Origin: Deltaproteobacteria bacterium
GTDB lineage: Bacteria > Desulfobacterota > Deferrimicrobia > Deferrimicrobiales > Deferrimicrobiaceae
Assembly (NCBI GenBank): GCA_021815305.1
Contig: JAKAHC010000001.1
Span: 186,001-250,000 of the forward strand
Direction: 5' to 3'
Length of the DNA stretch: 64,000 nt
In this document: positions 1-64,000 of the stretch, one piece after another
Numbering within the stretch: position 1 is the stretch's first letter
Layout: each line of letters begins with the position of its first letter
Made by a program: the position numbers and the translations under genes
The notes under the pieces: model-generated
What the model was told of the DNA's origin: nothing
The model's input: the letters and a program-made list of their open reading frames with translations, nothing else
Database searches by the model: none

Positions 1-151
1 TGGCTAATACGCTAAGTTTGTTATACAGCCTGATCGTGTTTCCAAAGTCCAGCATACCGTTCTACAACATCACTCGCAGCGAATATTGTATCTTTTTTCG
101 GTTATTCCAGCGTATACGAAGAGAGAGAATGGCACGAAACGGTTAGACAAT
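1..151. other. AT-rich tail, no supported gene
   Basis: This stretch is visibly richer in A and T than the rest of the window and lies downstream of the minus-strand glycosyltransferase. On the minus strand a short open stretch of about 25 codons (positions about 100 to 25) reads like the end of a protein (residues such as VVERYAGLWKHDQ), but it has no start and follows a stop. It may be the decayed end of another surface-polysaccharide gene. I assign no function. Confidence 0.3.
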
Positions 152-1276
152 TTACAGGGGAACAGTCGAGGCGGGTCCGGAAGCGATGCAACGCCGAAAC
201 AGATCCAGGTACTGGCGCGTCACGGTGTCGCAGGAGTAGCGGTTCACCCATTCCTTCCCCGCTTTCCGCCTTTCGACGTCCTTCGGTTCCCGTAGCGCAA
301 GCCGCATCGCGCACGCAAAGTCGGCAGGATCCCTGGGGTCGGCGTACCGGACCGCTCCTCCGCAAACCTCCCGGGCCACCGGGATGTCCGAGCAGACGAC
401 CGGCACTTCGTGCCACAACGCCTCCAGCGGGGGTATCCCGAAACCTTCGATCAGGGAGGGGAAGACGAACACGCGTGCATGCTCGTACAGGTTGTGGACC
501 TCCGAGTCCGAGGGCGACGGGATTTCGACCAACCTGCCTTGCAGTTCGGGCGACCTTCCGGCAACATCCATATCGTCCGTGCTCCGCATCCGGGAACCCG
601 CCACGACAAGGCGGCAGTCCGGGATCTCTGGCGCCAGGATCCGAAACGCTTCGAGGAGGCATCGCAGGTTCTTGTGCGGATTCCGGTTCCCGACGTAGAG
701 GAGATACTCTCCGGGGACGATCGGAGGTCCTGCGCCGGCCTCGGCAGCGCCGTCCCGGCGCAGGAAGTTCAGCGGAGGGTGAATCACTTCGAGCGAACCG
801 GTGCCGGTGCCGAACTCCTTCACTACGTGATCTCTCGTCCCCTGCGAGATGCACACCGTCCTCGCGGACCTCGCCAGCGCGTGCCGCACCGCCAATCGAA
901 ACCTCGCCCGCATATGCCACGGGAGGTCGAAAAACGGCGTCAGAGGGATCAGGTCGCAAACCGTCGAGACGACCCTGCCGTCCAGAAAATAGGGAACGTT
1001 GAACGAGGGGAAATGGAAGAGGTGCGGCTTGGGATCCAGATCCCGCAGGGCCAGGCCCTTCCGTAGCATTTCGCGGTAGTCGTACGGGAAGCGTACGAAG
1101 CGCGGAAGCACCTTGCGGTCGGAGAATCTGTCGAGGAACTCCCCCTTCCTTTCCGGGGAAACGATCGTATGGATACACTCCACCGCATCCGACCGGACAA
1201 GTCCCTGCAGGAGGTTCTCGTAGATCCTTCCGATGCCGGTATGCCGAAACCACATGCCGTCAACGTAGAGAACCAC
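152..1276 (-). CDS. Glycosyltransferase family 4 (GT-B) protein
   Basis: 374 aa cytoplasmic GT4 glycosyltransferase, expected to transfer a nucleotide-activated sugar onto a lipid-linked or polysaccharide acceptor. The C-terminal nucleotide-sugar site is visible: a YVGNRNPHKNL segment near residue 190 and the EGFGIPPLEAL (E-x7-E) motif near 277, followed by PVVCSDIPVAREV. The N-terminus (VVLYVDGMW...GIGRIYENLL) closely matches that of the glycosyltransferase at 3805-4887, so the two are paralogues. The start is a GTG preceded by GGGAGG about 10 nt upstream. Donor and acceptor cannot be read from sequence. It is the last gene of the surface-sugar region in this window. Confidence 0.88.
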   Translation of the reverse strand: MVLYVDGMWFRHTGIGRIYENLLQGLVRSDAVECIHTIVSPERKGEFLDRFSDRKVLPRFVRFPYDYREMLRKGLALRDLDPKPHLFHFPSFNVPYFLDGRVVSTVCDLIPLTPFFDLPWHMRARFRLAVRHALARSARTVCISQGTRDHVVKEFGTGTGSLEVIHPPLNFLRRDGAAEAGAGPPIVPGEYLLYVGNRNPHKNLRCLLEAFRILAPEIPDCRLVVAGSRMRSTDDMDVAGRSPELQGRLVEIPSPSDSEVHNLYEHARVFVFPSLIEGFGIPPLEALWHEVPVVCSDIPVAREVCGGAVRYADPRDPADFACAMRLALREPKDVERRKAGKEWVNRYSCDTVTRQYLDLFRRCIASGPASTVPL

Positions 1277-1571
1277 GACGAGATGCGCCTCCCGACACGC
1301 GATTGACTGCGATCCGCGCAGGAATCATAATGGCAGAAAATTATTCGGGAAAACAACACTCTTGCGGGTTCTCTCCATTATTGCCCCGGGATCCGTCCGC
1401 AACCTGGAACGGCGGGGATGCGGGAAACCGAGGTTCTTCCGAACACCCCGGGGATGGCCGACGGACATCGATCCGGAAACATCCAGTTCCCGCGGCCCCG
1501 GCATGCCGGCCCGCGAAGGGAGTCCCGAGATGAACCACCGCGGTTTCGGTCGGAAGTAGGGTGAACGGACG
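1277..1571. other. Divergent intergenic region
   Basis: About 295 bases between the minus-strand glycosyltransferase and the plus-strand gmd. Open frames crossing it on both strands are short, arginine/proline-rich and unrelated to any family I know, so I treat them as high-GC shadows. It should hold the two divergent promoters, but I could not single out a convincing -35/-10 pair. Confidence 0.5.
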
Positions 1572-2537
1572 ATGCCCACTGCGCTCATCACCGGAATCGG
1601 CGGCCAGGACGGCTCCTACCTTGCCGAGATGCTATTGGCGAACGGGTACCGCGTGGTCGGGACGGTGCCGGACGACGACCCCGCCAACATCGACCGGATC
1701 CGGCACCTCCTGGGCAGGGTCGAAATCGTGCGGGACGATCTGCTCGACCAGGACCGGCTCGAACGGTTGTTCGCCGAGCACCGGCCCGACGAAGTCTACA
1801 ATTTCGCGGCCAACTCGGTGCTCGCGGCTTCCTTCCGGCAGCCCATCGCGGCCACCCTGGTGCTCGCCATGGGGGTCACCCGGATCCTCGAGTCGATCCG
1901 CAAGATCGCTCCCCGGACCCGGTTCTTCCAGGCGTCGAGCAGCGAGATCTTCGGCAAACCGGCGGAGGTTCCCCAGACGGAGACGACCCCTTTTCATCCG
2001 CGGAACCCTTACGGGGTCTCGAAAGCGTACGGCCATCTGATGACGATGACGTACCGCGAGAATTACGGGCTGTTCGCCTGCTCCGGCATCCTCTATAACC
2101 ATGAAAGCCCAAGGCGCAGCCCCGAGTTCGTCACCCGGAAGATCACCCTTGCCGCCGCAAGGATCAAGCTTGGCCTCGCGAAGGAGTTGCGCCTCGGGAA
2201 CCTGGATGCGCGCCGCGACTGGGGATTCGCGGGAGATTACGTGAGGGCCATGTGGCTGATGCTCCAGCGGCCGCAGCCCGACGACTATGTGCTCGCGACG
2301 GGGGAGACCCACTCCGTGCGGGACCTGTGCGAAGAGGCTTTCTCCCACGTGGGGCTCGATTACCGGGAACACGTCGTGCAGGAAGCGGAAAGCTTCCGCC
2401 CGCCGGAAACGTCGCAACTCGTGGGAAACCCCGCGAAGGCGGGCCGGGATCTCGACTGGAAACCGACGGTCACGTTCCGGGAACTTGTCCGGATGATGGT
2501 GGATGCGGACCTGGAGGAAATGAGGAGATCATCATGA
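1572..2537 (+). CDS. gmd: GDP-mannose 4,6-dehydratase-like SDR
   Basis: 321 aa extended short-chain dehydrogenase, best matched to GDP-mannose 4,6-dehydratase, which makes GDP-4-keto-6-deoxymannose for deoxysugar synthesis. The NADP-binding motif GIGGQDGSYLAEMLL is at residues 8-22, the SSSEIFGKP segment is near 127, the catalytic YGVSK (YxxxK) is near 150, and the GMD-typical RLGNLDARRDWGFAGDYVRA lies near 206. An upstream AGGGTGA can serve as ribosome site for the ATG. The stop overlaps the next start (ATGA), so it is translationally coupled to the C-methyltransferase and the pair probably makes a branched or methylated deoxysugar. At 321 aa it is slightly shorter than E. coli Gmd (373 aa). 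Confidence 0.85.
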   Translation: MPTALITGIGGQDGSYLAEMLLANGYRVVGTVPDDDPANIDRIRHLLGRVEIVRDDLLDQDRLERLFAEHRPDEVYNFAANSVLAASFRQPIAATLVLAMGVTRILESIRKIAPRTRFFQASSSEIFGKPAEVPQTETTPFHPRNPYGVSKAYGHLMTMTYRENYGLFACSGILYNHESPRRSPEFVTRKITLAAARIKLGLAKELRLGNLDARRDWGFAGDYVRAMWLMLQRPQPDDYVLATGETHSVRDLCEEAFSHVGLDYREHVVQEAESFRPPETSQLVGNPAKAGRDLDWKPTVTFRELVRMMVDADLEEMRRSS

Positions 2538-3787
2538 TCACGAGGACCACATGTCGCGTGTGCGACAGCGCGTTCGAACCCGTCCTGGATCTCGGCGCGC
2601 ACCATGTCTCGAACTTCATCTCCCCCGGGGGATCGGACGGGACGAAAGCGCCCCTTGAGCTCGTCATCTGCCGGCGCTGCCGCCTCCTGCAGCTCAAGCA
2701 CACGGTCCCCGCGGAGACGATGTACCAGAACTACTGGTACCGCTCCGGGACGAACCAGACCATGCGCAACGCCCTCTCCGACATCGCGAACAAGGCGGAA
2801 ACGCTGATCCACCTGAAGGATGGCGGCGCGGTCGTGGACATCGGGTGCAACGACGGCACTCTCCTGGCCTCGTACCGCACGGGCGGCATCCGCAAGATCG
2901 GCTTCGACCCGGCGGAGAACCTGGCGGTCTTTTCCAGGAAGATCGCCGACAGGCTGGTGGTGGGGTTCTTCGACTCGGAAACGTTCGCGAAGGATCCGGA
3001 GCTGGCCGGGTGCCGTCCGAAGATCGTCACGAGCATCGCGATGTTCTACGACCTGGATGCCCCCAACAAGTTCGTCTCCGACATAAAAACCGTCATGGAC
3101 CCGCAGGGGCTGTGGATCGTCCAGATGAGCTACCTCCCCCTGATGCTGAAGACGAACGAGTTCGGCAACATCTGCCACGAGCACCTCGAGTATTACTCCC
3201 TCACTTCGTTCGAATACCTGCTGAACCTCCATGGCTTCGAGGTGGTGGACGTGGAACTGAACGACATCAACGGAGGGAGCATACGGACATACATACGGGA
3301 CCGGAAGTCCGACCCGAACCGGTTCGCGGACGCGACGTACAGGGAGCTGGCCCGCGAGCGCGTCCAGGCGCTGCGGGACCAGGAGGTGAAGCTCGGTCTG
3401 GACGACATCGAAATCTACAAGGAGTTCGCCGTCTGGGTGAACCGGATCCGGGAGGACGTGGTCGGGTTCGTCAGGGCCCAGGTAGCCAAGGGAAAAAAGG
3501 TGTACGTCTACGGCGCCTCGACCAAGGGGAACACCCTCCTCCAGTATTTCGGGCTGGACCACACCCTGATCACCGCCGCCGCGGAGCGGAATCCCGACAA
3601 GTGGGGGAAGGTGACCGTCGGCACGCACATTCCCATTGTTTCCGAAGAGGCGGCCCGGGCGGCCCGGCCGGACTATTTCCTGGTGCTGCCATGGCACTTC
3701 CTGGAGGAGTTCCGCCAGAGGGAAAAGGCGTACCTGCTTTCCGGGGGGAAGTTCATCGTCCCCATGCCGCACTTCACCCTGATCTGA
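2534..3787 (+). CDS. Sugar C-methyltransferase (SAM-dependent, zinc-binding N-terminus)
   Basis: 417 aa protein with the three-part layout of nucleotide-sugar C-methyltransferases (NovU/TylC3 type). It has an N-terminal zinc-binding module (CRVCDSAFEPVLDLG, then CRRCRLLQL), a central SAM-binding Rossmann domain with VVDIGCNDGTLL near residue 98, and a C-terminal domain with a second nucleotide-binding-like VYVYGASTKGNTLLQYF near 325. The ATG at 2534 overlaps the gmd stop by ATGA. Longer reading frames extending upstream are shadows inside gmd. It probably methylates the 4-keto-6-deoxy sugar made by the gmd product; the exact carbon is not predictable. Confidence 0.86.
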   Translation: MITRTTCRVCDSAFEPVLDLGAHHVSNFISPGGSDGTKAPLELVICRRCRLLQLKHTVPAETMYQNYWYRSGTNQTMRNALSDIANKAETLIHLKDGGAVVDIGCNDGTLLASYRTGGIRKIGFDPAENLAVFSRKIADRLVVGFFDSETFAKDPELAGCRPKIVTSIAMFYDLDAPNKFVSDIKTVMDPQGLWIVQMSYLPLMLKTNEFGNICHEHLEYYSLTSFEYLLNLHGFEVVDVELNDINGGSIRTYIRDRKSDPNRFADATYRELARERVQALRDQEVKLGLDDIEIYKEFAVWVNRIREDVVGFVRAQVAKGKKVYVYGASTKGNTLLQYFGLDHTLITAAAERNPDKWGKVTVGTHIPIVSEEAARAARPDYFLVLPWHFLEEFRQREKAYLLSGGKFIVPMPHFTLI

Positions 3788-3804
3788 CGCGGCGCGCGAA
3801 AGCG

Positions 3805-4887
3805 TCAGCGGACAAGATCGAGGTAGGATCCGACGGACCGGTCGCGCCGGTAGGCGCCGGCCCGATCCCTCCCCCGCCGCGCGAGGGTTCCGGCGTAACC
3901 GGGATCCCGCAGGACCTGGCGGATTCCGCCGGCGATGGAGTCGGGGCTGACGGGGTCCACATACCGGACCGCGTCGCCGTACACCTCCCGGAACACCGGG
4001 ATGTCGGAGCAGACGACCGGCACACCGGACGCCATCGCCTCCAGGGGCGGCAGCCCGAACCCTTCCGCGAAGGACGGAAACACGAACGCTTTCGCGCCTC
4101 CGAACAAATTCCGGATATCCTCGTCCGAAGGGTCCGGAATCTCTACCATCCTTTCCCTCAGGCGGGGATCCCGCTTCCACCGGTCGACCACGTCGGGGGT
4201 CGAATACCGGCTCCCCGCGACCACGAGTTGCAACGCAGGAAATTCGTCCGCGAGAAGCAGGAAGGCGCGGATCACCCCATCGACGTTCTTGTGGGCGATG
4301 CGAAGCCCCAGGTAGAGGAGATAATCCCCCCGAACCGGGGAAACTTCCCGGGAAGGCGGAAGGAAGAAGGTTTCCTTGACCCAGGGATACACCACGCGGA
4401 TCTTCCCCGGGGGAAGGCCGAACTCCCGGACAAGGTCCCCTTTCACCGTTTCCGAGATCGTGACGACGGTTTCCGCACCCCGGACCGCTCGGGACAACAG
4501 CCATCGAAAACCCGCCCTGCGGTGCCATGGGAGCGCGAAATGCTCCGAGAACACGGTGAGGTCGTTCACGCTGACGATGTAATTCCCCGGCAGGAACAGA
4601 GGCACGTTGTGCCCCGGGAAGAAGAACCTTTCCACGGCGCCGCGGAGAGTCCGCAGGTGGAGACCTTTCCCGAGGAGGTCCCCGAAGGTCATCGGCCCGT
4701 ATTCGACGAACGTCGGCCGTACTTCCGGGCGGGGGAACTGCGCGAGGAACGGCTCCCTTTCGGCGGCAGGGACGACGGTGTGGATCTCCCGGAACCCGTC
4801 ATCCTCGAGGAATGCGGACAGGAGGTTTTCGAATACCCTTCCCACGCCGGAGCACCGGTAGAACATCCCGTCGAGGTAGATGTTCAT
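3805..4887 (-). CDS. Glycosyltransferase family 4 (GT-B) protein
   Basis: 360 aa GT4 glycosyltransferase, paralogous to the one at 152-1276 (N-terminus MNIYLDGMFYRCSGVGRVFE, same G-[VI]-GR-[VI] pattern). The nucleotide-sugar site shows as LGLRIAHKNVDGVIRAF near residue 187 and AEGFGLPPLEAM near 272 with PVVCSDIPVFREV after it. It overlaps the preceding glycosyltransferase gene by ATGA (start 4887, upstream stop 4884) and is the last gene of the long minus-strand unit that begins at resB. It ends 17 bases from the convergent methyltransferase. Sugar specificity is unknown. Confidence 0.88.
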   Translation of the reverse strand: MNIYLDGMFYRCSGVGRVFENLLSAFLEDDGFREIHTVVPAAEREPFLAQFPRPEVRPTFVEYGPMTFGDLLGKGLHLRTLRGAVERFFFPGHNVPLFLPGNYIVSVNDLTVFSEHFALPWHRRAGFRWLLSRAVRGAETVVTISETVKGDLVREFGLPPGKIRVVYPWVKETFFLPPSREVSPVRGDYLLYLGLRIAHKNVDGVIRAFLLLADEFPALQLVVAGSRYSTPDVVDRWKRDPRLRERMVEIPDPSDEDIRNLFGGAKAFVFPSFAEGFGLPPLEAMASGVPVVCSDIPVFREVYGDAVRYVDPVSPDSIAGGIRQVLRDPGYAGTLARRGRDRAGAYRRDRSVGSYLDLVR

Positions 4888-6032
4888 CCCGGCTTGCCGC
4901 CGACCAGATCGCCCAGAACGGATGCCGCCCGGCGCTCCATCGCCGTGTACGAGAACAGCTCCATGGTTCGTCTCCTGGCCGCATCGCCGAGGCGGAAACG
5001 GAGTTCGTCCTCCGCCTGAAGCCTCCTGCAGGCGGAAGCGAGCGCCTCCGCGTCGCCCACGGGAAACACGAGCCCCGTTTCCCCGTCCACGTTCACGTAG
5101 GTGACCCCGGTGGGAAGATCGCTGCTGACGACCGGCTTCCCCAGGGCCATCGCCTCGATCTGCACGATCCCGAACCCCTCGAGGGCGGACCGGGACGGCA
5201 ACACGAGGGCGTCGCAGCCGAGGAAGTAAGGGCGCAGTTCCGCCACCTTTCCCGCAAGGATCACCTTTCCTTCCAGCCCCCGGGAGACGATCTCGGAGCG
5301 TATGGAGCTCTCGAGGGGGCCCGTGCCCACGATCACGATGCGATACGGGATCCCGCCCGCGGCGCGCAGCAGGGTGTCCAGTCCCTTGTAGGGGACAAGG
5401 CGCCCCACGAAGAGGATGTAGGGCCCGCCGATTTCCCGTCGGACCGCCTCCCCCGCCCCGGCTTCCTTTTCGCCGATCCGGAACCAGGAGTCCGGCACCG
5501 CGTACGGGATGATCCCGGAGCGGTCCGCAAACCGCGAAAACACGGGAGAGCGGGGGACATGGTGCGGAGTCGCCCCGAGGAACCGGTCGGTCCTACGGAA
5601 CACGAACTCCTCCACCGGGCGGTAGAGGGCGTAGATCGCCCGTTTCCACCGCTCCTCGAGCAGGATGTCCGCGTGGTGCCAGATGACGATCTTCTCCCGC
5701 TTCGGACGGACGAGGAGGGAAAGGAAGAGGGCGAGGATCGCCGTGGGGTTGGGGTAATGCAGCAGGATGACGTCGAAGGATTCCTCCCTCCGGAGGCGGT
5801 GCAGGGTCCACGGCAGGGACGGCAGCACGGGGGCCAAAAGGAAGGTGCCCGCCTGCCGGAGGAAATGGAGGGTCGTGGGGCCGCGCTTCTCCACCCGCGT
5901 TTCCCCCGTGCGGGTGGCGACGAGGCAGTAGTTCGAGAAGGCCCTGGAGGTCGCCTCGGCGAAACCCCTGACGACGACCTCCATGCCGCCGGGTTCCGGC
6001 GGGTAATATTTCCCAAGGTGAAGGATCTTCAC
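4884..6032 (-). CDS. Glycosyltransferase family 4 (GT-B) protein
   Basis: About 382 aa GT4 glycosyltransferase of the WbaZ/AmsK-like type. I chose a GTG start at 6032 because the protein then begins VKILHLGKYYPPEPGGMEVV, the standard N-terminus with the GG acceptor loop; the frame is open further upstream but that part is non-family sequence inside the neighbouring gene. C-terminal motifs are ILFVGRLVPYKGLDTLL and ALEGFGIVQIEAMALGKPVV. It sits 25 bases after the polytopic membrane protein and overlaps the next glycosyltransferase by ATGA, so it is co-transcribed with both. Likely role: assembly of an exported glycan. Confidence 0.87.
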   Translation of the reverse strand: MKILHLGKYYPPEPGGMEVVVRGFAEATSRAFSNYCLVATRTGETRVEKRGPTTLHFLRQAGTFLLAPVLPSLPWTLHRLRREESFDVILLHYPNPTAILALFLSLLVRPKREKIVIWHHADILLEERWKRAIYALYRPVEEFVFRRTDRFLGATPHHVPRSPVFSRFADRSGIIPYAVPDSWFRIGEKEAGAGEAVRREIGGPYILFVGRLVPYKGLDTLLRAAGGIPYRIVIVGTGPLESSIRSEIVSRGLEGKVILAGKVAELRPYFLGCDALVLPSRSALEGFGIVQIEAMALGKPVVSSDLPTGVTYVNVDGETGLVFPVGDAEALASACRRLQAEDELRFRLGDAARRRTMELFSYTAMERRAASVLGDLVGGKPG

Positions 6033-6057
6033 GCGGCCGTCACCGCCTGTCGGCGAA

Positions 6058-8004
6058 TCACCGGGGAAAGGCGCCCCCCTCCAACTGCCGGAGGCGCGCG
6101 CGCAGGTAGGGGTCGTCCCTCTCCTTGAGGGCATTCCTCAGCATGTCGACCGCCTGGGCGCGGTCCCCGAGGATCAGGTACATGTTGCTCATCGTGCTGT
6201 AGGCGGTGACGGGCGAAACCCCAAGGAATGTGTAATGGTACGCCTCCCGGATGATGTGCGCAGGGATGATCGATTTGGGGATCTCGTGCAGGCGGATGTA
6301 GTCCCGCAGCTCGGGTACATTGCGGACGAAGACGAGGAAGAGGCCGTCGGAGAACACGAGCGACCAGTCCGGAGAGTTTGCGAGGGCGGGAACGAGGGGA
6401 AGGATCATCCCCGAGGAATCCATCGACTTGATGACGATGTAGGTCACGCCGTATTTCTCCAGGATGTCCCTCCATCCCGGCGCGGCGGCCGTGACGATCT
6501 GGTGATCCCGGAACACGTCCTGGTTGTACGTCCGCCCGTCGATGAAGGTCAGCGCCTGGGGATAGAGCTGCCAGTCGAGGAATCCGCCGATGTCGAAGAA
6601 ATTGAACATCCTGCCGGGGATGGGGTTGGTGCGGAGAAACTCGGCCGCCTTGAACGAGAACTTGTGCTGCGTGATTCCCATCCCCCACTCGAGCTGGGTC
6701 ATCGAGAAGGCGAGGACCGTGCTCCCGAAGCCGCAGAGCGCCGCGGCGACGGCGGTCACGGCGGCGATGTGCCGCCAACCGCGACGGGGGGAGGGTACCG
6801 GCACCGGACGGCGCGGCCCGCTTTCCCCGCCTCCTTTTTTCCCCTTTCCCCTCTCCTTCCCGCCACCCCTGGGAGCGGTCTCCTTTTTGGAGAGAACCCT
6901 GTCGCGCACGCCGGAGACAAACCCCGTAAGCTGGATCGACGCCCCGGGAGACAGGAAGAGCCCCATCATGGAAACCGCCCGTGCCGAGTCCCACGCGCCC
7001 TTGAAGGCGATGCCGAAGAGGAGGATGTCCAACAGGTAGACGCGCCTGCCGAAGGCGCCCAGAAGCAGGGAGATCGCCGCGAAGACCACGCCGGCCTTGT
7101 AATACGCGTAAAAGCCGGTGCCCACCACCGGGGTCAGTTCCGAGATCGCCATGAGGATTCCTCTGGAACCCGTACCCTGTCCGCGGGAGATCATGTGGAG
7201 CGGTGCGAGGAGCCATCCGTACCCGTGGGGGTTCAGACCGCAGAGGACCAGCCCGAGGAACCCCGTGACCAGAGGGGGGAGGATCCAGCCGCGGAGTTTC
7301 TCCCAACGGAACTCCCTGCGCCACGCCGCCCGGGCCATGGCGTCGACGAAGAACGCGCCGTACAGGACGAAGGCCATGAGGTACGTGGGATGGGAGTTCG
7401 CCCACACGAGGATCATCGCCGGGAACGCGTAGATCCACCGCTTTCGCCGCCCGTAGTAGTACTCGCTGAGGAGATAGATCGTGAGGGCGATGAAGAAATA
7501 GGTGAAGATCTCCGGTCGGGGCTGGATCCGGATCCGCAGATACCCGGAAAAGGCGAAGATGGCGAGGACCGCCAGCAGAGGGTCCCCGCCGCGCAGCACC
7601 GTGGCGCGATAGAGCAGGAAAAAGATCCCGAACACCACGGCCCAGATCATGACCGACACCCCGTACTGCCCGGCGGCGGAATACACGAGGTAGAGGATCG
7701 CCTCGAAACCCCACTCTCCCCCGCTGCCGTTTTCCATCCCGAGCGACGGGTAGTTCCAGATCTCCTTCGTCGGGATGTGACGGTTCTGCACGATCTCCCG
7801 CCCGATGGCGAGATGGGTCCCAAAGTCGCTCGTGAAGATCTTGGTGAGCATGGGAATCGTGATGAGGAACAGCAGGGCCAGAGCGGCCAGGTTCTTCCTT
7901 CCGGGGGTGAACTCCCACAGGGAACGCAAGGAGCCGTTATCGGGGGCCGCTTCCGCCATTTCCGCCTTTCCTCCGTGGGCAGGCTTCGGGGTCCGGGAAA
8001 TCAT
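6058..8004 (-). CDS. Polytopic inner-membrane protein with C-terminal TPR-like region, function unknown
   Basis: 648 aa. I chose the ATG at 8004 because it overlaps the stop of the ferredoxin gene (ATGA) and the family-like sequence begins there. Roughly ten hydrophobic segments fill residues 25-460, starting ALALLFLITIPML, with a polar loop after the first helix (SDFGTHLAIGREIV) as in GT-C type membrane glycosyltransferases. A Gly/Lys/Arg-rich low-complexity linker lies around residues 360-400. The C-terminal 180 residues are soluble and end in a single TPR-like helix pair (NMYLILGDRAQAVDMLRNAL). A sugar- or lipid-handling role is inferred from the two following glycosyltransferases; I see no catalytic signature that settles it. 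Confidence 0.75.
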   Translation of the reverse strand: MISRTPKPAHGGKAEMAEAAPDNGSLRSLWEFTPGRKNLAALALLFLITIPMLTKIFTSDFGTHLAIGREIVQNRHIPTKEIWNYPSLGMENGSGGEWGFEAILYLVYSAAGQYGVSVMIWAVVFGIFFLLYRATVLRGGDPLLAVLAIFAFSGYLRIRIQPRPEIFTYFFIALTIYLLSEYYYGRRKRWIYAFPAMILVWANSHPTYLMAFVLYGAFFVDAMARAAWRREFRWEKLRGWILPPLVTGFLGLVLCGLNPHGYGWLLAPLHMISRGQGTGSRGILMAISELTPVVGTGFYAYYKAGVVFAAISLLLGAFGRRVYLLDILLFGIAFKGAWDSARAVSMMGLFLSPGASIQLTGFVSGVRDRVLSKKETAPRGGGKERGKGKKGGGESGPRRPVPVPSPRRGWRHIAAVTAVAAALCGFGSTVLAFSMTQLEWGMGITQHKFSFKAAEFLRTNPIPGRMFNFFDIGGFLDWQLYPQALTFIDGRTYNQDVFRDHQIVTAAAPGWRDILEKYGVTYIVIKSMDSSGMILPLVPALANSPDWSLVFSDGLFLVFVRNVPELRDYIRLHEIPKSIIPAHIIREAYHYTFLGVSPVTAYSTMSNMYLILGDRAQAVDMLRNALKERDDPYLRARLRQLEGGAFPR

Positions 8005-8861
8005 CGCGCGGGGGCCTCGGAAAACCCTCCGTCGGCAACGCCGGACCCGCCCGCCGCACCGAAAGGATCCCGCCGGAACACGGTCGTGATCCTGAGGCTC
8101 GGGCAGCGGGTGCAGTCCATGCACCGCAGGCAATCGGGGTTGGTCGGGTTCCGGTCGGGCCGGATGTCGACCGGGCAGATCTTCTGGCACTTCCCGCACC
8201 GGGTGCACGTATCGGGGTTCCAGGCAAGCTGCACGAAGGAAACCGGATTGAACAGGGAGAAGATCGCACCGAGCGGACAGGCCGCGCGGCAGAAGGGGCG
8301 CTTGGCCATGGTGGCCGTCGTGGCGAAGAACAGCAGGATCCCGATCTTGACCCAGAACAGGGACCGGACCATCGACCGGATGTCCGGGCTCATCGTGACC
8401 CAGGGGATGCCGGCCATGAGCGTACCGGCCGGGCAGAGCTTGGAGAACCAATGCTCGCGGGTGACGTAGGGCACGAGGAAAACCAGCACGGCCAGGACCG
8501 CGTAGCGGAGATATCGCGTCCAGACCGGCAGGGACACCTTCCATCCCCGGAACTTGTACAGGATGTCCTGCAGGAACCCGAACGGGCAAAGGGTTCCGCA
8601 CGTCATCCGCCCCACGCCCGCCCCGATGACCGACAGGGTGCCCAGGGCGTAGTACGGAGTCCGGCCCGTAGCCATGAAATGCTGCAGCGCGCCGATGGGA
8701 CAGGAGAACAGCGCGGAAGGACAGGCATAGCAGTTCAGCAGCGGCGTGCAGACCCCCTTCATGGGGCCCTGGTAGATCGTGGAGGAGAGAAAACCGGGCA
8801 GGTAGGAGTTGGGCAGGAGCGTTCCCAGCCCCTGGTAGATGCGGCGCTTCAGGTATCTCAA
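8001..8861 (-). CDS. NapH/CcoG-like membrane polyferredoxin (4Fe-4S)
   Basis: About 286 aa integral membrane ferredoxin. Cysteine pairs sit in membrane-adjacent loops (CYACPSALFSCPIGALQ, CGTLCPFGFLQD, LCPAGTLMAG, CRAACPLGAIF), followed by a C-terminal ferredoxin with CTRCGKCQKICP and a shortened CLRCMDCTRCP. Four to five transmembrane helices are visible. The start is uncertain: TTG at 8861 gives the family-typical LRYLKRRIYQGLGTLLPNSY, and it lies 4 nt after the second stop of the upstream tiny gene with GGGTGA just before it. Such proteins pass electrons between the quinone pool and periplasmic or thiol partners. In other bacteria this family is found beside CD1871A-type CXXC peptides, as here. 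Confidence 0.85.
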   Translation of the reverse strand: MRYLKRRIYQGLGTLLPNSYLPGFLSSTIYQGPMKGVCTPLLNCYACPSALFSCPIGALQHFMATGRTPYYALGTLSVIGAGVGRMTCGTLCPFGFLQDILYKFRGWKVSLPVWTRYLRYAVLAVLVFLVPYVTREHWFSKLCPAGTLMAGIPWVTMSPDIRSMVRSLFWVKIGILLFFATTATMAKRPFCRAACPLGAIFSLFNPVSFVQLAWNPDTCTRCGKCQKICPVDIRPDRNPTNPDCLRCMDCTRCPSLRITTVFRRDPFGAAGGSGVADGGFSEAPAR

Positions 8862-8877
8862 GGGGTCACCCGACCCC
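8862..8877 (-). promoter_or_regulatory. Candidate bacterial SECIS hairpin
   Basis: On the minus strand, GGGGTC-GGGT-GACCCC forms a perfect 6-bp stem with a 4-nt loop. The loop starts 18 nt after the in-frame TGA at 8892-8890. Known bacterial SECIS elements put an apical loop with an early G about 16-37 nt after the UGA, and this hairpin satisfies both. It also covers the second stop and the ribosome-binding region of the next gene (TTG at 8861), so selenocysteine insertion and downstream initiation may be coupled. Function is inferred. Confidence 0.65.
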
Positions 8878-9006
8878 GATGCAGGACAGTCAAAGGAGCG
8901 CGGCGTTGACCAGCACCTCGCCGATCTCCTTTCGGTAGATGCCGAACGCAAGGACCGCCGCGGCCGAAACGGCCGTGAACAGGAAGGCGAGCGCACGCCC
9001 CTTCAT
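8866..9006 (-). CDS. Putative selenoprotein: CD1871A-like small CXXC membrane protein with UxxC
   Basis: Reads as 38 aa to a TGA at 8892-8890, but as 46 aa if that TGA is selenocysteine. The protein has one hydrophobic helix, then GIYRKEIGEVLVNAALL, then U-LSCIGVG and a stop (TGA, 8868-8866). As I recall the CD1871A family, its members end in ICLECIGIG after a YRGE-like helix, so the UGA falls exactly on the first Cys of the CxxC. ATG at 9006 has a strong AGAGGAGGA ribosome site. A SECIS-like hairpin follows. The gene lies between ccsB and the polyferredoxin; a thiol/selenol redox partner of that ferredoxin is plausible. The alternative is a Cys-less 38-aa peptide. Confidence 0.72.
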
Positions 9007-9082
9007 CGCCGTCCTCCTCTTTCGCCCCCTCTGCCCGTCGTGCAACGGTTTGACGCGCATCCGGGGTCCGTGGCCCGCGGCA

Positions 9083-9922
9083 TCAGCCCCCGCCGTAGGA
9101 GTGCAGGCCGGAGAGCACAAGGTTGACGCCGAGGTAACACATGATCGTCGCGAGGAACCCCACGATGGACAGGATCGCTGCGCGCTTCCCGTGCCACCCC
9201 CGGGTGATCCTGGCGTGGAGGAAGGCGGCGTAGACCAGCCAGACGATGAGGGACCAGGTCTCCTTCGGGTCCCAGGACCAGTAGGTGCCCCACGCGTAGT
9301 TCGCCCACGCGGCCCCCGTGATGATCCCGGCCGTGAGGAACGGGAAGCCCCAGATGATCGCCCTGTAGACCAGGTCGTCCAGCGTCTTGCATGGAGGCAG
9401 CAGGCCGACGACCCCCTGCGAGATCTTCGCCTCCTCCTGGCGGGCCTTCAGCAGGTACATGGCGGCCACCCCGGCGGAGACGGCGAACGCCGCGTATCCC
9501 ACGAAGCAGGTGATGACGTGCGCGTGCAGCCAGTAGGACTGCAGGGCGGGGACCAGCGGCTGGATGGTGGAATCGTTCTTGATGGCGAACAGCATCGTGA
9601 AAAAGGCGATCGGCATGACGAAGGCGCCGAAGCTCCGGCTGGCGTACTTCCTCTCGATGACCAGGTAGAACAGGTTCACCGCCCAGGCGAAGAAGACGAG
9701 GGACTCGTAGAGGTTGGTGACCGGGATGCGGCCGATCCCCATCTGGTACGACTCGTACCAGCGCAACCCGAGGGCTGCGGTGGAAACCGCCGCCGCGAAC
9801 ATGCACGTCCAGGTCCCGAAGCGGGCGATCTTTTCGTTTTTCGCATAGAGCGCACCGAGGTACAGGGCGGACGCCACCCCGAACAGGACGGTGGTGAGAT
9901 TGAACAGGATGACGTTGCTCAT
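9083..9922 (-). CDS. ccsB: Cytochrome c biogenesis protein CcsB/ResC (CcsA family)
   Basis: 279 aa, about eight transmembrane helices. It is the heme-handling half of the System II synthetase that exports heme and attaches it to apocytochrome c in the periplasm. The tryptophan-rich WWD-type motif appears as WGTYWSWDPKETWS near residue 220, and the conserved HAHVITC histidine region lies near 132. ATG start at 9922. It follows resB by 37 bases and precedes the tiny selenoprotein candidate by 76 bases. The many multiheme cytochromes in this window would depend on it. Confidence 0.93.
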   Translation of the reverse strand: MSNVILFNLTTVLFGVASALYLGALYAKNEKIARFGTWTCMFAAAVSTAALGLRWYESYQMGIGRIPVTNLYESLVFFAWAVNLFYLVIERKYASRSFGAFVMPIAFFTMLFAIKNDSTIQPLVPALQSYWLHAHVITCFVGYAAFAVSAGVAAMYLLKARQEEAKISQGVVGLLPPCKTLDDLVYRAIIWGFPFLTAGIITGAAWANYAWGTYWSWDPKETWSLIVWLVYAAFLHARITRGWHGKRAAILSIVGFLATIMCYLGVNLVLSGLHSYGGG

Positions 9923-9959
9923 TGCCGGCGGGCTCCCGTTGCGGTATCCGGCGTCGCGG

Positions 9960-11327
9960 TCACGGTTCCACCGCCTTTACGCCGGTCTGTATTCTCTCAA
10001 ATTTCTTTTCGAAGGCAAGGCGGTTCCTGCTCGCGGAACCGGCGAGCACGACTTCCACGCGTCCGTCCTTCCCGCGCGCGATTTTCAGCCACACGCGCTG
10101 GTGGGACATGAAGAACGCGATGATGATCCCGAGCACCATCAGGGCGCACCCGAGCCACACGATGTTCACGCCGGGGTCCATCGCCACCTGCAGCCCGGTG
10201 AACATCTTCGCGTTGAGGCCCCCGAAAGTGAAAACCAGAGAGTCCTTCCGCGCGGCGTCCGCGCCGGGAGTCGAGAAGATCCAGAAACCGGTTTCGGGCT
10301 TGCCCGGCTTCTCGACGACCACCTTCAGCGCAGGGCCCTTCCCTTCGTAGTCGCCGCTGTAGTCCACCCCGCGGATCGCACCGTAGCCGGCGATCCTCAC
10401 CGGTTCCCCCGGCGCGAGCGAGAGCATCCGCACCGGCGCGCCGTCGGGGCGGGTGACCGCCACGAGCGCGGTGGTCCCTCCCGCCTCTCCGTAGCTCGAC
10501 TGGTAGAACCAGATCCCCTTGTAGCGAAGCGGGTCGTTCACGACGATCGTCTTGCGGAGGACCTCGTGGCCGTCGTTGATGACGCTCAGGTCGGAAACGT
10601 AGGCCTTCGGCTGGCCGCTGGGATACGTCTCGAGGCGGAAGCTGTTGCACCGGAGCGCGAACCCGAGATCCTGCATCCGGCTCCCTCCGCGCACCGGCAC
10701 TTTCGTGATTTCCCCTCCTTCGGGGATGTTCACGTACCCTTTGAACCCCGCCACGTTCCCGACGATCGCGCCGACGAAGATGATGATGATCGACAGGTGG
10801 GTGACGTACACCCCGAACCGGGAAATCACGCCCTTCTCCGCGTAGAGATGGACTTCCTCGCTCTCTTCCGGCCCCCGGGTGATCCTGGGTTTCGCGAAGA
10901 CGGAGGAAAGGGCGTCGGCGTACCGGGTGGCCCACTCGTCCACCGTCCCCTTCTTCTTCCACCGGTCCGCGAGGGACAGGGACTTCTCGAGGCCCTCATC
11001 CAGCCGGGTCCGCGGATTCCGGACGACCTTCAGCACCCTCGGCAGCCTGTCGATGGTGCAGCAGGCGAGGTTCACCGTGAAGAGGACCAGGAGGAGGAGG
11101 AACCACCAGGAGTGGTACATGTCGAACAGGCTGAGCTTGTCCATCAGGGCGAACGCCCAGTCCTCGTAGATCTGGTGGTACTTCTCCACGGGCAGGTTCT
11201 GCTCGACGATGGTCCCGATGATCGAGGCGGTGGCGAGGACGATCAGCGTGATGATGGCGAGTTTGACGGAGGTGAAAAAATTCCACACCCGGTCCATGGG
11301 GGAAGGAGCTTGTTTATCGTCAACCAT
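9960..11327 (-). CDS. resB: Cytochrome c biogenesis protein ResB (Ccs1)
   Basis: 455 aa partner of CcsB in System II cytochrome c maturation, thought to reduce and chaperone apocytochromes. It shows hydrophobic segments near residues 16-38, 65-88 and 160-182, a large periplasmic domain, and a last helix near 402-423 (NIVWLGCALMVLGIIIAFFM). The family-typical VKLAIITLIVLATASIIGTI is at the first helix and ends QNLP. ATG at 11327 is preceded by GAAGGTG. A promoter-like pair lies 33-61 bases upstream. This is the first gene of the long minus-strand unit. Confidence 0.93.
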   Translation of the reverse strand: MVDDKQAPSPMDRVWNFFTSVKLAIITLIVLATASIIGTIVEQNLPVEKYHQIYEDWAFALMDKLSLFDMYHSWWFLLLLVLFTVNLACCTIDRLPRVLKVVRNPRTRLDEGLEKSLSLADRWKKKGTVDEWATRYADALSSVFAKPRITRGPEESEEVHLYAEKGVISRFGVYVTHLSIIIIFVGAIVGNVAGFKGYVNIPEGGEITKVPVRGGSRMQDLGFALRCNSFRLETYPSGQPKAYVSDLSVINDGHEVLRKTIVVNDPLRYKGIWFYQSSYGEAGGTTALVAVTRPDGAPVRMLSLAPGEPVRIAGYGAIRGVDYSGDYEGKGPALKVVVEKPGKPETGFWIFSTPGADAARKDSLVFTFGGLNAKMFTGLQVAMDPGVNIVWLGCALMVLGIIIAFFMSHQRVWLKIARGKDGRVEVVLAGSASRNRLAFEKKFERIQTGVKAVEP

Positions 11328-11359
11328 TCAGGGCACCTTCAGTTATCAGGAATGTATAC

Positions 11360-11388
11360 CGTATAGCAGATAAAACAGCCCGCGTCAA
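11360..11388 (-). promoter_or_regulatory. Sigma-70-type promoter for the resB unit
   Basis: On the minus strand TTGACG (11388-11383) and TATACG (11365-11360) are separated by 17 bases, giving a start site about 25 nt before the resB ATG. It lies in a clearly AT-rich patch. No other promoter-like pair was found until the end of the seven-gene unit. Confidence 0.65.
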
Positions 11389-11412
11389 CGGAAAAGGATT
11401 TTCAGGGGGGAA

Positions 11413-11442
11413 CGGGAGGGCGGGGTTTCCCCCGCCCTCCCG
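11413..11442 (-). terminator. Hairpin terminator after the tetraheme cytochrome
   Basis: A perfect 13-bp GC stem (CGGGAGGGCGGGG) closes a TTTC loop, 25 bases after the cytochrome stop and before the resB promoter. The minus-strand tail (TTCCCCCCTGAAAATCC) is only moderately T-rich, so termination strength is uncertain. The position between two units supports the call. Confidence 0.55.
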
Positions 11443-11467
11443 GTTCACAGGCAGGTCCGAGGGCCGC

Positions 11468-11812
11468 CTACTTCTTGTGGCAACCGTTGCACATGGTGGG
11501 GCCCTTCTTCTCTTTCGAATGGCACCCCTTGCACCTTTCGTGCATGGCGTCCTTGAAAGCGATGACGTTCCCCTTCTTCTCGGCCTTGTGACAGTTGAAG
11601 CAGGACTGCTCCTTGCCGGCAGTGTCCTTGTGGTGGCAGAACTCGCAATTCTTGATCCGGTCCGCGTGCGCCTTGTGCGGGAACACGACCGGTTCCTTCA
11701 TTTTCTTGACGTCCTTGATCGTGATCGAATCCTGGAACGCCGCACCGACCACCACGCTGGCCGAGAACACCGACAACATGACGACCGCCAATAGAGTCGC
11801 GAACTTCCTCAT
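11468..11812 (-). CDS. Periplasmic tetraheme cytochrome c (c3/c7 class)
   Basis: 114 aa secreted electron carrier. The signal peptide spans about residues 1-25 (MRKFATLLAVVMLSVFSASV...GAA). Four CxxCH sites lie at residues 56, 71, 94 and 108, preceded by the FPHKAH motif (44-49) and the CEFCHH pair typical of class III cytochromes for bis-His ligation. Triheme c7 proteins of Geobacter are shorter and lack one site; four sites fit a c3-like fold. ATG at 11812 has a GGGGGTGA ribosome site. It follows the membrane GltD-like flavoprotein by 26 bases, so that enzyme may be its electron donor or acceptor. Confidence 0.92.
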   Translation of the reverse strand: MRKFATLLAVVMLSVFSASVVVGAAFQDSITIKDVKKMKEPVVFPHKAHADRIKNCEFCHHKDTAGKEQSCFNCHKAEKKGNVIAFKDAMHERCKGCHSKEKKGPTMCNGCHKK

Positions 11813-11838
11813 GCCCGTTCACCCCCTTCCGGGTTGGA

Positions 11839-13680
11839 TTAAAGCCAGAGATTGCACCGGGCGCACCGTTCCGCCTCCGTGCGTGCGCATTCGCCGGTAA
11901 ACCCCTTTTCGACCTCGTTGAAGTTTCCGCGACTCTCCTCAGGGGTCAACCGATCCGCCCTGGAGCGGATCCGCCACCCGGGGCGGTCGGTCTCCTGAGG
12001 CTCGAAGCGCCTGCGGTAGTTGTCCTCGTACCGGGCCTTTCCGACCTCTTCGACGCGAAGCCGGGAATAGATATTCAACGCCGCCGATCTGCCGGAGGCC
12101 GATGCTTCCACCACGGTGCCGGGGCCACGGGCACAATCCCCACAGGCATAGGCGGGGATTTTAGGATCACTACCGCGAAAAATCAAGCGGAAAACATGGT
12201 GTTTGGCGTCCACGACCCTCCACGCGGCCGAGGGGGGCAGGAATCCGAGCCCCGCCCGGCTGCCGATGGCGGTCACCACGGCGTCGGCACGGACCTCGAA
12301 CTCGCTTCCGGGCACCGTGTGCGGCACGACCCGTCCCTTGGGATCGACGGCGATCCGCTCCACGCGGAGCGCCTCGAATCCGCTCACTCTTCCGCCCCGA
12401 AGGAAAAACCGCTTCACCGCCGCCCCCGGGAGGATCCCGACCCCCTCGGCGATGGCATCCTCCACTTCCCACGAATACGCCGGCATGTCCTGCCGGGACT
12501 CGATGCAGGAGATGGCGACATCCGCGCTCCCCATCCGCAGGGCCGTGCGCGCGACGTCGATCGCCACGCTCCCCCCTCCGATGACGACGACCCTGCCGGG
12601 CAGATGCGGCGGGCGTCCGCTGCGGACGCCCGCGAGGAACGGCAGGGCATCGTAAAATCCCTCGGCCTCCCCGCCCGCGCCTGGAAGCCTCAGAGGTTCC
12701 CACGTCCCGACGGCGAGGAGGACGGCCTCGAAACCTTCCTCCTCGAGGGAACGGAACGTCACGTCCTCGCCGAACGTCCTGCCGCCGCGGAACTCGACCC
12801 CCCGTGCGAAGATCTGCCGCATGTCCGCGAGGAGCGCCTCCCTGGGGAAGCGGAATTCCCCGGCGCCGTACCGCATCATCCCTCCCGGCTCCCCGTTCGG
12901 GTCGAACACCGCCACGCTTGCGCCGAGCCGCGCCAGCGTATCTGCAGCGGACAGCCCCGCGCTCCCCGCGCCGATGACCGCGACCTTCGGGGGAGGCAGA
13001 CCGCCGCCGCGGACGGGGGAAGGGAGGAACCCTTCCGCATAGCCGAGATCCGCGGCGTGGCGCTTGATCGCCATGATCGCGATCGGCGCCCCGAACTCGG
13101 CCCGCACGCATTCCTGTTCGCACGGATGGGGGCACGCCCTCCCGCAGAACGCCGCGAAGGGCAACTTGTCGTGGACGAGCGCCAGCGCCTCGGCCGGCCG
13201 ATTCTCCCGCACCAGGGCGATGTAGTCGGGCACGCGGACGTGGGACGGGCAGGCGCCCTCGCACGGCGCGACGGGTTCGTGCAGACCCCTGCGGGCGTCG
13301 ATCCGGGAGAGGTACCAGGCGAGGCCTCCTGCGAGGAGAAGGAAGACGTGCCCGGGTGTGAACCCTCTCCATGCCTTCCATGCCAGGAGAAAAGCCATCG
13401 GAAGGAGGGCGGACCAGAAGAGGCCGTATCCGATCCTGCCGGAGTAGAAGTGCCCCAGGCCGGGGAAGGCCGCGGCGAGGCGCCCGGCGGTCCGGCGGAT
13501 CCGCTCCCTGCGGATCTCCCAGAGAAGGCGGTCGCGCTGTTCCAGGCGGCCGGAGCACCGCGCGCACCGTTTCTCCTCCCCTTTCCGCTCCACTTCGCAG
13601 AGCACGCAGTCCTTGTAGCCGTGACGCAGCAGGTTTTCTGGGCGCAGAAAATCCATGACCCGGGTATTTTCAGGCGTCAT
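11839..13680 (-). CDS. Membrane-anchored GltD-like FAD/NAD(P) oxidoreductase with zinc-ribbon and TM2-like N-terminus
   Basis: About 613 aa. Order of parts: an N-terminal CVLC...CARC zinc-ribbon-like pair (residues about 25-45); a TM2-like PGLGHFYSG motif with two membrane helices (about 75-125); a Fer4_20-type cluster domain with CEGACPSHVRVPDY and CGRACPHPCEQEC; an FAD site VAVIGAGSAGLSAA; an NAD(P) site VVVIGGGSVAIDVA; and a C-terminal CARCNLWL. Ordinary glutamate synthase small subunits lack the membrane part. No GltB large subunit is nearby; instead a tetraheme cytochrome follows by 26 bases, suggesting NAD(P)H-linked electron transfer at the membrane. The start is uncertain: ATG 13680 or 13656 are possible and neither has a good ribosome site. 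Confidence 0.85.
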   Translation of the reverse strand: MTPENTRVMDFLRPENLLRHGYKDCVLCEVERKGEEKRCARCSGRLEQRDRLLWEIRRERIRRTAGRLAAAFPGLGHFYSGRIGYGLFWSALLPMAFLLAWKAWRGFTPGHVFLLLAGGLAWYLSRIDARRGLHEPVAPCEGACPSHVRVPDYIALVRENRPAEALALVHDKLPFAAFCGRACPHPCEQECVRAEFGAPIAIMAIKRHAADLGYAEGFLPSPVRGGGLPPPKVAVIGAGSAGLSAADTLARLGASVAVFDPNGEPGGMMRYGAGEFRFPREALLADMRQIFARGVEFRGGRTFGEDVTFRSLEEEGFEAVLLAVGTWEPLRLPGAGGEAEGFYDALPFLAGVRSGRPPHLPGRVVVIGGGSVAIDVARTALRMGSADVAISCIESRQDMPAYSWEVEDAIAEGVGILPGAAVKRFFLRGGRVSGFEALRVERIAVDPKGRVVPHTVPGSEFEVRADAVVTAIGSRAGLGFLPPSAAWRVVDAKHHVFRLIFRGSDPKIPAYACGDCARGPGTVVEASASGRSAALNIYSRLRVEEVGKARYEDNYRRRFEPQETDRPGWRIRSRADRLTPEESRGNFNEVEKGFTGECARTEAERCARCNLWL

Positions 13681-13769
13681 GAGGACGAAAAGCAACCCGT
13701 GGGCAGCCACGCCGCCGGTTGCCAGGCGTCACGCCGGGAGAGCCGCAGGCCGCGATCCGCCGCACGTCT

Positions 13770-14474
13770 TCATCTCCTCTTGCCGATCTCCGACAGCAAT
13801 TCCACCTGGATTTCCTGGATCTGTCCCAGACGCTCCCACTGATGGGAAATGAGATGATCGACCTTCTCGTGCAGATGCCGGATCTCCAGCTCGGCCTTGA
13901 GGTTCACCTGGTAGTCATGCTGGGAGCGGAGGCGATCCTTCGCTTCCTGCCGGTTCTGGCTCATCATGATGATCGGAGCCTGGATCGCGGCAAGACAGGA
14001 CAGAACGAGGTTCAGGAGAATGAAAGGGTACGGGTCCACGGGGCGCAGGAGCATAACCATCGAGTTCATGACGATCCACAACGCGAGAAAGGCGCCGAAG
14101 CAGATGAGGAAGGTCCAGCTTCCGCCGAATGTCGCGATCCGATCCGCCAACCGCTCGCCGAAAGACCACTCCTGGTCGAATTCCGCATCGACGTTCTTCG
14201 CCAGAAGTTCATGTTCCCGGAGGCTGCTCACCACCTCCAGTTCGAGATTGCTCAGCTCCCCCTTTTCGGATTCCAGGAGAGAGTGGACATACTTCGTACG
14301 GTATCGGTTCAGATCGGGGCGGCAGATGAAACTCTCGGAAGCCCATTGGGGACAATCGCGGAGAATCTCCTTCGCGATGACGTCACGGACGACCGCTCCA
14401 CGCACGAGGTCTTGGCGGACGAAGGTCTTGCCGCAGATTGCACACGTATCCTCTCGTTTCAGCGCATCGCTCAT
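13770..14474 (-). CDS. DUF1003 family membrane protein
   Basis: 234 aa. The N-terminus carries a CxxC zinc-knuckle-like CAICGKTF (residues 11-18). The DUF1003 core follows with two helices (SWTFLICFGAFLALWIVMN and FILLNLVLSCLAAIQAPIIMM) and the conserved QNRQEAKDRLRSQHDYQVN stretch, ending in a coiled-coil tail. The function of DUF1003 proteins is not established; the layout suggests a small cytoplasm-facing membrane protein. ATG at 14474 with GGAG seven bases upstream. It stands alone between two unrelated minus-strand genes. Confidence 0.85.
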   Translation of the reverse strand: MSDALKREDTCAICGKTFVRQDLVRGAVVRDVIAKEILRDCPQWASESFICRPDLNRYRTKYVHSLLESEKGELSNLELEVVSSLREHELLAKNVDAEFDQEWSFGERLADRIATFGGSWTFLICFGAFLALWIVMNSMVMLLRPVDPYPFILLNLVLSCLAAIQAPIIMMSQNRQEAKDRLRSQHDYQVNLKAELEIRHLHEKVDHLISHQWERLGQIQEIQVELLSEIGKRR

Positions 14475-14624
14475 TGGGATGCTCCGTACCGATGGGTATC
14501 GATCGTAATGAAAGCCGGCCGGTTTGGGCTGCGAACCGCAATACGGGCACCTGCCGCGCGCCGTGAAAATGTCCTTATTGCGTTTCGGACCGTTCCCGGT
14601 GATACCCTTGACATAATCAAGGAA

Positions 14625-14951
14625 TCACCGGGGCTTCTTCCTTGCGTCCTGCAACGCTTGCGCGATCATTTCTTTGGCAGGCATCACCGATGCCCCGTAT
14701 GTCCGTCACATGAACCCGAAAACACGGATTCCGCGAACGGAAGGATCGATGTCGACGCCGTTCACCTGGACCGTCGGGCTCCCGAGGAACCTCGACCTGT
14801 CGGCATCTTCCTGGGATTCGATCAATACCTTCCGCACTTGGGCGGGGATGCCCGATTCGTCGACGCACTCCCGGATGCGTCCGATCGTATCCGGCGTCGC
14901 AGGGCAGCCGTGGGTGTACAGCACCGCGATGTCCAACGGTCTGTCGATCAT
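14625..14951 (-). CDS. Putative selenoprotein: thioredoxin-fold protein with C-terminal Sec
   Basis: 81 aa to a TGA at 14708-14706, or 108 aa if that TGA is selenocysteine at residue 82. The N-terminal half has the thioredoxin-like strand and site LYTHGCPATPDT, and RFLGSPTVQVNGVDI is the cis-Pro region. Relatives I know of continue as (F/S)-x-x-C-R-x-Y plus a C-terminal helix; here the same frame continues as F-M-U-R-T-Y and then PAKEMIAQALQDARKK to a TGA at 14627-14625. A SECIS-like hairpin follows the UGA. ATG at 14951 with GGGAG five bases upstream. Probable role: thiol or heavy-metal redox chemistry. The alternative is a truncated Cys-homologue. Confidence 0.74.
14680..14694 (-). promoter_or_regulatory. 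Candidate bacterial SECIS hairpin
   Basis: On the minus strand GGCATC-GGT-GATGCC is a perfect 6-bp stem with a 3-nt loop, the loop starting 17 nt after the in-frame TGA at 14708-14706. Spacing and the loop-first G fit the bacterial SECIS pattern. Its apical part (ATC GGT GAT) resembles that of the hairpin at 8862-8877 (GTC GGGT GAC). Confidence 0.65.
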
Positions 14952-15045
14952 CGGGTCTCCCGATCCGCTTCCGGTCCCGCCGACAGGGAACCGTTGCCGT
15001 TCTTTTCATGGTATAACCGCAAACGATCCGCCGCCGCGCCGCGGG

Positions 15046-15327
15046 CTATCCCCGTCGTTTCGGTCCCCCCTTGAGGAGCAGCCTGCCCGCGAGCACGGCG
15101 AGGGCCGCGCCGAGGATCCCCCCGAAAAGGACGTAGTTAAAGGACGAACGCGCCGCCGGGATCAGAAGCTGGTCGAACCCCTTCAGGTCGGCTCCCCTCG
15201 AGATGACCGTCCGGAACGGGAGTTGGCCCACGAGGAAGGCGGGCGGCCGGTAGAAATAGCCGATGGATGCGCCCGCGAGAAATCCCGCGATGCCCGCGAG
15301 CAGCCCTTGTTTCGCGCCGCCGGACAT
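15046..15327 (-). CDS. Small two-helix membrane protein, function unknown
   Basis: 93 aa with an N-terminal glycine-rich helix (GLLAGIAGFLAGASIGYFY), a short polar middle, a second helix (NYVLFGGILGAALAVLAGRLL) and a basic C-terminus. Both ends are probably cytoplasmic. The ATG at 15327 has only a weak GCGGA upstream; a GTG three codons earlier is possible. I do not recognise the family. It lies just after a decayed metallo-beta-lactamase fragment. Confidence 0.55.
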   Translation of the reverse strand: MSGGAKQGLLAGIAGFLAGASIGYFYRPPAFLVGQLPFRTVISRGADLKGFDQLLIPAARSSFNYVLFGGILGAALAVLAGRLLLKGGPKRRG

Positions 15328-15332
15328 TCCGC

Positions 15333-15698
15333 TCACGCCCGTTTCCGCGGAATCGACGCGAGCGCCGGATCGGGGTGCGTTCCCGCCGGGAAGACCGGGC
15401 GCTCCTTGCCGCGGACGCGCAGGTGCGACGAGACGGAACCGCGCGAATGGCCCGGCGTATGGAACACCTCGAACGGAAGACCGTCGCCGGACGCCAGAAC
15501 GCTGCCGTGTTCCACGACGCGGTCCACCGTCACCGGGCCGCCGACAAGAACGTCGAAGCCCGGAACCGGCCGCTCCCGCGCCTGCAACCCGGTATCCTCG
15601 ATCCACATCTTCGGCCTTTGCGGCAGGGCCCGCGGCTGGCGGGCTCCCGTGCGTCGCCCTTTTCCTCCTGTTCGTCGGCGCCGCGCGCCCGTTCCCAT
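15333..15698 (-). pseudogene. Metallo-beta-lactamase-fold hydrolase remnant
   Basis: Residues about 31-90 of this frame look like the middle of a GloB-like MBL hydrolase: VDRVVEHGSVLASGDGLPFE followed by the zinc-ligand motif HTPGHSRGSVS. The N-terminal HxHxDH region is absent, the first 30 residues are low-quality Arg/Gly sequence next to tRNA-Glu, and the C-terminus leaves the family pattern right after RPVFPAGTH and stops. I read it as a gene truncated at the tRNA side and frameshifted at the other. No signal supports expression. Confidence 0.5.
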
Positions 15699-15728
15699 CC
15701 CCCGTTGCGACGCCGCAACGGAAGAACA

Positions 15729-15806
15729 TGGCGTCCCCAGGGGGATTTGAACCCCCGTCGCCGCCGTGAAAGGGCGGTGTCCTTGGCCGGACTAGACGAT
15801 GGGGAC
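15729..15806 (-). tRNA. tRNA-Glu (UUC)
   Basis: A 78-nt cloverleaf with acceptor GTCCCCA/TGGGGAC, anticodon stem CCGCC-CTTTCAC-GGCGG giving anticodon TTC, T-arm GGGGGTTCAAATCCCCC and an encoded CCA end. It follows tRNA-Lys by 8 bases, so both are likely processed from one transcript. Confidence 0.95.
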
Positions 15807-15814
15807 GCGCGCGG

Positions 15815-15890
15815 TGGTGAGCCCAGCTGGGATCGAACCAGCGGCCCTCTGATTAAAAGTCAGATGCTCTGCCAACTGAGCTATGGGCTC
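15815..15890 (-). tRNA. tRNA-Lys (UUU)
   Basis: A 76-nt cloverleaf with acceptor GAGCCCA/TGGGCTC, D-arm AGCTCAGTTGGCAGAGC, anticodon loop CTTTTAA (anticodon TTT), T-arm CTGGTTCGATCCCAG and an encoded CCA. A strong promoter lies 15 bases upstream. Confidence 0.95.
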
Positions 15891-15904
15891 CCCCGGAACA
15901 GGTC

Positions 15905-18820
<2,916 letters not shown>

Positions 18821-19135
18821 GCGCCTCGTCTCCTGTACGCATTCTTGGGAAGCCGGGAAAAGAGCAATGCATTTCCTATCAGAGGCGGGTGGAAAAGTCA
18901 AACCGCGCGGGAGCGGCGCGGATCGCCGGGAGAGGCGGCGGGATGCGCCCGGGAGAAAAATGTTGAAGGTCCGCCTCGAAACCGGGAAAATGTGACATCC
19001 CCGGGGCGTCACGGGCGCCCCATCGGGTTCGTGCGGAAAGTCAAGGAACAACCCGATTCGCAGGGCAAACCGGCCCGCGGCCGGAGTCGAGGCGCGATCC
19101 GCGGAAATCCCCCACGCGCCCAGGCGAGGACACCC
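18821..19135. other. Divergent serA-serC regulatory region
   Basis: About 315 bases between the two divergent serine genes. It holds a fair minus-strand promoter for serA (listed separately) and the serC ribosome site. I saw no riboswitch or T-box fold and no convincing gene; the long frames crossing it are shadows. Confidence 0.6.
18873..18901 (-). promoter_or_regulatory. Probable serA promoter
   Basis: On the minus strand TTGACT (18901-18896) and TAGGAA (18878-18873) are 17 bases apart. The -35 box is near consensus and the -10 is weak. The predicted leader to the serA ATG is about 45 nt. Confidence 0.45.
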
Positions 19136-20260
19136 ATGAACCGAAAGATCAACTTCAACGCCGGACCCGCCGCCTTGCCCCTCCCCGCGCTGGAACGCGC
19201 CCGCGACGAGTTCCTGGACTTTGCGGGGAGCGGCATGTCCGTGATGGAGCACAGCCACCGCGGCAAGGAGTACGAGGCGGTGCACGACGAGGCCATCGCC
19301 CTCGTCCGGGAGCTGCTCGGCGTGCCGGCGAGCCACGAGGTGCTGCTGCTCCAGGGAGGAGCCACTTCGCTGTTCGCCGAGGTCCCCATGAACCTGTTGG
19401 AAAAGGGGAAGACCGCCCAGTACCTCATCACGGGCGCCTGGGGCGAGAAGGCCTTGGGAGAGGCGAAGGCCGTCTCGGCGATGTTCGGCGCCAACGTTTC
19501 GGTCCAAAGCCTCGGCGTCGGGGAAGGGAAGGAGAAAAGCTTCACGCGGGTACCGCCCCCTTCCGAGGTGAAGTGCGACCCCGGCAGCGCCTACCTGCAC
19601 ATCACCTCCAACGAGACGATCCACGGCGTGGAGTTCAATGCCGACGGCTCCCGCGCGTTCCCCGACACCGGCGGCGTTCCTCTGGTCGCGGACATGTCGA
19701 GCGATTTCCTTTGGCGCCCTTTCGACATCACCCGGTTCGGCCTGGTCTACGCGGGCGCCCAGAAGAACATCGGCCCCTCGGGCGTCGTGGTCGTCGTGGT
19801 TTCGAAGGAACTCCTGGAGAAGGGCCGCAAGGACATCCCCAAGATCTTCCAGTTCCGCACCCACGCGGAGAACAAGTCGCTCTACAACACCCCGCCGACC
19901 TTCGGCGTCTACATGGTCCGGAACGTGCTTTCCTGGCTCAAATCCCAGGGCGGGCTCGCCAAGGTCGAAGCGGCGAACCGGAGGAAGGCGGCGCGCCTCT
20001 ATTCCGTCATCGACGCGAATTCCTCTTTCTACCGTTCGCCGGTGGAAAGGGAGAGCCGTTCCATGATGAACGTCGTCTTCCGTCTTCCGAGCCCGGAACT
20101 CGAGGAGCAGTTCCTCTCCGAGGCCAAGAAGCGCGGCATGGTAGGGCTCAAGGGGCACCGCTCCGTGGGAGGAATCCGTGTTTCCATCTACAACGCCGCC
20201 GTTTACGAGTGGGTGGAGACCCTCGCCGCGTTCATGGAGGAATTTCTTCGCGGAAAGTGA
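19136..20260 (+). CDS. serC: Phosphoserine aminotransferase
   Basis: 374 aa class V PLP aminotransferase that converts 3-phosphohydroxypyruvate to phosphoserine, the step after SerA. The N-terminus [11 protein letters not shown] is the family hallmark; [13 protein letters not shown] carries substrate-binding residues; the PLP lysine is K210 in [26 protein letters not shown] is the C-terminal phosphate-binding region. ATG at 19136 is preceded by AGGCGAGGA. It sits divergent from serA, giving a compact serine module. Confidence 0.96.
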
Positions 20261-20355
20261 GTTCGCGACATCGCATGGGACGTTGAGGCCGGGACCGCCG
20301 CAAAGTTCCCCTGCAATCGACACGTGAAGGGAGACGGCATATCCCGGAAAGTGCG

Positions 20356-20871
20356 ATGGAAAGGACGTGCGGGCGCTTCCTCGCATACGTGCTTGCGGCC
20401 ATGGCCGGTGCGTTGTGCCTCGCCCCGGTCCTTCCCGCCTCCGAAATTTCCGACGGGGCGACTCCCCACGCCCATTTCCGTGCGCAGGATTCCTGCCGGA
20501 ACTGCCACGTGATCGTCCAGGGGCGTCCCGACCCGGGCCGGTTTACCGTCGAGGTCGACCGGTACTGCTTCGGGTGCCACAGGAAGGACAGCATGGGCCG
20601 GATCCACCCTGCGGACGTCCCTCCGGGAACCTCCTCCCGGGCGAGAAAGATCCCGCCGGACTTCCGCCTGAACGAGGCCGGCCGCATCATGTGCCTCACC
20701 TGCCACACCGCGCACGGCCCGTACCTCGCACGCATCATGACCTACCCGGGGCAATCCCCCGAGAAATCCTCGCCTGCGGAGGGAGCGTATTTCCGCACGC
20801 TGTTCCTTCGCAGAACCAGTCCTTCGAAAGGATTCGCCGCGCTTTGCGACGCGTGCCACGGGAAATTGTAA
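20356..20871 (+). CDS. Secreted tetraheme cytochrome c
   Basis: 171 aa periplasmic cytochrome. A signal peptide covers about residues 1-28 (YVLAAMAGALCLAPVLPAS). Four CxxCH sites are CRNCH (C47), CFGCH (C71), CLTCH (about 115) and CDACH at the extreme C-terminus; several other His residues can act as distal ligands. Spacing between hemes 3 and 4 is wide. ATG at 20356 has only a weak GGAAAG upstream. It precedes two HAMP-like membrane proteins by 8 bases, forming a three-gene unit. It could be the redox sensor or electron partner of that pair. Confidence 0.9.
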   Translation: MERTCGRFLAYVLAAMAGALCLAPVLPASEISDGATPHAHFRAQDSCRNCHVIVQGRPDPGRFTVEVDRYCFGCHRKDSMGRIHPADVPPGTSSRARKIPPDFRLNEAGRIMCLTCHTAHGPYLARIMTYPGQSPEKSSPAEGAYFRTLFLRRTSPSKGFAALCDACHGKL

Positions 20872-20879
20872 GGAGCTCG

Positions 20880-21422
20880 GTGCCGCGGCCGCTCTGGCGA
20901 AAGATCTACTTCGTCAATCCGCGGTCCCAGGGGGGAGCCGCCCTGTTGTTCTCGTCCGTCTTCCTCATCGGGGGGGTCATCTTCGGGCTTCTTCTGCACC
21001 GGCACATGCACCAGGCCCTGCTGAACGCGTCGCTGCAGGGGCATTACGCGATCGTCAACGCTTCGGAGATCGTCCGCGGCCCCCTCCTGTGGCACGTCGT
21101 TTCGCTGTTCGCGGGCGTTTTCCTCGTTTCGGCCGCCGTGTTCCGCTTCCTGTTGCGGGCGATCCACCGTTGCGTGGAACGCATCGCCGAGGTGTTCCGC
21201 GCCTCGGAGGGGGGCGATCTTTCCACCCCGTCGGATTCCTCTTCCCTCGCGGAATTCGCACGGTTCGGCAGCCGGGTCGATGCGGTCCGCGCCCTCACCC
21301 TGGAGCAGATCGACGGAGTCCGCCAAGAGGTGGCCCTCTTGGCTTCCGGGGAGAGGTCCCGGGAAGAGTTCCGCCTCCACTGGGACATGCTGAAGCAGAG
21401 AATCCGGAGGATCGCGCCTTGA
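20880..21422 (+). CDS. Two-helix membrane protein with HAMP-like coil, no output domain
   Basis: 180 aa. Two transmembrane helices (LLFSSVFLIGGVIFGLLLH near residues 21-39 and VVSLFAGVFLVSAAVFRFLL near 68-88) flank a short periplasmic loop, followed by a HAMP-like helix pair (CVERIAEVFRASEGGDLS) and a coiled-coil tail without kinase, chemotaxis or cyclase domain. GTG start at 20880 with AGGAG seven bases upstream. It overlaps the next gene (TTGA), so the pair is coupled. Probably a transmembrane signalling or scaffold subunit for the upstream cytochrome; function unknown. Confidence 0.75.
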   Translation: MPRPLWRKIYFVNPRSQGGAALLFSSVFLIGGVIFGLLLHRHMHQALLNASLQGHYAIVNASEIVRGPLLWHVVSLFAGVFLVSAAVFRFLLRAIHRCVERIAEVFRASEGGDLSTPSDSSSLAEFARFGSRVDAVRALTLEQIDGVRQEVALLASGERSREEFRLHWDMLKQRIRRIAP

Positions 21423-21976
21423 GACGGGCCCCCGACGTCAAGGCGGCGCCTCCCACAGAACGGGACTACGGGATCCGGTTCCTTTTCGGGCTGTTCATCG
21501 CATCCGCGGGCGGGGCTTTCGTCCTCTACGCCACCCTGTACATCCTCCTCTCCCGCCCCCTCGTCGGCGATTACGCGGCCGTGTTCTACGCCTTGCGCAA
21601 CCTTTCCTCGTATCTCGCCCCTGCCGTCGCCGTCTCCATGCTCGTCTACATTCTTCTGGGGTGCGCAGGCGTGTCGATTCTCTGCATCTTCATGTCCCAC
21701 AAGGTAGCGGGGCCGATGTACCGCCTGGAGCGGGTTTTCGAGGGGTACCTCTCGGGGAATCCGACGCGGACGGTAGCCTTCCGGCGCAGCGACCAGATCG
21801 AACCTCTGGCGCATGCGCTCAACGCGTGGATCGGGAACCTCCGGCGGGAGCGGCAGCGGTGGCTCGCCGCCATGGAGGAGGCCGAACGGCTCTGCCTGCA
21901 GGACGAGGAGACGTGCAGGGTACACATGGAAAAAGCCTTGCGGGAGATCGGGACGGAGTTGGCGCGATACCATTGA
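21419..21976 (+). CDS. Two-helix membrane protein with HAMP-like segment
   Basis: 185 aa, same architecture as its neighbour: helix near residues 19-44, a periplasmic loop, a second helix (VAVSMLVYILLGCAGVSILCIF), then a HAMP-like part with the typical GPMYRLERVFEGYLSGN and a helical tail. TTG start at 21419 overlaps the previous stop by four bases, which explains the lack of its own ribosome site. No catalytic output domain. Together with the gene before it this looks like a heteromeric HAMP pair serving a multiheme cytochrome. Confidence 0.72.
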   Translation: MRRAPDVKAAPPTERDYGIRFLFGLFIASAGGAFVLYATLYILLSRPLVGDYAAVFYALRNLSSYLAPAVAVSMLVYILLGCAGVSILCIFMSHKVAGPMYRLERVFEGYLSGNPTRTVAFRRSDQIEPLAHALNAWIGNLRRERQRWLAAMEEAERLCLQDEETCRVHMEKALREIGTELARYH

Positions 21977-21989
21977 CGGGAGGAAAAGA

Positions 21990-22012
21990 GCAGGGGGAGC
22001 GTGTCCCCCTGC
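21990..22012. terminator. Bidirectional hairpin terminator
   Basis: GCAGGGGGA-GCGTG-TCCCCCTGC is a perfect 9-bp stem lying between convergent genes, 13 bases after the plus-strand stop. On the minus strand the hairpin is followed by CTCTTTTCC, giving a T-rich tail. It therefore probably serves the minus-strand gene best. Confidence 0.6.
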
Positions 22013-22063
22013 CCGCGCGTCCCGGAAACCCTTGTGGGGCAGAGACCGCTTGCCGCCGGACCG

Positions 22064-22435
22064 TTACTTCTTCTCGGCAGGCTCTTTCCCGGCCTTCTTC
22101 CCCGCCTTCTTCGCTTTAAGGACCTTCACGGCCAGCGCTGTGTCGCCCGCACGCTTCACGATGACCTTTTCCCCGGTCTTCAGGCCGGCCAGGTTTACCT
22201 TTTCGCCGGCCTTCAGGTCCACGTTTCCCTTCTTGCCCTTCACCGTGAGGGTGCCCGCCGCCGCGTCGACGGCCTCGACCGTGCCGGTGAACCGGAGGGA
22301 CCTCACCTTCTTCTCCACTTTCGTTTCGGTCTTTGCGGCCTTTGCGGGCTTGGCGGCGTTGTCGGCCGCGGCCGCGAAACCGCTCAGGGGCAAGGCGAAC
22401 ACAACCGCGAGGAACATTGCGAGCATTTTCTTCAT
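22064..22435 (-). CDS. Secreted Lys/Ala-rich small protein with OB/DUF5666-like core
   Basis: 123 aa. A signal peptide spans residues 1-23 (LAMFLAVVFALPLSGFAAA). The mature protein has an Ala/Lys-rich linker, a compact beta domain (FTGTVEAVDAAAGTLTVKGK...GEKVIVK) resembling DUF5666-like folds, and a Lys-rich tail. ATG at 22435 with AGGAGG about 10 bases upstream. It is downstream of a two-component system on the same strand and has its own sigma-54-like promoter, so it is a likely direct target of that regulator. Biochemical function unknown. Confidence 0.75.
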   Translation of the reverse strand: MKKMLAMFLAVVFALPLSGFAAAADNAAKPAKAAKTETKVEKKVRSLRFTGTVEAVDAAAGTLTVKGKKGNVDLKAGEKVNLAGLKTGEKVIVKRAGDTALAVKVLKAKKAGKKAGKEPAEKK

Positions 22436-22480
22436 CGTGGCTTCCTCCTGAGAGAATTTTGGATAACGGCGGAACTTATA

Positions 22481-22496
22481 TTCAAGAAAAATGCCA
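22481..22496 (-). promoter_or_regulatory. Possible sigma-54 promoter of the secreted small protein
   Basis: Minus strand TGGCAT-TTTTC-TTGAA matches the sigma-54 pattern (TGGCAC-N5-TTGCA) at 9 of 11 fixed positions; the mismatches are the last base of the -24 element and the -12 C. The expected start lies about 35 nt before the ATG. A sigma-54-dependent regulator gene is adjacent, which supports the call. Confidence 0.45.
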
Positions 22497-22625
22497 ACCC
22501 AAGGGAAAAAGAACGGCGGAACAACGAGGATCTTTCCCTTCCGCGCCCAGAAGATCCTCTTCCCCGGAGTTCCCGGAAAGGGGGAACGACTTCCCGGTTT
22601 GAGGTTCCCCTTGCAGGCCCGGAGT

Positions 22626-23984
22626 TCACGGGGAGAGGATGCCGAACTTCTTCAGGCGGTAGATGTAGGCCTTGTAGCTCATCTGGAGCAGTTCGGCGCC
22701 CCGGGCGTGGATGCCCCCGGACCGCTCCACCGCCTGTCGCAGCAACTGCTCCTCGACCTTCTCGAAATCGACGCCCTGGGGGGGGAGGTCGAACGCCTTG
22801 GCGGGTACGGCGGACGCCTCCTCTCTCAACTCCCGGGGCAGTTCCTCGGGGCGGATCTTCCCTCCTTCGGCAAGGACCACCGCGCGTTCGACGACGGAAG
22901 AGAGCTCCCGGATGTTCCCCGGCCAGGGATACCGCATCATGAGGCGCATCGCCTCCCTGGTGACCTCCCTCACCGGGGGGACCCCCTTCTCTCCGTGTTT
23001 TCCCAGAAAATGCTCCGCAAGAAGAGGAATGTCCGAAATCCGGTCCCGCAGCGGGGGAAGGGTGAGTTTCACGATGTTGAGCCGGTAGAAAAGGTCCGCC
23101 CGGAATTTTCCTTCGCGGACGGCCACTTCGAGGTCGCGATTCGTGGCGGCGATGATGCGGACGTCGATCGGGATGTTCCCCTTCCCGCCCACCCGACGGA
23201 TCTCCCTTTCCTGAAGAGCCCGCAGCAGCTTTGCCTGGGTCTCGAGCCGCACCTCCGCGATCTCGTCGAGGAAGATCGTCCCTTTCTCGGCGGCTTCGAA
23301 GAGGCCGATCTCCCGGCGCACCGCACCCGTGAAGGCGCCGCGCTCGTGACCGAAGAGCTCGCTCTCGAAGAGGGTGTCCGGAAGGGATGCGCAGTTGACG
23401 GCGAGGAACGGCGCCCCGCTGCGGCCGCTCAGGGAATGGATGTTGCGGGCGATGACCTCCTTTCCCGTGCCGCTCTCCCCCGCGAGCAGGACCGTGCTCT
23501 CGCTCTTGGCCACCCGCGGCAGGATCCGCTTGATCTCGCGGATCGCCGCGTGCTCTCCCAGGATCGGGACGGCCCCCGGGAAGAGCTTCTCGGAGAGGAC
23601 CCGGTGCGACTCGCGCAACCGGAAATTTTCGATGGCCCGCTCGATGATGACGAGCAGGCGCGCCCTGTCCACCGGCTTCTCGAAGTAGTAGTACGCCCCC
23701 TTCTTCATGGCGTCCACCGCAGTCTGGATCGTGCCGTACGCGCTGGTCAGGAGGATGGGGATTCCCGGGTTGCGTGCCTGGACCGCATCGATCAACTCCT
23801 CCCCCGTCATGCCCGGCATCACGAGGTCGGTCAGGACCAGGTCGACCCCTTCGCGTTCCATGACCTGAAGGGCCTCTTCCCCGCTTCCCGCCAGCAGGGG
23901 GCCGTATCCCTCGGCCTTCAGGATCGCGCCCAGGATTTCCCGCTGGTTGCGTTCGTCGTCGACGACGAGGATCGCCCCTTTCAT
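22626..23984 (-). CDS. Sigma-54-dependent NtrC-family response regulator
   Basis: 452 aa. A receiver domain (about 1-118) has phospho-acceptor D53 in LTDLVMPGMTG and the acidic pair D9/D10. The AAA+ domain has Walker A GESGTGKE near 168 and the sigma-54 contact loop GAFTGA near 215; the C-terminal Fis-type helix-turn-helix is ARGAELLQMSYKAYIYRL. The start overlaps the stop of the sensor kinase (ATGA), so kinase and regulator form a cognate pair. It would activate sigma-54 promoters such as the one at 22481. Confidence 0.95.
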   Translation of the reverse strand: MKGAILVVDDERNQREILGAILKAEGYGPLLAGSGEEALQVMEREGVDLVLTDLVMPGMTGEELIDAVQARNPGIPILLTSAYGTIQTAVDAMKKGAYYYFEKPVDRARLLVIIERAIENFRLRESHRVLSEKLFPGAVPILGEHAAIREIKRILPRVAKSESTVLLAGESGTGKEVIARNIHSLSGRSGAPFLAVNCASLPDTLFESELFGHERGAFTGAVRREIGLFEAAEKGTIFLDEIAEVRLETQAKLLRALQEREIRRVGGKGNIPIDVRIIAATNRDLEVAVREGKFRADLFYRLNIVKLTLPPLRDRISDIPLLAEHFLGKHGEKGVPPVREVTREAMRLMMRYPWPGNIRELSSVVERAVVLAEGGKIRPEELPRELREEASAVPAKAFDLPPQGVDFEKVEEQLLRQAVERSGGIHARGAELLQMSYKAYIYRLKKFGILSP

Positions 23985-25444
23985 CCCTTCCCCTCTGCCG
24001 GGGGATCGACCGGCAGCAACACGCGGATCCGTGTGCCCTTGCCCGGGTCGGAATCCACCTGGATCTCGCCGCCGTGCGCGTCGACGATCTTCCGGGTGAG
24101 GACGAGCCCCAGCCCCAGTCCCGAGGCCTTGGTGGTGAAGTACGGCTCGAACATCTTGTCCCGATCCGCATCCCCGATCCCGACGCCCGTGTCCTCCACG
24201 ACAATAGCGTATCGGTCGCCGTCCCGGTAGTCCGCCGTCACCGTGAGCGTCCCTCCCTTGGGCATCGCGTCGATGGCGTTGGAGACGAGGTTCAGCACGG
24301 CCCTCCGGATCATGTCGGGGTCCGCGGTCACCTCCATGTCGTCCCGGAACACTCTTCGGCAGGCGATCCCCTGGGCACGCATGCGATCCTCCGCCATCCG
24401 CAGCACGCCCTCCATGAGTTCCGGAATCCTCACACGGGCTCTCTGAAGCTCGGAAGGCTTCCCGTACCGGATGAAGTTGGTGACCAGTTCGTTCAGCCGC
24501 CCGATCTCCTCCTTGATGCGGGATACGACTTCCCGCTTCTCCGTTTCCGCCGCCGGGGTCGTTCCCAGGGTCACCGCGTCGAGATGGTCCACGGCAAGCC
24601 CGATGAAGTTCAGGGGGTTCCGGATCTCGTGGGCCATCCCGGAGGAAAGCCGTCCCACCTGGGAAAGGTACTGGCTCTCCCGCACCTTCTCCTCCAGCGC
24701 CCGGTTCTGGCGAAGCTTGGCGATCATCTCGTTGAACGCCCGGGTCAGCCTTCCCACCTCGTCCCTACCGCCCACCGGCAGTTCTTCGGCGAAGTCTCCC
24801 GCCGCCACCCGTTCCGCGGCGCGCGCCAGCCGCTCCACGGGGGACACGTAATGGGAGGAAATGGCGACCGCGAGGGTGAGCCCGACGGAGAAGATGAGCA
24901 GGGTGCTGAAGAATCGGAAGTAGAGGTTCCTCCGGATCGGTTCCGTGAAGTCGTCGAGGCGCATCCGCACATGGATGTACCCCAGGGTGTCCCCACCCAC
25001 CTTGACCGGGACCACCAGGTCCTTGGACTGGATCTTTTCCCCGGTGTCGTCCCCGAAGGTGGCGTTGATCACCAGCTTCTTCGGCGGGAGCTTGATCCTG
25101 ACCGGACGCCCGATCGCACCGGGGTTCGTGCTGTCGATCACTCCCATGTCCTCCCCGACGATGGACACCTCGCGGATCCCCGACTTCTTCAGCGTCTCCA
25201 CGTAGTGGCGCAGGTTGTCCTGGTCGGAACCTCCGGGCGCGGTCAGTTGGTCGACGCTGACGCTGATCGCGTTGGAGAGGTCGAGGAAGCTCTTCTCGAT
25301 CTCGTTTTTGAGCGTCTCCCGCCCGAAGAGATAGGGAACGAACACCGACCCGAGGGAGCAGGCGAACAGAATGAGCATGACCATCGTGAGCTTGAACTGC
25401 AACCCGCGGTCACGGAGCGGGGTGCAGGAGACCTTCCACTTCAT
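23981..25444 (-). CDS. Membrane sensor histidine kinase
   Basis: 487 aa. The first transmembrane helix is near residues 18-38, a periplasmic sensing domain spans about 45-170, the second helix is near 180-200 and HAMP near 200-253. The HisKA motif MAHEIRNPLNFIG has the phospho-accepting H272, followed by the ATPase N, G1 (VEDTGVGIG) and G2 (GLGLGLVLTRKIV) boxes. It phosphorylates the co-encoded NtrC-type regulator. The ligand is unknown. ATG at 25444. Confidence 0.94.
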   Translation of the reverse strand: MKWKVSCTPLRDRGLQFKLTMVMLILFACSLGSVFVPYLFGRETLKNEIEKSFLDLSNAISVSVDQLTAPGGSDQDNLRHYVETLKKSGIREVSIVGEDMGVIDSTNPGAIGRPVRIKLPPKKLVINATFGDDTGEKIQSKDLVVPVKVGGDTLGYIHVRMRLDDFTEPIRRNLYFRFFSTLLIFSVGLTLAVAISSHYVSPVERLARAAERVAAGDFAEELPVGGRDEVGRLTRAFNEMIAKLRQNRALEEKVRESQYLSQVGRLSSGMAHEIRNPLNFIGLAVDHLDAVTLGTTPAAETEKREVVSRIKEEIGRLNELVTNFIRYGKPSELQRARVRIPELMEGVLRMAEDRMRAQGIACRRVFRDDMEVTADPDMIRRAVLNLVSNAIDAMPKGGTLTVTADYRDGDRYAIVVEDTGVGIGDADRDKMFEPYFTTKASGLGLGLVLTRKIVDAHGGEIQVDSDPGKGTRIRVLLPVDPPAEGKG

Positions 25445-25533
25445 GGTGCCTCCAAGAAAGCGGCTCCCGGCGGCCTGGCGCCCCCGGGAGCCGCGGTTGC
25501 CGCGTTTCCCGTCCTGTCCTTCCGCCCGCGGGG

Positions 25534-26187
25534 TCAGCCCCCGAACGCGGGCACCCTGGCGGCGGCCGCCAGCGGGATCGTGCCGGAAGCGCCGGCAACC
25601 GCACGCCGCGCCTCCGAGGCGATCCGGGCCACCCGTGCGCCCCGCACCTTCAGGGCCGACGCGGCGTACCGTTCCGTAGTCGTGGAGGCGGCCGTCCGGG
25701 TCGTCACCTCCACCGATCCGTCGTCGCCGCGGACCGCGGACGCGTCGCGCACCTGCGTTCCCCCCGCCGTTTCGACCGCCCGGACCGTCCCTTTCCCGTC
25801 ATCGCGGATCCGCAGGGTGGACACAAGAGTCTTCCCCTCGTACCGCTCGATGGTCGCAAGCGTCGCATCCCCGTCGCGGGAGAGGGTGAGAACATCCTTT
25901 CCGTTCTGCCGGGCGTGAATCTTCGTCACCGGCATGGAGGCGACCGGGTTCTCCCCGGTCCAGAATTCGATGAGATTGAAGACGAGGAAATCGAGGGTCG
26001 CCGTCACCGCGTAGGGGATGACCAGGATCCAGGTCAAGACGCTCCTCACGTATTTGTCGTCGACCGAACGGTTGACATCGTACAGGTTCCTGGTCAACTG
26101 GAACTTCCCGAAACAGCCCGCGGTGAAGACTCCCATCGCCGCCACCAGCACCAACGCGATACCCTTGCCGCACCGGCCTCCTGGCAT
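25534..26187 (-). CDS. DUF3332 family lipoprotein
   Basis: 217 aa. A lipobox TAGC puts the lipidated Cys at residue 25. The DUF3332 hallmark follows: CFGKFQLTRNLYDVN, a hydrophobic helix (LTWILVIPYAVTATLDFLVF) and IEFWTGENP. The rest is a Thr/Ala/Arg-rich domain. The family is known mainly from Gram-negative envelopes and has no assigned function. ATG at 26187 chosen because the signal peptide starts there; the frame is open further upstream without a ribosome site. Confidence 0.82.
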   Translation of the reverse strand: MPGGRCGKGIALVLVAAMGVFTAGCFGKFQLTRNLYDVNRSVDDKYVRSVLTWILVIPYAVTATLDFLVFNLIEFWTGENPVASMPVTKIHARQNGKDVLTLSRDGDATLATIERYEGKTLVSTLRIRDDGKGTVRAVETAGGTQVRDASAVRGDDGSVEVTTRTAASTTTERYAASALKVRGARVARIASEARRAVAGASGTIPLAAAARVPAFGG

Positions 26188-26338
26188 GGTGCCCACCCCC
26201 CCGTCCGGAATTTTGGAAACGCTTCCATTGTAGTTCCTCAGGGGAGGGAGGCACAATCACCGAACGACATCACCGAACGGCGGTTTACGAAGCGTCCCCG
26301 GCCCATGTAAGATGCCGGGATGTGCAGGGGAACCCACG

Positions 26339-27070
26339 TTGCGTGACCGTCCGGGAAACGCCCTCAAACTTCTGGCATTCCTCCTGCTGGTCGCCGCGGG
26401 AGGGTATTTCGTGTTCTTCACGGCGTCGGGAGAGCTCTTCCGGACTCCCGCCGGGAGGAAGATCCTCATCGGGCGCCTGGACGCCCTCGTGAAAATGGCC
26501 GGCCCCCTGGGCCCCGCCGTCTTCATTCTCGTGTACGCGCTCGGAGTGCTCGTCGCCCCGGCCACGCCGTTCACGATCGCGGGAGCCGTCATTTTCGGGA
26601 AGTTCTACGGAATGATCTACAACCTGGCGGCGGATATCCTCGGCGCATCGCTCGGCTTCTTCCTTGGCCGGTACTTCCTGCACGGGCTGGCTCGTGGATT
26701 CCTCGAGACGAAACTGCCGTGGCTCGACAGGAAAGCCTCGGAGGAAGGGTTTTCGGTGATCTTCTACCTGAGGATCTTCTGGTTCCCCTTCATCGTCCTC
26801 AATTACGCCGCGGGGGCCACGCGGATCCGCTTCCGGGATTACCTTCTCGGCTCGGTTCTGGGACTCCTGCCGCCGGTGTTCCTCTTCACCTATTTCGTGG
26901 GAGCGATGAGGGATATCCTCTCCGCCTACCGGAAACCCGCGGACCTTCTCACCTCTCAGGTCCTCTTTCCCGTCCTGCTCCTCCTTCTTTCCTTCTTCAT
27001 CCCCACGATCCTCAAGCGGCTCCGGAACCGCCTGGGCCGGTATCCCGGACCCCGCGACGACGCGCCCTGA
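26339..27070 (+). CDS. TVP38/TMEM64 (DedA-like) membrane protein
   Basis: About 243 aa with five to six membrane helices. The SNARE-associated/DedA-like core is clear: APATPFTIAGAVIFGKFYG, LGASLGFFLGRYFLHGLARG and the RIFWFPFIVLNYAAGATRI re-entrant region. Such proteins act as lipid scramblases or flippases. The TTG at 26339 has AGGGGA upstream and gives a typical N-terminus; an ATG nine codons earlier (26312) is the alternative. It ends 79 bases before the convergent glucan phosphorylase. Confidence 0.88.
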   Translation: MRDRPGNALKLLAFLLLVAAGGYFVFFTASGELFRTPAGRKILIGRLDALVKMAGPLGPAVFILVYALGVLVAPATPFTIAGAVIFGKFYGMIYNLAADILGASLGFFLGRYFLHGLARGFLETKLPWLDRKASEEGFSVIFYLRIFWFPFIVLNYAAGATRIRFRDYLLGSVLGLLPPVFLFTYFVGAMRDILSAYRKPADLLTSQVLFPVLLLLLSFFIPTILKRLRNRLGRYPGPRDDAP

Positions 27071-27149
27071 AGCCCGCCCCATGCCTCCCCCGGGAATCCC
27101 CATCGCCATCCCCACCCCGGAGCGGGCGGGCCGGGGGGCCGGCCGACTC

Positions 27150-29714
27150 TCACACCTCGGGGTCCGGGGGCTCCCAGGTCAGGAGAAGGGGGGTCAGCGG
27201 GTTGACGAGATCGCGGTGCCGGGGCAGGATGCGCGCGGCGAACCCGAACCGGCCGCTCCCGGTGCACGGGATCTCGACCCGGAAGATCTCCTCGTCCCCA
27301 TCCCGCCCGTCGTGACGCGCCGGAAGGATCGTCCCCAGGCGGATCTGCCCTGACGCGTTGTAGGGCCCGGAATAGATCTCCACGGCAACGTCTTCGGGAG
27401 TGAGTTCCCCCAGGCGGACCCGGATGGCGACCCCCACCGCGTCCCCCACGCGCATGTCCTTGTGCGTCCGGATCTCCTCCACGCGGATCGACACGCCGGG
27501 CCACGCCGACGCGACCCTGGACCGCCAGGCCGCCAGTTCCCCGGCCGCGGCGAACCCGTCCTTCGAAAGACGCTCCATGGCGCGGTGGGCGGGGAGATAG
27601 GACTCCTCCGCGTACTCCTGGACCATGCGGTGGGTGTTGAAGAAGGCGCCGAGTTTCCTCATGGAGGCCTTCATCATCGTGATCCAGCCCCGCGGCAGCC
27701 CCCCGCGATCCCGTTCGTAAAACAGGGGAAGGATCTCGTTCTCCAAGAGGGTGTAGAGAGCCTCGCATTCCACGCGGTCCTGCTCCTCGGGGTCCCGGTA
27801 CGCCTCCCCGCTTCCGATCGCCCATCCGACCTCCGGCGCATACCCCTCGTCCCACCAGCCGTCAAGGACCGATACGTTCAGCGCACCGTTGGCGGCCGCC
27901 TTCATCCCGCTGGTCCCGGACGCTTCCAGCGGGCGCCGCGGGGTGTTCAGCCACACGTCCACCCCCTGGACCATGTACCTGGCCACGTTGATGTCGTAAT
28001 CCTCGATGAAGACCAACCGGTTCCGGACCCTGGGGTCGGAGGCGAAATGGATGACGGACCGGATGATCTCCTTCGCGGGAAGGTCCTGCGGGTGCGCCTT
28101 CCCCGCGAAGATGATCTGCACCGGGCGGGTTTCGTCCGTGAGGAGCCGGACCAGCCGTTCGGGCTGCTGGAAGAGCAGGTTGGCCCGCTTGTAGGTCGCG
28201 AACCGGCGGGAGAATCCGATCGTCAGGCATTCGGGGTTGAGCACCTCTTCGGCCGCGCGCTGGAACGCCACCCCCGCACCCTGCCGCTGAAGCTGGTTCT
28301 TCAGGCGCTTCCGGACGAAGAAGACCAGCCTCTCCCTCCGCGCCTGGTGGATCCTCCACAACTCGCCCGGCGGGATCGCCTCCACCCTGTCCCACACGGA
28401 ATGGTCCGCGGGCTTTTCGAGGAACCGGGGACCCATGTACCGCGCATACAGCTCCCCCACCTCGTGGCTGATCCAAGAGCGGGAGTGCACGCCGTTGGTG
28501 ACGCTGCGGATCGGAACTTCCGACTCGGGAAGCCCCGGCCAAAGCTCCTTCCACATCTTCCGGGATGTTTCCCCATGCAGCTTCGACACGCCGTTCGCGA
28601 AGGCCGACGACCTCAGGGCAAGCACCGTCATCCCGAACTCCTTCGACTGGGACGGCAACGCCTGCCCCATTGCAAGCACTTCCTCCCACGGCAAGCCCAG
28701 GGTGCGCACCTTCTGCTCCAGGTATTTCCTCAGGAGTTCCTGGTCGAACACCTCGTTCCCCGCGGGAACGGGGGTGTGGGTTGTGAAGACGCCGGAGGCG
28801 AACACCACCTCCCTCGCCTGGGCGAACGTGAGGCCTTGCGAGACCATCAGGTCCCGGATCCGCTCCACGATGAGAAAGGCGGAGTGCCCCTCGTTCATGT
28901 GGAAGACGGTGGGGGAAATCCCGACGGCCGCGAGGGCGCGCACTCCCCCGACGCCCAGCAGAATCTCCTGGCGGATCCGCATGTCGCGGTCCCCCCCGTA
29001 CAACGTCGAGGTGATCTCCCTGGAGCGCGCGGAGTTCGTTTTCAGGTTGGCGTCCAGAAGGTAGAGCGGGGTGCGACCGACGTCCACGCGCCACACCCGC
29101 GCGCGCACCGTCTCCCCGCCGATGTTGACCTGGATCTGCAGGGGGCGGCCGTCTTTCCCGGACTCCATCGTCACCGGCATGTTGTACCAGTCGTTGTCGG
29201 GGTACAACTCCTGTTGCCACCCGTCCAGGGACAGGACCTGGCGGAAATACCCTTTCTGGTAGAGAAGCCCGACGCCTACCAGCGGCACGCCGAGGTCGGA
29301 GGAGGATTTCAGGTGATCGCCGGAGAGGACCCCCAGACCCCCTGAATAGATCGGCAACCCCTCGTCGATTCCGAATTCGCAGGAGAAGTACGCCACGCGA
29401 AACCCCGCCTCGGGCCCGTACGACTCGGAGAACCACGACGGGCTTTTCAGGTACTCCTGGAGCGACCCGTAGACACGGTTCACGTTGGCGACGAAGCTCT
29501 CGTCTTTCGCCGCGGCCGCGAGGTCCGCGTTCGGCAGCGTCCCCAGCATCTGGACGGGGTTCTGGTACGCCCTCTCCCAGAGGGCGGGGTCCAGCCGGAT
29601 GAAGAGCTGCACCGCCTCCCAGTTCCACGAAAACCAGAGATTCCTTGCGATTTCCTGAAGCGGGGCGAGCTCCTTCGGGATGTTCGGCCGGACATGGAAG
29701 TGCCTGACGCGCAT
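27150..29714 (-). CDS. glgP: Alpha-glucan (glycogen) phosphorylase, DUF3417 type
   Basis: 854 aa cytoplasmic phosphorylase releasing glucose-1-phosphate from alpha-1,4-glucans. The N-terminal DUF3417 region (LQEIARNLWFSWNWEA) marks the short AgpA/Thermotoga-like type. PLP-binding K605 is in GTSGMKAAANGALN. Glucan-site segments such as HMNEGHSAFL and FTTHTPVPAGN are intact. ATG at 29714; GGAACC is a weak ribosome site. It has no glgC, glgA or glgB nearby, but fits functionally with the GH15 glucoamylase and trehalose-type genes further right. Confidence 0.95.
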   Translation of the reverse strand: MRVRHFHVRPNIPKELAPLQEIARNLWFSWNWEAVQLFIRLDPALWERAYQNPVQMLGTLPNADLAAAAKDESFVANVNRVYGSLQEYLKSPSWFSESYGPEAGFRVAYFSCEFGIDEGLPIYSGGLGVLSGDHLKSSSDLGVPLVGVGLLYQKGYFRQVLSLDGWQQELYPDNDWYNMPVTMESGKDGRPLQIQVNIGGETVRARVWRVDVGRTPLYLLDANLKTNSARSREITSTLYGGDRDMRIRQEILLGVGGVRALAAVGISPTVFHMNEGHSAFLIVERIRDLMVSQGLTFAQAREVVFASGVFTTHTPVPAGNEVFDQELLRKYLEQKVRTLGLPWEEVLAMGQALPSQSKEFGMTVLALRSSAFANGVSKLHGETSRKMWKELWPGLPESEVPIRSVTNGVHSRSWISHEVGELYARYMGPRFLEKPADHSVWDRVEAIPPGELWRIHQARRERLVFFVRKRLKNQLQRQGAGVAFQRAAEEVLNPECLTIGFSRRFATYKRANLLFQQPERLVRLLTDETRPVQIIFAGKAHPQDLPAKEIIRSVIHFASDPRVRNRLVFIEDYDINVARYMVQGVDVWLNTPRRPLEASGTSGMKAAANGALNVSVLDGWWDEGYAPEVGWAIGSGEAYRDPEEQDRVECEALYTLLENEILPLFYERDRGGLPRGWITMMKASMRKLGAFFNTHRMVQEYAEESYLPAHRAMERLSKDGFAAAGELAAWRSRVASAWPGVSIRVEEIRTHKDMRVGDAVGVAIRVRLGELTPEDVAVEIYSGPYNASGQIRLGTILPARHDGRDGDEEIFRVEIPCTGSGRFGFAARILPRHRDLVNPLTPLLLTWEPPDPEV

Positions 29715-29746
29715 GGTTCCACCCTCGAGAGGCGTTTTTAGGTACC

Positions 29747-29775
29747 AATAGATCCCAACCCGGCCGGTTCGTCAA
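29747..29775 (-). promoter_or_regulatory. Possible glgP promoter
   Basis: Minus strand TTGACG (29775-29770) and TCTATT (29752-29747) at 17-base spacing, about 33 bases before the start codon. The -10 is weak. Confidence 0.38.
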
Positions 29776-29836
29776 CGTCCGGAAGGTCGCCCCGGCACTA
29801 AAGGTTCCCGCCCGGAATGCCGAAAGAATCCAGGAG

Positions 29837-32350
29837 ATGAGTCCGTTCCCCCCCACTTCCTCCGCGGAAGACGCGGAAGCCGGGAGGCGCTCCGCGCCGA
29901 GAGAGGAGCCTCCCGTAACCTCCCGGGAAGAGGCCGGTTTCGTGACCATACCCCGCGCCAGGCTCGAAGACCTGCAGTACCGTGTGGCCGCGCTCTCCCG
30001 CGAGAAGGTCCGCCTCCTCCAGATCAACAAGGTCATGGGGCGGCTCAACGCCGTTTCCGGGCTGGAAAACGTCATCGGACTGTTCCTGAATCTCCTTGTG
30101 GAGATCTCGGACACCGGCTCGATCTCCCTGTACCACGTCGAGGAAGACCGGTGGCACGTCACCGAACCGTTCGGGGAGACGCGGGAGATCCGGGGGATTG
30201 ACGACCCGGTGGTCGCATCGGCCGTGCGGACCCGGGAGTTCGTGGAGTTCCTGCCGGAAACGCCCTCGGGGGAAGGTCCCGAGGCAATCCCCCACCCCGG
30301 CGCCACCTGGGTTTTCCCCCTCGTGGCGGGAGATACGGCCCTGGGCGCCGTGAAAATGGAGGGGATGCCGCTGAAGGGGGAAGAGGCGCATGAACTGCTG
30401 CTCCCCTTTTTCTGCCATGCCGCATTGGTGTTGAAGAACGAGGTGCAGAGCCTCCAGCAGCTGCGCGAGGCGAACCAGATCCTCTCCACCCTCATCGAGG
30501 CCTCCCCCCTTGCGATCGTGACCTTCGATCCGGAAGGAGTGGTCACGATGTGGAACCCCGCCGCGGAGCGGATCTTCGGCTGGACGGAAGAGGAGGCCGT
30601 CGGCAGGGGGCTCCCGTTCGTCCCGGCCGACAAGCAGGAGGAGTTCCGGAAGCTTCGGCGCCGCGCCCTGCACGGTGAAGTGTTCACGGAACCGGAACTG
30701 CACCGGCGGAAGGCCGACGGCTCCCCCCTGGTCGTCAGCGTGTCGACCTCCCCCCTTCGCCGCCCGGACGGGACGATCTACGGGATCATGTCGATCCTGA
30801 TGGACGTGACCGACCGAAAGGCCGCCGAGGAGTCGCGCGCGCGCCTCTCGATGGCGGTCGAGCAGGCGGGGGAATGCATCGTCGTCACCGACATCCGGGG
30901 TGCCATCCAGTATGTCAATCCCGCGTTCGAGCGGATCACGGGGTACGCACGCATCGAGGCGGTCGGCCAGAACCCGAAGATTCTGAAGAGCGGACAGCAT
31001 GACGAGGCGTTCTACCGGAACCTCTGGGAGACGATCGGGCGCGGAGAGATCTGGAAGGGCACCTTCATCAACCGGAGGAAGGACGGCACGCTCTACGAGG
31101 AAGACGCGCTGATCTCCCCCGTCCGGGACCCGTCCGGGCAGGTGGTGAACTACGTCGCGGTCAAGCGGGACGTAACCGACATGCGCCGGATGGAGGAGCG
31201 GCTGCGCCAGTCCCAGAAGATGGAGGCGGTGGGGAGGCTCGCGGGCGGCGTGGCGCACGACTTCAACAACCTGCTCACCGCCATCTCCGGCTACTGCGAC
31301 CTGCTGCTCCACCGCCTCCCCGAATACTCAACGCTGCGCAGGGACGTGGACGAGATCCGGCGGGCGGGGGACCGGGCGGCATCCCTCACGCAGCAGCTCC
31401 TGGCCTTCAGCCGCCGGCAGGTCCTCCAGCCGAAGGTGCTGGACCTGAACGTCGTGGTCACGAACATGACGCAGATGCTGCGGCGCCTGATCGGCGAGGA
31501 CATCGAGCTCTCCATGTCCCTGTGCCGGGACCTGGGCCACGTGAAAGCCGATCCCGGACAGATCGAGCAGGTGATCGTGAATCTTGCGGTCAACGCGCGG
31601 GACGCCCTGCCCGGCGGCGGCCGCATCACCGTTTCCACCGCCAACGTGGACATCCCCCCACGGGATGCCCCGGCGCACCCGGAGTCCCGCCCGGGGCCCC
31701 ACGTGCTCCTTTCCATGGAGGACACCGGTCACGGAATGGACGAGGAGATCCGTTCGCACCTGTTCGAGCCGTTCTTCACGACGAAGGAAAAAGGCAAGGG
31801 CACGGGGCTGGGACTGGCCACGGTCTACGGGATCGTAAGCCAGAGCGGGGGGCACATCCGCGTCGAAAGCGCCCCGGGCCGCGGATCCGTGTTCCAGGTC
31901 TACCTCCCCAGGGTCGAATCCCCGGGCGAGGGGATAAGTTCCGCTGCGGAGCCGGACCGCAGCGGGATCCCTTCCACGGGCACCGAAACGGTCCTCCTGG
32001 TGGAGGACGAGGAGGTCGTGCGCCTCCTCGCCCGGGAGATCCTGCGGATGAACGGGTACACGGTGCTCGAGGCCCGCCACGGGCGGGAGGCCCTGCTTCT
32101 GTCCGATGCCCACCAGGGCCCGATCCACCTGATGCTGACGGACGTCGTGATGCCGAAGATGAGCGGGAGGGAGCTCGCGGAACGCCTGGTGCCCAGGCGG
32201 CCGGAAATGCGGGTTCTCTACATGTCGGGGTACACCGATGACGCAATCGTGCGGCACGGCGTGCTGGAGGAAGGGATCGCCTTCCTCCAGAAACCGTTCA
32301 CCGCGCGGACCCTCGCCCTGAAGGTCCGGGAGGTCCTCGGCCCCGCTTGA
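29837..32350 (+). CDS. Hybrid histidine kinase (GAF-PAS-PAS-HisKA-HATPase-REC)
   Basis: 837 aa, soluble (no membrane helix). A GAF-like domain covers about residues 45-205, PAS1 about 215-325 and PAS2 about 335-450 ([20 protein letters not shown]), then HisKA with H474 in [16 protein letters not shown], the ATPase domain ([21 protein letters not shown]) and a C-terminal receiver with D769 in [11 protein letters not shown]. It probably relays to an unlinked output protein. ATG at 29837 directly follows AGGAG, an unusually short gap. Confidence 0.93.
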
Positions 32351-32466
32351 GGCGTCTCCCCCGCGCACCTGCGGTTCCCGCGCGGCGCGGAGCGATTTCA
32401 TCACGAAATTCCGTTTTGGGTGTATACATACTGGTTGTCGTGCGATCCTGCCCGGAGGTGCATGTA

Positions 32467-33582
32467 TTGTTCGACAAGAAGATCCGTCTGCGCTCCTTCC
32501 CCCGTTTCCTCGTCCTGCTCCTGCTGACGGGCTGCGGCGGCGGCGGGCCTCCGGCGGCGCACCCTCCGGAGGCCGTTCCCGTGACGATGGACGTCGCGAC
32601 CCGGAAGGATGTGCCCGTCCGGTTGCGGGCGATCGGGAGCGTAGAGGCGTACACGACCGTATCCGTCAAGACCATGGTGGGCGGGCAGATCGTGAAGGTG
32701 GGCTTCACAGAGGGACAGGACGTCCGGAAGGGCGACCTCCTGTTCGAGATCGACCCCGCCTCCTACCAGGCGGCGCTCCGATCGGCCGAGGCGACCCTCG
32801 CACGGGACCTCGCCCTGAAGGACAACGCGGAGAAGGACGTCCGCCGGTACCAGTCCCTTATCGGCAAGGACCTCGTTCCGCGGCAACAGTACGACCAGAT
32901 CGTTTCCAATGCCGCGGCCCTCGAAGCCACCGTCAAGGCCGGCGGGGCAGCCGTGGAAAACGCGCGGGTCCAGCTCGGCTACTGCTTCATCCGTTCTCCC
33001 ATCGACGGGCGCACCGGGAGTCTCCTCATCCAGGAGGGGAACGTCGTCAAGGCGAACGATCTCCCGCTCGTCACCATCAACCGGATCGTGCCCATCCGCG
33101 TCTCCTTTTCCATCCCCGAGCAGTCCCTGGCGGACGTCCGGAAACACCACGCCTCCGGCAAGCTGAAGGTCGAGGCGATCCCGCAGGACGGGAAGACCGG
33201 CCCCTCGTTCGGCTCTCTCTCCTTCATCGGGAACGCGGTGGATGCCGCCACCGGGACGATCCGGCTGAAAGGGACCTTTCCCAACACCGACCGGCGGCTG
33301 TGGCCGGGCCAGTTCACCAACGTCACCCTGACGCTGACCACGAGAGCGGGTGCCGTGGTCGTGCCCTCCCAGGCGGTGCAGACGGGGCAGAACGGGCAAT
33401 ACGTTTTCGTCGTCCGGCCCGACCGGACCGTGGAAGCGCGTACCGTCTCCACCGGCGAGGTTTTCGAGGGGAATACGGTCATCGAAAAAGGAATCCGGGC
33501 CGGCGAGAAGGTCGTGACCGACGGGCAGCTCCGGCTCGTCCCGGGCAGCAAGGTGGAGGAGAAACAGGGGACGGGCGGATAG
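32467..33582 (+). CDS. RND efflux periplasmic adaptor (HlyD/MFP lipoprotein)
   Basis: 371 aa. The TTG at 32467 has GGAGG eight bases upstream and gives a lipoprotein signal with lipobox LTGC (Cys 23). The barrel-sandwich (GQIVKVGFTEGQDVRKGDLLFEI), alpha-hairpin and beta-barrel domains of AcrA/MdtA-like adaptors follow, with IRSPIDGRTG as the second lipoyl half. It links the inner-membrane pump encoded 12 bases downstream to an outer-membrane channel, which is not encoded here. Confidence 0.92.
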   Translation: MFDKKIRLRSFPRFLVLLLLTGCGGGGPPAAHPPEAVPVTMDVATRKDVPVRLRAIGSVEAYTTVSVKTMVGGQIVKVGFTEGQDVRKGDLLFEIDPASYQAALRSAEATLARDLALKDNAEKDVRRYQSLIGKDLVPRQQYDQIVSNAAALEATVKAGGAAVENARVQLGYCFIRSPIDGRTGSLLIQEGNVVKANDLPLVTINRIVPIRVSFSIPEQSLADVRKHHASGKLKVEAIPQDGKTGPSFGSLSFIGNAVDAATGTIRLKGTFPNTDRRLWPGQFTNVTLTLTTRAGAVVVPSQAVQTGQNGQYVFVVRPDRTVEARTVSTGEVFEGNTVIEKGIRAGEKVVTDGQLRLVPGSKVEEKQGTGG

Positions 33583-33594
33583 CCGATCGCGACG

Positions 33595-36500
33595 ATGAAC
33601 ATCCCGGATCTTTTCATACGCCGGCCCGTCATGACGACCCTGCTGATGGGGGCGGCCCTCCTGTTCGGCGCCCTGGCGTACCAGCGCCTGCCGGTGAGCG
33701 ACCTCCCCAACGTCGACTTCCCGACGATCCTGGTCACCGCGAACCTCCCGGGCGCAAGCCCCGAGACGATGGCCTCCTCCGTGGCCACTCCCCTGGAGCG
33801 CCAGTTCACCACGATCGCCGGGCTGGACTCGATGGTCTCCAGCAGCGGCCTGGGCCTGACCCAGATCACGCTGACCTTCACGCTCGACAGGAACATCGAC
33901 GCCGCGGCCCAGGACGTCCAGGCGGCGATCACCAAGGCGGCGGCGTTGCTCCCGCCGGACATGTCGACCCCCCCTTCCTACCAGAAGGTCAACCCGGCGG
34001 ACCAGCCTGTCCTGTACCTCGCCCTGTACTCTCCGACCCTGCCGCTCTCGACGGTGGACGAGTACGCGGAAACGTTCATCGCCCAGCGGGTCTCGACCGT
34101 GAGCGGCGTCGCCCAGGTCCAGGTCTTCGGGTCCCAGAAGTACGCCGTACGGCTCCAGCTCGACCCGGATTCGATGGCATCGAGGGGGATCGGGATCGAC
34201 GAGGTGGAGCAGGCGGTCGCACAGGGAAACGTGAACCTCCCCACCGGCACCCTGTACGGACCGCACAAGGCGTTCACCGTGCAGGCGAGCGGGCAGCTCA
34301 CCGACGCCGCCGCGTACCGCCCCCTCGTCGTGGCGTACCGCAACGGGGCCCCCGTGAGGGTCTCGGATCTCGGGAACGCCGTGGACGGCGTCGAGAACGA
34401 CAAGATCGCCAGCTGGTACAACTCGACCCGGGCGATCGTGCTGGCCATCCAGAAGCAGCCGGGGACCAACACCGTGGAGGTGGTGAACGCCATTCGGCGG
34501 CTCCTCCCGACGTTCCGCGCGGAGATGCCCGCGTCGGTCGACCTCGCGATCCTCTACGACCGGTCCGTGTCGATCCGGGATTCGGTGCGGGACGTGAAAT
34601 TCACGCTGTTCCTGGCCATCTGCCTCGTCGTCCTGGTGATCTTCCTTTTCCTGCGCAACGTCTCGGCGACGGTGATCCCCAGCCTGGCGCTTCCGATGTC
34701 GATCGTCGGGACCTTCTCCGTGATGTACCTGCTCGGCTACAGCCTGGACAACCTTTCGCTCATGGCGCTGACGCTCTCGGTGGGGTTCGTAGTGGACGAC
34801 GCCATCGTCATGCTCGAGAACATCGTCCGCCACATGGAGCAGGGGAAATCGCCGCGCCAGGCCTCCTTCGACGGGTCGCGCGAGATCGGCTTCACCATCC
34901 TGTCGATGACGATTTCGCTGGCGGCGGTTTTCATCCCCATCTTCTTCATGGGCGGGGTCGTCGGGCGCCTCCTCCACGAGTTCGCCGCGACGATCATCGC
35001 GGCGATCCTCATCTCGGGCCTGGTCTCCCTCACCCTGACGCCCATGCTGTGCAGCCGGTTCCTCCGGCCGCCGGCGGCGGAGCGGCACGGCCGCATCTAC
35101 ACAGCCTCGGAACGCGTCTTCGACGCCATGCTCGCGGGGTACGACTGGAGCCTGACGCGCGTCCTGCGGCGTCCCCGGACCACGATCCTTTTGTCCGGCG
35201 CGCTCTTCGCCGCCACGGTCTACCTGTTCGCCTTCATCCCCAAAGGGTTCCTCCCCAACGAGGACATGGGGATGCTCTTCACCTTCACCGAGGCGGCGCA
35301 GGGGATCTCCTTCGACGCGATGGCGCGCCACCAGCAGGAAATGGCCGCGATCGTCAGGGCCGACAACAACGTGGACACCATCATGTCGAGCATCGGGGCC
35401 AGCGGTCCGAACGTGGCGGGAAACTCGGGGCGCATCTTCATCCGCCTGAAACCGAGGTCGGAGCGGGCGTTGAGCGCGGACGGGGTCATCCAGGAGCTCC
35501 GGCCGAAGCTGGCCGGGATCCCCGGGGTCCGAGCGTTCCTGCAGAATCTGCCCCCCATCCGCATCGGAGGCCAGCTCACCAAGAGCCAGTACCAGCTCAC
35601 GCTCCAGAGCCCGGACACGGGCGAACTGTACCGGATGGCCCCGATCCTCGAGGGGAAGCTGCGCGCCCTCCCGGGGCTGCAGGACGTGACGAGCGACCTG
35701 CAGATCGCGAACCCGCAGGTCAACGTGTCCATCGACCGGGACAAGGCGCGTTCGATGGGGGTCACCGCGGACCAGATCGAGAACGCGCTGTTCAGCGCCT
35801 ACGGGTCCCGGCAGGTCTCGACCATCTTCGCGCCCAACAACACGTACAAGGTCATCCTGGAGCTCCTCCCCCGCTTCCAGACCGACCCCGCGGCTCTTTC
35901 ACGGCTGTACGTCCGGTCCTCCTCCGGAGCGCTGGTGCCGCTGTCCGCCGTGGCCCGCCTGTCCCCGGGACTGGGCCCGCTCCTCGTGAACCACCTGGGC
36001 CAGCTCCCTTCCGTCACCCTTTCGTTCAATCTCCGGCCGGGGGTTGCGCTGGGAGACGCCGTGGCCGAGGTCGACAAGGCGGCGCGGGCCGCCCTCCCCG
36101 CGTCCGTCACCACGAGTTTCCAGGGAACGGCCCAGGCGTTCCAGGCGTCCCTGAAAGGGCTGGGGATCCTGCTGCTGATGGCGATCCTGGTCATCTACAT
36201 CGTCCTGGGGGTCCTGTACGAGAGCTTCGTCCATCCGCTGACCATCCTTTCCGGCCTGCCGTCCGCAGGACTCGGCGCGCTTCTCGCGCTCCTGATCTTC
36301 CGGATGGACCTGAACCTTTACGCATTCGTGGGCGTCATCATGCTGATCGGGATCGTGAAGAAGAACGCGATCATGATGATCGACTTCGCGCTGGAAGCCG
36401 AGCGGAACGAAGGGAAGGGCCCCACGGAGGCGATCCACGAGGGGTGCCTCATCCGGTTCCGTCCGATCATGATGACCACGATGTCCGCTCTCATGGCCAC

Positions 36501-36675
36501 CCTCCCGATCGCACTTGGGATCGGCGCGGGGGGGTCTTCGCGGATGTCGATGGGGATCTCCGTCGTGGGGGGGCTGCTGTTTTCCCAGATGATCACCCTC
36601 TACCTCACGCCGGTCGTCTACGTGTACCTCGACAAGCTGCAGTGGGCCGTCCTGGGCCGCCCCCGCAAGGCGTGA
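33595..36675 (+). CDS. RND multidrug efflux permease (HAE1/MdtBC-like)
   Basis: 1026 aa, full length. Twelve helices in the usual 1+5+1+5 order with two large periplasmic loops. The proton-relay pair is visible in TM4 (LSVGFVVDDAIVMLENI) and the TM10 lysine in IVKKNAIMMIDF. The N-terminus FIRRPVMTTLLMGAALLFG is typical. It forms a tripartite pump with the upstream adaptor. MdtB/MuxB-like sequence features suggest export of detergents, antibiotics or metabolites; substrates cannot be told from sequence. Confidence 0.95.
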   Translation: MNIPDLFIRRPVMTTLLMGAALLFGALAYQRLPVSDLPNVDFPTILVTANLPGASPETMASSVATPLERQFTTIAGLDSMVSSSGLGLTQITLTFTLDRNIDAAAQDVQAAITKAAALLPPDMSTPPSYQKVNPADQPVLYLALYSPTLPLSTVDEYAETFIAQRVSTVSGVAQVQVFGSQKYAVRLQLDPDSMASRGIGIDEVEQAVAQGNVNLPTGTLYGPHKAFTVQASGQLTDAAAYRPLVVAYRNGAPVRVSDLGNAVDGVENDKIASWYNSTRAIVLAIQKQPGTNTVEVVNAIRRLLPTFRAEMPASVDLAILYDRSVSIRDSVRDVKFTLFLAICLVVLVIFLFLRNVSATVIPSLALPMSIVGTFSVMYLLGYSLDNLSLMALTLSVGFVVDDAIVMLENIVRHMEQGKSPRQASFDGSREIGFTILSMTISLAAVFIPIFFMGGVVGRLLHEFAATIIAAILISGLVSLTLTPMLCSRFLRPPAAERHGRIYTASERVFDAMLAGYDWSLTRVLRRPRTTILLSGALFAATVYLFAFIPKGFLPNEDMGMLFTFTEAAQGISFDAMARHQQEMAAIVRADNNVDTIMSSIGASGPNVAGNSGRIFIRLKPRSERALSADGVIQELRPKLAGIPGVRAFLQNLPPIRIGGQLTKSQYQLTLQSPDTGELYRMAPILEGKLRALPGLQDVTSDLQIANPQVNVSIDRDKARSMGVTADQIENALFSAYGSRQVSTIFAPNNTYKVILELLPRFQTDPAALSRLYVRSSSGALVPLSAVARLSPGLGPLLVNHLGQLPSVTLSFNLRPGVALGDAVAEVDKAARAALPASVTTSFQGTAQAFQASLKGLGILLLMAILVIYIVLGVLYESFVHPLTILSGLPSAGLGALLALLIFRMDLNLYAFVGVIMLIGIVKKNAIMMIDFALEAERNEGKGPTEAIHEGCLIRFRPIMMTTMSALMATLPIALGIGAGGSSRMSMGISVVGGLLFSQMITLYLTPVVYVYLDKLQWAVLGRPRKA

Positions 36676-36732
36676 GCCGCGGCGTTCGAATGCTGCCGTA
36701 TTCATGAATCGAAGCACTCGGGCGGCCGGGCG

Positions 36733-37971
36733 TCACATGTAGATGATCCGTTCGCCGTCCCCCTGGAGGACCGCCAGGATCAGGGTGAGGTAATCCCGAA
36801 GGTGCCGCGTCAGCAGGTAGTTTTCGCGGACGAATTCGCGGCCCGTTTCCCCGATGGATCGGATCCGCTCCCGGTGGTGAAGCAGGTAACGGATCCTGTG
36901 GGCGGCCCCTTCGGGGGTGTTCACAAGAAAGCCGGTGTGGTGGTTCACCACCTGGAGGCGGATGCCGCCGACGTCGCCGCCGATGACCGGTTTCCCCTTC
37001 CACATGCCTTCCGTCACCGTCAGCCCGAACCCCTCCCGCGTCGATTTCTGCAGGACGATGTCGGCCAGCCGCTGGAGCGCGTTGATGGTGGTGTGGGCAT
37101 CCGGCGGCAGGAGGAGGACGTGGATGTCGGGGTCGCCTTCCGCCGCCTCCGTCACGTCGTCGAACACGGCCTTCCCTTCCGGGTCGTCCGTCGCGCCTCC
37201 CCCCGCGAGGACCAACTGGACGGGAGCCACCTTCCGCACCATCTTGTAGGCGGCGATCACGCCGACCGGGTCCTTGAAGCGGTCGAACCGCGAAACCTGC
37301 ACGAGCAGGGGGCGGGCGGGGTCCAGCCCGAACTTCCCCCGCACGGCCTCGAGCTCCGTCGCGTCGATGTCCCGGTTCTTCTCGCTCAAGGGGTCGATGC
37401 TCGGCGGAACCAGGAACTGGGGATGCGGCAGGGGCTGGGCGAATTCGGCCATCGAGAAGATGCTCGCGTCGTACTTTCCCACGATGGAGCGAAGGACCTT
37501 CCACACGGGGCGGAAGGGCCGGCTGACGTCGATGTGGGCGCGCCAGATCCACTTCCCCTTCCTCCCCTCGCAAAGAGGGAGCAGGTATGCCGGCTGGGGG
37601 TCGTGGACGACGACGATATCCGCATCGGAAAGGGTACCGCGCAGCGTTTCGAGGTTCTCCGCATTCACGTCATGGTAGATCTTCCAGTCCTTCCCGTTGA
37701 CCGCGACGATGCCGCCCTGCAGGGCGTTGTGGATGGACTTGGTGATCTCGAAGAAACGGGGCGTGCCGCGGAGGACCTCCCAGGAGGCGTCGAGCCCCAA
37801 CTCGAGCATGAGGGGGATCATCCATCCGAGGATCTCGGCCACCCCTCCTCCTTCCCGCGTGGAGTTGACGTGGACGATCCGGATCCCGCGCAGTTTTTCC
37901 CCGATCTGCCGGATCTGCCGCGTGACGGACGATCCGACGATCTCTTCGTAGGCGGAGAGGGGGGCGCTCAT
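36733..37971 (-). CDS. GT4 trehalose synthase-like glycosyltransferase (TreT type)
   Basis: 412 aa. The N-terminal VHVNSTREGGGVAEIL and the W-x-AHID-x-S segment are typical of TreT/trehalose-phosphorylase-like GT4 enzymes; FDRFKDPVGVIAAYK, LLLPPDAHTTINALQRLADIV and STREGFGLTVTEGMWKGKPV build the donor site. It probably joins an NDP-sugar to a sugar or sugar phosphate. ATG at 37971 overlaps the stop of the DUF5752 gene. As last gene of the four-gene unit with OtsB it likely makes trehalose or a related solute; no OtsA is present. Confidence 0.85.
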   Translation of the reverse strand: MSAPLSAYEEIVGSSVTRQIRQIGEKLRGIRIVHVNSTREGGGVAEILGWMIPLMLELGLDASWEVLRGTPRFFEITKSIHNALQGGIVAVNGKDWKIYHDVNAENLETLRGTLSDADIVVVHDPQPAYLLPLCEGRKGKWIWRAHIDVSRPFRPVWKVLRSIVGKYDASIFSMAEFAQPLPHPQFLVPPSIDPLSEKNRDIDATELEAVRGKFGLDPARPLLVQVSRFDRFKDPVGVIAAYKMVRKVAPVQLVLAGGGATDDPEGKAVFDDVTEAAEGDPDIHVLLLPPDAHTTINALQRLADIVLQKSTREGFGLTVTEGMWKGKPVIGGDVGGIRLQVVNHHTGFLVNTPEGAAHRIRYLLHHRERIRSIGETGREFVRENYLLTRHLRDYLTLILAVLQGDGERIIYM

Positions 37972-38621
37972 ACGGCCCCCTCCAGGCCGCCCAGGACATG
38001 GACCAGTTCGTCCCGCAAATGCGCCAGGCCGTGGAAATAGAAGTCGATGGAGGCCAGCGCCCGAACGTAGGGTTCGTTGACCTCTCCGCCGTCCAGGAGC
38101 CAGGCCGTGAAGTCGTCCTTCCATAGCGGCGGCCGCCGCCGGGCCTCCAGGAAGTGGAAGTAGACGCTTCCGTTGGTCATCCGCCGTATGGCCCCGGCCA
38201 GGGCGGAAGGGTGCGCGATCCGCTCGCCCGTGGCGAAGACCACGGTCGTCGCCTCCAGGAAGAAGAATTCGTCCCCCGGCCGGACCCAGGGAATCATGGT
38301 CACCTCGCCGAGCCTCTCGTCGAGGATCTCGAGGGTCACCGCGCGGAGTTCTGAAAGCGACCGGAATTCGTACGGGTCCAGGATGCCGAGCCGTTCGGCG
38401 AGCACCCGGTCCTCGAGGTACAGCTTCGCCCAGACGGCGAAATCGTTCCGGTAGTCCGGGTTGTCGAAGGTCGGACGGAGCGTGGTCTCGCAGAAGTGGT
38501 GGAACAGGGCGTTCTCGGTGCAGGACGCGATCCTGTCCCGCAATTCCCTGAGGTTGGTCGTCGGCGGGAGGCCGCTCATCCGCACGAGAAGCGCACAATC
38601 CTTGATCTCGAAAGGGGTCAT
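37968..38621 (-). CDS. DUF5752 family protein
   Basis: 217 aa soluble protein. It begins FEIKDCALLVRMSGLPPTTN, followed by an all-helical region (ENALFHHFCETTLRPTFDNP) and a C-terminal half with SVYFHFLEARRR; the central FRSLSELRAVTLEIL is conserved in relatives I know beside TreT-like glycosyltransferases. Function unassigned; the ATGA overlaps on both sides suggest it acts stoichiometrically with the trehalose-type enzymes, perhaps as a regulator. ATG at 38621. Confidence 0.78.
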   Translation of the reverse strand: MTPFEIKDCALLVRMSGLPPTTNLRELRDRIASCTENALFHHFCETTLRPTFDNPDYRNDFAVWAKLYLEDRVLAERLGILDPYEFRSLSELRAVTLEILDERLGEVTMIPWVRPGDEFFFLEATTVVFATGERIAHPSALAGAIRRMTNGSVYFHFLEARRRPPLWKDDFTAWLLDGGEVNEPYVRALASIDFYFHGLAHLRDELVHVLGGLEGAV

Positions 38622-39418
38622 GCCTCCACCTCGCCCTGTGCGCTGCTCCCCCGGGGAGGGAGCCCCGCATATTCCCGAACCGCCCGCGCAAGGTCTCCGG
38701 GGCCGGCCACGGCGCGCGCGCCTCGCACGCGGATCCGGCCCCCGACCGTGAAGGCGGCGCCCCCCTTTCCGAGCACCCATCGCATCGCGACCGCATCGCT
38801 TTCGTCATCGCCCGCGTAGGCGATCCGCCCGGTTGCGGGATCGAAGCGAAGGAGCCGGCAGAGCCTGCGGACGCCGAACGATTTGTTCACGGAAGGGAGG
38901 AGTTGGACCTCGGCCGTGCAAGGGCCGTCGAAGACCCGGATTCCCGGGGTGTTCCTCAGCTCATCGAGCAGCGGGGCCACCATGGGCGCGGCATCCGGCA
39001 GGACCTGGCGGTAATGGACGGCCAGCGACCACAGCTTGTCCTCCACCTCCATGCCCGGGAAGCGGCGGATCCGCGCCAATATCGCCTGCAGGGAGCGGCG
39101 TGTCTCGTCGCGGCGGGCCTCCGCCCGATCTCCGGGGAGCACCCTGTGCCCTCCCGGGAAGCGCCACTCCAACCCGCTCCCGCCCCCGAGAAGGACCCGG
39201 GACAGAGGAACGCGGGGGACGAGGTCGTCGATGGATCTGCTGGACAGGACGGCCACGGCCAGCCCCCGCTTCTGCGCAAGGTCGTCGAGGAGATCCCGGC
39301 AGGCGGGGTGAAGAACGGCCGTATCCCGGTCGGCGACGAGCGGGGAAAGCGTGCCGTCGAAATCGAATACCCAGAGTTCCCCGGGCCGGACCGTCCGGGC
39401 CGGCGTCACCGGGTTCAT
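38618..39418 (-). CDS. otsB: Trehalose-6-phosphate phosphatase (HAD)
   Basis: 266 aa HAD-family sugar phosphatase with all motifs intact: motif I DFDGTLSP (nucleophile D19, acid/base D21), motif II SSRS near residue 62, the glycan-binding GGGSGLEWRFPGG, EVQLLPSVNKSFG with motif III Lys, and motif IV AGDDESDAVAM. It would remove phosphate from trehalose-6-phosphate or a similar disaccharide phosphate. Overlaps both neighbours by ATGA. The upstream gene is a diverged copy of it. Confidence 0.9.
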   Translation of the reverse strand: MNPVTPARTVRPGELWVFDFDGTLSPLVADRDTAVLHPACRDLLDDLAQKRGLAVAVLSSRSIDDLVPRVPLSRVLLGGGSGLEWRFPGGHRVLPGDRAEARRDETRRSLQAILARIRRFPGMEVEDKLWSLAVHYRQVLPDAAPMVAPLLDELRNTPGIRVFDGPCTAEVQLLPSVNKSFGVRRLCRLLRFDPATGRIAYAGDDESDAVAMRWVLGKGGAAFTVGGRIRVRGARAVAGPGDLARAVREYAGLPPRGSSAQGEVEA

Positions 39419-40206
39419 CCGGAGGCGGCCTGCCGCACGGCCGGCGGCTTTCTCTCCGGCGCGGCGCCCGAAAGCGCATAGACCGCCCGCGGGAGCCCTT
39501 CGGGCTCCTCGACGGATAGCGCCGAGGGAACCATGATCCGGTTCCCGACGACGATGCCCATGCCCCCCCTGGAATGCACCCAGCGCAACGCGGTGGCATC
39601 GTTCTCGTCGTCTCCCGCGTACACGATCCCGTCCCGGTATGCCTCCCGGCCGAGCAGCCTGCACAGCCTGCACAGCCCGGCGGACTTGCTCCCTCCCCGG
39701 ACGAACTGCACTTCCACCGCCTCGTACCCGCGGTACATCCTGATCCCGGCGCGGTTCCGCAGTTGCTGCAGGAGCCTCGTCCTCCGGCGGAACGATTTCG
39801 GCGCCGCATTCCGGAAATGCACGGCGACCGACCACCCCTTGTCCTCCACGTCCACCCCGGGGATGGCGGCGACCTCCGCCAGGAGCGTGGAGACGAGCCG
39901 CCGGTTGGCCGCAAGAAGATTCTCCGTCTCGCTGTCCGGCCCCAGCCGGTGCCCCCCGGGGAGCTCCCATTCCAGGCCGCTCCCCCCTCCGATCGCGACC
40001 CCGGGGCAGGAGATCCTCGCGGCCACGTCCGCGAGCGAGCGGCTCGAGATCACCGCCACGCGGTTCCAGGGGCTGGACGTGAGGAAACGGAGCATCCTGC
40101 CGCACTCTTCGTGCAGCCAGGCTTCGCGCCGGTCGGGGACGAACGGCGAGAGCGTCCCGTCGAAGTTGAACACCCAGAGGCGCCGGGTTCCCAACATGTA
40201 GTTCAC
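39415..40206 (-). CDS. OtsB-like HAD protein with nucleophile Asp changed to Asn (probable pseudo-phosphatase)
   Basis: 263 aa, clearly a paralogue of the next gene (LWVFNFDGTLSPFV against LWVFDFDGTLSPLV). Motif I reads N14-F-D16, codon AAC, so the phospho-accepting Asp is lost while the second Asp, SSRS, GGGSGLEWELPGG, motif III Lys in GGSKSAG and motif IV AGDDENDATAL remain. HAD phosphatases need that Asp, so the protein is probably inactive as a phosphatase and may bind substrate or regulate. GTG at 40206 has GGAGG seven bases upstream. It is the first gene of the four-gene overlapping unit. Confidence 0.85.
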   Translation of the reverse strand: MNYMLGTRRLWVFNFDGTLSPFVPDRREAWLHEECGRMLRFLTSSPWNRVAVISSRSLADVAARISCPGVAIGGGSGLEWELPGGHRLGPDSETENLLAANRRLVSTLLAEVAAIPGVDVEDKGWSVAVHFRNAAPKSFRRRTRLLQQLRNRAGIRMYRGYEAVEVQFVRGGSKSAGLCRLCRLLGREAYRDGIVYAGDDENDATALRWVHSRGGMGIVVGNRIMVPSALSVEEPEGLPRAVYALSGAAPERKPPAVRQAASG

Positions 40207-40571
40207 GGGGCAGCCTCCGGGGCCACCCCGGCCCGGCACTCCCGGTCAGGGGCCGGTCCTGCCCCCGCAACGACCTGCGCAACAACCGAGGAACGCCTGG
40301 GCGACATCATGCGGTATGTTCCCCGCCACCCGCGTCCTCGCGGATTTCCTGCGTGCCCGCAAGCAACGTCGCGGCCCCCTTCCACATGCCGGAACCGACG
40401 CGTTCATTATCATGCAAACGATTGGAATCGTAACATTCGTGGGAACGCGACGCAATGACCCGCCGCAGGCCGTATACGGCATGGACTTCCCCACGGAGCG
40501 GACGCCCCCGGAGACCCCGCCCCGCGGCGGCAAAACGGGCAGGCCCGGGATCTCGCCGCCCCGAACGCCGC
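40207..40571. other. Intergenic region upstream of the trehalose-type operon
   Basis: About 365 bases between the start of the OtsB-like gene and the stop of the ClC gene, both on the minus strand. No credible gene was found. It contains a 14-bp palindrome next to a GATAAT-like box on the minus strand (about 40407-40412), plausible promoter and operator of the operon. Confidence 0.5.
40418..40431. promoter_or_regulatory. Palindrome ACGATTGGAATCGT, candidate operator
   Basis: A perfect 6-bp inverted repeat with 2-bp centre. On the minus strand it lies between a TTACGA and a GATAAT box 16 bases apart, so a bound repressor would block a promoter for the trehalose-type operon. The binding protein is unknown. 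Confidence 0.4.
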
Positions 40572-42365
40572 CTACCGGGTGGACAACAGGCTCTTCTGGT
40601 ACGCCCCCAGCAGGTCGCTCCGGCGGATCGTCCCGATCAGCTTCCTCGCGTGGGGATCGGAAACCACGGGGAGCTGGGGGACGTTCCGGTAGGCGAACTT
40701 GTTCAGCGCGTCCAGCAGCGTTTCGCTGGGCATGACGGCCACCGGATCGGGAGTTGCCACGTCCTTGGCGCGCACCAGGAGCCAAAGGTTTTCTTCCTTC
40801 AGATGCGCGCGCAGGTCCCTGAAGGAGATCACCCCGGTGAGCTCTCCCCGCTCCCCGGTAACGTAGAGGTAGTCGATGTGGCTGCCGAAAAACGTCGCGG
40901 CGAGGTCCCGGAACGGGACCGAAGGCGGGACCGCATCGAATTCCCTGCGCATCACGTCCCGGACCAGGAGGCGCTTGAGGACGCTCTCCTCCCGCCCCGC
41001 CACCAGGTCGATCCCCCTTTCGTGCAGTTTGTGCGTGTAGAGGGAGTACCGGGAGAACCGGTACGCGACCAGCATCGCGTTGACCACGGCCACCAGGAGC
41101 GGGAGGATGATCCGGTAGTTGCCGGCCATCTCGAACAGGATCAGGATCGACGTGATGGGCCCCCCGATGACCGGGGCGAGGAACGCCGCCATCCCGATCA
41201 GTGCGTAACCGCCGGGCAATCCCGCGTGCGCCGGGAACCAGAGGTTGGCGACGGTTCCCACGAACGCCCCGAGGATCCCGCCGATGAAGACCGCAGGCCC
41301 CAGGACGCCCCCCGACCCTCCGGACCCGAGGGAAAAGGAGGTCGCCACGATTTTCAGGTAGGCGATCAGGAGGAGCAGGGACCATGGGAGCGCTCCTTTC
41401 AGGGCCGCGTCCAGGGTCGTGGTATCCGTGCCGAGGACCTGGGGGAAGGCGATCGCGATCAGCCCCGTCATGGCCCCTCCCACCGCGGCCCTTCCCCAGA
41501 GGGGGATCCGCGAAGAGGAGAACAGCTTTTCGGCCGACCCCAGGGAGCGCATGAAAAGGACCGCGGCCAGGCCGCAGAGCGCACCGAGGATTCCGCTGAT
41601 GACGAGCTGGTGAATCCCGGCGAGCGCATAGGGGGGAACCTGGAAGACCAGGACATCCCCCAGCAGCGCCCTGGAGACGGCCACGGAGATGACCGAGGAA
41701 ACGACGACCGGAGCGAACGTCGCGGCCGAGAAATCCCCGAGGAGCACTTCCAGGCTGAAGAACACGCCTCCGATCGGAGCGTTGAAGACCGCCGCGATGC
41801 CGCCGGCGGCGCCGCACGCGACGAAGCTGCGCATCCGGTTCGCGGAAACCTTGAGAAACTGCCCGACCGCCGACCCGATGGCCGCGCCGATCTGGGCGAT
41901 CGGGGCCTCGCGCCCCACGGAGCCGCCCGATCCGATCGTGACCGCCGCCGTCAGGGTGCGCAGCCCCACGGTCCTGGGCCGGATGATGCCGCCGTTCAGG
42001 GCGATGGTCTCCATCGCGCTGGGCACCCCGTCCCCCCTGGCTTCCGTCGGAAATCGCCGGATGAGCGGACCGATCAGGAGTCCCCCGAGCATCGGGAGCA
42101 GGAAGACGAGGTACCTCGCTCCCCCCAGCGCCGGGAAGATCTCCCCGAAGAAGAGGTTCGAGAAGAACCGGATGAGCAGGAGGAAGGCCACGGAACCGAG
42201 GCCCGAGAGGGCCCCGATCACCGTGGCCAGCAGGATGTGGGACATCTGGTCGCCGATGCGGAACCGTTCGAGGGCGCCGTAGAGGAACTTGCGAACCGCC
42301 GCGGAGCTCCGGTCCAGGGCCTCCATGCGGCGGGACGGAAGTCGGACCGGGGATTCGTTCGTCAC
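40572..42365 (-). CDS. ClC-family chloride channel/antiporter with C-terminal CBS pair
   Basis: 597 aa. Selectivity-filter regions are present: GSGGSVGREAPIAQIG (with the gating Glu of the GRE motif), GGIAAVFNAPIGGVFF and GSGGSGGVLGPAVFIGG. About ten to twelve helices precede two CBS domains in the last 150 residues (VRDVMRREFDAVPPS; VATPDPVAVMPSETLLDAL), likely nucleotide-sensing. GTG at 42365 has GGGA upstream; ATG 13 codons later is the alternative. It is divergent from a MarR regulator, with a palindrome between them, so it may be the regulator's target. Confidence 0.9.
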   Translation of the reverse strand: MTNESPVRLPSRRMEALDRSSAAVRKFLYGALERFRIGDQMSHILLATVIGALSGLGSVAFLLLIRFFSNLFFGEIFPALGGARYLVFLLPMLGGLLIGPLIRRFPTEARGDGVPSAMETIALNGGIIRPRTVGLRTLTAAVTIGSGGSVGREAPIAQIGAAIGSAVGQFLKVSANRMRSFVACGAAGGIAAVFNAPIGGVFFSLEVLLGDFSAATFAPVVVSSVISVAVSRALLGDVLVFQVPPYALAGIHQLVISGILGALCGLAAVLFMRSLGSAEKLFSSSRIPLWGRAAVGGAMTGLIAIAFPQVLGTDTTTLDAALKGALPWSLLLLIAYLKIVATSFSLGSGGSGGVLGPAVFIGGILGAFVGTVANLWFPAHAGLPGGYALIGMAAFLAPVIGGPITSILILFEMAGNYRIILPLLVAVVNAMLVAYRFSRYSLYTHKLHERGIDLVAGREESVLKRLLVRDVMRREFDAVPPSVPFRDLAATFFGSHIDYLYVTGERGELTGVISFRDLRAHLKEENLWLLVRAKDVATPDPVAVMPSETLLDALNKFAYRNVPQLPVVSDPHARKLIGTIRRSDLLGAYQKSLLSTR

Positions 42366-42392
42366 GGTATGGATCCCGTCGCGTCTATATAT

Positions 42393-42422
42393 TTGCGATA
42401 CAAAATGTTTGTATTGTAAAAT
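42393..42422 (+). promoter_or_regulatory. Probable marR-type gene promoter
   Basis: TTGCGA (42393-42398) and TAAAAT (42417-42422) at 18-base spacing in an AT-rich patch. The MarR palindrome occupies the spacer, the classic arrangement for autorepression. Confidence 0.6.
42398..42414. promoter_or_regulatory. Palindromic MarR operator candidate
   Basis: ATACAAA-ATG-TTTGTAT is a perfect 7-bp inverted repeat with a 3-bp centre, in the 93-base gap between the divergent MarR and ClC genes. Size and symmetry fit MarR-family dimers. No second copy was noticed in the window. Confidence 0.6.
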
Positions 42423-42458
42423 ATGTCCGCGGGAAAACACAACCCGGGAGACTCCGGC

Positions 42459-43001
42459 ATGGCGAAAAAAAGGGACGAACGCAGCATCGCGATCGGTCGT
42501 GTGCTGGACGATCTGCGTAGAGTGTTCCAGGTCGTGCACGGCTACTCGAAGCGCGCGGAACGCGTCGGCGGGCTCACCGGGCCGCAGCTCTGGGCGATGA
42601 AAGTCCTGGCGGAAGGCTCGCCGGTCCGCGTATCGGACCTTGCCCAGCGGATGTACCTCCACCCCTCCACCGTGGTGGGGATCCTGGACCGGCTGGAGTC
42701 GAGGGGACTGGCGACCCGGACCCGCTCCACGGAGGACCGCAGGGTCGTCACCGTGTCCCTTACGGAGGAAGGGAGGTTGTTGGTATCGAAAACCCCGCAG
42801 GTAGCGCAGGGACTCCTCCTGACAGGCCTGAAGGATCTCCCCACGGAAGAACTGCATACGGTGAGGACGGGGCTTTCCCTCCTGGTCGGAATCCTGGGAG
42901 CGCGGGACCTCCCTCCCCGCCTGCTGTTTTCCTACGAGGTGAACGCGCCCGCTCCGGAACCGCGCCCGCATGCAATCCGGAGGACAGCGAAGGATCGCTG
43001 A
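42459..43001 (+). CDS. MarR-family transcriptional regulator
   Basis: 180 aa. The winged-helix region is clear: LTGPQLWAMKVLAEGSPVRV, recognition helix HPSTVVGILDRLESRGLATR and wing RTRSTEDRRVVTVSLTEEG. I chose the ATG at 42459 because GGGAG lies nine bases upstream; an ATG 12 codons earlier (42423) touches the promoter and has no ribosome site. It probably represses itself and the divergent ClC gene through the palindrome between them. The ligand is unknown. Confidence 0.88.
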   Translation: MAKKRDERSIAIGRVLDDLRRVFQVVHGYSKRAERVGGLTGPQLWAMKVLAEGSPVRVSDLAQRMYLHPSTVVGILDRLESRGLATRTRSTEDRRVVTVSLTEEGRLLVSKTPQVAQGLLLTGLKDLPTEELHTVRTGLSLLVGILGARDLPPRLLFSYEVNAPAPEPRPHAIRRTAKDR

Positions 43002-43013
43002 CCGGAACCGGGA

Positions 43014-43466
43014 TCAGCCCGCGGTCGACTTTTTCACCAGGAGAACGGAACAGGGCATTCTGCGAAGGAGGATGTCGTTGGTCCGTCCGAAGAGAAAATG
43101 CTCCAGGCGGCCCTCCTCCTGCGCGAGAAGAACGAGGAGATCGATCCTCTCCTCCCGGATCACCTTGAGGACCACGGCGGTGGGCTCACCCGCCAGGATC
43201 AACTCCCTCACCGGGAGACCCTTGGCCATCTCGGAGCGGATGAGCCTGTGGAGGTTCTCCTTCGCCTCCTTGAGCAGGTTCTTGTACTCCTCCTCGACGG
43301 AAAGGAACGGAAGGTTCCATCCGTCGATCCCGAAAGGATCGTGCTCCACATGGAGGACGATGAGCTCCGCCCCGTATTTTCTGGCCAGGGAAACTCCGCG
43401 ATGGACGGCCTCCTGGCTGTACTTGATGTCCGTGGCGACGACCAGAATCCTGCTCAGATCATCCAT
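43014..43466 (-). CDS. Universal stress protein (UspA family)
   Basis: 150 aa, one Usp domain. The N-terminus RILVVATDIKYSQEAVHRGV and the VLHVEHD strand are typical; the C-terminal ATP-binding pattern G-x2-G-x9-G-[ST] is degenerate (EGRLEHFLFGRTNDILLRR), followed by PCSVLLVKK. ATG at 43466 with GGAGG five bases upstream; the longer frame upstream has no ribosome site. Converges with the MarR gene. Role: stress response; nucleotide binding uncertain because the glycine pattern is poor. Confidence 0.88.
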   Translation of the reverse strand: MDDLSRILVVATDIKYSQEAVHRGVSLARKYGAELIVLHVEHDPFGIDGWNLPFLSVEEEYKNLLKEAKENLHRLIRSEMAKGLPVRELILAGEPTAVVLKVIREERIDLLVLLAQEEGRLEHFLFGRTNDILLRRMPCSVLLVKKSTAG

Positions 43467-43558
43467 GGTTCCCTCCGTAGAAGTTTCGATGCCGTAAAGA
43501 ACATACAGGTTTATCGCAGATTCCCGCTCCCGAAGGCAAGGGGAATGCCGCTCAGGGG

Positions 43559-45961
43559 TCATCCCTCCTGGACGGAGACCTGGTAGTCCCTCCCTTCCCA
43601 CCGTCCCGCGCCCGGCCAGTAGAACGTGAACCGGATCCTGCCAACCCGCCCTTCCGGGATAGGGATGTCGACGGAATCGATTCCCAGTGAGGTGCCGGTG
43701 GAGTGCGTATCCTCCGTTGCGCTCCAGTCGTCCCGCGTCCAGTGGAGCAGAAACGGCGCCCCCGCCTGGATGCGGAGGACATCTCCGCCCCTCGCAACGG
43801 GAACCTGCCGGTTATGCTTCCAAATCTCCAGCGGCCTTCCCTCCCTGCGCCCCGACAGGTACCGGGCCGCGACCTCGGGAACGAGGTCGAACGCCTTGCC
43901 GTCCTGCGCGGACCGGAGCAGCTTGATGTACTCTGCGTGCGCCCACATCAGGGGCCTGGCGGAACCGGTGGGAGATCCGAGGCGCATGTAGATCTCCGGA
44001 CGGTCCGGTTCGTCCCAGACCTGTTCCGGCAGCAGCCCGGTAGGGGCGGCGAACCGCTCCATGGCGCGCAGGTATGGACCGGGGTCCCGTCCCGCGGCCA
44101 GTTCGTAATGCCCGCGTTCTCCGGTGAGCAAAGGCCATGCCCGCCCTTTTCCCCAGCCCCCGAACGGACCGCCGTCCTCTCTCTGCCCGTACCCGTCGTT
44201 GTTGTATCTCCGCCAGGAGGGGCCGCACGGCGTGTCGATTTTGAGGACGGCATCCAGCACCTTGACGGAATCCACGATGACGGGGTCGTCGGCCCGGCGG
44301 ACCCCGTACCGGACAAGCTCCAGGAACCCGCCGTCGACGATTTCCTTCGCCGGAAACCGCCATTGGGCGCCCGGGGGCCGGTTGGCCAGCGCGACGATCC
44401 CGAGGTTGGGGTTTTCGAGGGGGAACGGATCGTTCACGTCGGCGGGAAGGATGCGGATGTAATGCCGCGGGATCCCCGGTACGAGCGTGCCGTCCGTCGT
44501 CACCGTCCACCTTTCGACGTGGCGCTCCAGGAAATCGGCGTACTCCGTGAGGTACGCGGCCGCCGCTTCGTCTCCCCTTTCCCGAGCGAAGCAGGCGGCG
44601 CAGACGAGCGCCGCGATGTTGGAGGCGAGGGTGGAGGGCGAATAGCCGCCCACCTCTTCCCACCGTTCCTGCTGCGTCGCCGGCCCGTGGAGGACGAGGT
44701 AGGCGGCCGCCGCCATCACCATGGCGTAGGGATCGAAGTTCCCGAGGTCGCCCTTGCCCAGCAGGCGCCGCGCCAGAAGGATGGGGAAGGCCACCTCGTC
44801 CAGCTGAATCCCCTGCCAGTACGGCTCGCCGTCGATCCAGAAATTCTGCGAGAACCCCCCGTCCTCGTGTTGGCTGACGGCCAGGTAGATCAGGGCGCGC
44901 AGGGGCGATTCGGTGTTCCCCGCCGCGAGCAGGCCCGTCGCGGTGTTGACCATGTCCCGGGTCCAGACGAGGTGGTACCCGCCCCGGTCCGCGTCGTCCT
45001 TCGCCTCCCCCCAGGGGATGGACAGCGAGGCGATGAACGCACCGGGAAAGGTCTTGTCCTCGTGGGCGAGGAGGAGGCTGTAGCTCCCGTGGTAGAGCTC
45101 CCCGCCGTCGGGACCCTCCTTGTGGAGCGGAAGGATTCGGCGGCAGGACCGGTTCCACTGGTCCGCGTAGCGGTCCCTCTGTTCCGCGAAGGGAACGGCG
45201 AGGGATTCAAGCAGCGTCGTGACCGCGTTGTGGAGACCGTCGCCGAACGCCAACCCCAAGGTGAACTCCCGGCATCCGTCCGGGGAAATCTCGCCGGTGA
45301 GGGCGAGGTTCCCGTTCGTCGCACGATCGAACTCCCAGTCCATCCGGAAATCCCGGGCAAGATCCGTCCAGCCGTCGCTTTTCCCCACGTAGCCGCAGGA
45401 CATCCGCGCGAAGGGAACGGTTGCCGCCATCGCAAGCCAGACCCCATCCTTCTCGGCGGTCAGGATCCTCCTTCCCGCCGACTCCAACGCGTACCCGTTG
45501 TTGGCCCACCCCCCCATCCCGAGGTGGGGGGCGCACAACGCGTAGAGCCGGAGACGGTCCACTGCCCGTTCTTCCCCGGACAGGGTCGTATGGACAAGAA
45601 GGCACGGCAGGTGAGGGTCGGAGAGGATCTCCTTCACGATCGAGTAGCGCCCGCCGGGATCCTCGTTGGTGATCCTGTAGCCGAGGACGTGGTTGGAGAT
45701 GCGCTCCGTCCGGGAGCGGAGGTGGCGCTTCTCCTCGTGGAAGAAACTTTCCCCGTCCGTGACGAGGTACTGGAGATCCCGAAGCTGCGGCCGATCCACG
45801 GTCGGGTAGTAGACCTCGGTGACGACCCCGTTCCACAGGGTGAACCAGAGCCGGCTGGAGCTGGAATAGGCGGTGCCGACCCCTTCCTTGGCGGCATGGG
45901 TCCATCGCGGCGGAATCCCGGGCCATCCGAAAGCCTCTCTACGATCGGGGTCCTTCTCCAT
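43559..45961 (-). CDS. Glycoside hydrolase family 15 glucoamylase-like enzyme
   Basis: 800 aa. The N-terminal beta-sandwich begins GWPGIPPRWTHAAKEGVGTAY as in bacterial glucoamylases and glucodextranases, followed by an (alpha/alpha)6 barrel with HLVWTRDMVNTATGLL near residue 320 and a C-terminal beta domain. No signal peptide, so it probably acts in the cytoplasm on glycogen or maltodextrin, releasing glucose. Complements glgP at 27150. It follows DUF1634/TauE genes by 27 bases and may be read from the same transcript. Confidence 0.9.
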   Translation of the reverse strand: MEKDPDRREAFGWPGIPPRWTHAAKEGVGTAYSSSSRLWFTLWNGVVTEVYYPTVDRPQLRDLQYLVTDGESFFHEEKRHLRSRTERISNHVLGYRITNEDPGGRYSIVKEILSDPHLPCLLVHTTLSGEERAVDRLRLYALCAPHLGMGGWANNGYALESAGRRILTAEKDGVWLAMAATVPFARMSCGYVGKSDGWTDLARDFRMDWEFDRATNGNLALTGEISPDGCREFTLGLAFGDGLHNAVTTLLESLAVPFAEQRDRYADQWNRSCRRILPLHKEGPDGGELYHGSYSLLLAHEDKTFPGAFIASLSIPWGEAKDDADRGGYHLVWTRDMVNTATGLLAAGNTESPLRALIYLAVSQHEDGGFSQNFWIDGEPYWQGIQLDEVAFPILLARRLLGKGDLGNFDPYAMVMAAAAYLVLHGPATQQERWEEVGGYSPSTLASNIAALVCAACFARERGDEAAAAYLTEYADFLERHVERWTVTTDGTLVPGIPRHYIRILPADVNDPFPLENPNLGIVALANRPPGAQWRFPAKEIVDGGFLELVRYGVRRADDPVIVDSVKVLDAVLKIDTPCGPSWRRYNNDGYGQREDGGPFGGWGKGRAWPLLTGERGHYELAAGRDPGPYLRAMERFAAPTGLLPEQVWDEPDRPEIYMRLGSPTGSARPLMWAHAEYIKLLRSAQDGKAFDLVPEVAARYLSGRREGRPLEIWKHNRQVPVARGGDVLRIQAGAPFLLHWTRDDWSATEDTHSTGTSLGIDSVDIPIPEGRVGRIRFTFYWPGAGRWEGRDYQVSVQEG

Positions 45962-45988
45962 GGCGGCTCCTTTCGGGGGTATGGCGGG

Positions 45989-46366
45989 TCAAGGGGCGAC
46001 TCTCCCCAGACTGTACATGAGCACCGCGAAGACGATCAGTGTCACCACGGTGTAGGTGCGGTCCCTTTGCAGGGCAAAGGCGACCACGGAGAACGCCACC
46101 CGGGCGACGGGAGTGGCGATCAACATCAGGAGGCCGAACTGGATCAGGCCGGTCGGATGCAGGGAGAGAGCTTCCTTCGCAATGCCGGCCGCCATGCGCA
46201 GGTCCGGGGGTTGCCCTCGAAAAATCCGGTAATCGGGTATCGAAGACCCGTAGAGTACCAGATACGCGGCGCCCCCGGCCAGGACCACCGAGGCGGCCAG
46301 GATGACCCCCCATCGAAGGAGCGTCCCGATCACCCGTTCCACAAGATCATCGGTCCATGCGCGCAT
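45989..46366 (-). CDS. DUF1634 membrane protein
   Basis: 125 aa with three hydrophobic segments (GVILAASVVLAGGAAYLVLYG near 19-39, GLIQFGLLMLIATPVARVAFSVV near 72-95, and a last helix near 103-121). DUF1634 proteins are often coded next to TauE/SafE exporters, as here (12 bases after it). Probably an accessory subunit; no catalytic residues are visible. Confidence 0.85.
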   Translation of the reverse strand: MRAWTDDLVERVIGTLLRWGVILAASVVLAGGAAYLVLYGSSIPDYRIFRGQPPDLRMAAGIAKEALSLHPTGLIQFGLLMLIATPVARVAFSVVAFALQRDRTYTVVTLIVFAVLMYSLGRVAP

Positions 46367-46378
46367 CCGCGGATCCCC

Positions 46379-47215
46379 CTACATTCTGCCCGTCAGGCCG
46401 TTGAAGACGAGTTCCGCACCCAGCGCCAGGATGACCAGGCTGAAGACGATGCGCAGGATCCGGGACCTGGCGCGGGTCAGCACCTTCGCGCCCAGCATGG
46501 ATCCTGCGAGCACCCCCAGCATGACCGGCATGGAGAGGACCGGGTCGATGTACCCGCGCCCCAGGTAAACCCCGGCGCTCGCGGCCGCCGTCACGCCGAT
46601 CATGAAGTTGCTGGTCGTCGTCGAAACCTTGAACGGAATGTGCATGACCTGATCCATGGCGAGCACCTTGACGGCCCCCGACCCGATCCCGAGCAAGCCG
46701 GAGAGCGTTCCGGCGACGAACATCAGGCCGAACCCTCCGGGGACATTGTGCACGCGGTAAGACGCAATGCCTTCCGCCGTCGGATAGCTCGAATCCATCC
46801 TGAGGAGGGTCCCCCAAGAGCCGGGGCGGGCGGGTTCGGGTCGTTCCGGCCGGGACCGGTTCGACAGGTACGCCGAGTAGAAGAGAACGACCCCGAAAAT
46901 GACCGCAATCGCGGAAGGGGACACCCTGGCCGCCAGGAAAGCCCCTGCCAGCGCCCCGATGGTTGTGGCGATTTCCAGGAACATCCCGATCCGGAGGTTG
47001 GAGTATCCTTCCTTGACGTAGGCCGCCGCGGCCCCGGAAGAGGTGGCGATGACCGAGACGAGCGATGCGCCGATGGCGTACCGGATGTCCACCCCGAACC
47101 AGAGGGCCAGCAGCGGTACGATGACGACGCCGCCCCCCAAACCCGTCAGGGCGCCGAGAAACCCCGCCGCCAGGGAACCCAGCCAGACAAGGAGCGAGAA
47201 TTCCAGGGAGTTCAT
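46379..47215 (-). CDS. TauE/SafE-family sulfite/anion exporter
   Basis: 278 aa, about eight helices. The two family repeats are seen as AAGFLGALTGLGGGVVIVPLL near residue 16 and LMFVAGTLSGLLGIGSGAVKV near 165. Members export sulfite, sulfoacetate or related organosulfur anions or take up small carboxylates; the substrate cannot be assigned. ATG at 47215. First gene of a minus-strand set with DUF1634 and GH15; divergent from the aquaporin. Confidence 0.9.
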   Translation of the reverse strand: MNSLEFSLLVWLGSLAAGFLGALTGLGGGVVIVPLLALWFGVDIRYAIGASLVSVIATSSGAAAAYVKEGYSNLRIGMFLEIATTIGALAGAFLAARVSPSAIAVIFGVVLFYSAYLSNRSRPERPEPARPGSWGTLLRMDSSYPTAEGIASYRVHNVPGGFGLMFVAGTLSGLLGIGSGAVKVLAMDQVMHIPFKVSTTTSNFMIGVTAAASAGVYLGRGYIDPVLSMPVMLGVLAGSMLGAKVLTRARSRILRIVFSLVILALGAELVFNGLTGRM

Positions 47216-47356
47216 GAGGCATCCATCCCGGCACGTCCCTCCATTCCTTGGAAACGTTTGCCCGCCGCGAGGATTCTTTCATAAGGAGGATCTTGTGCGG
47301 AAATCGGTAAAAATACCTTCCTTGCGGGGAACGGCGGACATCCCGGGAAGGTCCGG

Positions 47357-48208
47357 ATGAAGGGGACGGAAGGCATTCGGAAGCCGGTCTCCCCCCGGCA
47401 TGCGTGGGCCGCGGAGCTCGCAGGCACCTTTTTCATGGTCGCCTGGGGCCTCTCCGCGGTGGTGGTGACGATGAGCGACTTTTCCCCCGTCCCCCGGATG
47501 GTGCCAGACTACCGGCTCCGGCTGCTGTTGACGGGGGTTCTGTTCGCCTCCGGCGGAACCGCGATCGTCTACTCCCCCCTGGGACAGCGCAGCGGAGGGC
47601 ACCTCAACCCAGCGGTCTCGCTGGCTTTCTGGCTTCTCGGGAAGATGGGGGGGAGGGACCTGGCCCTGTATTCGGCGGCGCAGTTCCTTGGGGGGCTGGC
47701 GGGGGCGGCCCTCGTCAAGATCCTGTGGGGAGGATGGGCGGCAAGCGTGAATCTCGGAGTCACTTCCCCGGCCCCCTGGGTTCCGCCCCCCGCGGCGGCA
47801 GGAGTCGAATTCCTCATCACGTGGAGCCTCCTCTGGGTGATCCTGTATTTCGTGAGCCACCCGGCCCTGCACCGCTGGACGGGATTCGCCGCCGGGGCCT
47901 GGGTGGCGTTCCTCGTGTTCGCCGAAGCTCCCGTAACGGGAACCAGCCTCAACCCGGCGCGCAGCCTCGGCCCCGCAGTCGTGGCGGATGCCTACAGGAA
48001 CCTTTGGGTGTATTTCGCCGGCCCGCTGGGCGGCGCGGCGGCGGCGGCCGTCTTTTGGAAGCCGGTCGCCTCCGCCATGTCAAGGCCCTTGCCTTGCGCG
48101 AAACTCTTCCACACGGACCGCTACCCGTGCCATCACCCCAGATGCCATTTCGCCGGACGGCAACCGCCGGCGGACGGATCCCCCCGGAAGGAGGAACCTT
48201 CAAAATGA
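47357..48208 (+). CDS. Aquaporin / MIP-family channel
   Basis: 283 aa, six helices plus two half-helices. Both NPA boxes are present: GGHLNPAVS near residue 80 and GTSLNPARS near 197. The position before the first NPA and the aromatic/Arg filter suggest a water or small-solute pore; a long Pro/His/Cys-containing C-terminal tail (about 40 residues, HTDRYPCHHPRCHF) is unusual. The stop overlaps the SDR start by ATGA, so the channel and the dehydrogenase are co-translated. Confidence 0.9.
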   Translation: MKGTEGIRKPVSPRHAWAAELAGTFFMVAWGLSAVVVTMSDFSPVPRMVPDYRLRLLLTGVLFASGGTAIVYSPLGQRSGGHLNPAVSLAFWLLGKMGGRDLALYSAAQFLGGLAGAALVKILWGGWAASVNLGVTSPAPWVPPPAAAGVEFLITWSLLWVILYFVSHPALHRWTGFAAGAWVAFLVFAEAPVTGTSLNPARSLGPAVVADAYRNLWVYFAGPLGGAAAAAVFWKPVASAMSRPLPCAKLFHTDRYPCHHPRCHFAGRQPPADGSPRKEEPSK

Positions 48209-49011
48209 ACGCAACTCCGCTGAAAGGACAGCCCGCCCTGGTCACCGGCGCCAATTCCGGCATCGGATACGCGGTCGCAAAGGCGCTTGCCGCCGCGGGA
48301 GCCCCCGTGGTCGTGAACTATGTGACGGATCCCCCCTCGGCCGAGCGCGCCGTCGACGAGATCCGGTCCGCCGGCGGACAGGCCATGGCGATCCGGGCCG
48401 ACGTGGGCAAGGAAGACGAGGTGCAGGCGATGTTCCGGAAGATGTTCGACGCCTACGGCACCATCCACATCCTCGTCAACAACGCCGGGCTGCAAAGGGA
48501 CGCCCGATTCGTCGACATGACCCTGCGCGACTGGGAATTCGTGCTGTCGGTCAACCTCACGGGGCAATTCCTTTGCGCCCGGGAGGCGGCCAGGGAATTC
48601 CTCCGCCGGGGCGTTGCGCCGGAAGTGTCGTGCGCGGCCGGGAAGATCCTCTGCATGTCGTCCGTGCACGAGATCATCCCCTGGGCGGGCCACGTGAACT
48701 ACGCCGCCTCCAAGGGCGGGGTCATGCTGTTGATGAAATCGCTGGCGCAGGAACTGGCGCCGCACCGGATCCGGGTCAACAGCATCTGCCCCGGGGCGAT
48801 CCGGACCCCCATCAACACGTCCGCATGGTCCACGCCCGAGGCGCTTTCCCGGCTCCTTACCCTGATTCCGTACGGCCGGATCGGCACTCCGGAAGACATC
48901 GGCAGGGCGGCGGCGTGGCTCGCCTCCGACGAGGCCGATTACGTCAACGGGACCTCCCTCTACATCGACGGGGGGATGACGCTGTTCCCGGGGTTTTCCA
49001 CGAACGGATGA
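48205..49011 (+). CDS. Short-chain dehydrogenase (glucose 1-dehydrogenase-like SDR)
   Basis: 268 aa classical SDR. Cofactor motif TGANSGIGYAVAKAL near residue 15, NNAG near 92, catalytic Ser in MSSVHEI, and YAASK (YxxxK) near 171; the C-terminal YVNGTSLYIDGGMTLFPGF is typical of glucose 1-dehydrogenase/FabG-like members. ATG at 48205 overlaps the aquaporin stop; GGAGGAA lies 8 bases upstream. Substrate unknown; a sugar or polyol is plausible given the channel. Confidence 0.88.
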   Translation: MNATPLKGQPALVTGANSGIGYAVAKALAAAGAPVVVNYVTDPPSAERAVDEIRSAGGQAMAIRADVGKEDEVQAMFRKMFDAYGTIHILVNNAGLQRDARFVDMTLRDWEFVLSVNLTGQFLCAREAAREFLRRGVAPEVSCAAGKILCMSSVHEIIPWAGHVNYAASKGGVMLLMKSLAQELAPHRIRVNSICPGAIRTPINTSAWSTPEALSRLLTLIPYGRIGTPEDIGRAAAWLASDEADYVNGTSLYIDGGMTLFPGFSTNG

Positions 49012-49115
49012 GGGATCGGGGACGGGCAAACCGCCCGGCGGTTTCCGTTCGCGACGGGACGAGAGAGCAACGCGCGAGGGCATTCCCTGCTGCAACCGGG
49101 AAAGGGAAAGAGAAA

Positions 49116-49148
49116 GGGCCTCCGGATCTCTCCGGAAGCCCTTGGTTT
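49116..49148. terminator. Bidirectional terminator between SDR and tRNA-Ala
   Basis: GGGC(C)TCCGGA-TCTC-TCCGGA(A)GCCC forms a 10-bp stem with one mismatch. On the minus strand it is followed by TTTCTCTTTCCC, just past the tRNA-Ala 3' end; on the plus strand by TTGGTTTTCC. Confidence 0.7.
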
Positions 49149-49151
49149 TCC

Positions 49152-49227
49152 TGGTGGAGCTGAACGGGATCGAACCGTCGGCCTCCTGAATGCCATTCAG
49201 GCGCTCTCCCAGCTGAGCTACAGCCCC
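49152..49227 (-). tRNA. tRNA-Ala (GGC)
   Basis: A 76-nt cloverleaf with acceptor GGGGCTG/CAGCTCC, D-arm AGCTCAGCTGGGAGAGC, anticodon loop ATGGCAT (anticodon GGC), T-arm ACGGTTCGATCCCGT and an encoded CCA. It follows metW by 20 bases and precedes a terminator. Confidence 0.95.
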
Positions 49228-49247
49228 ACGATATGTAACGCGGGAGT

Positions 49248-49889
49248 CTACCCCATCCCGTCGCGGTTTGCAACGGGTGCGCGGTCTTTCGACAGCAGGA
49301 AGACCGCGGATTCCGCGAAGAGGTTCGGGCAGACGCCGGAGAGGACCCTCCCGCCGCGGTGACTGGACAGGTAGATGCGGCGCTCCACCCGGAGACCGAA
49401 ACCGCGGCAATACCTCTCGAAATCCTCCAGCGAGCAGAAGTGGATGTTCGGGGTGTCGTACCACTCGTACGGAAGGAACTCCGTCTTGGGCATCCGGCCC
49501 CGGAGGAGCAGGAAGAGACGCATCCGCCAGTACGCGAAATTCGGCAGCCCCACCACCGCCTTCTCCCCCACCCGGAGCATCTCCTCGAGGACGGTGTGGG
49601 GTTTCTTCACCGCCTGCAGCGTCTGGTTGAGGATGATGTAGTCGAACGACCGGTCCGGGTAATCCTTCAGCCCCTGGTCGATGTCCCCCTGGAGAACGGC
49701 AAGCCCCCGGGAGATGCATCTGCGGATCCCCTCGTCGGAGATCTCGATGCCGCTGCCGCGGACGTCCTTCGTCCGCACCAGCTCCTCGAGGAGCGATCCG
49801 TCCCCGCAACCGAGATCCAGGACCTTGGCGCCGGACGGGATGAGCTCGAGGATGATGTCGTGGTCGATCCGCGTCCCCTGGGGGCTCAA
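49248..49889 (-). CDS. metW: Methionine biosynthesis protein MetW (SAM methyltransferase fold)
   Basis: 213 aa. SAM site VLDLGCGDGSLLEEL near residue 25 and the MetW-specific LNQTLQAVKKPHTVLEEMLRVG and GLPNFAYWRMRLFLLLRGRMP. MetW usually stands beside MetX and supports homoserine acetylation in methionine synthesis; no metX is present here. I chose a TTG at 49889 because a promoter lies just upstream (49926-49955) and the family-typical sequence starts there; GAGAGGGA precedes it. Confidence 0.9.
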   Translation of the reverse strand: MSPQGTRIDHDIILELIPSGAKVLDLGCGDGSLLEELVRTKDVRGSGIEISDEGIRRCISRGLAVLQGDIDQGLKDYPDRSFDYIILNQTLQAVKKPHTVLEEMLRVGEKAVVGLPNFAYWRMRLFLLLRGRMPKTEFLPYEWYDTPNIHFCSLEDFERYCRGFGLRVERRIYLSSHRGGRVLSGVCPNLFAESAVFLLSKDRAPVANRDGMG

Positions 49890-49925
49890 CGGGATGGCAT
49901 CCCTCTCGTCGATTGGTAGCTCCGC

Positions 49926-49955
49926 ATTGTACGGGGACGCGAGAGAGCGTGTCAA
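49926..49955 (-). promoter_or_regulatory. Sigma-70-type promoter for metW
   Basis: Minus strand TTGACA (49955-49950) and TACAAT (49931-49926) at 18-base spacing, near consensus. It sits at the end of the NUDIX gene and gives metW (and probably tRNA-Ala) its own transcript. Confidence 0.7.
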
Positions 49956-50578
49956 ATCGCGGCCCCGCGAGGCGGCATCCGCAGCGCAAGCTCCGCCAGC
50001 CGGTGCAGAATCCTCGCCGTGGCGCCCCAGATGACGTGGGGTCCGTAATCGAGGAAATACACCTTGTACGGTATCCCCAGGAAGGTCGTCTCCGCCGTGC
50101 GATACCTCGAAAAATCGGTGAAGATCGACAGCGGCGCCTCGAACACCTCGGACATCTCGAACTCGTCCAGGAGAAAGCGGGCGTCCGCGGGGATCCTCGC
50201 GACGAACGGCTGGATGCAGAACCCCGTGACGGTGGGAACCGGTTCCATCGCCCCAAGCAGGGAGACATCCTCCGGGCGGATCCCCAGCTCTTCCTTCGCC
50301 TCGCGCAGGGCGGTGGCCAGCAGATCCCGGTCGGCCGCCTCCCGGCTCCCTCCGGGGAAACACACCTGACCCTTGTGGTGCGGCACGCGCTCCGTGCGGC
50401 GCGCGAGCACAACGTTCACTCCCCCCGCGCCGCAGCGCAAAGGCACCAGCACGCCTGCGGAGCGCAACCCCGGGGGTATCGGCTCCGAAGCGGCCGAGGG
50501 AGGCAACGCCCCCTGAAGCCGGGCGAAGAACCCTTCCGCCGTTTCCGCGCGCTCACCGCAAAACCGTCCCACGTTCAT
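49952..50578 (-). CDS. NUDIX hydrolase (CoA pyrophosphatase-like, NudL/YeaB type)
   Basis: 208 aa. The Nudix box reads GGSREAADRDLLATALREAK-EELG, close to the GX5EX7REUXEEXGU pattern, preceded by HHKGQVCFPGG, the extra motif typical of CoA-hydrolysing members. It should cleave a nucleoside-diphosphate such as CoA. The ATG at 50578 abuts AAGGAG with no gap, so the GTG two codons later (50572) is a possible true start. Follows the carboxyltransferase on the same strand. Confidence 0.85.
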   Translation of the reverse strand: MNVGRFCGERAETAEGFFARLQGALPPSAASEPIPPGLRSAGVLVPLRCGAGGVNVVLARRTERVPHHKGQVCFPGGSREAADRDLLATALREAKEELGIRPEDVSLLGAMEPVPTVTGFCIQPFVARIPADARFLLDEFEMSEVFEAPLSIFTDFSRYRTAETTFLGIPYKVYFLDYGPHVIWGATARILHRLAELALRMPPRGAAI

Positions 50579-50664
50579 CTCCTTGCGGCCTTCCCTCGCG
50601 CCGTCATCCGTTGGGATTCCTTCGCCGCCTCGCGGGATTCCCCCCGGAGCATCCAAGTCCCGTT

Positions 50665-52695
50665 TCAGCCCCCGCCGGGGTCGATCACGGCCAGGAGCTG
50701 CGCCTCCTCGACCCGGTCGTTCACGTTCACGCAGAGCTCCCGGATGACTCCCGCCACGGGGGACCTGACGGCGTTCTCGGTCTTCATCACCTCGATGTTC
50801 ATGACCTCCTCGCCCTTGCGGACCCGGTCTCCCGCCTGAAGCACCCGGTCCTTCGTGCCGATCCTCCAGACCGTGCCGGTGACGGTCGCGCCGATCTCCC
50901 CCTTGCGCGCCGGGGATGCCTTCCGCACCGCGACGCGCGCAGCGGCCGCTTCCGGCAGCTCCACCGGGAATACGTGCATGATGTTGTCCACGGACAGCAC
51001 GACGTGCTTGACCCCGCCCACCCCCTCGCCGATGGAGACCAGCCGCAGCTCGTGGGGCTTGCCCCCGATCGAGATCGTCACCTGGTCCCCGGGCCTCCTC
51101 AGCCCGTTGAACCAGACGGCGGTGGGGAGCACTGTGGTGTCGCCGTACCGCTGGCGGAACTTCAGGAAGTCGACCGCGGCCTTCGGGTGCATCAGGTACA
51201 GGACGAACTCCTCCTGCGTGACGGGCCGGCTCAGCTCCGCCTCCATCGCCGCCCTCGCCTTTCCGAGGTCTTCGTCCGGAAGCCGCGACAGCGGGGAGCA
51301 GGAGATGCGCTCCGCCTTCACTTTTTCGGCCCACCCGTCGCCGAAGACGCTGCGGTAGACCCAGTCTTTCGGCCAGCCGAAGGGGAGCGGCCCGTATTTC
51401 CCGAGGAGGAGGTTCTTCAGGTCGTCGGTCGCCCCGGAGTAAAGCCGCAGAAGGAGGTTCTCGTCCGCCTGCGAGAGCGCCTCGATCCGTTCGGCCGCGT
51501 CGAAGAACCGATCCAGGACGCTGAAGAGCTTCCGGATGCCGGGCTCCCCGCCCTCCTTGTGGAACCGCTGCAGGATCCCCGCCCACGTCGTCCAGGTGAT
51601 CTGCGAACCCGGAGTCACGTCGAAGTACCGGATGATCCGGTTGCCGTACGACATCCCCTTGAGGATGTGCGGCATCAGGTCGAGGAATCCGCCTCTCTCC
51701 GCCTGCTCGAAGGAGGACGGGAACGCGCCGCCCGGCATGCGATGGACGGTGATGTCGCTGGAGAACCCCTTGAACTGCGACTCGAACCGGGCGTACCCCT
51801 GGATGAACCCGCGGATCGCGTCGGACGCTTCGTCTGCGCGCTCCATGTCGAGCCGGACTTCGTGGCCCAGTTCCCGGAGGTACCGGACCAGGGGACGCAC
51901 CGGGGGATGGCCGTAAAAACGCGAAAACGCATCGTCGGTCACGTCGAACAGCTTCGCGCCCGCCTCGGCCGCCGCCGCCATCGCGGGGATCGCCAGCCCG
52001 TCGGTGGAGTGCCGGTGGTAGTGGACGAGGAGGTCCGGGTATTTCTGGAGAAAGGCGTCCACCAGCCGCCGGATCCGCGAGGGGGTCCCGACCCCGGCCA
52101 TGTCCTTGAGGCACAGGATGATGTCCCCCGTGCCGCCGCACAAGGAGACGATCTCCCCGAGGACACGGAGGTAGTATGCGTCCGTGTGGTCCTGGGATTC
52201 GGTGAAGGAGACGGCGGGGGAGAAGATCCTGCCGCCCCGGAACACCTCCTCGGCCACCGGCGCCATGTTGGGGATGTGGTTCAGGAAATCGAAACAGCGC
52301 CACACGTCGACCGTGGGCAAGAACGACTCCACCGCCAGCCGCACGATGTTGCGCGGATACGTCCGGTACCCCCAGACGTTCGTCGCCCGGATGAGGGTCT
52401 GCGTCAGGACGTTGGGCATCCCTTCCGAGAACCGCCTGGCCTCCTCGAAGGGGTGGATCATGTTGTTCATCAGGTTCTGATGGAGGCGGGCGCCGCCGTG
52501 CACCTCGACGGAGAAGTAGCCGGAGCCGTCGTAGATCGGCAGGAGGCGGGAGAGGTCGTGCAAGGTGAACCGGTTCTTGAAGTCGCTCTGGCCGGTGTCG
52601 CGCGGGCCGGTGTTGGTCAGCCAGATCGCCTTGCCGTCGCGGAGGGCCTTCAGGACCTTCCGGTATCCCTTTTTCTTCAGGGTCCCGATCGTCAC
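50665..52695 (-). CDS. Biotin-dependent carboxyltransferase with C-terminal biotinyl domain (PycB/OadA-like)
   Basis: 676 aa. A TIM-barrel carboxyltransferase (residues about 25-330) with the carbamylated-Lys region ICLKDMAGVG and metal site VHYHRHSTDG; a helical linker; and a biotinyl domain with NIEVMKTENAV (biotin-accepting Lys) near the C-terminus. The first barrel strand reads NTGPRD-TGQSD, where classical enzymes have DTTLRDAHQS, so the subfamily is diverged. With the biotin carboxylase encoded 14 bases upstream it probably forms a two-subunit pyruvate (or related) carboxylase. GTG at 52695 has a weak ribosome site. Confidence 0.88.
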   Translation of the reverse strand: MTIGTLKKKGYRKVLKALRDGKAIWLTNTGPRDTGQSDFKNRFTLHDLSRLLPIYDGSGYFSVEVHGGARLHQNLMNNMIHPFEEARRFSEGMPNVLTQTLIRATNVWGYRTYPRNIVRLAVESFLPTVDVWRCFDFLNHIPNMAPVAEEVFRGGRIFSPAVSFTESQDHTDAYYLRVLGEIVSLCGGTGDIILCLKDMAGVGTPSRIRRLVDAFLQKYPDLLVHYHRHSTDGLAIPAMAAAAEAGAKLFDVTDDAFSRFYGHPPVRPLVRYLRELGHEVRLDMERADEASDAIRGFIQGYARFESQFKGFSSDITVHRMPGGAFPSSFEQAERGGFLDLMPHILKGMSYGNRIIRYFDVTPGSQITWTTWAGILQRFHKEGGEPGIRKLFSVLDRFFDAAERIEALSQADENLLLRLYSGATDDLKNLLLGKYGPLPFGWPKDWVYRSVFGDGWAEKVKAERISCSPLSRLPDEDLGKARAAMEAELSRPVTQEEFVLYLMHPKAAVDFLKFRQRYGDTTVLPTAVWFNGLRRPGDQVTISIGGKPHELRLVSIGEGVGGVKHVVLSVDNIMHVFPVELPEAAAARVAVRKASPARKGEIGATVTGTVWRIGTKDRVLQAGDRVRKGEEVMNIEVMKTENAVRSPVAGVIRELCVNVNDRVEEAQLLAVIDPGGG

Positions 52696-52709
52696 GCGTT
52701 CCGCCCGTC

Positions 52710-54149
52710 TCAGCCGCTGTGGAGGTTGCGGCCCAGGCCCGAAACCTCGGCGACGAACCTGGCGGTCTTGAAGATCTCCTCTTCGGCATCCTCGTATTCG
52801 GTGAGGCCCGCGATGTTTTCCTCGATGAAGCCGGTGTGGATGTCCCCGGACACGAAGTCCCGGTGGTCCATGATCCGGCGCAGCAGGGGGATCGTCGTCC
52901 GGACGCCCCAGAGGTCGTACTCGCGCAGGGCGCGGCGCATCCGCTGGATCGCCGTTTCCCGGTCCTTGCCCACGGAGCAGATCTTCGACAGGAGGGAGTC
53001 GTAGAACGGGGGCACCTCCCACCCCTGGTAGATCCCGGACTCGGTGCGGACGAAGGGGCCGCTGATCTGCCGCAGAAAGGTGATTTTGCCGAAGGCCGGG
53101 GCGAAGTGGTTCTTGGGGTCCTCCGCGTTGACGCGGCACTGGATCGCATGGCCGCGCAGCAGCACGTCCTCCTGCCGCAGCGAAAGCTTGTCCCCCGCGG
53201 AGATCTTGTACATCTTCCGGATGATGTCGAAACCGCTGATCATCTCGGTGACGGTGTGCTCCACCTGGATCCGGGTGTTCACCTCGAGGGCGTAGAACTT
53301 CCCGCCCCGGTCCACGAGGAACTCGAGCGTCCCCGCCGTCTCGTACCCGATGTCCTTCATCGCCTTGACGACGATCGCTCCCATCTTCGCGCGGATCTCC
53401 GGCGTGAGCAGGGAGCTCGGGGCCTCCTCGACCAGTTTCTGGTGGCGCCGCTGGATCGAGCACTCGCGCTCCCCGAGGTGGATGACGTTGCCGTACCGGT
53501 CCGCGAGGAACTGGAACTCGATGTGGCGGCCTCCCTCGATGAACTTCTCGACGAAGACCGTCCCCTTCCCGAACGCCTTCTCGGCGACCGATCGCGCCGA
53601 GGCGAGGCCCTCTTCCACTTCCCGTGGGGAGGAGATCTTCTGCATCCCCTTCCCGCCTCCGCCGGCGGACGCCTTGATGAGGAGCGGCCACCCGACCTCG
53701 TTCCCGAACTTGACGACCTGCCCGGCGTCCTTTATGTCCTCGATGGCGGGGGTGACGGGGACGCCGGACGCGGAGAGGGCCTTGCGGGCGGCGATCTTGT
53801 CCCCCAGGATCCGCATGACGCGGGCGGAAGGACCGATGAAGACGAGCCCCTCGCGTTCCACCGCATCCGCGAAATCGGGGTTCTCCGCGAGGAAGCCGTA
53901 GCCGGGAAAGATCGCGTCGCACCCCGTGTCCCTGGCCGCCCGCAGCACCGTTTCGATGTCCAGGTAGCTCATGGAAGCCGGGGAAGGCCCAAGGCGCACC
54001 GCCTCGTCGGCGAGCTTCACGTGGAGGGAGAGCGCGTCGCAGTCGGAGTACCCGGCCACGACGGGGATTCCCAGCTCCCTCGCGGGACGGATCGCCCGGC
54101 AGGCGATCTCCCCGCGGTTGGCGATGAAGATCTTCCGGAAGTACCCCAC
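52710..54149 (-). CDS. accC: Biotin carboxylase subunit (acetyl-CoA/pyruvate carboxylase type)
   Basis: 479 aa. N-terminal FRKIFIANRGEIACRAIR is the family hallmark. ATP-grasp motifs: KASAGGGGKGM near residue 160, HIEFQFLADRYGNVIHLGER and ECSIQRRHQKLVEEAPS; biotin-binding MNTRIQ-like VNTRIQVEHTVTEM near 290. It carboxylates the biotin carried by the next gene's C-terminal domain. ATG at 54149. Lies 9 bases after purC. Confidence 0.94.
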   Translation of the reverse strand: MGYFRKIFIANRGEIACRAIRPARELGIPVVAGYSDCDALSLHVKLADEAVRLGPSPASMSYLDIETVLRAARDTGCDAIFPGYGFLAENPDFADAVEREGLVFIGPSARVMRILGDKIAARKALSASGVPVTPAIEDIKDAGQVVKFGNEVGWPLLIKASAGGGGKGMQKISSPREVEEGLASARSVAEKAFGKGTVFVEKFIEGGRHIEFQFLADRYGNVIHLGERECSIQRRHQKLVEEAPSSLLTPEIRAKMGAIVVKAMKDIGYETAGTLEFLVDRGGKFYALEVNTRIQVEHTVTEMISGFDIIRKMYKISAGDKLSLRQEDVLLRGHAIQCRVNAEDPKNHFAPAFGKITFLRQISGPFVRTESGIYQGWEVPPFYDSLLSKICSVGKDRETAIQRMRRALREYDLWGVRTTIPLLRRIMDHRDFVSGDIHTGFIEENIAGLTEYEDAEEEIFKTARFVAEVSGLGRNLHSG

Positions 54150-54158
54150 GGCCGCCCT

Positions 54159-55055
54159 TTAGAAGATGTCCTTCCCCGTGAGGATCGCCAGCGCCTCGCG
54201 GTACTTCGCGGAGGTCTTCTCGACGACGTCCGCGGGGAGGCGCGGGCCCGGCGCCGTCTTGTTCCACGGCAGGGTCAGCAGGTAGTCGCGGACGAACTGC
54301 TTGTCGAAGCTCTTCTGCGGCCCCCCGGGCTTATAACCGGCGGCGGGCCAGAACCGGGAGGAGTCCGGGGTGAGCGCCTCGTCGATCAGGATCAGCCGGC
54401 CGTCCGCGGTCCCCAGCTCGAACTTCGTGTCGGCGATGAGGATCCCCTTGCCAAGGGCGTACGCCGCGGCCTTGTTGTACAACCCAAGGACGATGGAGCG
54501 CACCTTCTCCGCCGTCTCCCCGCCGACCATCGCGACCATCCGGTCGAAGGAGATGTTCTCGTCGTGCTTCCCCTTCTCCTCTTTCGTCGCCGGCGTGAAG
54601 ACGGGCTCGGGGAGTCGGTCCGATTCGCGCAATCCTTTCGGCAGCGGGATGCCGCACACCTCGCCCTTCTCCCTGTATTCCGCCCACCCGGAGCCGGACA
54701 GGTACCCGCGGACGACGCACTCCACGGGGAACGGCTTCGCCTTCCGGCACAGCATCGCGCGGCCGCGCAGGACCTCGGCGTGCGCCTTCGCCGCGTCCGG
54801 GAAGCGGTCGACGTCGATGGAGATCATGTGGTTGGGCACGATGTCGGCCAGCATGTCGAACCAGAAGGCGGAGATCCGGTTGAGCACCTGGCCCTTTCCC
54901 GGGATCCCGTCGGGCAGGACCACGTCGAACGCCGAGAGGCGGTCGGACGCCACCAGGAGCAGCATCCCGTCAACCTCGTAGATGTCGCGGACCTTGCCGC
55001 GGCCCAGCAGCTTCAACCCCGAAAGACTCGTCTCGACGACCGTGGCGTGCGACAC
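54159..55055 (-). CDS. purC: Phosphoribosylaminoimidazole-succinocarboxamide synthase
   Basis: 298 aa SAICAR synthetase (yeast ADE1-like length). Ligates aspartate to CAIR in purine synthesis. Typical motifs: [15 protein letters not shown] at residue 16, [35 protein letters not shown] and [22 protein letters not shown] start at 55055 has GGAGG seven bases upstream and a good promoter beyond it. First gene of the minus-strand purC, biotin carboxylase, carboxyltransferase, NUDIX set. Confidence 0.96.
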
Positions 55056-55086
55056 GCGGGAACCTCCGGAAACGGTGATGAAAAAG

Positions 55087-55115
55087 TTTATAATACATCA
55101 GAACCGAAAGGTGAA
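55087..55115 (-). promoter_or_regulatory. Sigma-70-type purC promoter
   Basis: Minus strand TTCACC (55115-55110) and TATAAA (55092-55087) are 17 bases apart, about 32 bases before the purC GTG. The same AT-rich patch holds a TATAAT on the plus strand (55089-55094) that could serve the divergent TPR gene, but its -35 is poor. Confidence 0.6.
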
Positions 55116-55181
55116 TCGAAGGTTATCCCGCCGTTCCGCCGACGGCGAACCGGAGAAACCAACCCGAGGAGTTCCGCTGCC

Positions 55182-57065
55182 ATGCCGACGGTCCCCGGTC
55201 GACGGCACCGCGCACCGGTGCACGGTGCCGTCCTGGTGCTTCTGGGCTTCCTGATCTATTCCAATACCTTCCATGTCCCGTTCCTTTTCGACGACGGGCC
55301 ATCCATATTGAGAAACGAGGTGATAAGGCGGATCGCCAACTTCACGTCCGGCGCGTCGGGGTACGACTACAACCCCCGAAGATTCCTACCCTACTTTACA
55401 TTCGCAGTGAACTATGCCGTGGGACGGTACGATCCCTTCGGGTACCACATCTTCAATCTTCTGATCCATCTGCTGAATTCCCTCCTTGTATACGCCATCG
55501 CGCGACTCCTGTTCCGCACCGGAATCCTGCGGGCCTCCCGCATCTCCGAGCGGGGACCTCTCCTTGCGTTTCTCACCAGCCTCCTCTTCGTGGCGCATCC
55601 TCTCCAAACGCAGGCGGTCACCTACATCGTCCAGAGGATGACCTCCCTCGCCACGATGTTCTATCTCCTCGCCGTGTATTTCTTCCTGCGGATGCGTATC
55701 GACGAAGAGGCGGCGCCGCGACGGTTGCGGTCCGCGGCGTACCTGGCGGGTTCCCTTGCCTGCACCGTCCTTGCCATGAAATCCAAGGAGATCGCGTTCA
55801 CCATCCCGGTGACGATCGTCGCCTGCGACTGCTGCTTTTTCGGAAAATCCATCCTCAAACGCCCCGCCGTGATCGTGCCGTTCCTTCTGACCTTCCTCGT
55901 CATCCCTCTCGACCTGTTGAACATGAAGGAACCGCTGGGACGGATCCTGTCCGATGTCCGGGGAGTGACCACCGTCCAGAGCCCCTTGACCCGGTACGAA
56001 TACCTCCTTACGGAATTTACCGTAATCGCCACGTATCTCCGCTTGCTGCTTCTCCCCCTCCGCCAGAACATCGATTACGATTTCCCCATCCGGCGCACGT
56101 TGGCTTCGCTGCCCGTGATGTCGTCGCTGCTCTTGATCCTTTCCCTGCTTGCGGTGTCCGCGTACCTTCTCCGGCGCACCCGGAAAGGGATGGATCCCGC
56201 CTGGCGCCTCACGGCCTTCGGCATCCTTTGGTTTTTCATCGCCCTCTCGGTGGAATCCAGCGTGATCCCGATCACGGATGTCATCTTCGAACACCGCATC
56301 TATCTCCCCTCCTTCGGGGCGTTCCTGTCATTCTCCGCAGCGTTCCTCCTGATTTCCACGAAATATTTTTCGGGAAGGAGGCTTGTCCTTCCCATGACGG
56401 CGTTCTTCCTGGCGATCCTTGCCCTTTCCGCCGCCACCTACCGGCGCAACGCGGTCTGGAGGAGCGAGATCAGCCTTTGGAAGGATGCCTCGAGCAAATC
56501 CCCCGGGAGGGCGAGACCTTACATCAACATGGGGGTTGCATACGCCGCCTCCGGCGAGTACGGGAAGGCGATCCCGAATTTCCTGCAAGCCCTGCGGATC
56601 GAGCCCGGGAACGAGGAAATCCGCAACAATCTCGGGAACGCGTATTCCGGCATGGGCGCGCGGGAAGAGGCCGTCCGCAGTTACGAGAGAGCGATCGCGA
56701 TAAAGCCGGATTACCCCGAGCCGTACTACAATCTCGGGATCGTCTATCTCGTGCAGGAAAAACGGTACGCTGACGCCGTCGAAATGTTCCGCAAGGCCAT
56801 CACGTACCGGAAGGATTACTGGGACGCCTACGTGAATCTTGCGGCCGCCTATAACCAGCAGGGAAGGTTCCGCGACACAGTCGATCTCCTGATGCCGAAT
56901 CTCCGGAACCTCTCCGACCGTTCCGATGCGCGCTTCAACCTGGGGGTGGCCTTCCATTACCTCGGACGGAACAGAGAAGCGGAGAGGGAAGCGGACAAAC
57001 TCCGCAAGATCGACCCGGACCGGGCCTCGCAGCTGGAGTCGCTGACCCGCCGGAGAACCCCGTAA
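55182..57065 (+). CDS. Polytopic membrane protein with C-terminal TPR repeats
   Basis: 627 aa. About ten to eleven helices cover residues 15-430, beginning LVLLGFLIYSNTFHVPFLFDDG, where the DD after the first helix is the acidic pair typical of GT-C/O-mannosyltransferase-like TMTC proteins. Four TPR units follow (about 450-600; for example YINMGVAYAASGEYGKAIPN, NNLGNAYSGMGAREEAVRSY). The family is common in Deltaproteobacteria near extracytoplasmic cytochromes. A protein-glycosylation role is inferred only. ATG at 55182 with GAGGAG upstream. Confidence 0.83.
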   Translation: MPTVPGRRHRAPVHGAVLVLLGFLIYSNTFHVPFLFDDGPSILRNEVIRRIANFTSGASGYDYNPRRFLPYFTFAVNYAVGRYDPFGYHIFNLLIHLLNSLLVYAIARLLFRTGILRASRISERGPLLAFLTSLLFVAHPLQTQAVTYIVQRMTSLATMFYLLAVYFFLRMRIDEEAAPRRLRSAAYLAGSLACTVLAMKSKEIAFTIPVTIVACDCCFFGKSILKRPAVIVPFLLTFLVIPLDLLNMKEPLGRILSDVRGVTTVQSPLTRYEYLLTEFTVIATYLRLLLLPLRQNIDYDFPIRRTLASLPVMSSLLLILSLLAVSAYLLRRTRKGMDPAWRLTAFGILWFFIALSVESSVIPITDVIFEHRIYLPSFGAFLSFSAAFLLISTKYFSGRRLVLPMTAFFLAILALSAATYRRNAVWRSEISLWKDASSKSPGRARPYINMGVAYAASGEYGKAIPNFLQALRIEPGNEEIRNNLGNAYSGMGAREEAVRSYERAIAIKPDYPEPYYNLGIVYLVQEKRYADAVEMFRKAITYRKDYWDAYVNLAAAYNQQGRFRDTVDLLMPNLRNLSDRSDARFNLGVAFHYLGRNREAEREADKLRKIDPDRASQLESLTRRRTP

Positions 57066-57120
57066 TCCGATCCGGCTCCTTCACGAACCGGACTCCCCGG
57101 AGCGCCTCGTCAAGCGCCCT

Positions 57121-60100
57121 TCAGCTGCTCCCCGTCGACGACCGGATGATCTCCCTCATTTTTCGGAGGGTCGTGCCCATGAGGGGATATGCCTTTCCGT
57201 CACGCGCCGCGAAGGCAGGTTCCCTCCCGTAGGCGGTCCTCAGACTCGACAGGACTTCGCCGGCGTACCGCCGCACGCTCTCTTCCAACGCTTCCTTTTT
57301 CGCATCGATGTACTTCTGGCCGTAAATGGTCCGGGTCCGGTTGTCAGCGAAAACCACCGCGGCCCTTTCCTCGCCGATGCGAACTTCCACCGCGGACATC
57401 TCCACGATCACACGGGTCCCGGATTCGTTCAATAACGGAAACCTCTCGGACAGGATCAGCGTCGGTGTCATGGCCGCCAGATCCCGGACTTCGCCTTTCA
57501 GGAACCGGAAGGGAGCATAGTCCGGACGCGTACGGTCCAGTTCCCTCATGATTCCGGAAAATTCCGTAGTCCGATACCCGCCGCGAAGGAAGAGGACATG
57601 CGCCATGGAGTATGCCTCCCCCGCCCGAAGGTTCCTGTCCCACTTCTCGACCTGGGCGTCACGCGCGGCAACCCCCGCCGCCGGGAGAAGATAGGGCAGC
57701 AAGGACTCCCGGAACCGGTAGAGGGCAAGGGCGTTTTCCCCCTGGGTGGGAACATCCATCGACATGGGCGCGGAAAATTCGAGGTGCAGGTTGTCATCGG
57801 TATTCCTCACCCCCCCCGCCCCGAACTCCGCCATTCCCCTGGTGCCCATGACGAAATAGTCGAGGAAATCATCGGCCGATCCCATGTCGACGCTCTTCAG
57901 ATCGTCGACGACCCCCGGCGCCGCGATGCGCCTTCCCAATTCCTTTTCGTCGATGACGATCGGATCGTTGCTCCCCACGAGTTCCGCGTCGTTCCGGGTC
58001 AACCAGAGCATGGTGTACCGGAAATTCTCCGAAAATGTCTTCACGACGCATTTCAGGTCGTCCGTGCTCAATTCGTAGATCGGCAGCCACTGGCAGATGA
58101 TCCCTCCCGGCCGGAGATGCTCCGCCGCAAGCCGGAAATATTCCGCGGTATAGAGGTAGCCCGCCCCGCTGAACCACGGGTGAATCGGATCCGCCGTGAT
58201 GACATCGAACGTTTCCTTCGTCGTCATCAGGTAATTCCGGCCGTCGTTTTCGACGATCCGCAGCCTCGGATCGTGGAGAACATCATGGTTGTACCTGGAA
58301 AATGTCCTTGCCACCCCGAGGACTTCCGGTTCGATCTCTGCGAGGACGATCTCTTTCACTCCGGGATGAACGGAAATCGCTCCAAGGGTCATCCCGCTCC
58401 CCGTGCCCAACACGAAAATCTTCTTCGGAGCCTTGTGGAGAAGCATGGGCAGGTGGCCCAGCGTGTACTGGCACTGCATTCCTTCCTTCTGGTTCGAGGC
58501 CTCGATCCGCCCGTTGGTGATGAACGCCTGGGATCCGCCCTTTACCTTGATCGCGCTCACCGTCGCCTGCACTCCCTCGGCGTAGTACAGCACGTCGGTG
58601 TTTTCCATCGCATCCTTCATGTCGAAAGCCGTGCCGAACGCCTCCCGCGTGTTGTTGCGGTAGATGGCGAAGTATTTCAGGTCCCACAATCTCCAAAGAC
58701 CCGGCCGGACGGCCAGCGCCACGATGACGGCGGCGACGGCGGCGGCCGCCCCCCACGCCAACAGCGGGGTCCTCCGGCTGCTCAGCACGATGACGGCGCC
58801 TGCCCCCACGTTGACCAGCGTAAGGAATTGCAGGGACCGTTCGATGCCGAACAGGTAGACCAGGGCGAACCCGCTGATGCCGGCTCCCAGGATCGCCCCG
58901 ACGGTGTTATAGGCAGCCACCTCCCCCACCGCTTCCCCGGAGGATTTCCCGTACTCCGCGCGAATCTTACCCGCAAGCGGAAATGCGATCCCCATGAAGA
59001 ACGCGGGAAGGAACATGTGGGAGAAAGCGACCGCGAAGTTCGCCCCCAACCGGACCCCGAACTCGTCGGTGCCGGTTCCAAGCAGATAGTTCTGGATCCG
59101 GATCGAATGGGACGGGAGGTCCCGGATGAAGTACGTCACCGCCAGGGCGGCGAGACCGATGACCACCTGGAGCGCTCCGAACCATGCCATGGAGATCTCC
59201 GGGGCCCTTGTCGGTTCCCCCCGGACCTTCCCGTAGAGGCCGTACGTCCCGCTCCCGGCCGCGATGCCGGTCAGGAATGCCGCCAGCATGATGGTGAAAC
59301 CGTACACGGAGGCGCCGACCACCATGGCGAGAACGCGGGTCCAGAGGACCTCGTACCCAAGGGCGCAGAACCCGCTGATCCCGATACCCAGAAGGACCAT
59401 TCGGACCGGAAGGGGACGATGACCCTCCGTCGGAGAGCCCCCCCGGCATTCTTTCCCGGGCCCCGGCCCTTCCTCCGAAAAGCGGGGTCCCTCGGGGAAC
59501 AGGGAGGAGGTTTTGTCTTGCAAAAGGATCGCCAGGCCTCCGATGCACGCGTTGATGCTCATCGCGACGGCCAGCGTCCCGGTCAGGGTGATCGAGGGAA
59601 GAAGATAAAATCCCGCCGCGAGGGTTCCCGTCACGGCCCCCAGGGTGTTTATGCCGTACAGGAATGACAACCTGTTCCCCAGGAGGCCCCGACGGGCCGC
59701 AACGAATCGCGACAGGACCGGCAACGTACCCCCCATCAGGGTCGTCGGGACGATCATCGCCACTCCGGCGAACAGGACCCGGAGGAGGGATAAAAGGACG
59801 GGGGTGTCCCCCGTAACGCGCGCGAGGGGAACGTACAGGAGCGGGTAAACCTTCATCAGCAGGATGAACAGGACCGCGGAAAGGGAGATCCCGATCTCGA
59901 GGAGGCCGTACAGGCGGAAAGGCTTCCGTGAGACATCGGCCCGGTTTCCGAACAGGTAACTCCCAAGCGCGAGGCCCCCCATGAACACGGACAACACTGT
60001 GGTCACCGCAAGGTGGGACCCGCCGAAGACCAGGCTGAAGGAGCGGACCCACGCCACCTCGTAGATCAAGGCGGAGACGCCCGACAGAAAGAACATGAGG

Positions 60101-60129
60101 TACACGAGCCCAAGGATCGCCGATTGCAT
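57121..60129 (-). CDS. MFS-like membrane domain fused to spermidine synthase-like domain
   Basis: 1002 aa. The N-terminal half (about 1-490) has a dozen helices (VYLMFFLSGVSALIYEVAWVR at the start is typical of the fused spermidine-synthase family). The second half carries a SAM-fold domain with VLGTGSGMTLGAISVHPGVK near residue 560 and TADPIHPWFSGAGYLYTAEY near 645, then a mixed alpha/beta tail. The classical GGGDG is replaced by GTGSGM, so aminopropyl transfer is unproven. It lies 55 bases after the NHL gene and may belong to the cytochrome unit. Confidence 0.88.
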   Translation of the reverse strand: MQSAILGLVYLMFFLSGVSALIYEVAWVRSFSLVFGGSHLAVTTVLSVFMGGLALGSYLFGNRADVSRKPFRLYGLLEIGISLSAVLFILLMKVYPLLYVPLARVTGDTPVLLSLLRVLFAGVAMIVPTTLMGGTLPVLSRFVAARRGLLGNRLSFLYGINTLGAVTGTLAAGFYLLPSITLTGTLAVAMSINACIGGLAILLQDKTSSLFPEGPRFSEEGPGPGKECRGGSPTEGHRPLPVRMVLLGIGISGFCALGYEVLWTRVLAMVVGASVYGFTIMLAAFLTGIAAGSGTYGLYGKVRGEPTRAPEISMAWFGALQVVIGLAALAVTYFIRDLPSHSIRIQNYLLGTGTDEFGVRLGANFAVAFSHMFLPAFFMGIAFPLAGKIRAEYGKSSGEAVGEVAAYNTVGAILGAGISGFALVYLFGIERSLQFLTLVNVGAGAVIVLSSRRTPLLAWGAAAAVAAVIVALAVRPGLWRLWDLKYFAIYRNNTREAFGTAFDMKDAMENTDVLYYAEGVQATVSAIKVKGGSQAFITNGRIEASNQKEGMQCQYTLGHLPMLLHKAPKKIFVLGTGSGMTLGAISVHPGVKEIVLAEIEPEVLGVARTFSRYNHDVLHDPRLRIVENDGRNYLMTTKETFDVITADPIHPWFSGAGYLYTAEYFRLAAEHLRPGGIICQWLPIYELSTDDLKCVVKTFSENFRYTMLWLTRNDAELVGSNDPIVIDEKELGRRIAAPGVVDDLKSVDMGSADDFLDYFVMGTRGMAEFGAGGVRNTDDNLHLEFSAPMSMDVPTQGENALALYRFRESLLPYLLPAAGVAARDAQVEKWDRNLRAGEAYSMAHVLFLRGGYRTTEFSGIMRELDRTRPDYAPFRFLKGEVRDLAAMTPTLILSERFPLLNESGTRVIVEMSAVEVRIGEERAAVVFADNRTRTIYGQKYIDAKKEALEESVRRYAGEVLSSLRTAYGREPAFAARDGKAYPLMGTTLRKMREIIRSSTGSS

Positions 60130-60184
60130 CAGGAATGAACCTTCCCCGTTCCCGGCATCCGTATTCCGTTCGGAGTCCCGGTTT

Positions 60185-61093
60185 CTACCGGACGATCCTG
60201 AACACCTGGATCCGGTTATTGCCCCGGTCGGCGACGATCACGTTCCCGTCCCTTGCGGCGCAGATCTGTGACGGATACCGGAGCATCCCCTCCTTCCACC
60301 CCATGGCCAGCTGGCGGCCCCGGTACGACCCGTCCCTCCCGATGACCACGATCCCGCTGCCGTTCTCGTCGGCGAGGAGGATGTCCCCGCGCTCGTCGAG
60401 GGCGATGCTCGTCGGGAAATCGAGATCCTCCCCGAGACCGCCCGTCAGGGGTACGACTACGGCGTTGTCTTTCGGAGCGGTAAACACTTTCCTCCCGACG
60501 CTGTCGACGAGATAGAGATTCCCCCCCGTGTCCACGTCGAGATCCGACAGGAATCCGTACCCCTCGGGGAAAGGAATCCCTCGGAGGAATTTGCCCGACG
60601 GGTCAAGTTGGAGAACACGTCCGGAAAGAACGTCCAGCACGTAAAGATTCCCCTCCGGGCCGACACGGAAGCTCCTCGGGACCACGGGCCGGTCGCCCGG
60701 AACCCCGGATGGTTCCACGTACCCGCGGAATTCTCCCGAGGGGGACAGTCGGGCGATCTTCCGAAGCTTTCCGTCGAGGGCCAGGATCTCCCCGTTCGGG
60801 GCGACCTGCACCCGGATGGGATAGGGAAGCTGGGGGATCGAGATGTCCGCGCCGGGGGTCAACGATTCCCCGTGAAGCGAATATTCGACCAGTCGTCCGT
60901 TCCCGGTGTCGGCCACCACGACGAGGGATTTCCCGTCGTACCCCACTCCCTCGGGCTGCCTGAGGCCCGCCCCTTTCCCGTCCACGTAGCCGGATACGAT
61001 CGGCTTCAGCTTCAGGGCCCCCGCGGCGTGGGCGCCTGCCGCGGCGAGAACGGAGGCAAGGAAAACCGCGAGAACTTTCCATGGATTCCTCAT
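60185..61093 (-). CDS. Secreted NHL-repeat beta-propeller protein
   Basis: 302 aa. Signal peptide residues 1-24 (VLAVFLASVLAAAGAHAA). About six NHL-type blades follow, e.g. LRQPEGVGYDGKSLVVVADTG, GNLYLVDSVGRKVF and DGNVIVADRGNNRIQVFRI. Such propellers act as protein-binding scaffolds. It follows the 16-heme cytochrome by 4 bases, so it is co-translated with it; a role in assembling or docking the cytochromes outside the inner membrane is likely. Confidence 0.88.
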   Translation of the reverse strand: MRNPWKVLAVFLASVLAAAGAHAAGALKLKPIVSGYVDGKGAGLRQPEGVGYDGKSLVVVADTGNGRLVEYSLHGESLTPGADISIPQLPYPIRVQVAPNGEILALDGKLRKIARLSPSGEFRGYVEPSGVPGDRPVVPRSFRVGPEGNLYVLDVLSGRVLQLDPSGKFLRGIPFPEGYGFLSDLDVDTGGNLYLVDSVGRKVFTAPKDNAVVVPLTGGLGEDLDFPTSIALDERGDILLADENGSGIVVIGRDGSYRGRQLAMGWKEGMLRYPSQICAARDGNVIVADRGNNRIQVFRIVR

Positions 61094-61097
61094 CCCA

Positions 61098-62375
61098 TCA
61101 CCTCTTCAGGTCGACGTGACACTGGACGCACAGGTCCATCTTCGGGTTGAAGTATGCGAACACTTTCTGGTCCGTCCCGTGGGAACGGTGACAGGAGAGG
61201 CAATCCACCGCAAGGTTCCGGTTTCTCGGATCGATGACCTTGTTCCCGATGGGATGCGTCGTGTGGCGTTGCCAGTCGTGGCAGGACCCGCACAGATCGA
61301 CCGTCGTGGCGTTATCGAGCAGGAACACGTTGTTGGAAGAGTGCGGCGAATGGCACCGGGTACAGTTCCCCTCCTCGATCGGCTTGTGTTTCACGAGGGA
61401 TTTCTTCTGCCGCTCGATGGTGTCGGCGTGGCACGAGCCGCACAACGTTTTCACGGGCATCTTCAGGAGGCGGGACCCCTTGGATGCGTGGGGGCTGTGG
61501 CAGGTGAGACACGTCCCTTTCCCCACCAGCGGCCAGTGGATGCGGGTCCTGTCGAACGTGACGTTCAGCATGTTGCTGTGACACGCGCGGCAGAGCTCGT
61601 ACCCGGAGCGCCTGGTCTTCAGCGCATCGGGCGAGGAGGGGTCGAGATGGCACTGGCTGCACATCTTGTTGAGGACGGGCGCGTGCATGTCCGCCCAAAG
61701 CAGCCCGCCGCGGTTCGATCCATGGGGGTCGTGGCAGGAGGTGCATCGTGCTTTCGAGACGTCGTAACCCTGGTGCTGCTTCGTGAAGGCCGGCTTGCCG
61801 GCGGCGTGGCAGTCCGTGCACAGGACCGGAACGCTTTTCTTCAGGAGGAAGGCGGACTGCGCGGACGCGTGCGGGGAGTGGCAGTTGAGACACCCCTTCG
61901 CCACCGGGTTGTGCTGGAAGCGGGCTTTGCCGACGGCGGCGGCGATCTCCTTGTGGCAACCGTTGCACAGGTCGTTTCCCGCCTGCAGCAGGTTGTATTT
62001 GTTCCGCGACGCGTGGGGGTCGTGGCACTTCACACAATTCCCCTCCGCCACGACCTTGTGGACGCTCTTCGCGTTCCCGGGAACGATCCCGTCGTGGCAC
62101 GTCTTGCAGATCCTGTTGACGTTCGCATCGAGGAGTTTCCCGTGGTTCGAAGTGTGCGGGTTGTGGCAATCGGAGCAATCACCCTCCTTTACCGGAGTGT
62201 GGATGAAAGGAAGGGCCATCTTCTCCCGGAACGCCACGTGGCACGTAAGGCAGATCTTCCCTTTCGCTCCGGGCTTCAGGCGGAACTTGTTGTCCTCGGA
62301 GTGCGCCGTGGCGGAAACCAGAAGGCACACCGCAGCGAGCAGGAGCAGCGGGAACGGCCTGTATCGGGGGTTCAT
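61098..62375 (-). CDS. 16-heme secreted cytochrome c (doubled CXXCH type)
   Basis: 425 aa. Signal peptide residues 1-25 (FPLLLLAAVCLLVSATAHS). Sixteen CxxCH sites from CLTCH (near residue 43) to CVQCH (near 419), mostly in pairs with the doubled-CXXCH pattern C-x2-CH-x-PHxS followed by an LL segment and a second C-x2-CH. ATG at 62375, 10 bases after the larger cytochrome's stop. Likely a periplasmic or extracellular electron wire. No lipobox is visible. Confidence 0.93.
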   Translation of the reverse strand: MNPRYRPFPLLLLAAVCLLVSATAHSEDNKFRLKPGAKGKICLTCHVAFREKMALPFIHTPVKEGDCSDCHNPHTSNHGKLLDANVNRICKTCHDGIVPGNAKSVHKVVAEGNCVKCHDPHASRNKYNLLQAGNDLCNGCHKEIAAAVGKARFQHNPVAKGCLNCHSPHASAQSAFLLKKSVPVLCTDCHAAGKPAFTKQHQGYDVSKARCTSCHDPHGSNRGGLLWADMHAPVLNKMCSQCHLDPSSPDALKTRRSGYELCRACHSNMLNVTFDRTRIHWPLVGKGTCLTCHSPHASKGSRLLKMPVKTLCGSCHADTIERQKKSLVKHKPIEEGNCTRCHSPHSSNNVFLLDNATTVDLCGSCHDWQRHTTHPIGNKVIDPRNRNLAVDCLSCHRSHGTDQKVFAYFNPKMDLCVQCHVDLKR

Positions 62376-62385
62376 CTTCTCTCCT

Positions 62386-64000
62386 CTACTTCTTCTCTAC
62401 GATGTGACAATCGCCGCAGGACCTCCCGGCGAACGGGGGGTGGACCTTTTCCTTGAAGAACTTCGGGTCCTTCGAGGCGTGCGGATCGTGGCAGGAACGG
62501 CAATCCATCACCGCGGGATCGATGGAAACGTGCGCTTTGGCGAACGAGGCGCCTTTCAGGTCGTGGCATTCGCCGCACAGCTTCTGCGGAACCTGGGCCA
62601 GGAGCGCCGGTTCCCCCGAGAGGTGGGGGACATGGCACCGCAGGCAGTCCCGGGACGCGGGGGAATGGACCTTTTCCTTCCGCATCCGGTCCTTCAGGTC
62701 CTTGTGGCATGCCAGGCACAGGTCGGGTCCCTGCACCAGGAGAAGCTTGCCGAGTTTCGATACGTGGGGATTGTGGCATTTCGTGCATTGTCCCGCGGTG
62801 ACCGGCGCATGGGCGCTCTTCGCGTTTTTCAGCCCGTCCGCAAGTTCCGAATGGCACTGTCCGCACACCTTCTCCTGTCGCGCCACGAGCATCCCCGCGA
62901 CGTTGGAGCCGTGCGCGTCGTGGCAGGTCAGGCACTCCCCGTTCTGGAACGGGTCGTGGGAGAACGATCCGGAGGCCACCTTCATCAGGTCCCCGTGGCA
63001 CTTGACGCACAGGGCGGACCCTTTGGCCCGCACGAGCTTCTTCTCCTCGGCACCATGGGGGTTGTGACACGCGTTGCAGTCGCCGGCGAGGACCGGCTTG
63101 TGGGTGTTCGTTTTCAGGAAACCCACCTCGGCGTCGGTGTGGCAGGCGTAGCACACCTTGTCCAGGCGGTCTTTCGCCATGAAGTCATAGTTGGAACCGT
63201 GCGGGTTATGACAGGAGGTGCACTCCCCGGCGGAGAACGGCTCATGGCGCGTCTTCGAATTCAGCGCCGTTTTCTCCTTGGCGTGGCAGGTGAAGCAGAG
63301 GTCGCCCTCTTTGGCAAGGAGGAGCCGGCGGTTTTTCGAAGCGTGCGGCGCGTGGCACGACAGGCAACCCTTTCCTCCCGTGACCGCCTTGTGGGCCTTC
63401 GCCACCGGCTTCCCCTTTTCGCCGTGGCACTCGGTGCAAAGGCGATTCCCCTCCCTCGCGAGAAGGATAGGACTCTCCGACGCATGGGGGTCGTGGCAGG
63501 AGGTGCACTCCCCGTCCCGGAAGGGCGGGTGCGCCACATTCCCGCCTTTGGCGAGCTTTCCCTGGTCGTGGCACTGGTAGCACAAGGCGCTTCCCTTCTC
63601 CGTGGTGGCGAAAGGGACCGGCGAGGCGGGGGATGCGTGACACGAGTCGCAACCCGCCTCCGCCACGGGGGGGTGCACGCTGGTCTTCAGCAGCTTCCGC
63701 CTGGCCGAGGAATGGGGGTTATGGCATTTCGTGCACCCGGACTTCTCCACGGGGTAATTCCCGTGGCTTTTCCGGAAACCGCCCTTGGAAGGATCGTGAC
63801 AGGACACGCAAAGGGGCGTAGGCGCCTTGACGAGGAGGTTCGGCTGGTCGGAACTGTGCGCAAGGTGGCACGCTTTGCATCCTTGGGTCTTGAGGACCTG
63901 GTGAACGACCTTCTTTTCGTACTTCTCCTTCGCGTGGCACTGGTAGCAGGCTTCCGCTCCCTCGGCCTTGAGCAGGTGACTCCCCTGGGCCGCGTGGGGG
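62386..64000 (-). CDS. Large multiheme cytochrome c, at least 22 hemes, 5' end outside window
   Basis: The frame is open to the window edge (at least 537 aa; no start or signal peptide visible). Twenty-two CxxCH sites are seen, the first two (CYQCH and CKACH) lying beyond the internal GTG at 63807. The repeating unit of about 45-50 residues has a CxxCH-x-PHxS half and an L-x-CxxCH half, as in the downstream 16-heme protein. It ends CGDCHIVEKK. The pattern fits a periplasmic-spanning or extracellular conduit of metal-reducing bacteria. Confidence 0.93.
   Translation of the reverse strand, partial: PHAAQGSHLLKAEGAEACYQCHAKEKYEKKVVHQVLKTQGCKACHLAHSSDQPNLLVKAPTPLCVSCHDPSKGGFRKSHGNYPVEKSGCTKCHNPHSSARRKLLKTSVHPPVAEAGCDSCHASPASPVPFATTEKGSALCYQCHDQGKLAKGGNVAHPPFRDGECTSCHDPHASESPILLAREGNRLCTECHGEKGKPVAKAHKAVTGGKGCLSCHAPHASKNRRLLLAKEGDLCFTCHAKEKTALNSKTRHEPFSAGECTSCHNPHGSNYDFMAKDRLDKVCYACHTDAEVGFLKTNTHKPVLAGDCNACHNPHGAEEKKLVRAKGSALCVKCHGDLMKVASGSFSHDPFQNGECLTCHDAHGSNVAGMLVARQEKVCGQCHSELADGLKNAKSAHAPVTAGQCTKCHNPHVSKLGKLLLVQGPDLCLACHKDLKDRMRKEKVHSPASRDCLRCHVPHLSGEPALLAQVPQKLCGECHDLKGASFAKAHVSIDPAVMDCRSCHDPHASKDPKFFKEKVHPPFAGRSCGDCHIVEKK

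Follow-up and report, generated by a model that had tools for sequence, protein, structure and literature searches.

The window, a 64,000-nucleotide stretch of a genome from the Deferrimicrobiaceae (Desulfobacterota), contains on its minus strand a short gene that almost certainly encodes a selenoprotein, with an in-frame UGA at codon 82 that would be read as selenocysteine (Sec). The gene belongs to the DF family, represented by the NCBIfam profile NF049942; as this family has already been described, it is an added member rather than a discovery. What is new here is the occurrence of Sec forms in many lineages, a form with two Sec residues, the fusion of a DF domain to an arsenate reductase (ArsC) and the context of DF genes in mer and ars operons. 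Leaving the identity of the substrate aside, the reading of the product as a DF-family selenoprotein with a redox role is considered highly probable.

The open reading frame (ORF) comprises 81 codons (14951..14706, minus strand), starting with an ATG at 14951, immediately preceded by a Shine-Dalgarno-like GGGAG motif, and ending at a TGA at 14708..14706. Past this TGA the frame continues for 26 more sense codons, which translate as RTYGASVMPAKEMIAQALQDARKKPR, before reaching a second TGA at 14627..14625. When TGA is translated as U, the read-through product is MIDRPLDIAVLYTHGCPATPDTIGRIRECVDESGIPAQVRKVLIESQEDADRSRFLGSPTVQVNGVDIDPSVRGIRVFGFM-U-RTYGASVMPAKEMIAQALQDARKKPR, 108 amino acids in length with U at position 82. 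An ORF of 81 residues, with the frame remaining open for 26 codons beyond its TGA, had been described in a sequence-only reading of this DNA, and the same arrangement was found here, on the minus strand; the GGCATC-GGT-GATGCC hairpin it reported was also recovered with the same spacing, the UGA being followed by 11 nt and then the hairpin, such that the loop begins after 17 nt. Two genes flank the locus, neither of which has an NCBIfam match. The features of the gene are as follows:

14628..14951, minus strand: coding sequence of the predicted 108-residue DF-family selenoprotein, from the ATG to the last sense codon (translation with TGA as U; 104.1 bits against NF049942)
14625-14627, minus strand: terminal TGA of the DF coding sequence (translation)
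14706..14708, minus strand: in-frame TGA, codon 82, predicted to be read as selenocysteine (TGA and Cys codons in 37 homologues; Sec machinery in the genome)
14679..14695, minus strand: SECIS-like hairpin with a 7-bp stem, GGGCATC/GATGCCT, including a closing G-U pair, and a GGT loop (fold and conservation in Sec homologues)
14904..14906, minus strand: codon of Cys16 in the N-terminal C-P-A-T site, an invariant Cys that is replaced by Sec in L033 and L034 (alignment A2; double-TGA homologues)
14772..14783, minus strand: codons of Gly-Ser-Pro-Thr 57-60, of which G57, S58 and P59 are invariant (alignment A2)

The placing of Sec at residue 82, already put forward from the letters of this DNA alone, is supported by exchange between TGA and Cys codons, conservation of the downstream sequence, the hairpin and the Sec machinery of the genome. 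Among 37 homologues gathered by searches of the phylum and class, a count that includes the window gene, codon 82 is TGA in 26, TGC in seven and TGT in four, with no instance of TAA or TAG; these rows were chosen by their (U/C)-R motif, and the lack of TAA and TAG rests also on the counts of internal stops in the phylum and class searches. In these, internal TAG and TAA codons were found only in L056 (genome G297), the decayed pseudogene of a Cys-type DF protein, where each of these two codons occurs twice. The Cys/Sec exchange that had been proposed as a check is therefore seen across the 37 homologues, including two Cys-containing DF paralogues in the same genome as the window gene (C13:110055 and C13:104405, on contig C13); a separate scan of genome contigs returned one Cys relative only. 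Relatives had also been expected to carry C-R-(L/T)-Y at this place, and this motif proved to be right: the product aligns with Cys homologues such that its U82-R-T-Y corresponds to the (C/U)-R-x-Y motif of NF049942. The invariant columns of the 22-row alignment A2 are C16, G57, S58, P59, D67, C/U82 and R83, and the closest homologues share URTYGASVMP(A/T/S)(K/R)EMI downstream of the UGA.

Since TGC and TGA are one base apart, and the family has Cys homologues, including two in the same genome, it might be imagined that a Cys codon (TGC or TGT) was turned into TGA by a recent nonsense mutation, or by a mistake in sequencing or assembly. This is extremely unlikely, as the same TGA codon is present in independent genomes, both of the same family (L054 and L057) and of other families, which share the same or a similar hairpin, and as few changes on the tree are needed to account for the grouping of the Sec rows. 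The window protein pairs with L054 (support 100/98) in a clade made up of seven Sec rows, the Cys rows falling outside it, and the Sec and Cys labels require a minimum of three changes on the tree, versus about 11 when the labels are shuffled. A Sec-only sister clade of 12 rows (L037-L041, L043-L046 and L048-L050; support 100/99) has motifs like GSPSVFINGKELQP...SURMF and scores about 36-52 bits against NF049942, under the cut-off of 70; the one member tested had no better NCBIfam match than this profile.

The UGA could instead be an ordinary stop, in which case the gene would encode an 81-residue protein ending before the last strand and helix, and the downstream sequence would be a relic. 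The window is GC-rich, and many frames in it stay open past their TGA by chance: of the 183 ORFs that end in TGA and are 60 amino acids or longer, 111 can be read through for 26 codons or more. Six of the 183 combine this with a stem of 6 bp or longer at the right place, and the five besides the DF gene appear to be spurious frames or normal gene ends. The observation of read-through and a hairpin in a single sequence is therefore insufficient by itself. The energy of the hairpin is likewise unexceptional, the fold of the 49-nt region being no better than those of dinucleotide shuffles (z = +0.24), and hairpin energy in a single sequence was accordingly rejected as proof of a SECIS element. 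It is the comparison with homologues that is decisive, and that lifts the DF read-through far above chance: the residues after the UGA show protein-level conservation between divergent genomes and can be aligned with those of Cys homologues, codon 82 is TGA or Cys throughout and never TAA or TAG, and a hairpin recurs at the same position. Termination at codon 82 is thus regarded as very improbable, and translation through it, with insertion of Sec, as the better account of the locus.

Selection on the segment after the UGA was assessed from pairwise comparisons over 17 codons. Between the window gene and L054, pN is 0.129 and pS 0.575, and the corresponding values for L057 are 0.137 and 0.384; in more distant pairs, which are near saturation, the estimates are variable, with dN/dS up to 1.2. 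Because of this saturation, and because the hairpin lies inside part of the segment, these ratios are supportive rather than final. A lack of conservation after the TGA had been named as a finding that would tell against Sec, and the opposite was observed, with URTYGASVMP kept and pN well below pS in the two nearest pairs.

A hairpin directly follows the UGA and its place is conserved, the energy alone not being significant. Pairing in the 7-bp stem reaches 93.9% across seven Sec homologues of the same type, versus 41-57% when the partner is slid. The changes within the stem consist of one exchange of C-G for G-C (L032) and several one-sided G-U changes, and the covariation rests on these few changes, its score being reached by 24 of 500 shuffles. 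More distant Sec rows have different hairpins at similar places, and inspection of the Cys relative L051 revealed no such hairpin at the corresponding place.

The machinery for Sec insertion, the absence of which would likewise have counted against the proposal, is present in the same genome: SelA (538.7 bits, cut-off 268), SelB (301.9 bits, cut-off 242) and tRNA-Sec (74.1 bits, cut-off 47) all exceed their thresholds. Every genome with a TGA form that was checked has tRNA-Sec or SelA over the cut-off, with tRNA-Sec missed in G057 and G299, both of which have SelA. SelB bound to the hairpin directly after the UGA would deliver Sec-tRNA-Sec to codon 82.

Elsewhere in the window lies the other selenoprotein candidate of the sequence-only reading, which was partly checked: a short membrane protein gene at 8890-9006 on the minus strand would end ...VNAALL-U-LSCIGVG-stop if its TGA at 8892-8890 were read as U. 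The sequence GGGGTC-GGGT-GACCCC lies 3' of this TGA, and the gene precedes one for a NapH-like ferredoxin. With Cys in place of U, the product scores 27.3 bits against NCBIfam NF040920 (CD1871A family CXXC protein), under the cut-off of 32.

Assignment to the DF family is based on the match of the read-through product to NF049942, named 'DF family (seleno)protein', at 104.1 bits (cut-off 70), with residues 8-99 covering profile positions 1-96 of 96. The product ended at the UGA scores 81.6 bits, such that read-through adds 22 bits. The deep-Sep study (Xiao & Zhang 2025, PMC12013277) reported a 'hypothetical protein DF' in Desulfosediminicola flagellatus, together with Cys homologues and no further TGA-containing ones, and a 2026 review (PMC13188914) lists a DF family with one Sec; the equation of 'hypothetical protein DF' with NF049942 rests on a table in this review. 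The likeness of the window protein to that protein consists of a full-length profile match above a curated cut-off and a Sec aligned with the family Cys. The two sets of observations differ in extent, with one Sec member in the earlier study and, here, Sec in numerous families of the phylum to which the window belongs, including two Sec residues in one lineage.

An AlphaFold model, built from a seven-sequence alignment, has a pLDDT of 83 and a pTM of 0.79, with its elements in the order strand-helix-strand-helix-strand...helix; the model is poor at residues 71-80, the ten before the Sec (pLDDT 56). The best matches of the model in the PDB are thioredoxins and SelW-like proteins (2obk, 2fa8), all weak (best E 3e-3, TM about 0.57), and a profile search of solved structures found the archaeal thioredoxins 1fo5 and 1nho. 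The protein is thus predicted to have a thioredoxin-like fold, though the fold matches are weak. The classical thioredoxin CxxC is absent, the site being C16-P-A-T with Thr at the position of the second Cys. The G-S-P at 57-59 resembles the cis-proline loop of thioredoxins, and we infer a corresponding role for its proline by analogy with that fold.

Several groups of known proteins resemble the DF protein in part. Thioredoxin_3 (PF13192) and proteins of the MTH895/ArsE type share the thioredoxin fold, the N-terminal Cys loop and the G-S-P loop, and PF13192 gives a weak profile match (21.9 bits, cut-off 24.8); unlike in these proteins, the DF site is C-P-x-T rather than CxxC, and the second reactive residue lies 66 residues further on, in U-R-x-Y. 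SelW-like proteins are also small and thioredoxin-like and are among the fold matches, but SelW has CxxU in its N-terminal loop (PMC13188914, Table 1), whereas the Sec of the DF protein is near the C terminus. Residues 22-82 weakly match DUF2703 (PF10865) at 16.9 bits; as this is below the gathering score of 23.6, no such assignment was made. A literature search for DUF2703 together with selenocysteine found nothing.

The C-P-x-T site means that the DF protein lacks the resolving Cys of a CxxC, and the only two invariant thiol or selenol positions are Cys16 and Sec82. In two genomes of one genus (G009 and G083), the homologues L033:1501-1788 and L034:1501-1788 have TGA in place of the Cys16 codon as well as at codon 82. 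A CGCT-GGA-AGCG stem-loop, as read from the sequence, lies at a similar distance after the N-terminal TGA in each of them; the predicted minimum-energy folds of these stem-loops are weak. The double-TGA homologues hint that both residues act together, and the comparison suggests that Cys16 and residue 82 work as a pair. Sec82 (in U-R-x-Y) would be placed to act with Cys16 (in C-P-x-T), either by forming a reversible selenenylsulfide or by jointly binding a soft metal or metalloid. Alternatively, the protein may be a selenoprotein without such a redox pair, with Sec82 acting as a metal ligand, or as the nucleophile of a reaction that has nothing to do with arsenic or mercury; the C-P-x-T site does lack the second Cys of the thioredoxin CxxC, and ars and mer clusters include neither the window copy nor the majority of Sec copies. 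This is possible, if somewhat doubtful, as the two positions are invariant, with Sec at each of them in one lineage, and as Cys relatives occur in mer and ars clusters, one of them fused to an arsenate reductase. The partnership of Cys16 and Sec82 is favoured with modest confidence.

The neighbourhoods of other family members point towards metal and metalloid resistance. In L065:4394-5107 (G000, contig C13), one of the two Cys paralogues, the DF domain forms the N-terminal part of a fusion with a thioredoxin-type arsenate reductase; its gene comes directly after one for ArsR, with ACR3 nearby. L064 has the same fusion. MerR and MerTP genes precede the other Cys paralogue on contig C13, and a similar MerTP neighbour accompanies the Cys form L078. 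Among the Sec forms, the double-Sec copy L072 is found among ACR3, ArsR and ArsE-like genes, and L067 lies near a gene that, by eye only, resembles an arsenate reductase. An ars or mer location was thus found for the genome's two Cys paralogues and for L072. No ars or mer cluster surrounds the window copy, and the genes around most of the other Sec copies are likewise unrelated to such clusters. The DF protein would most likely function as a thiol or selenol reductant, or as a thiolate carrier, in the detoxification of metals or metalloids (arsenic, mercury) or a related process. For the window copy, a role in arsenic or mercury handling is a plausible though tentative lead. The family as a whole might also constitute a redox module for metal(loid) detoxification, in which two distant sites are occupied by Cys/Cys, Cys/Sec or Sec/Sec and which works with arsenate reductase and the mer system, alongside the large Sec-only sister clade; this reading is somewhat doubtful.

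These observations extend the DF selenoproteins, previously reported from a single organism, to a broad range of organisms. Standard gene callers truncate the window protein just ahead of its probable catalytic residue. The double-Sec lineage offers, ready-made in nature, a way of testing which pair of residues cooperates, and the Cys paralogues offer the DF family a functional lead, in the handling of arsenic and mercury.
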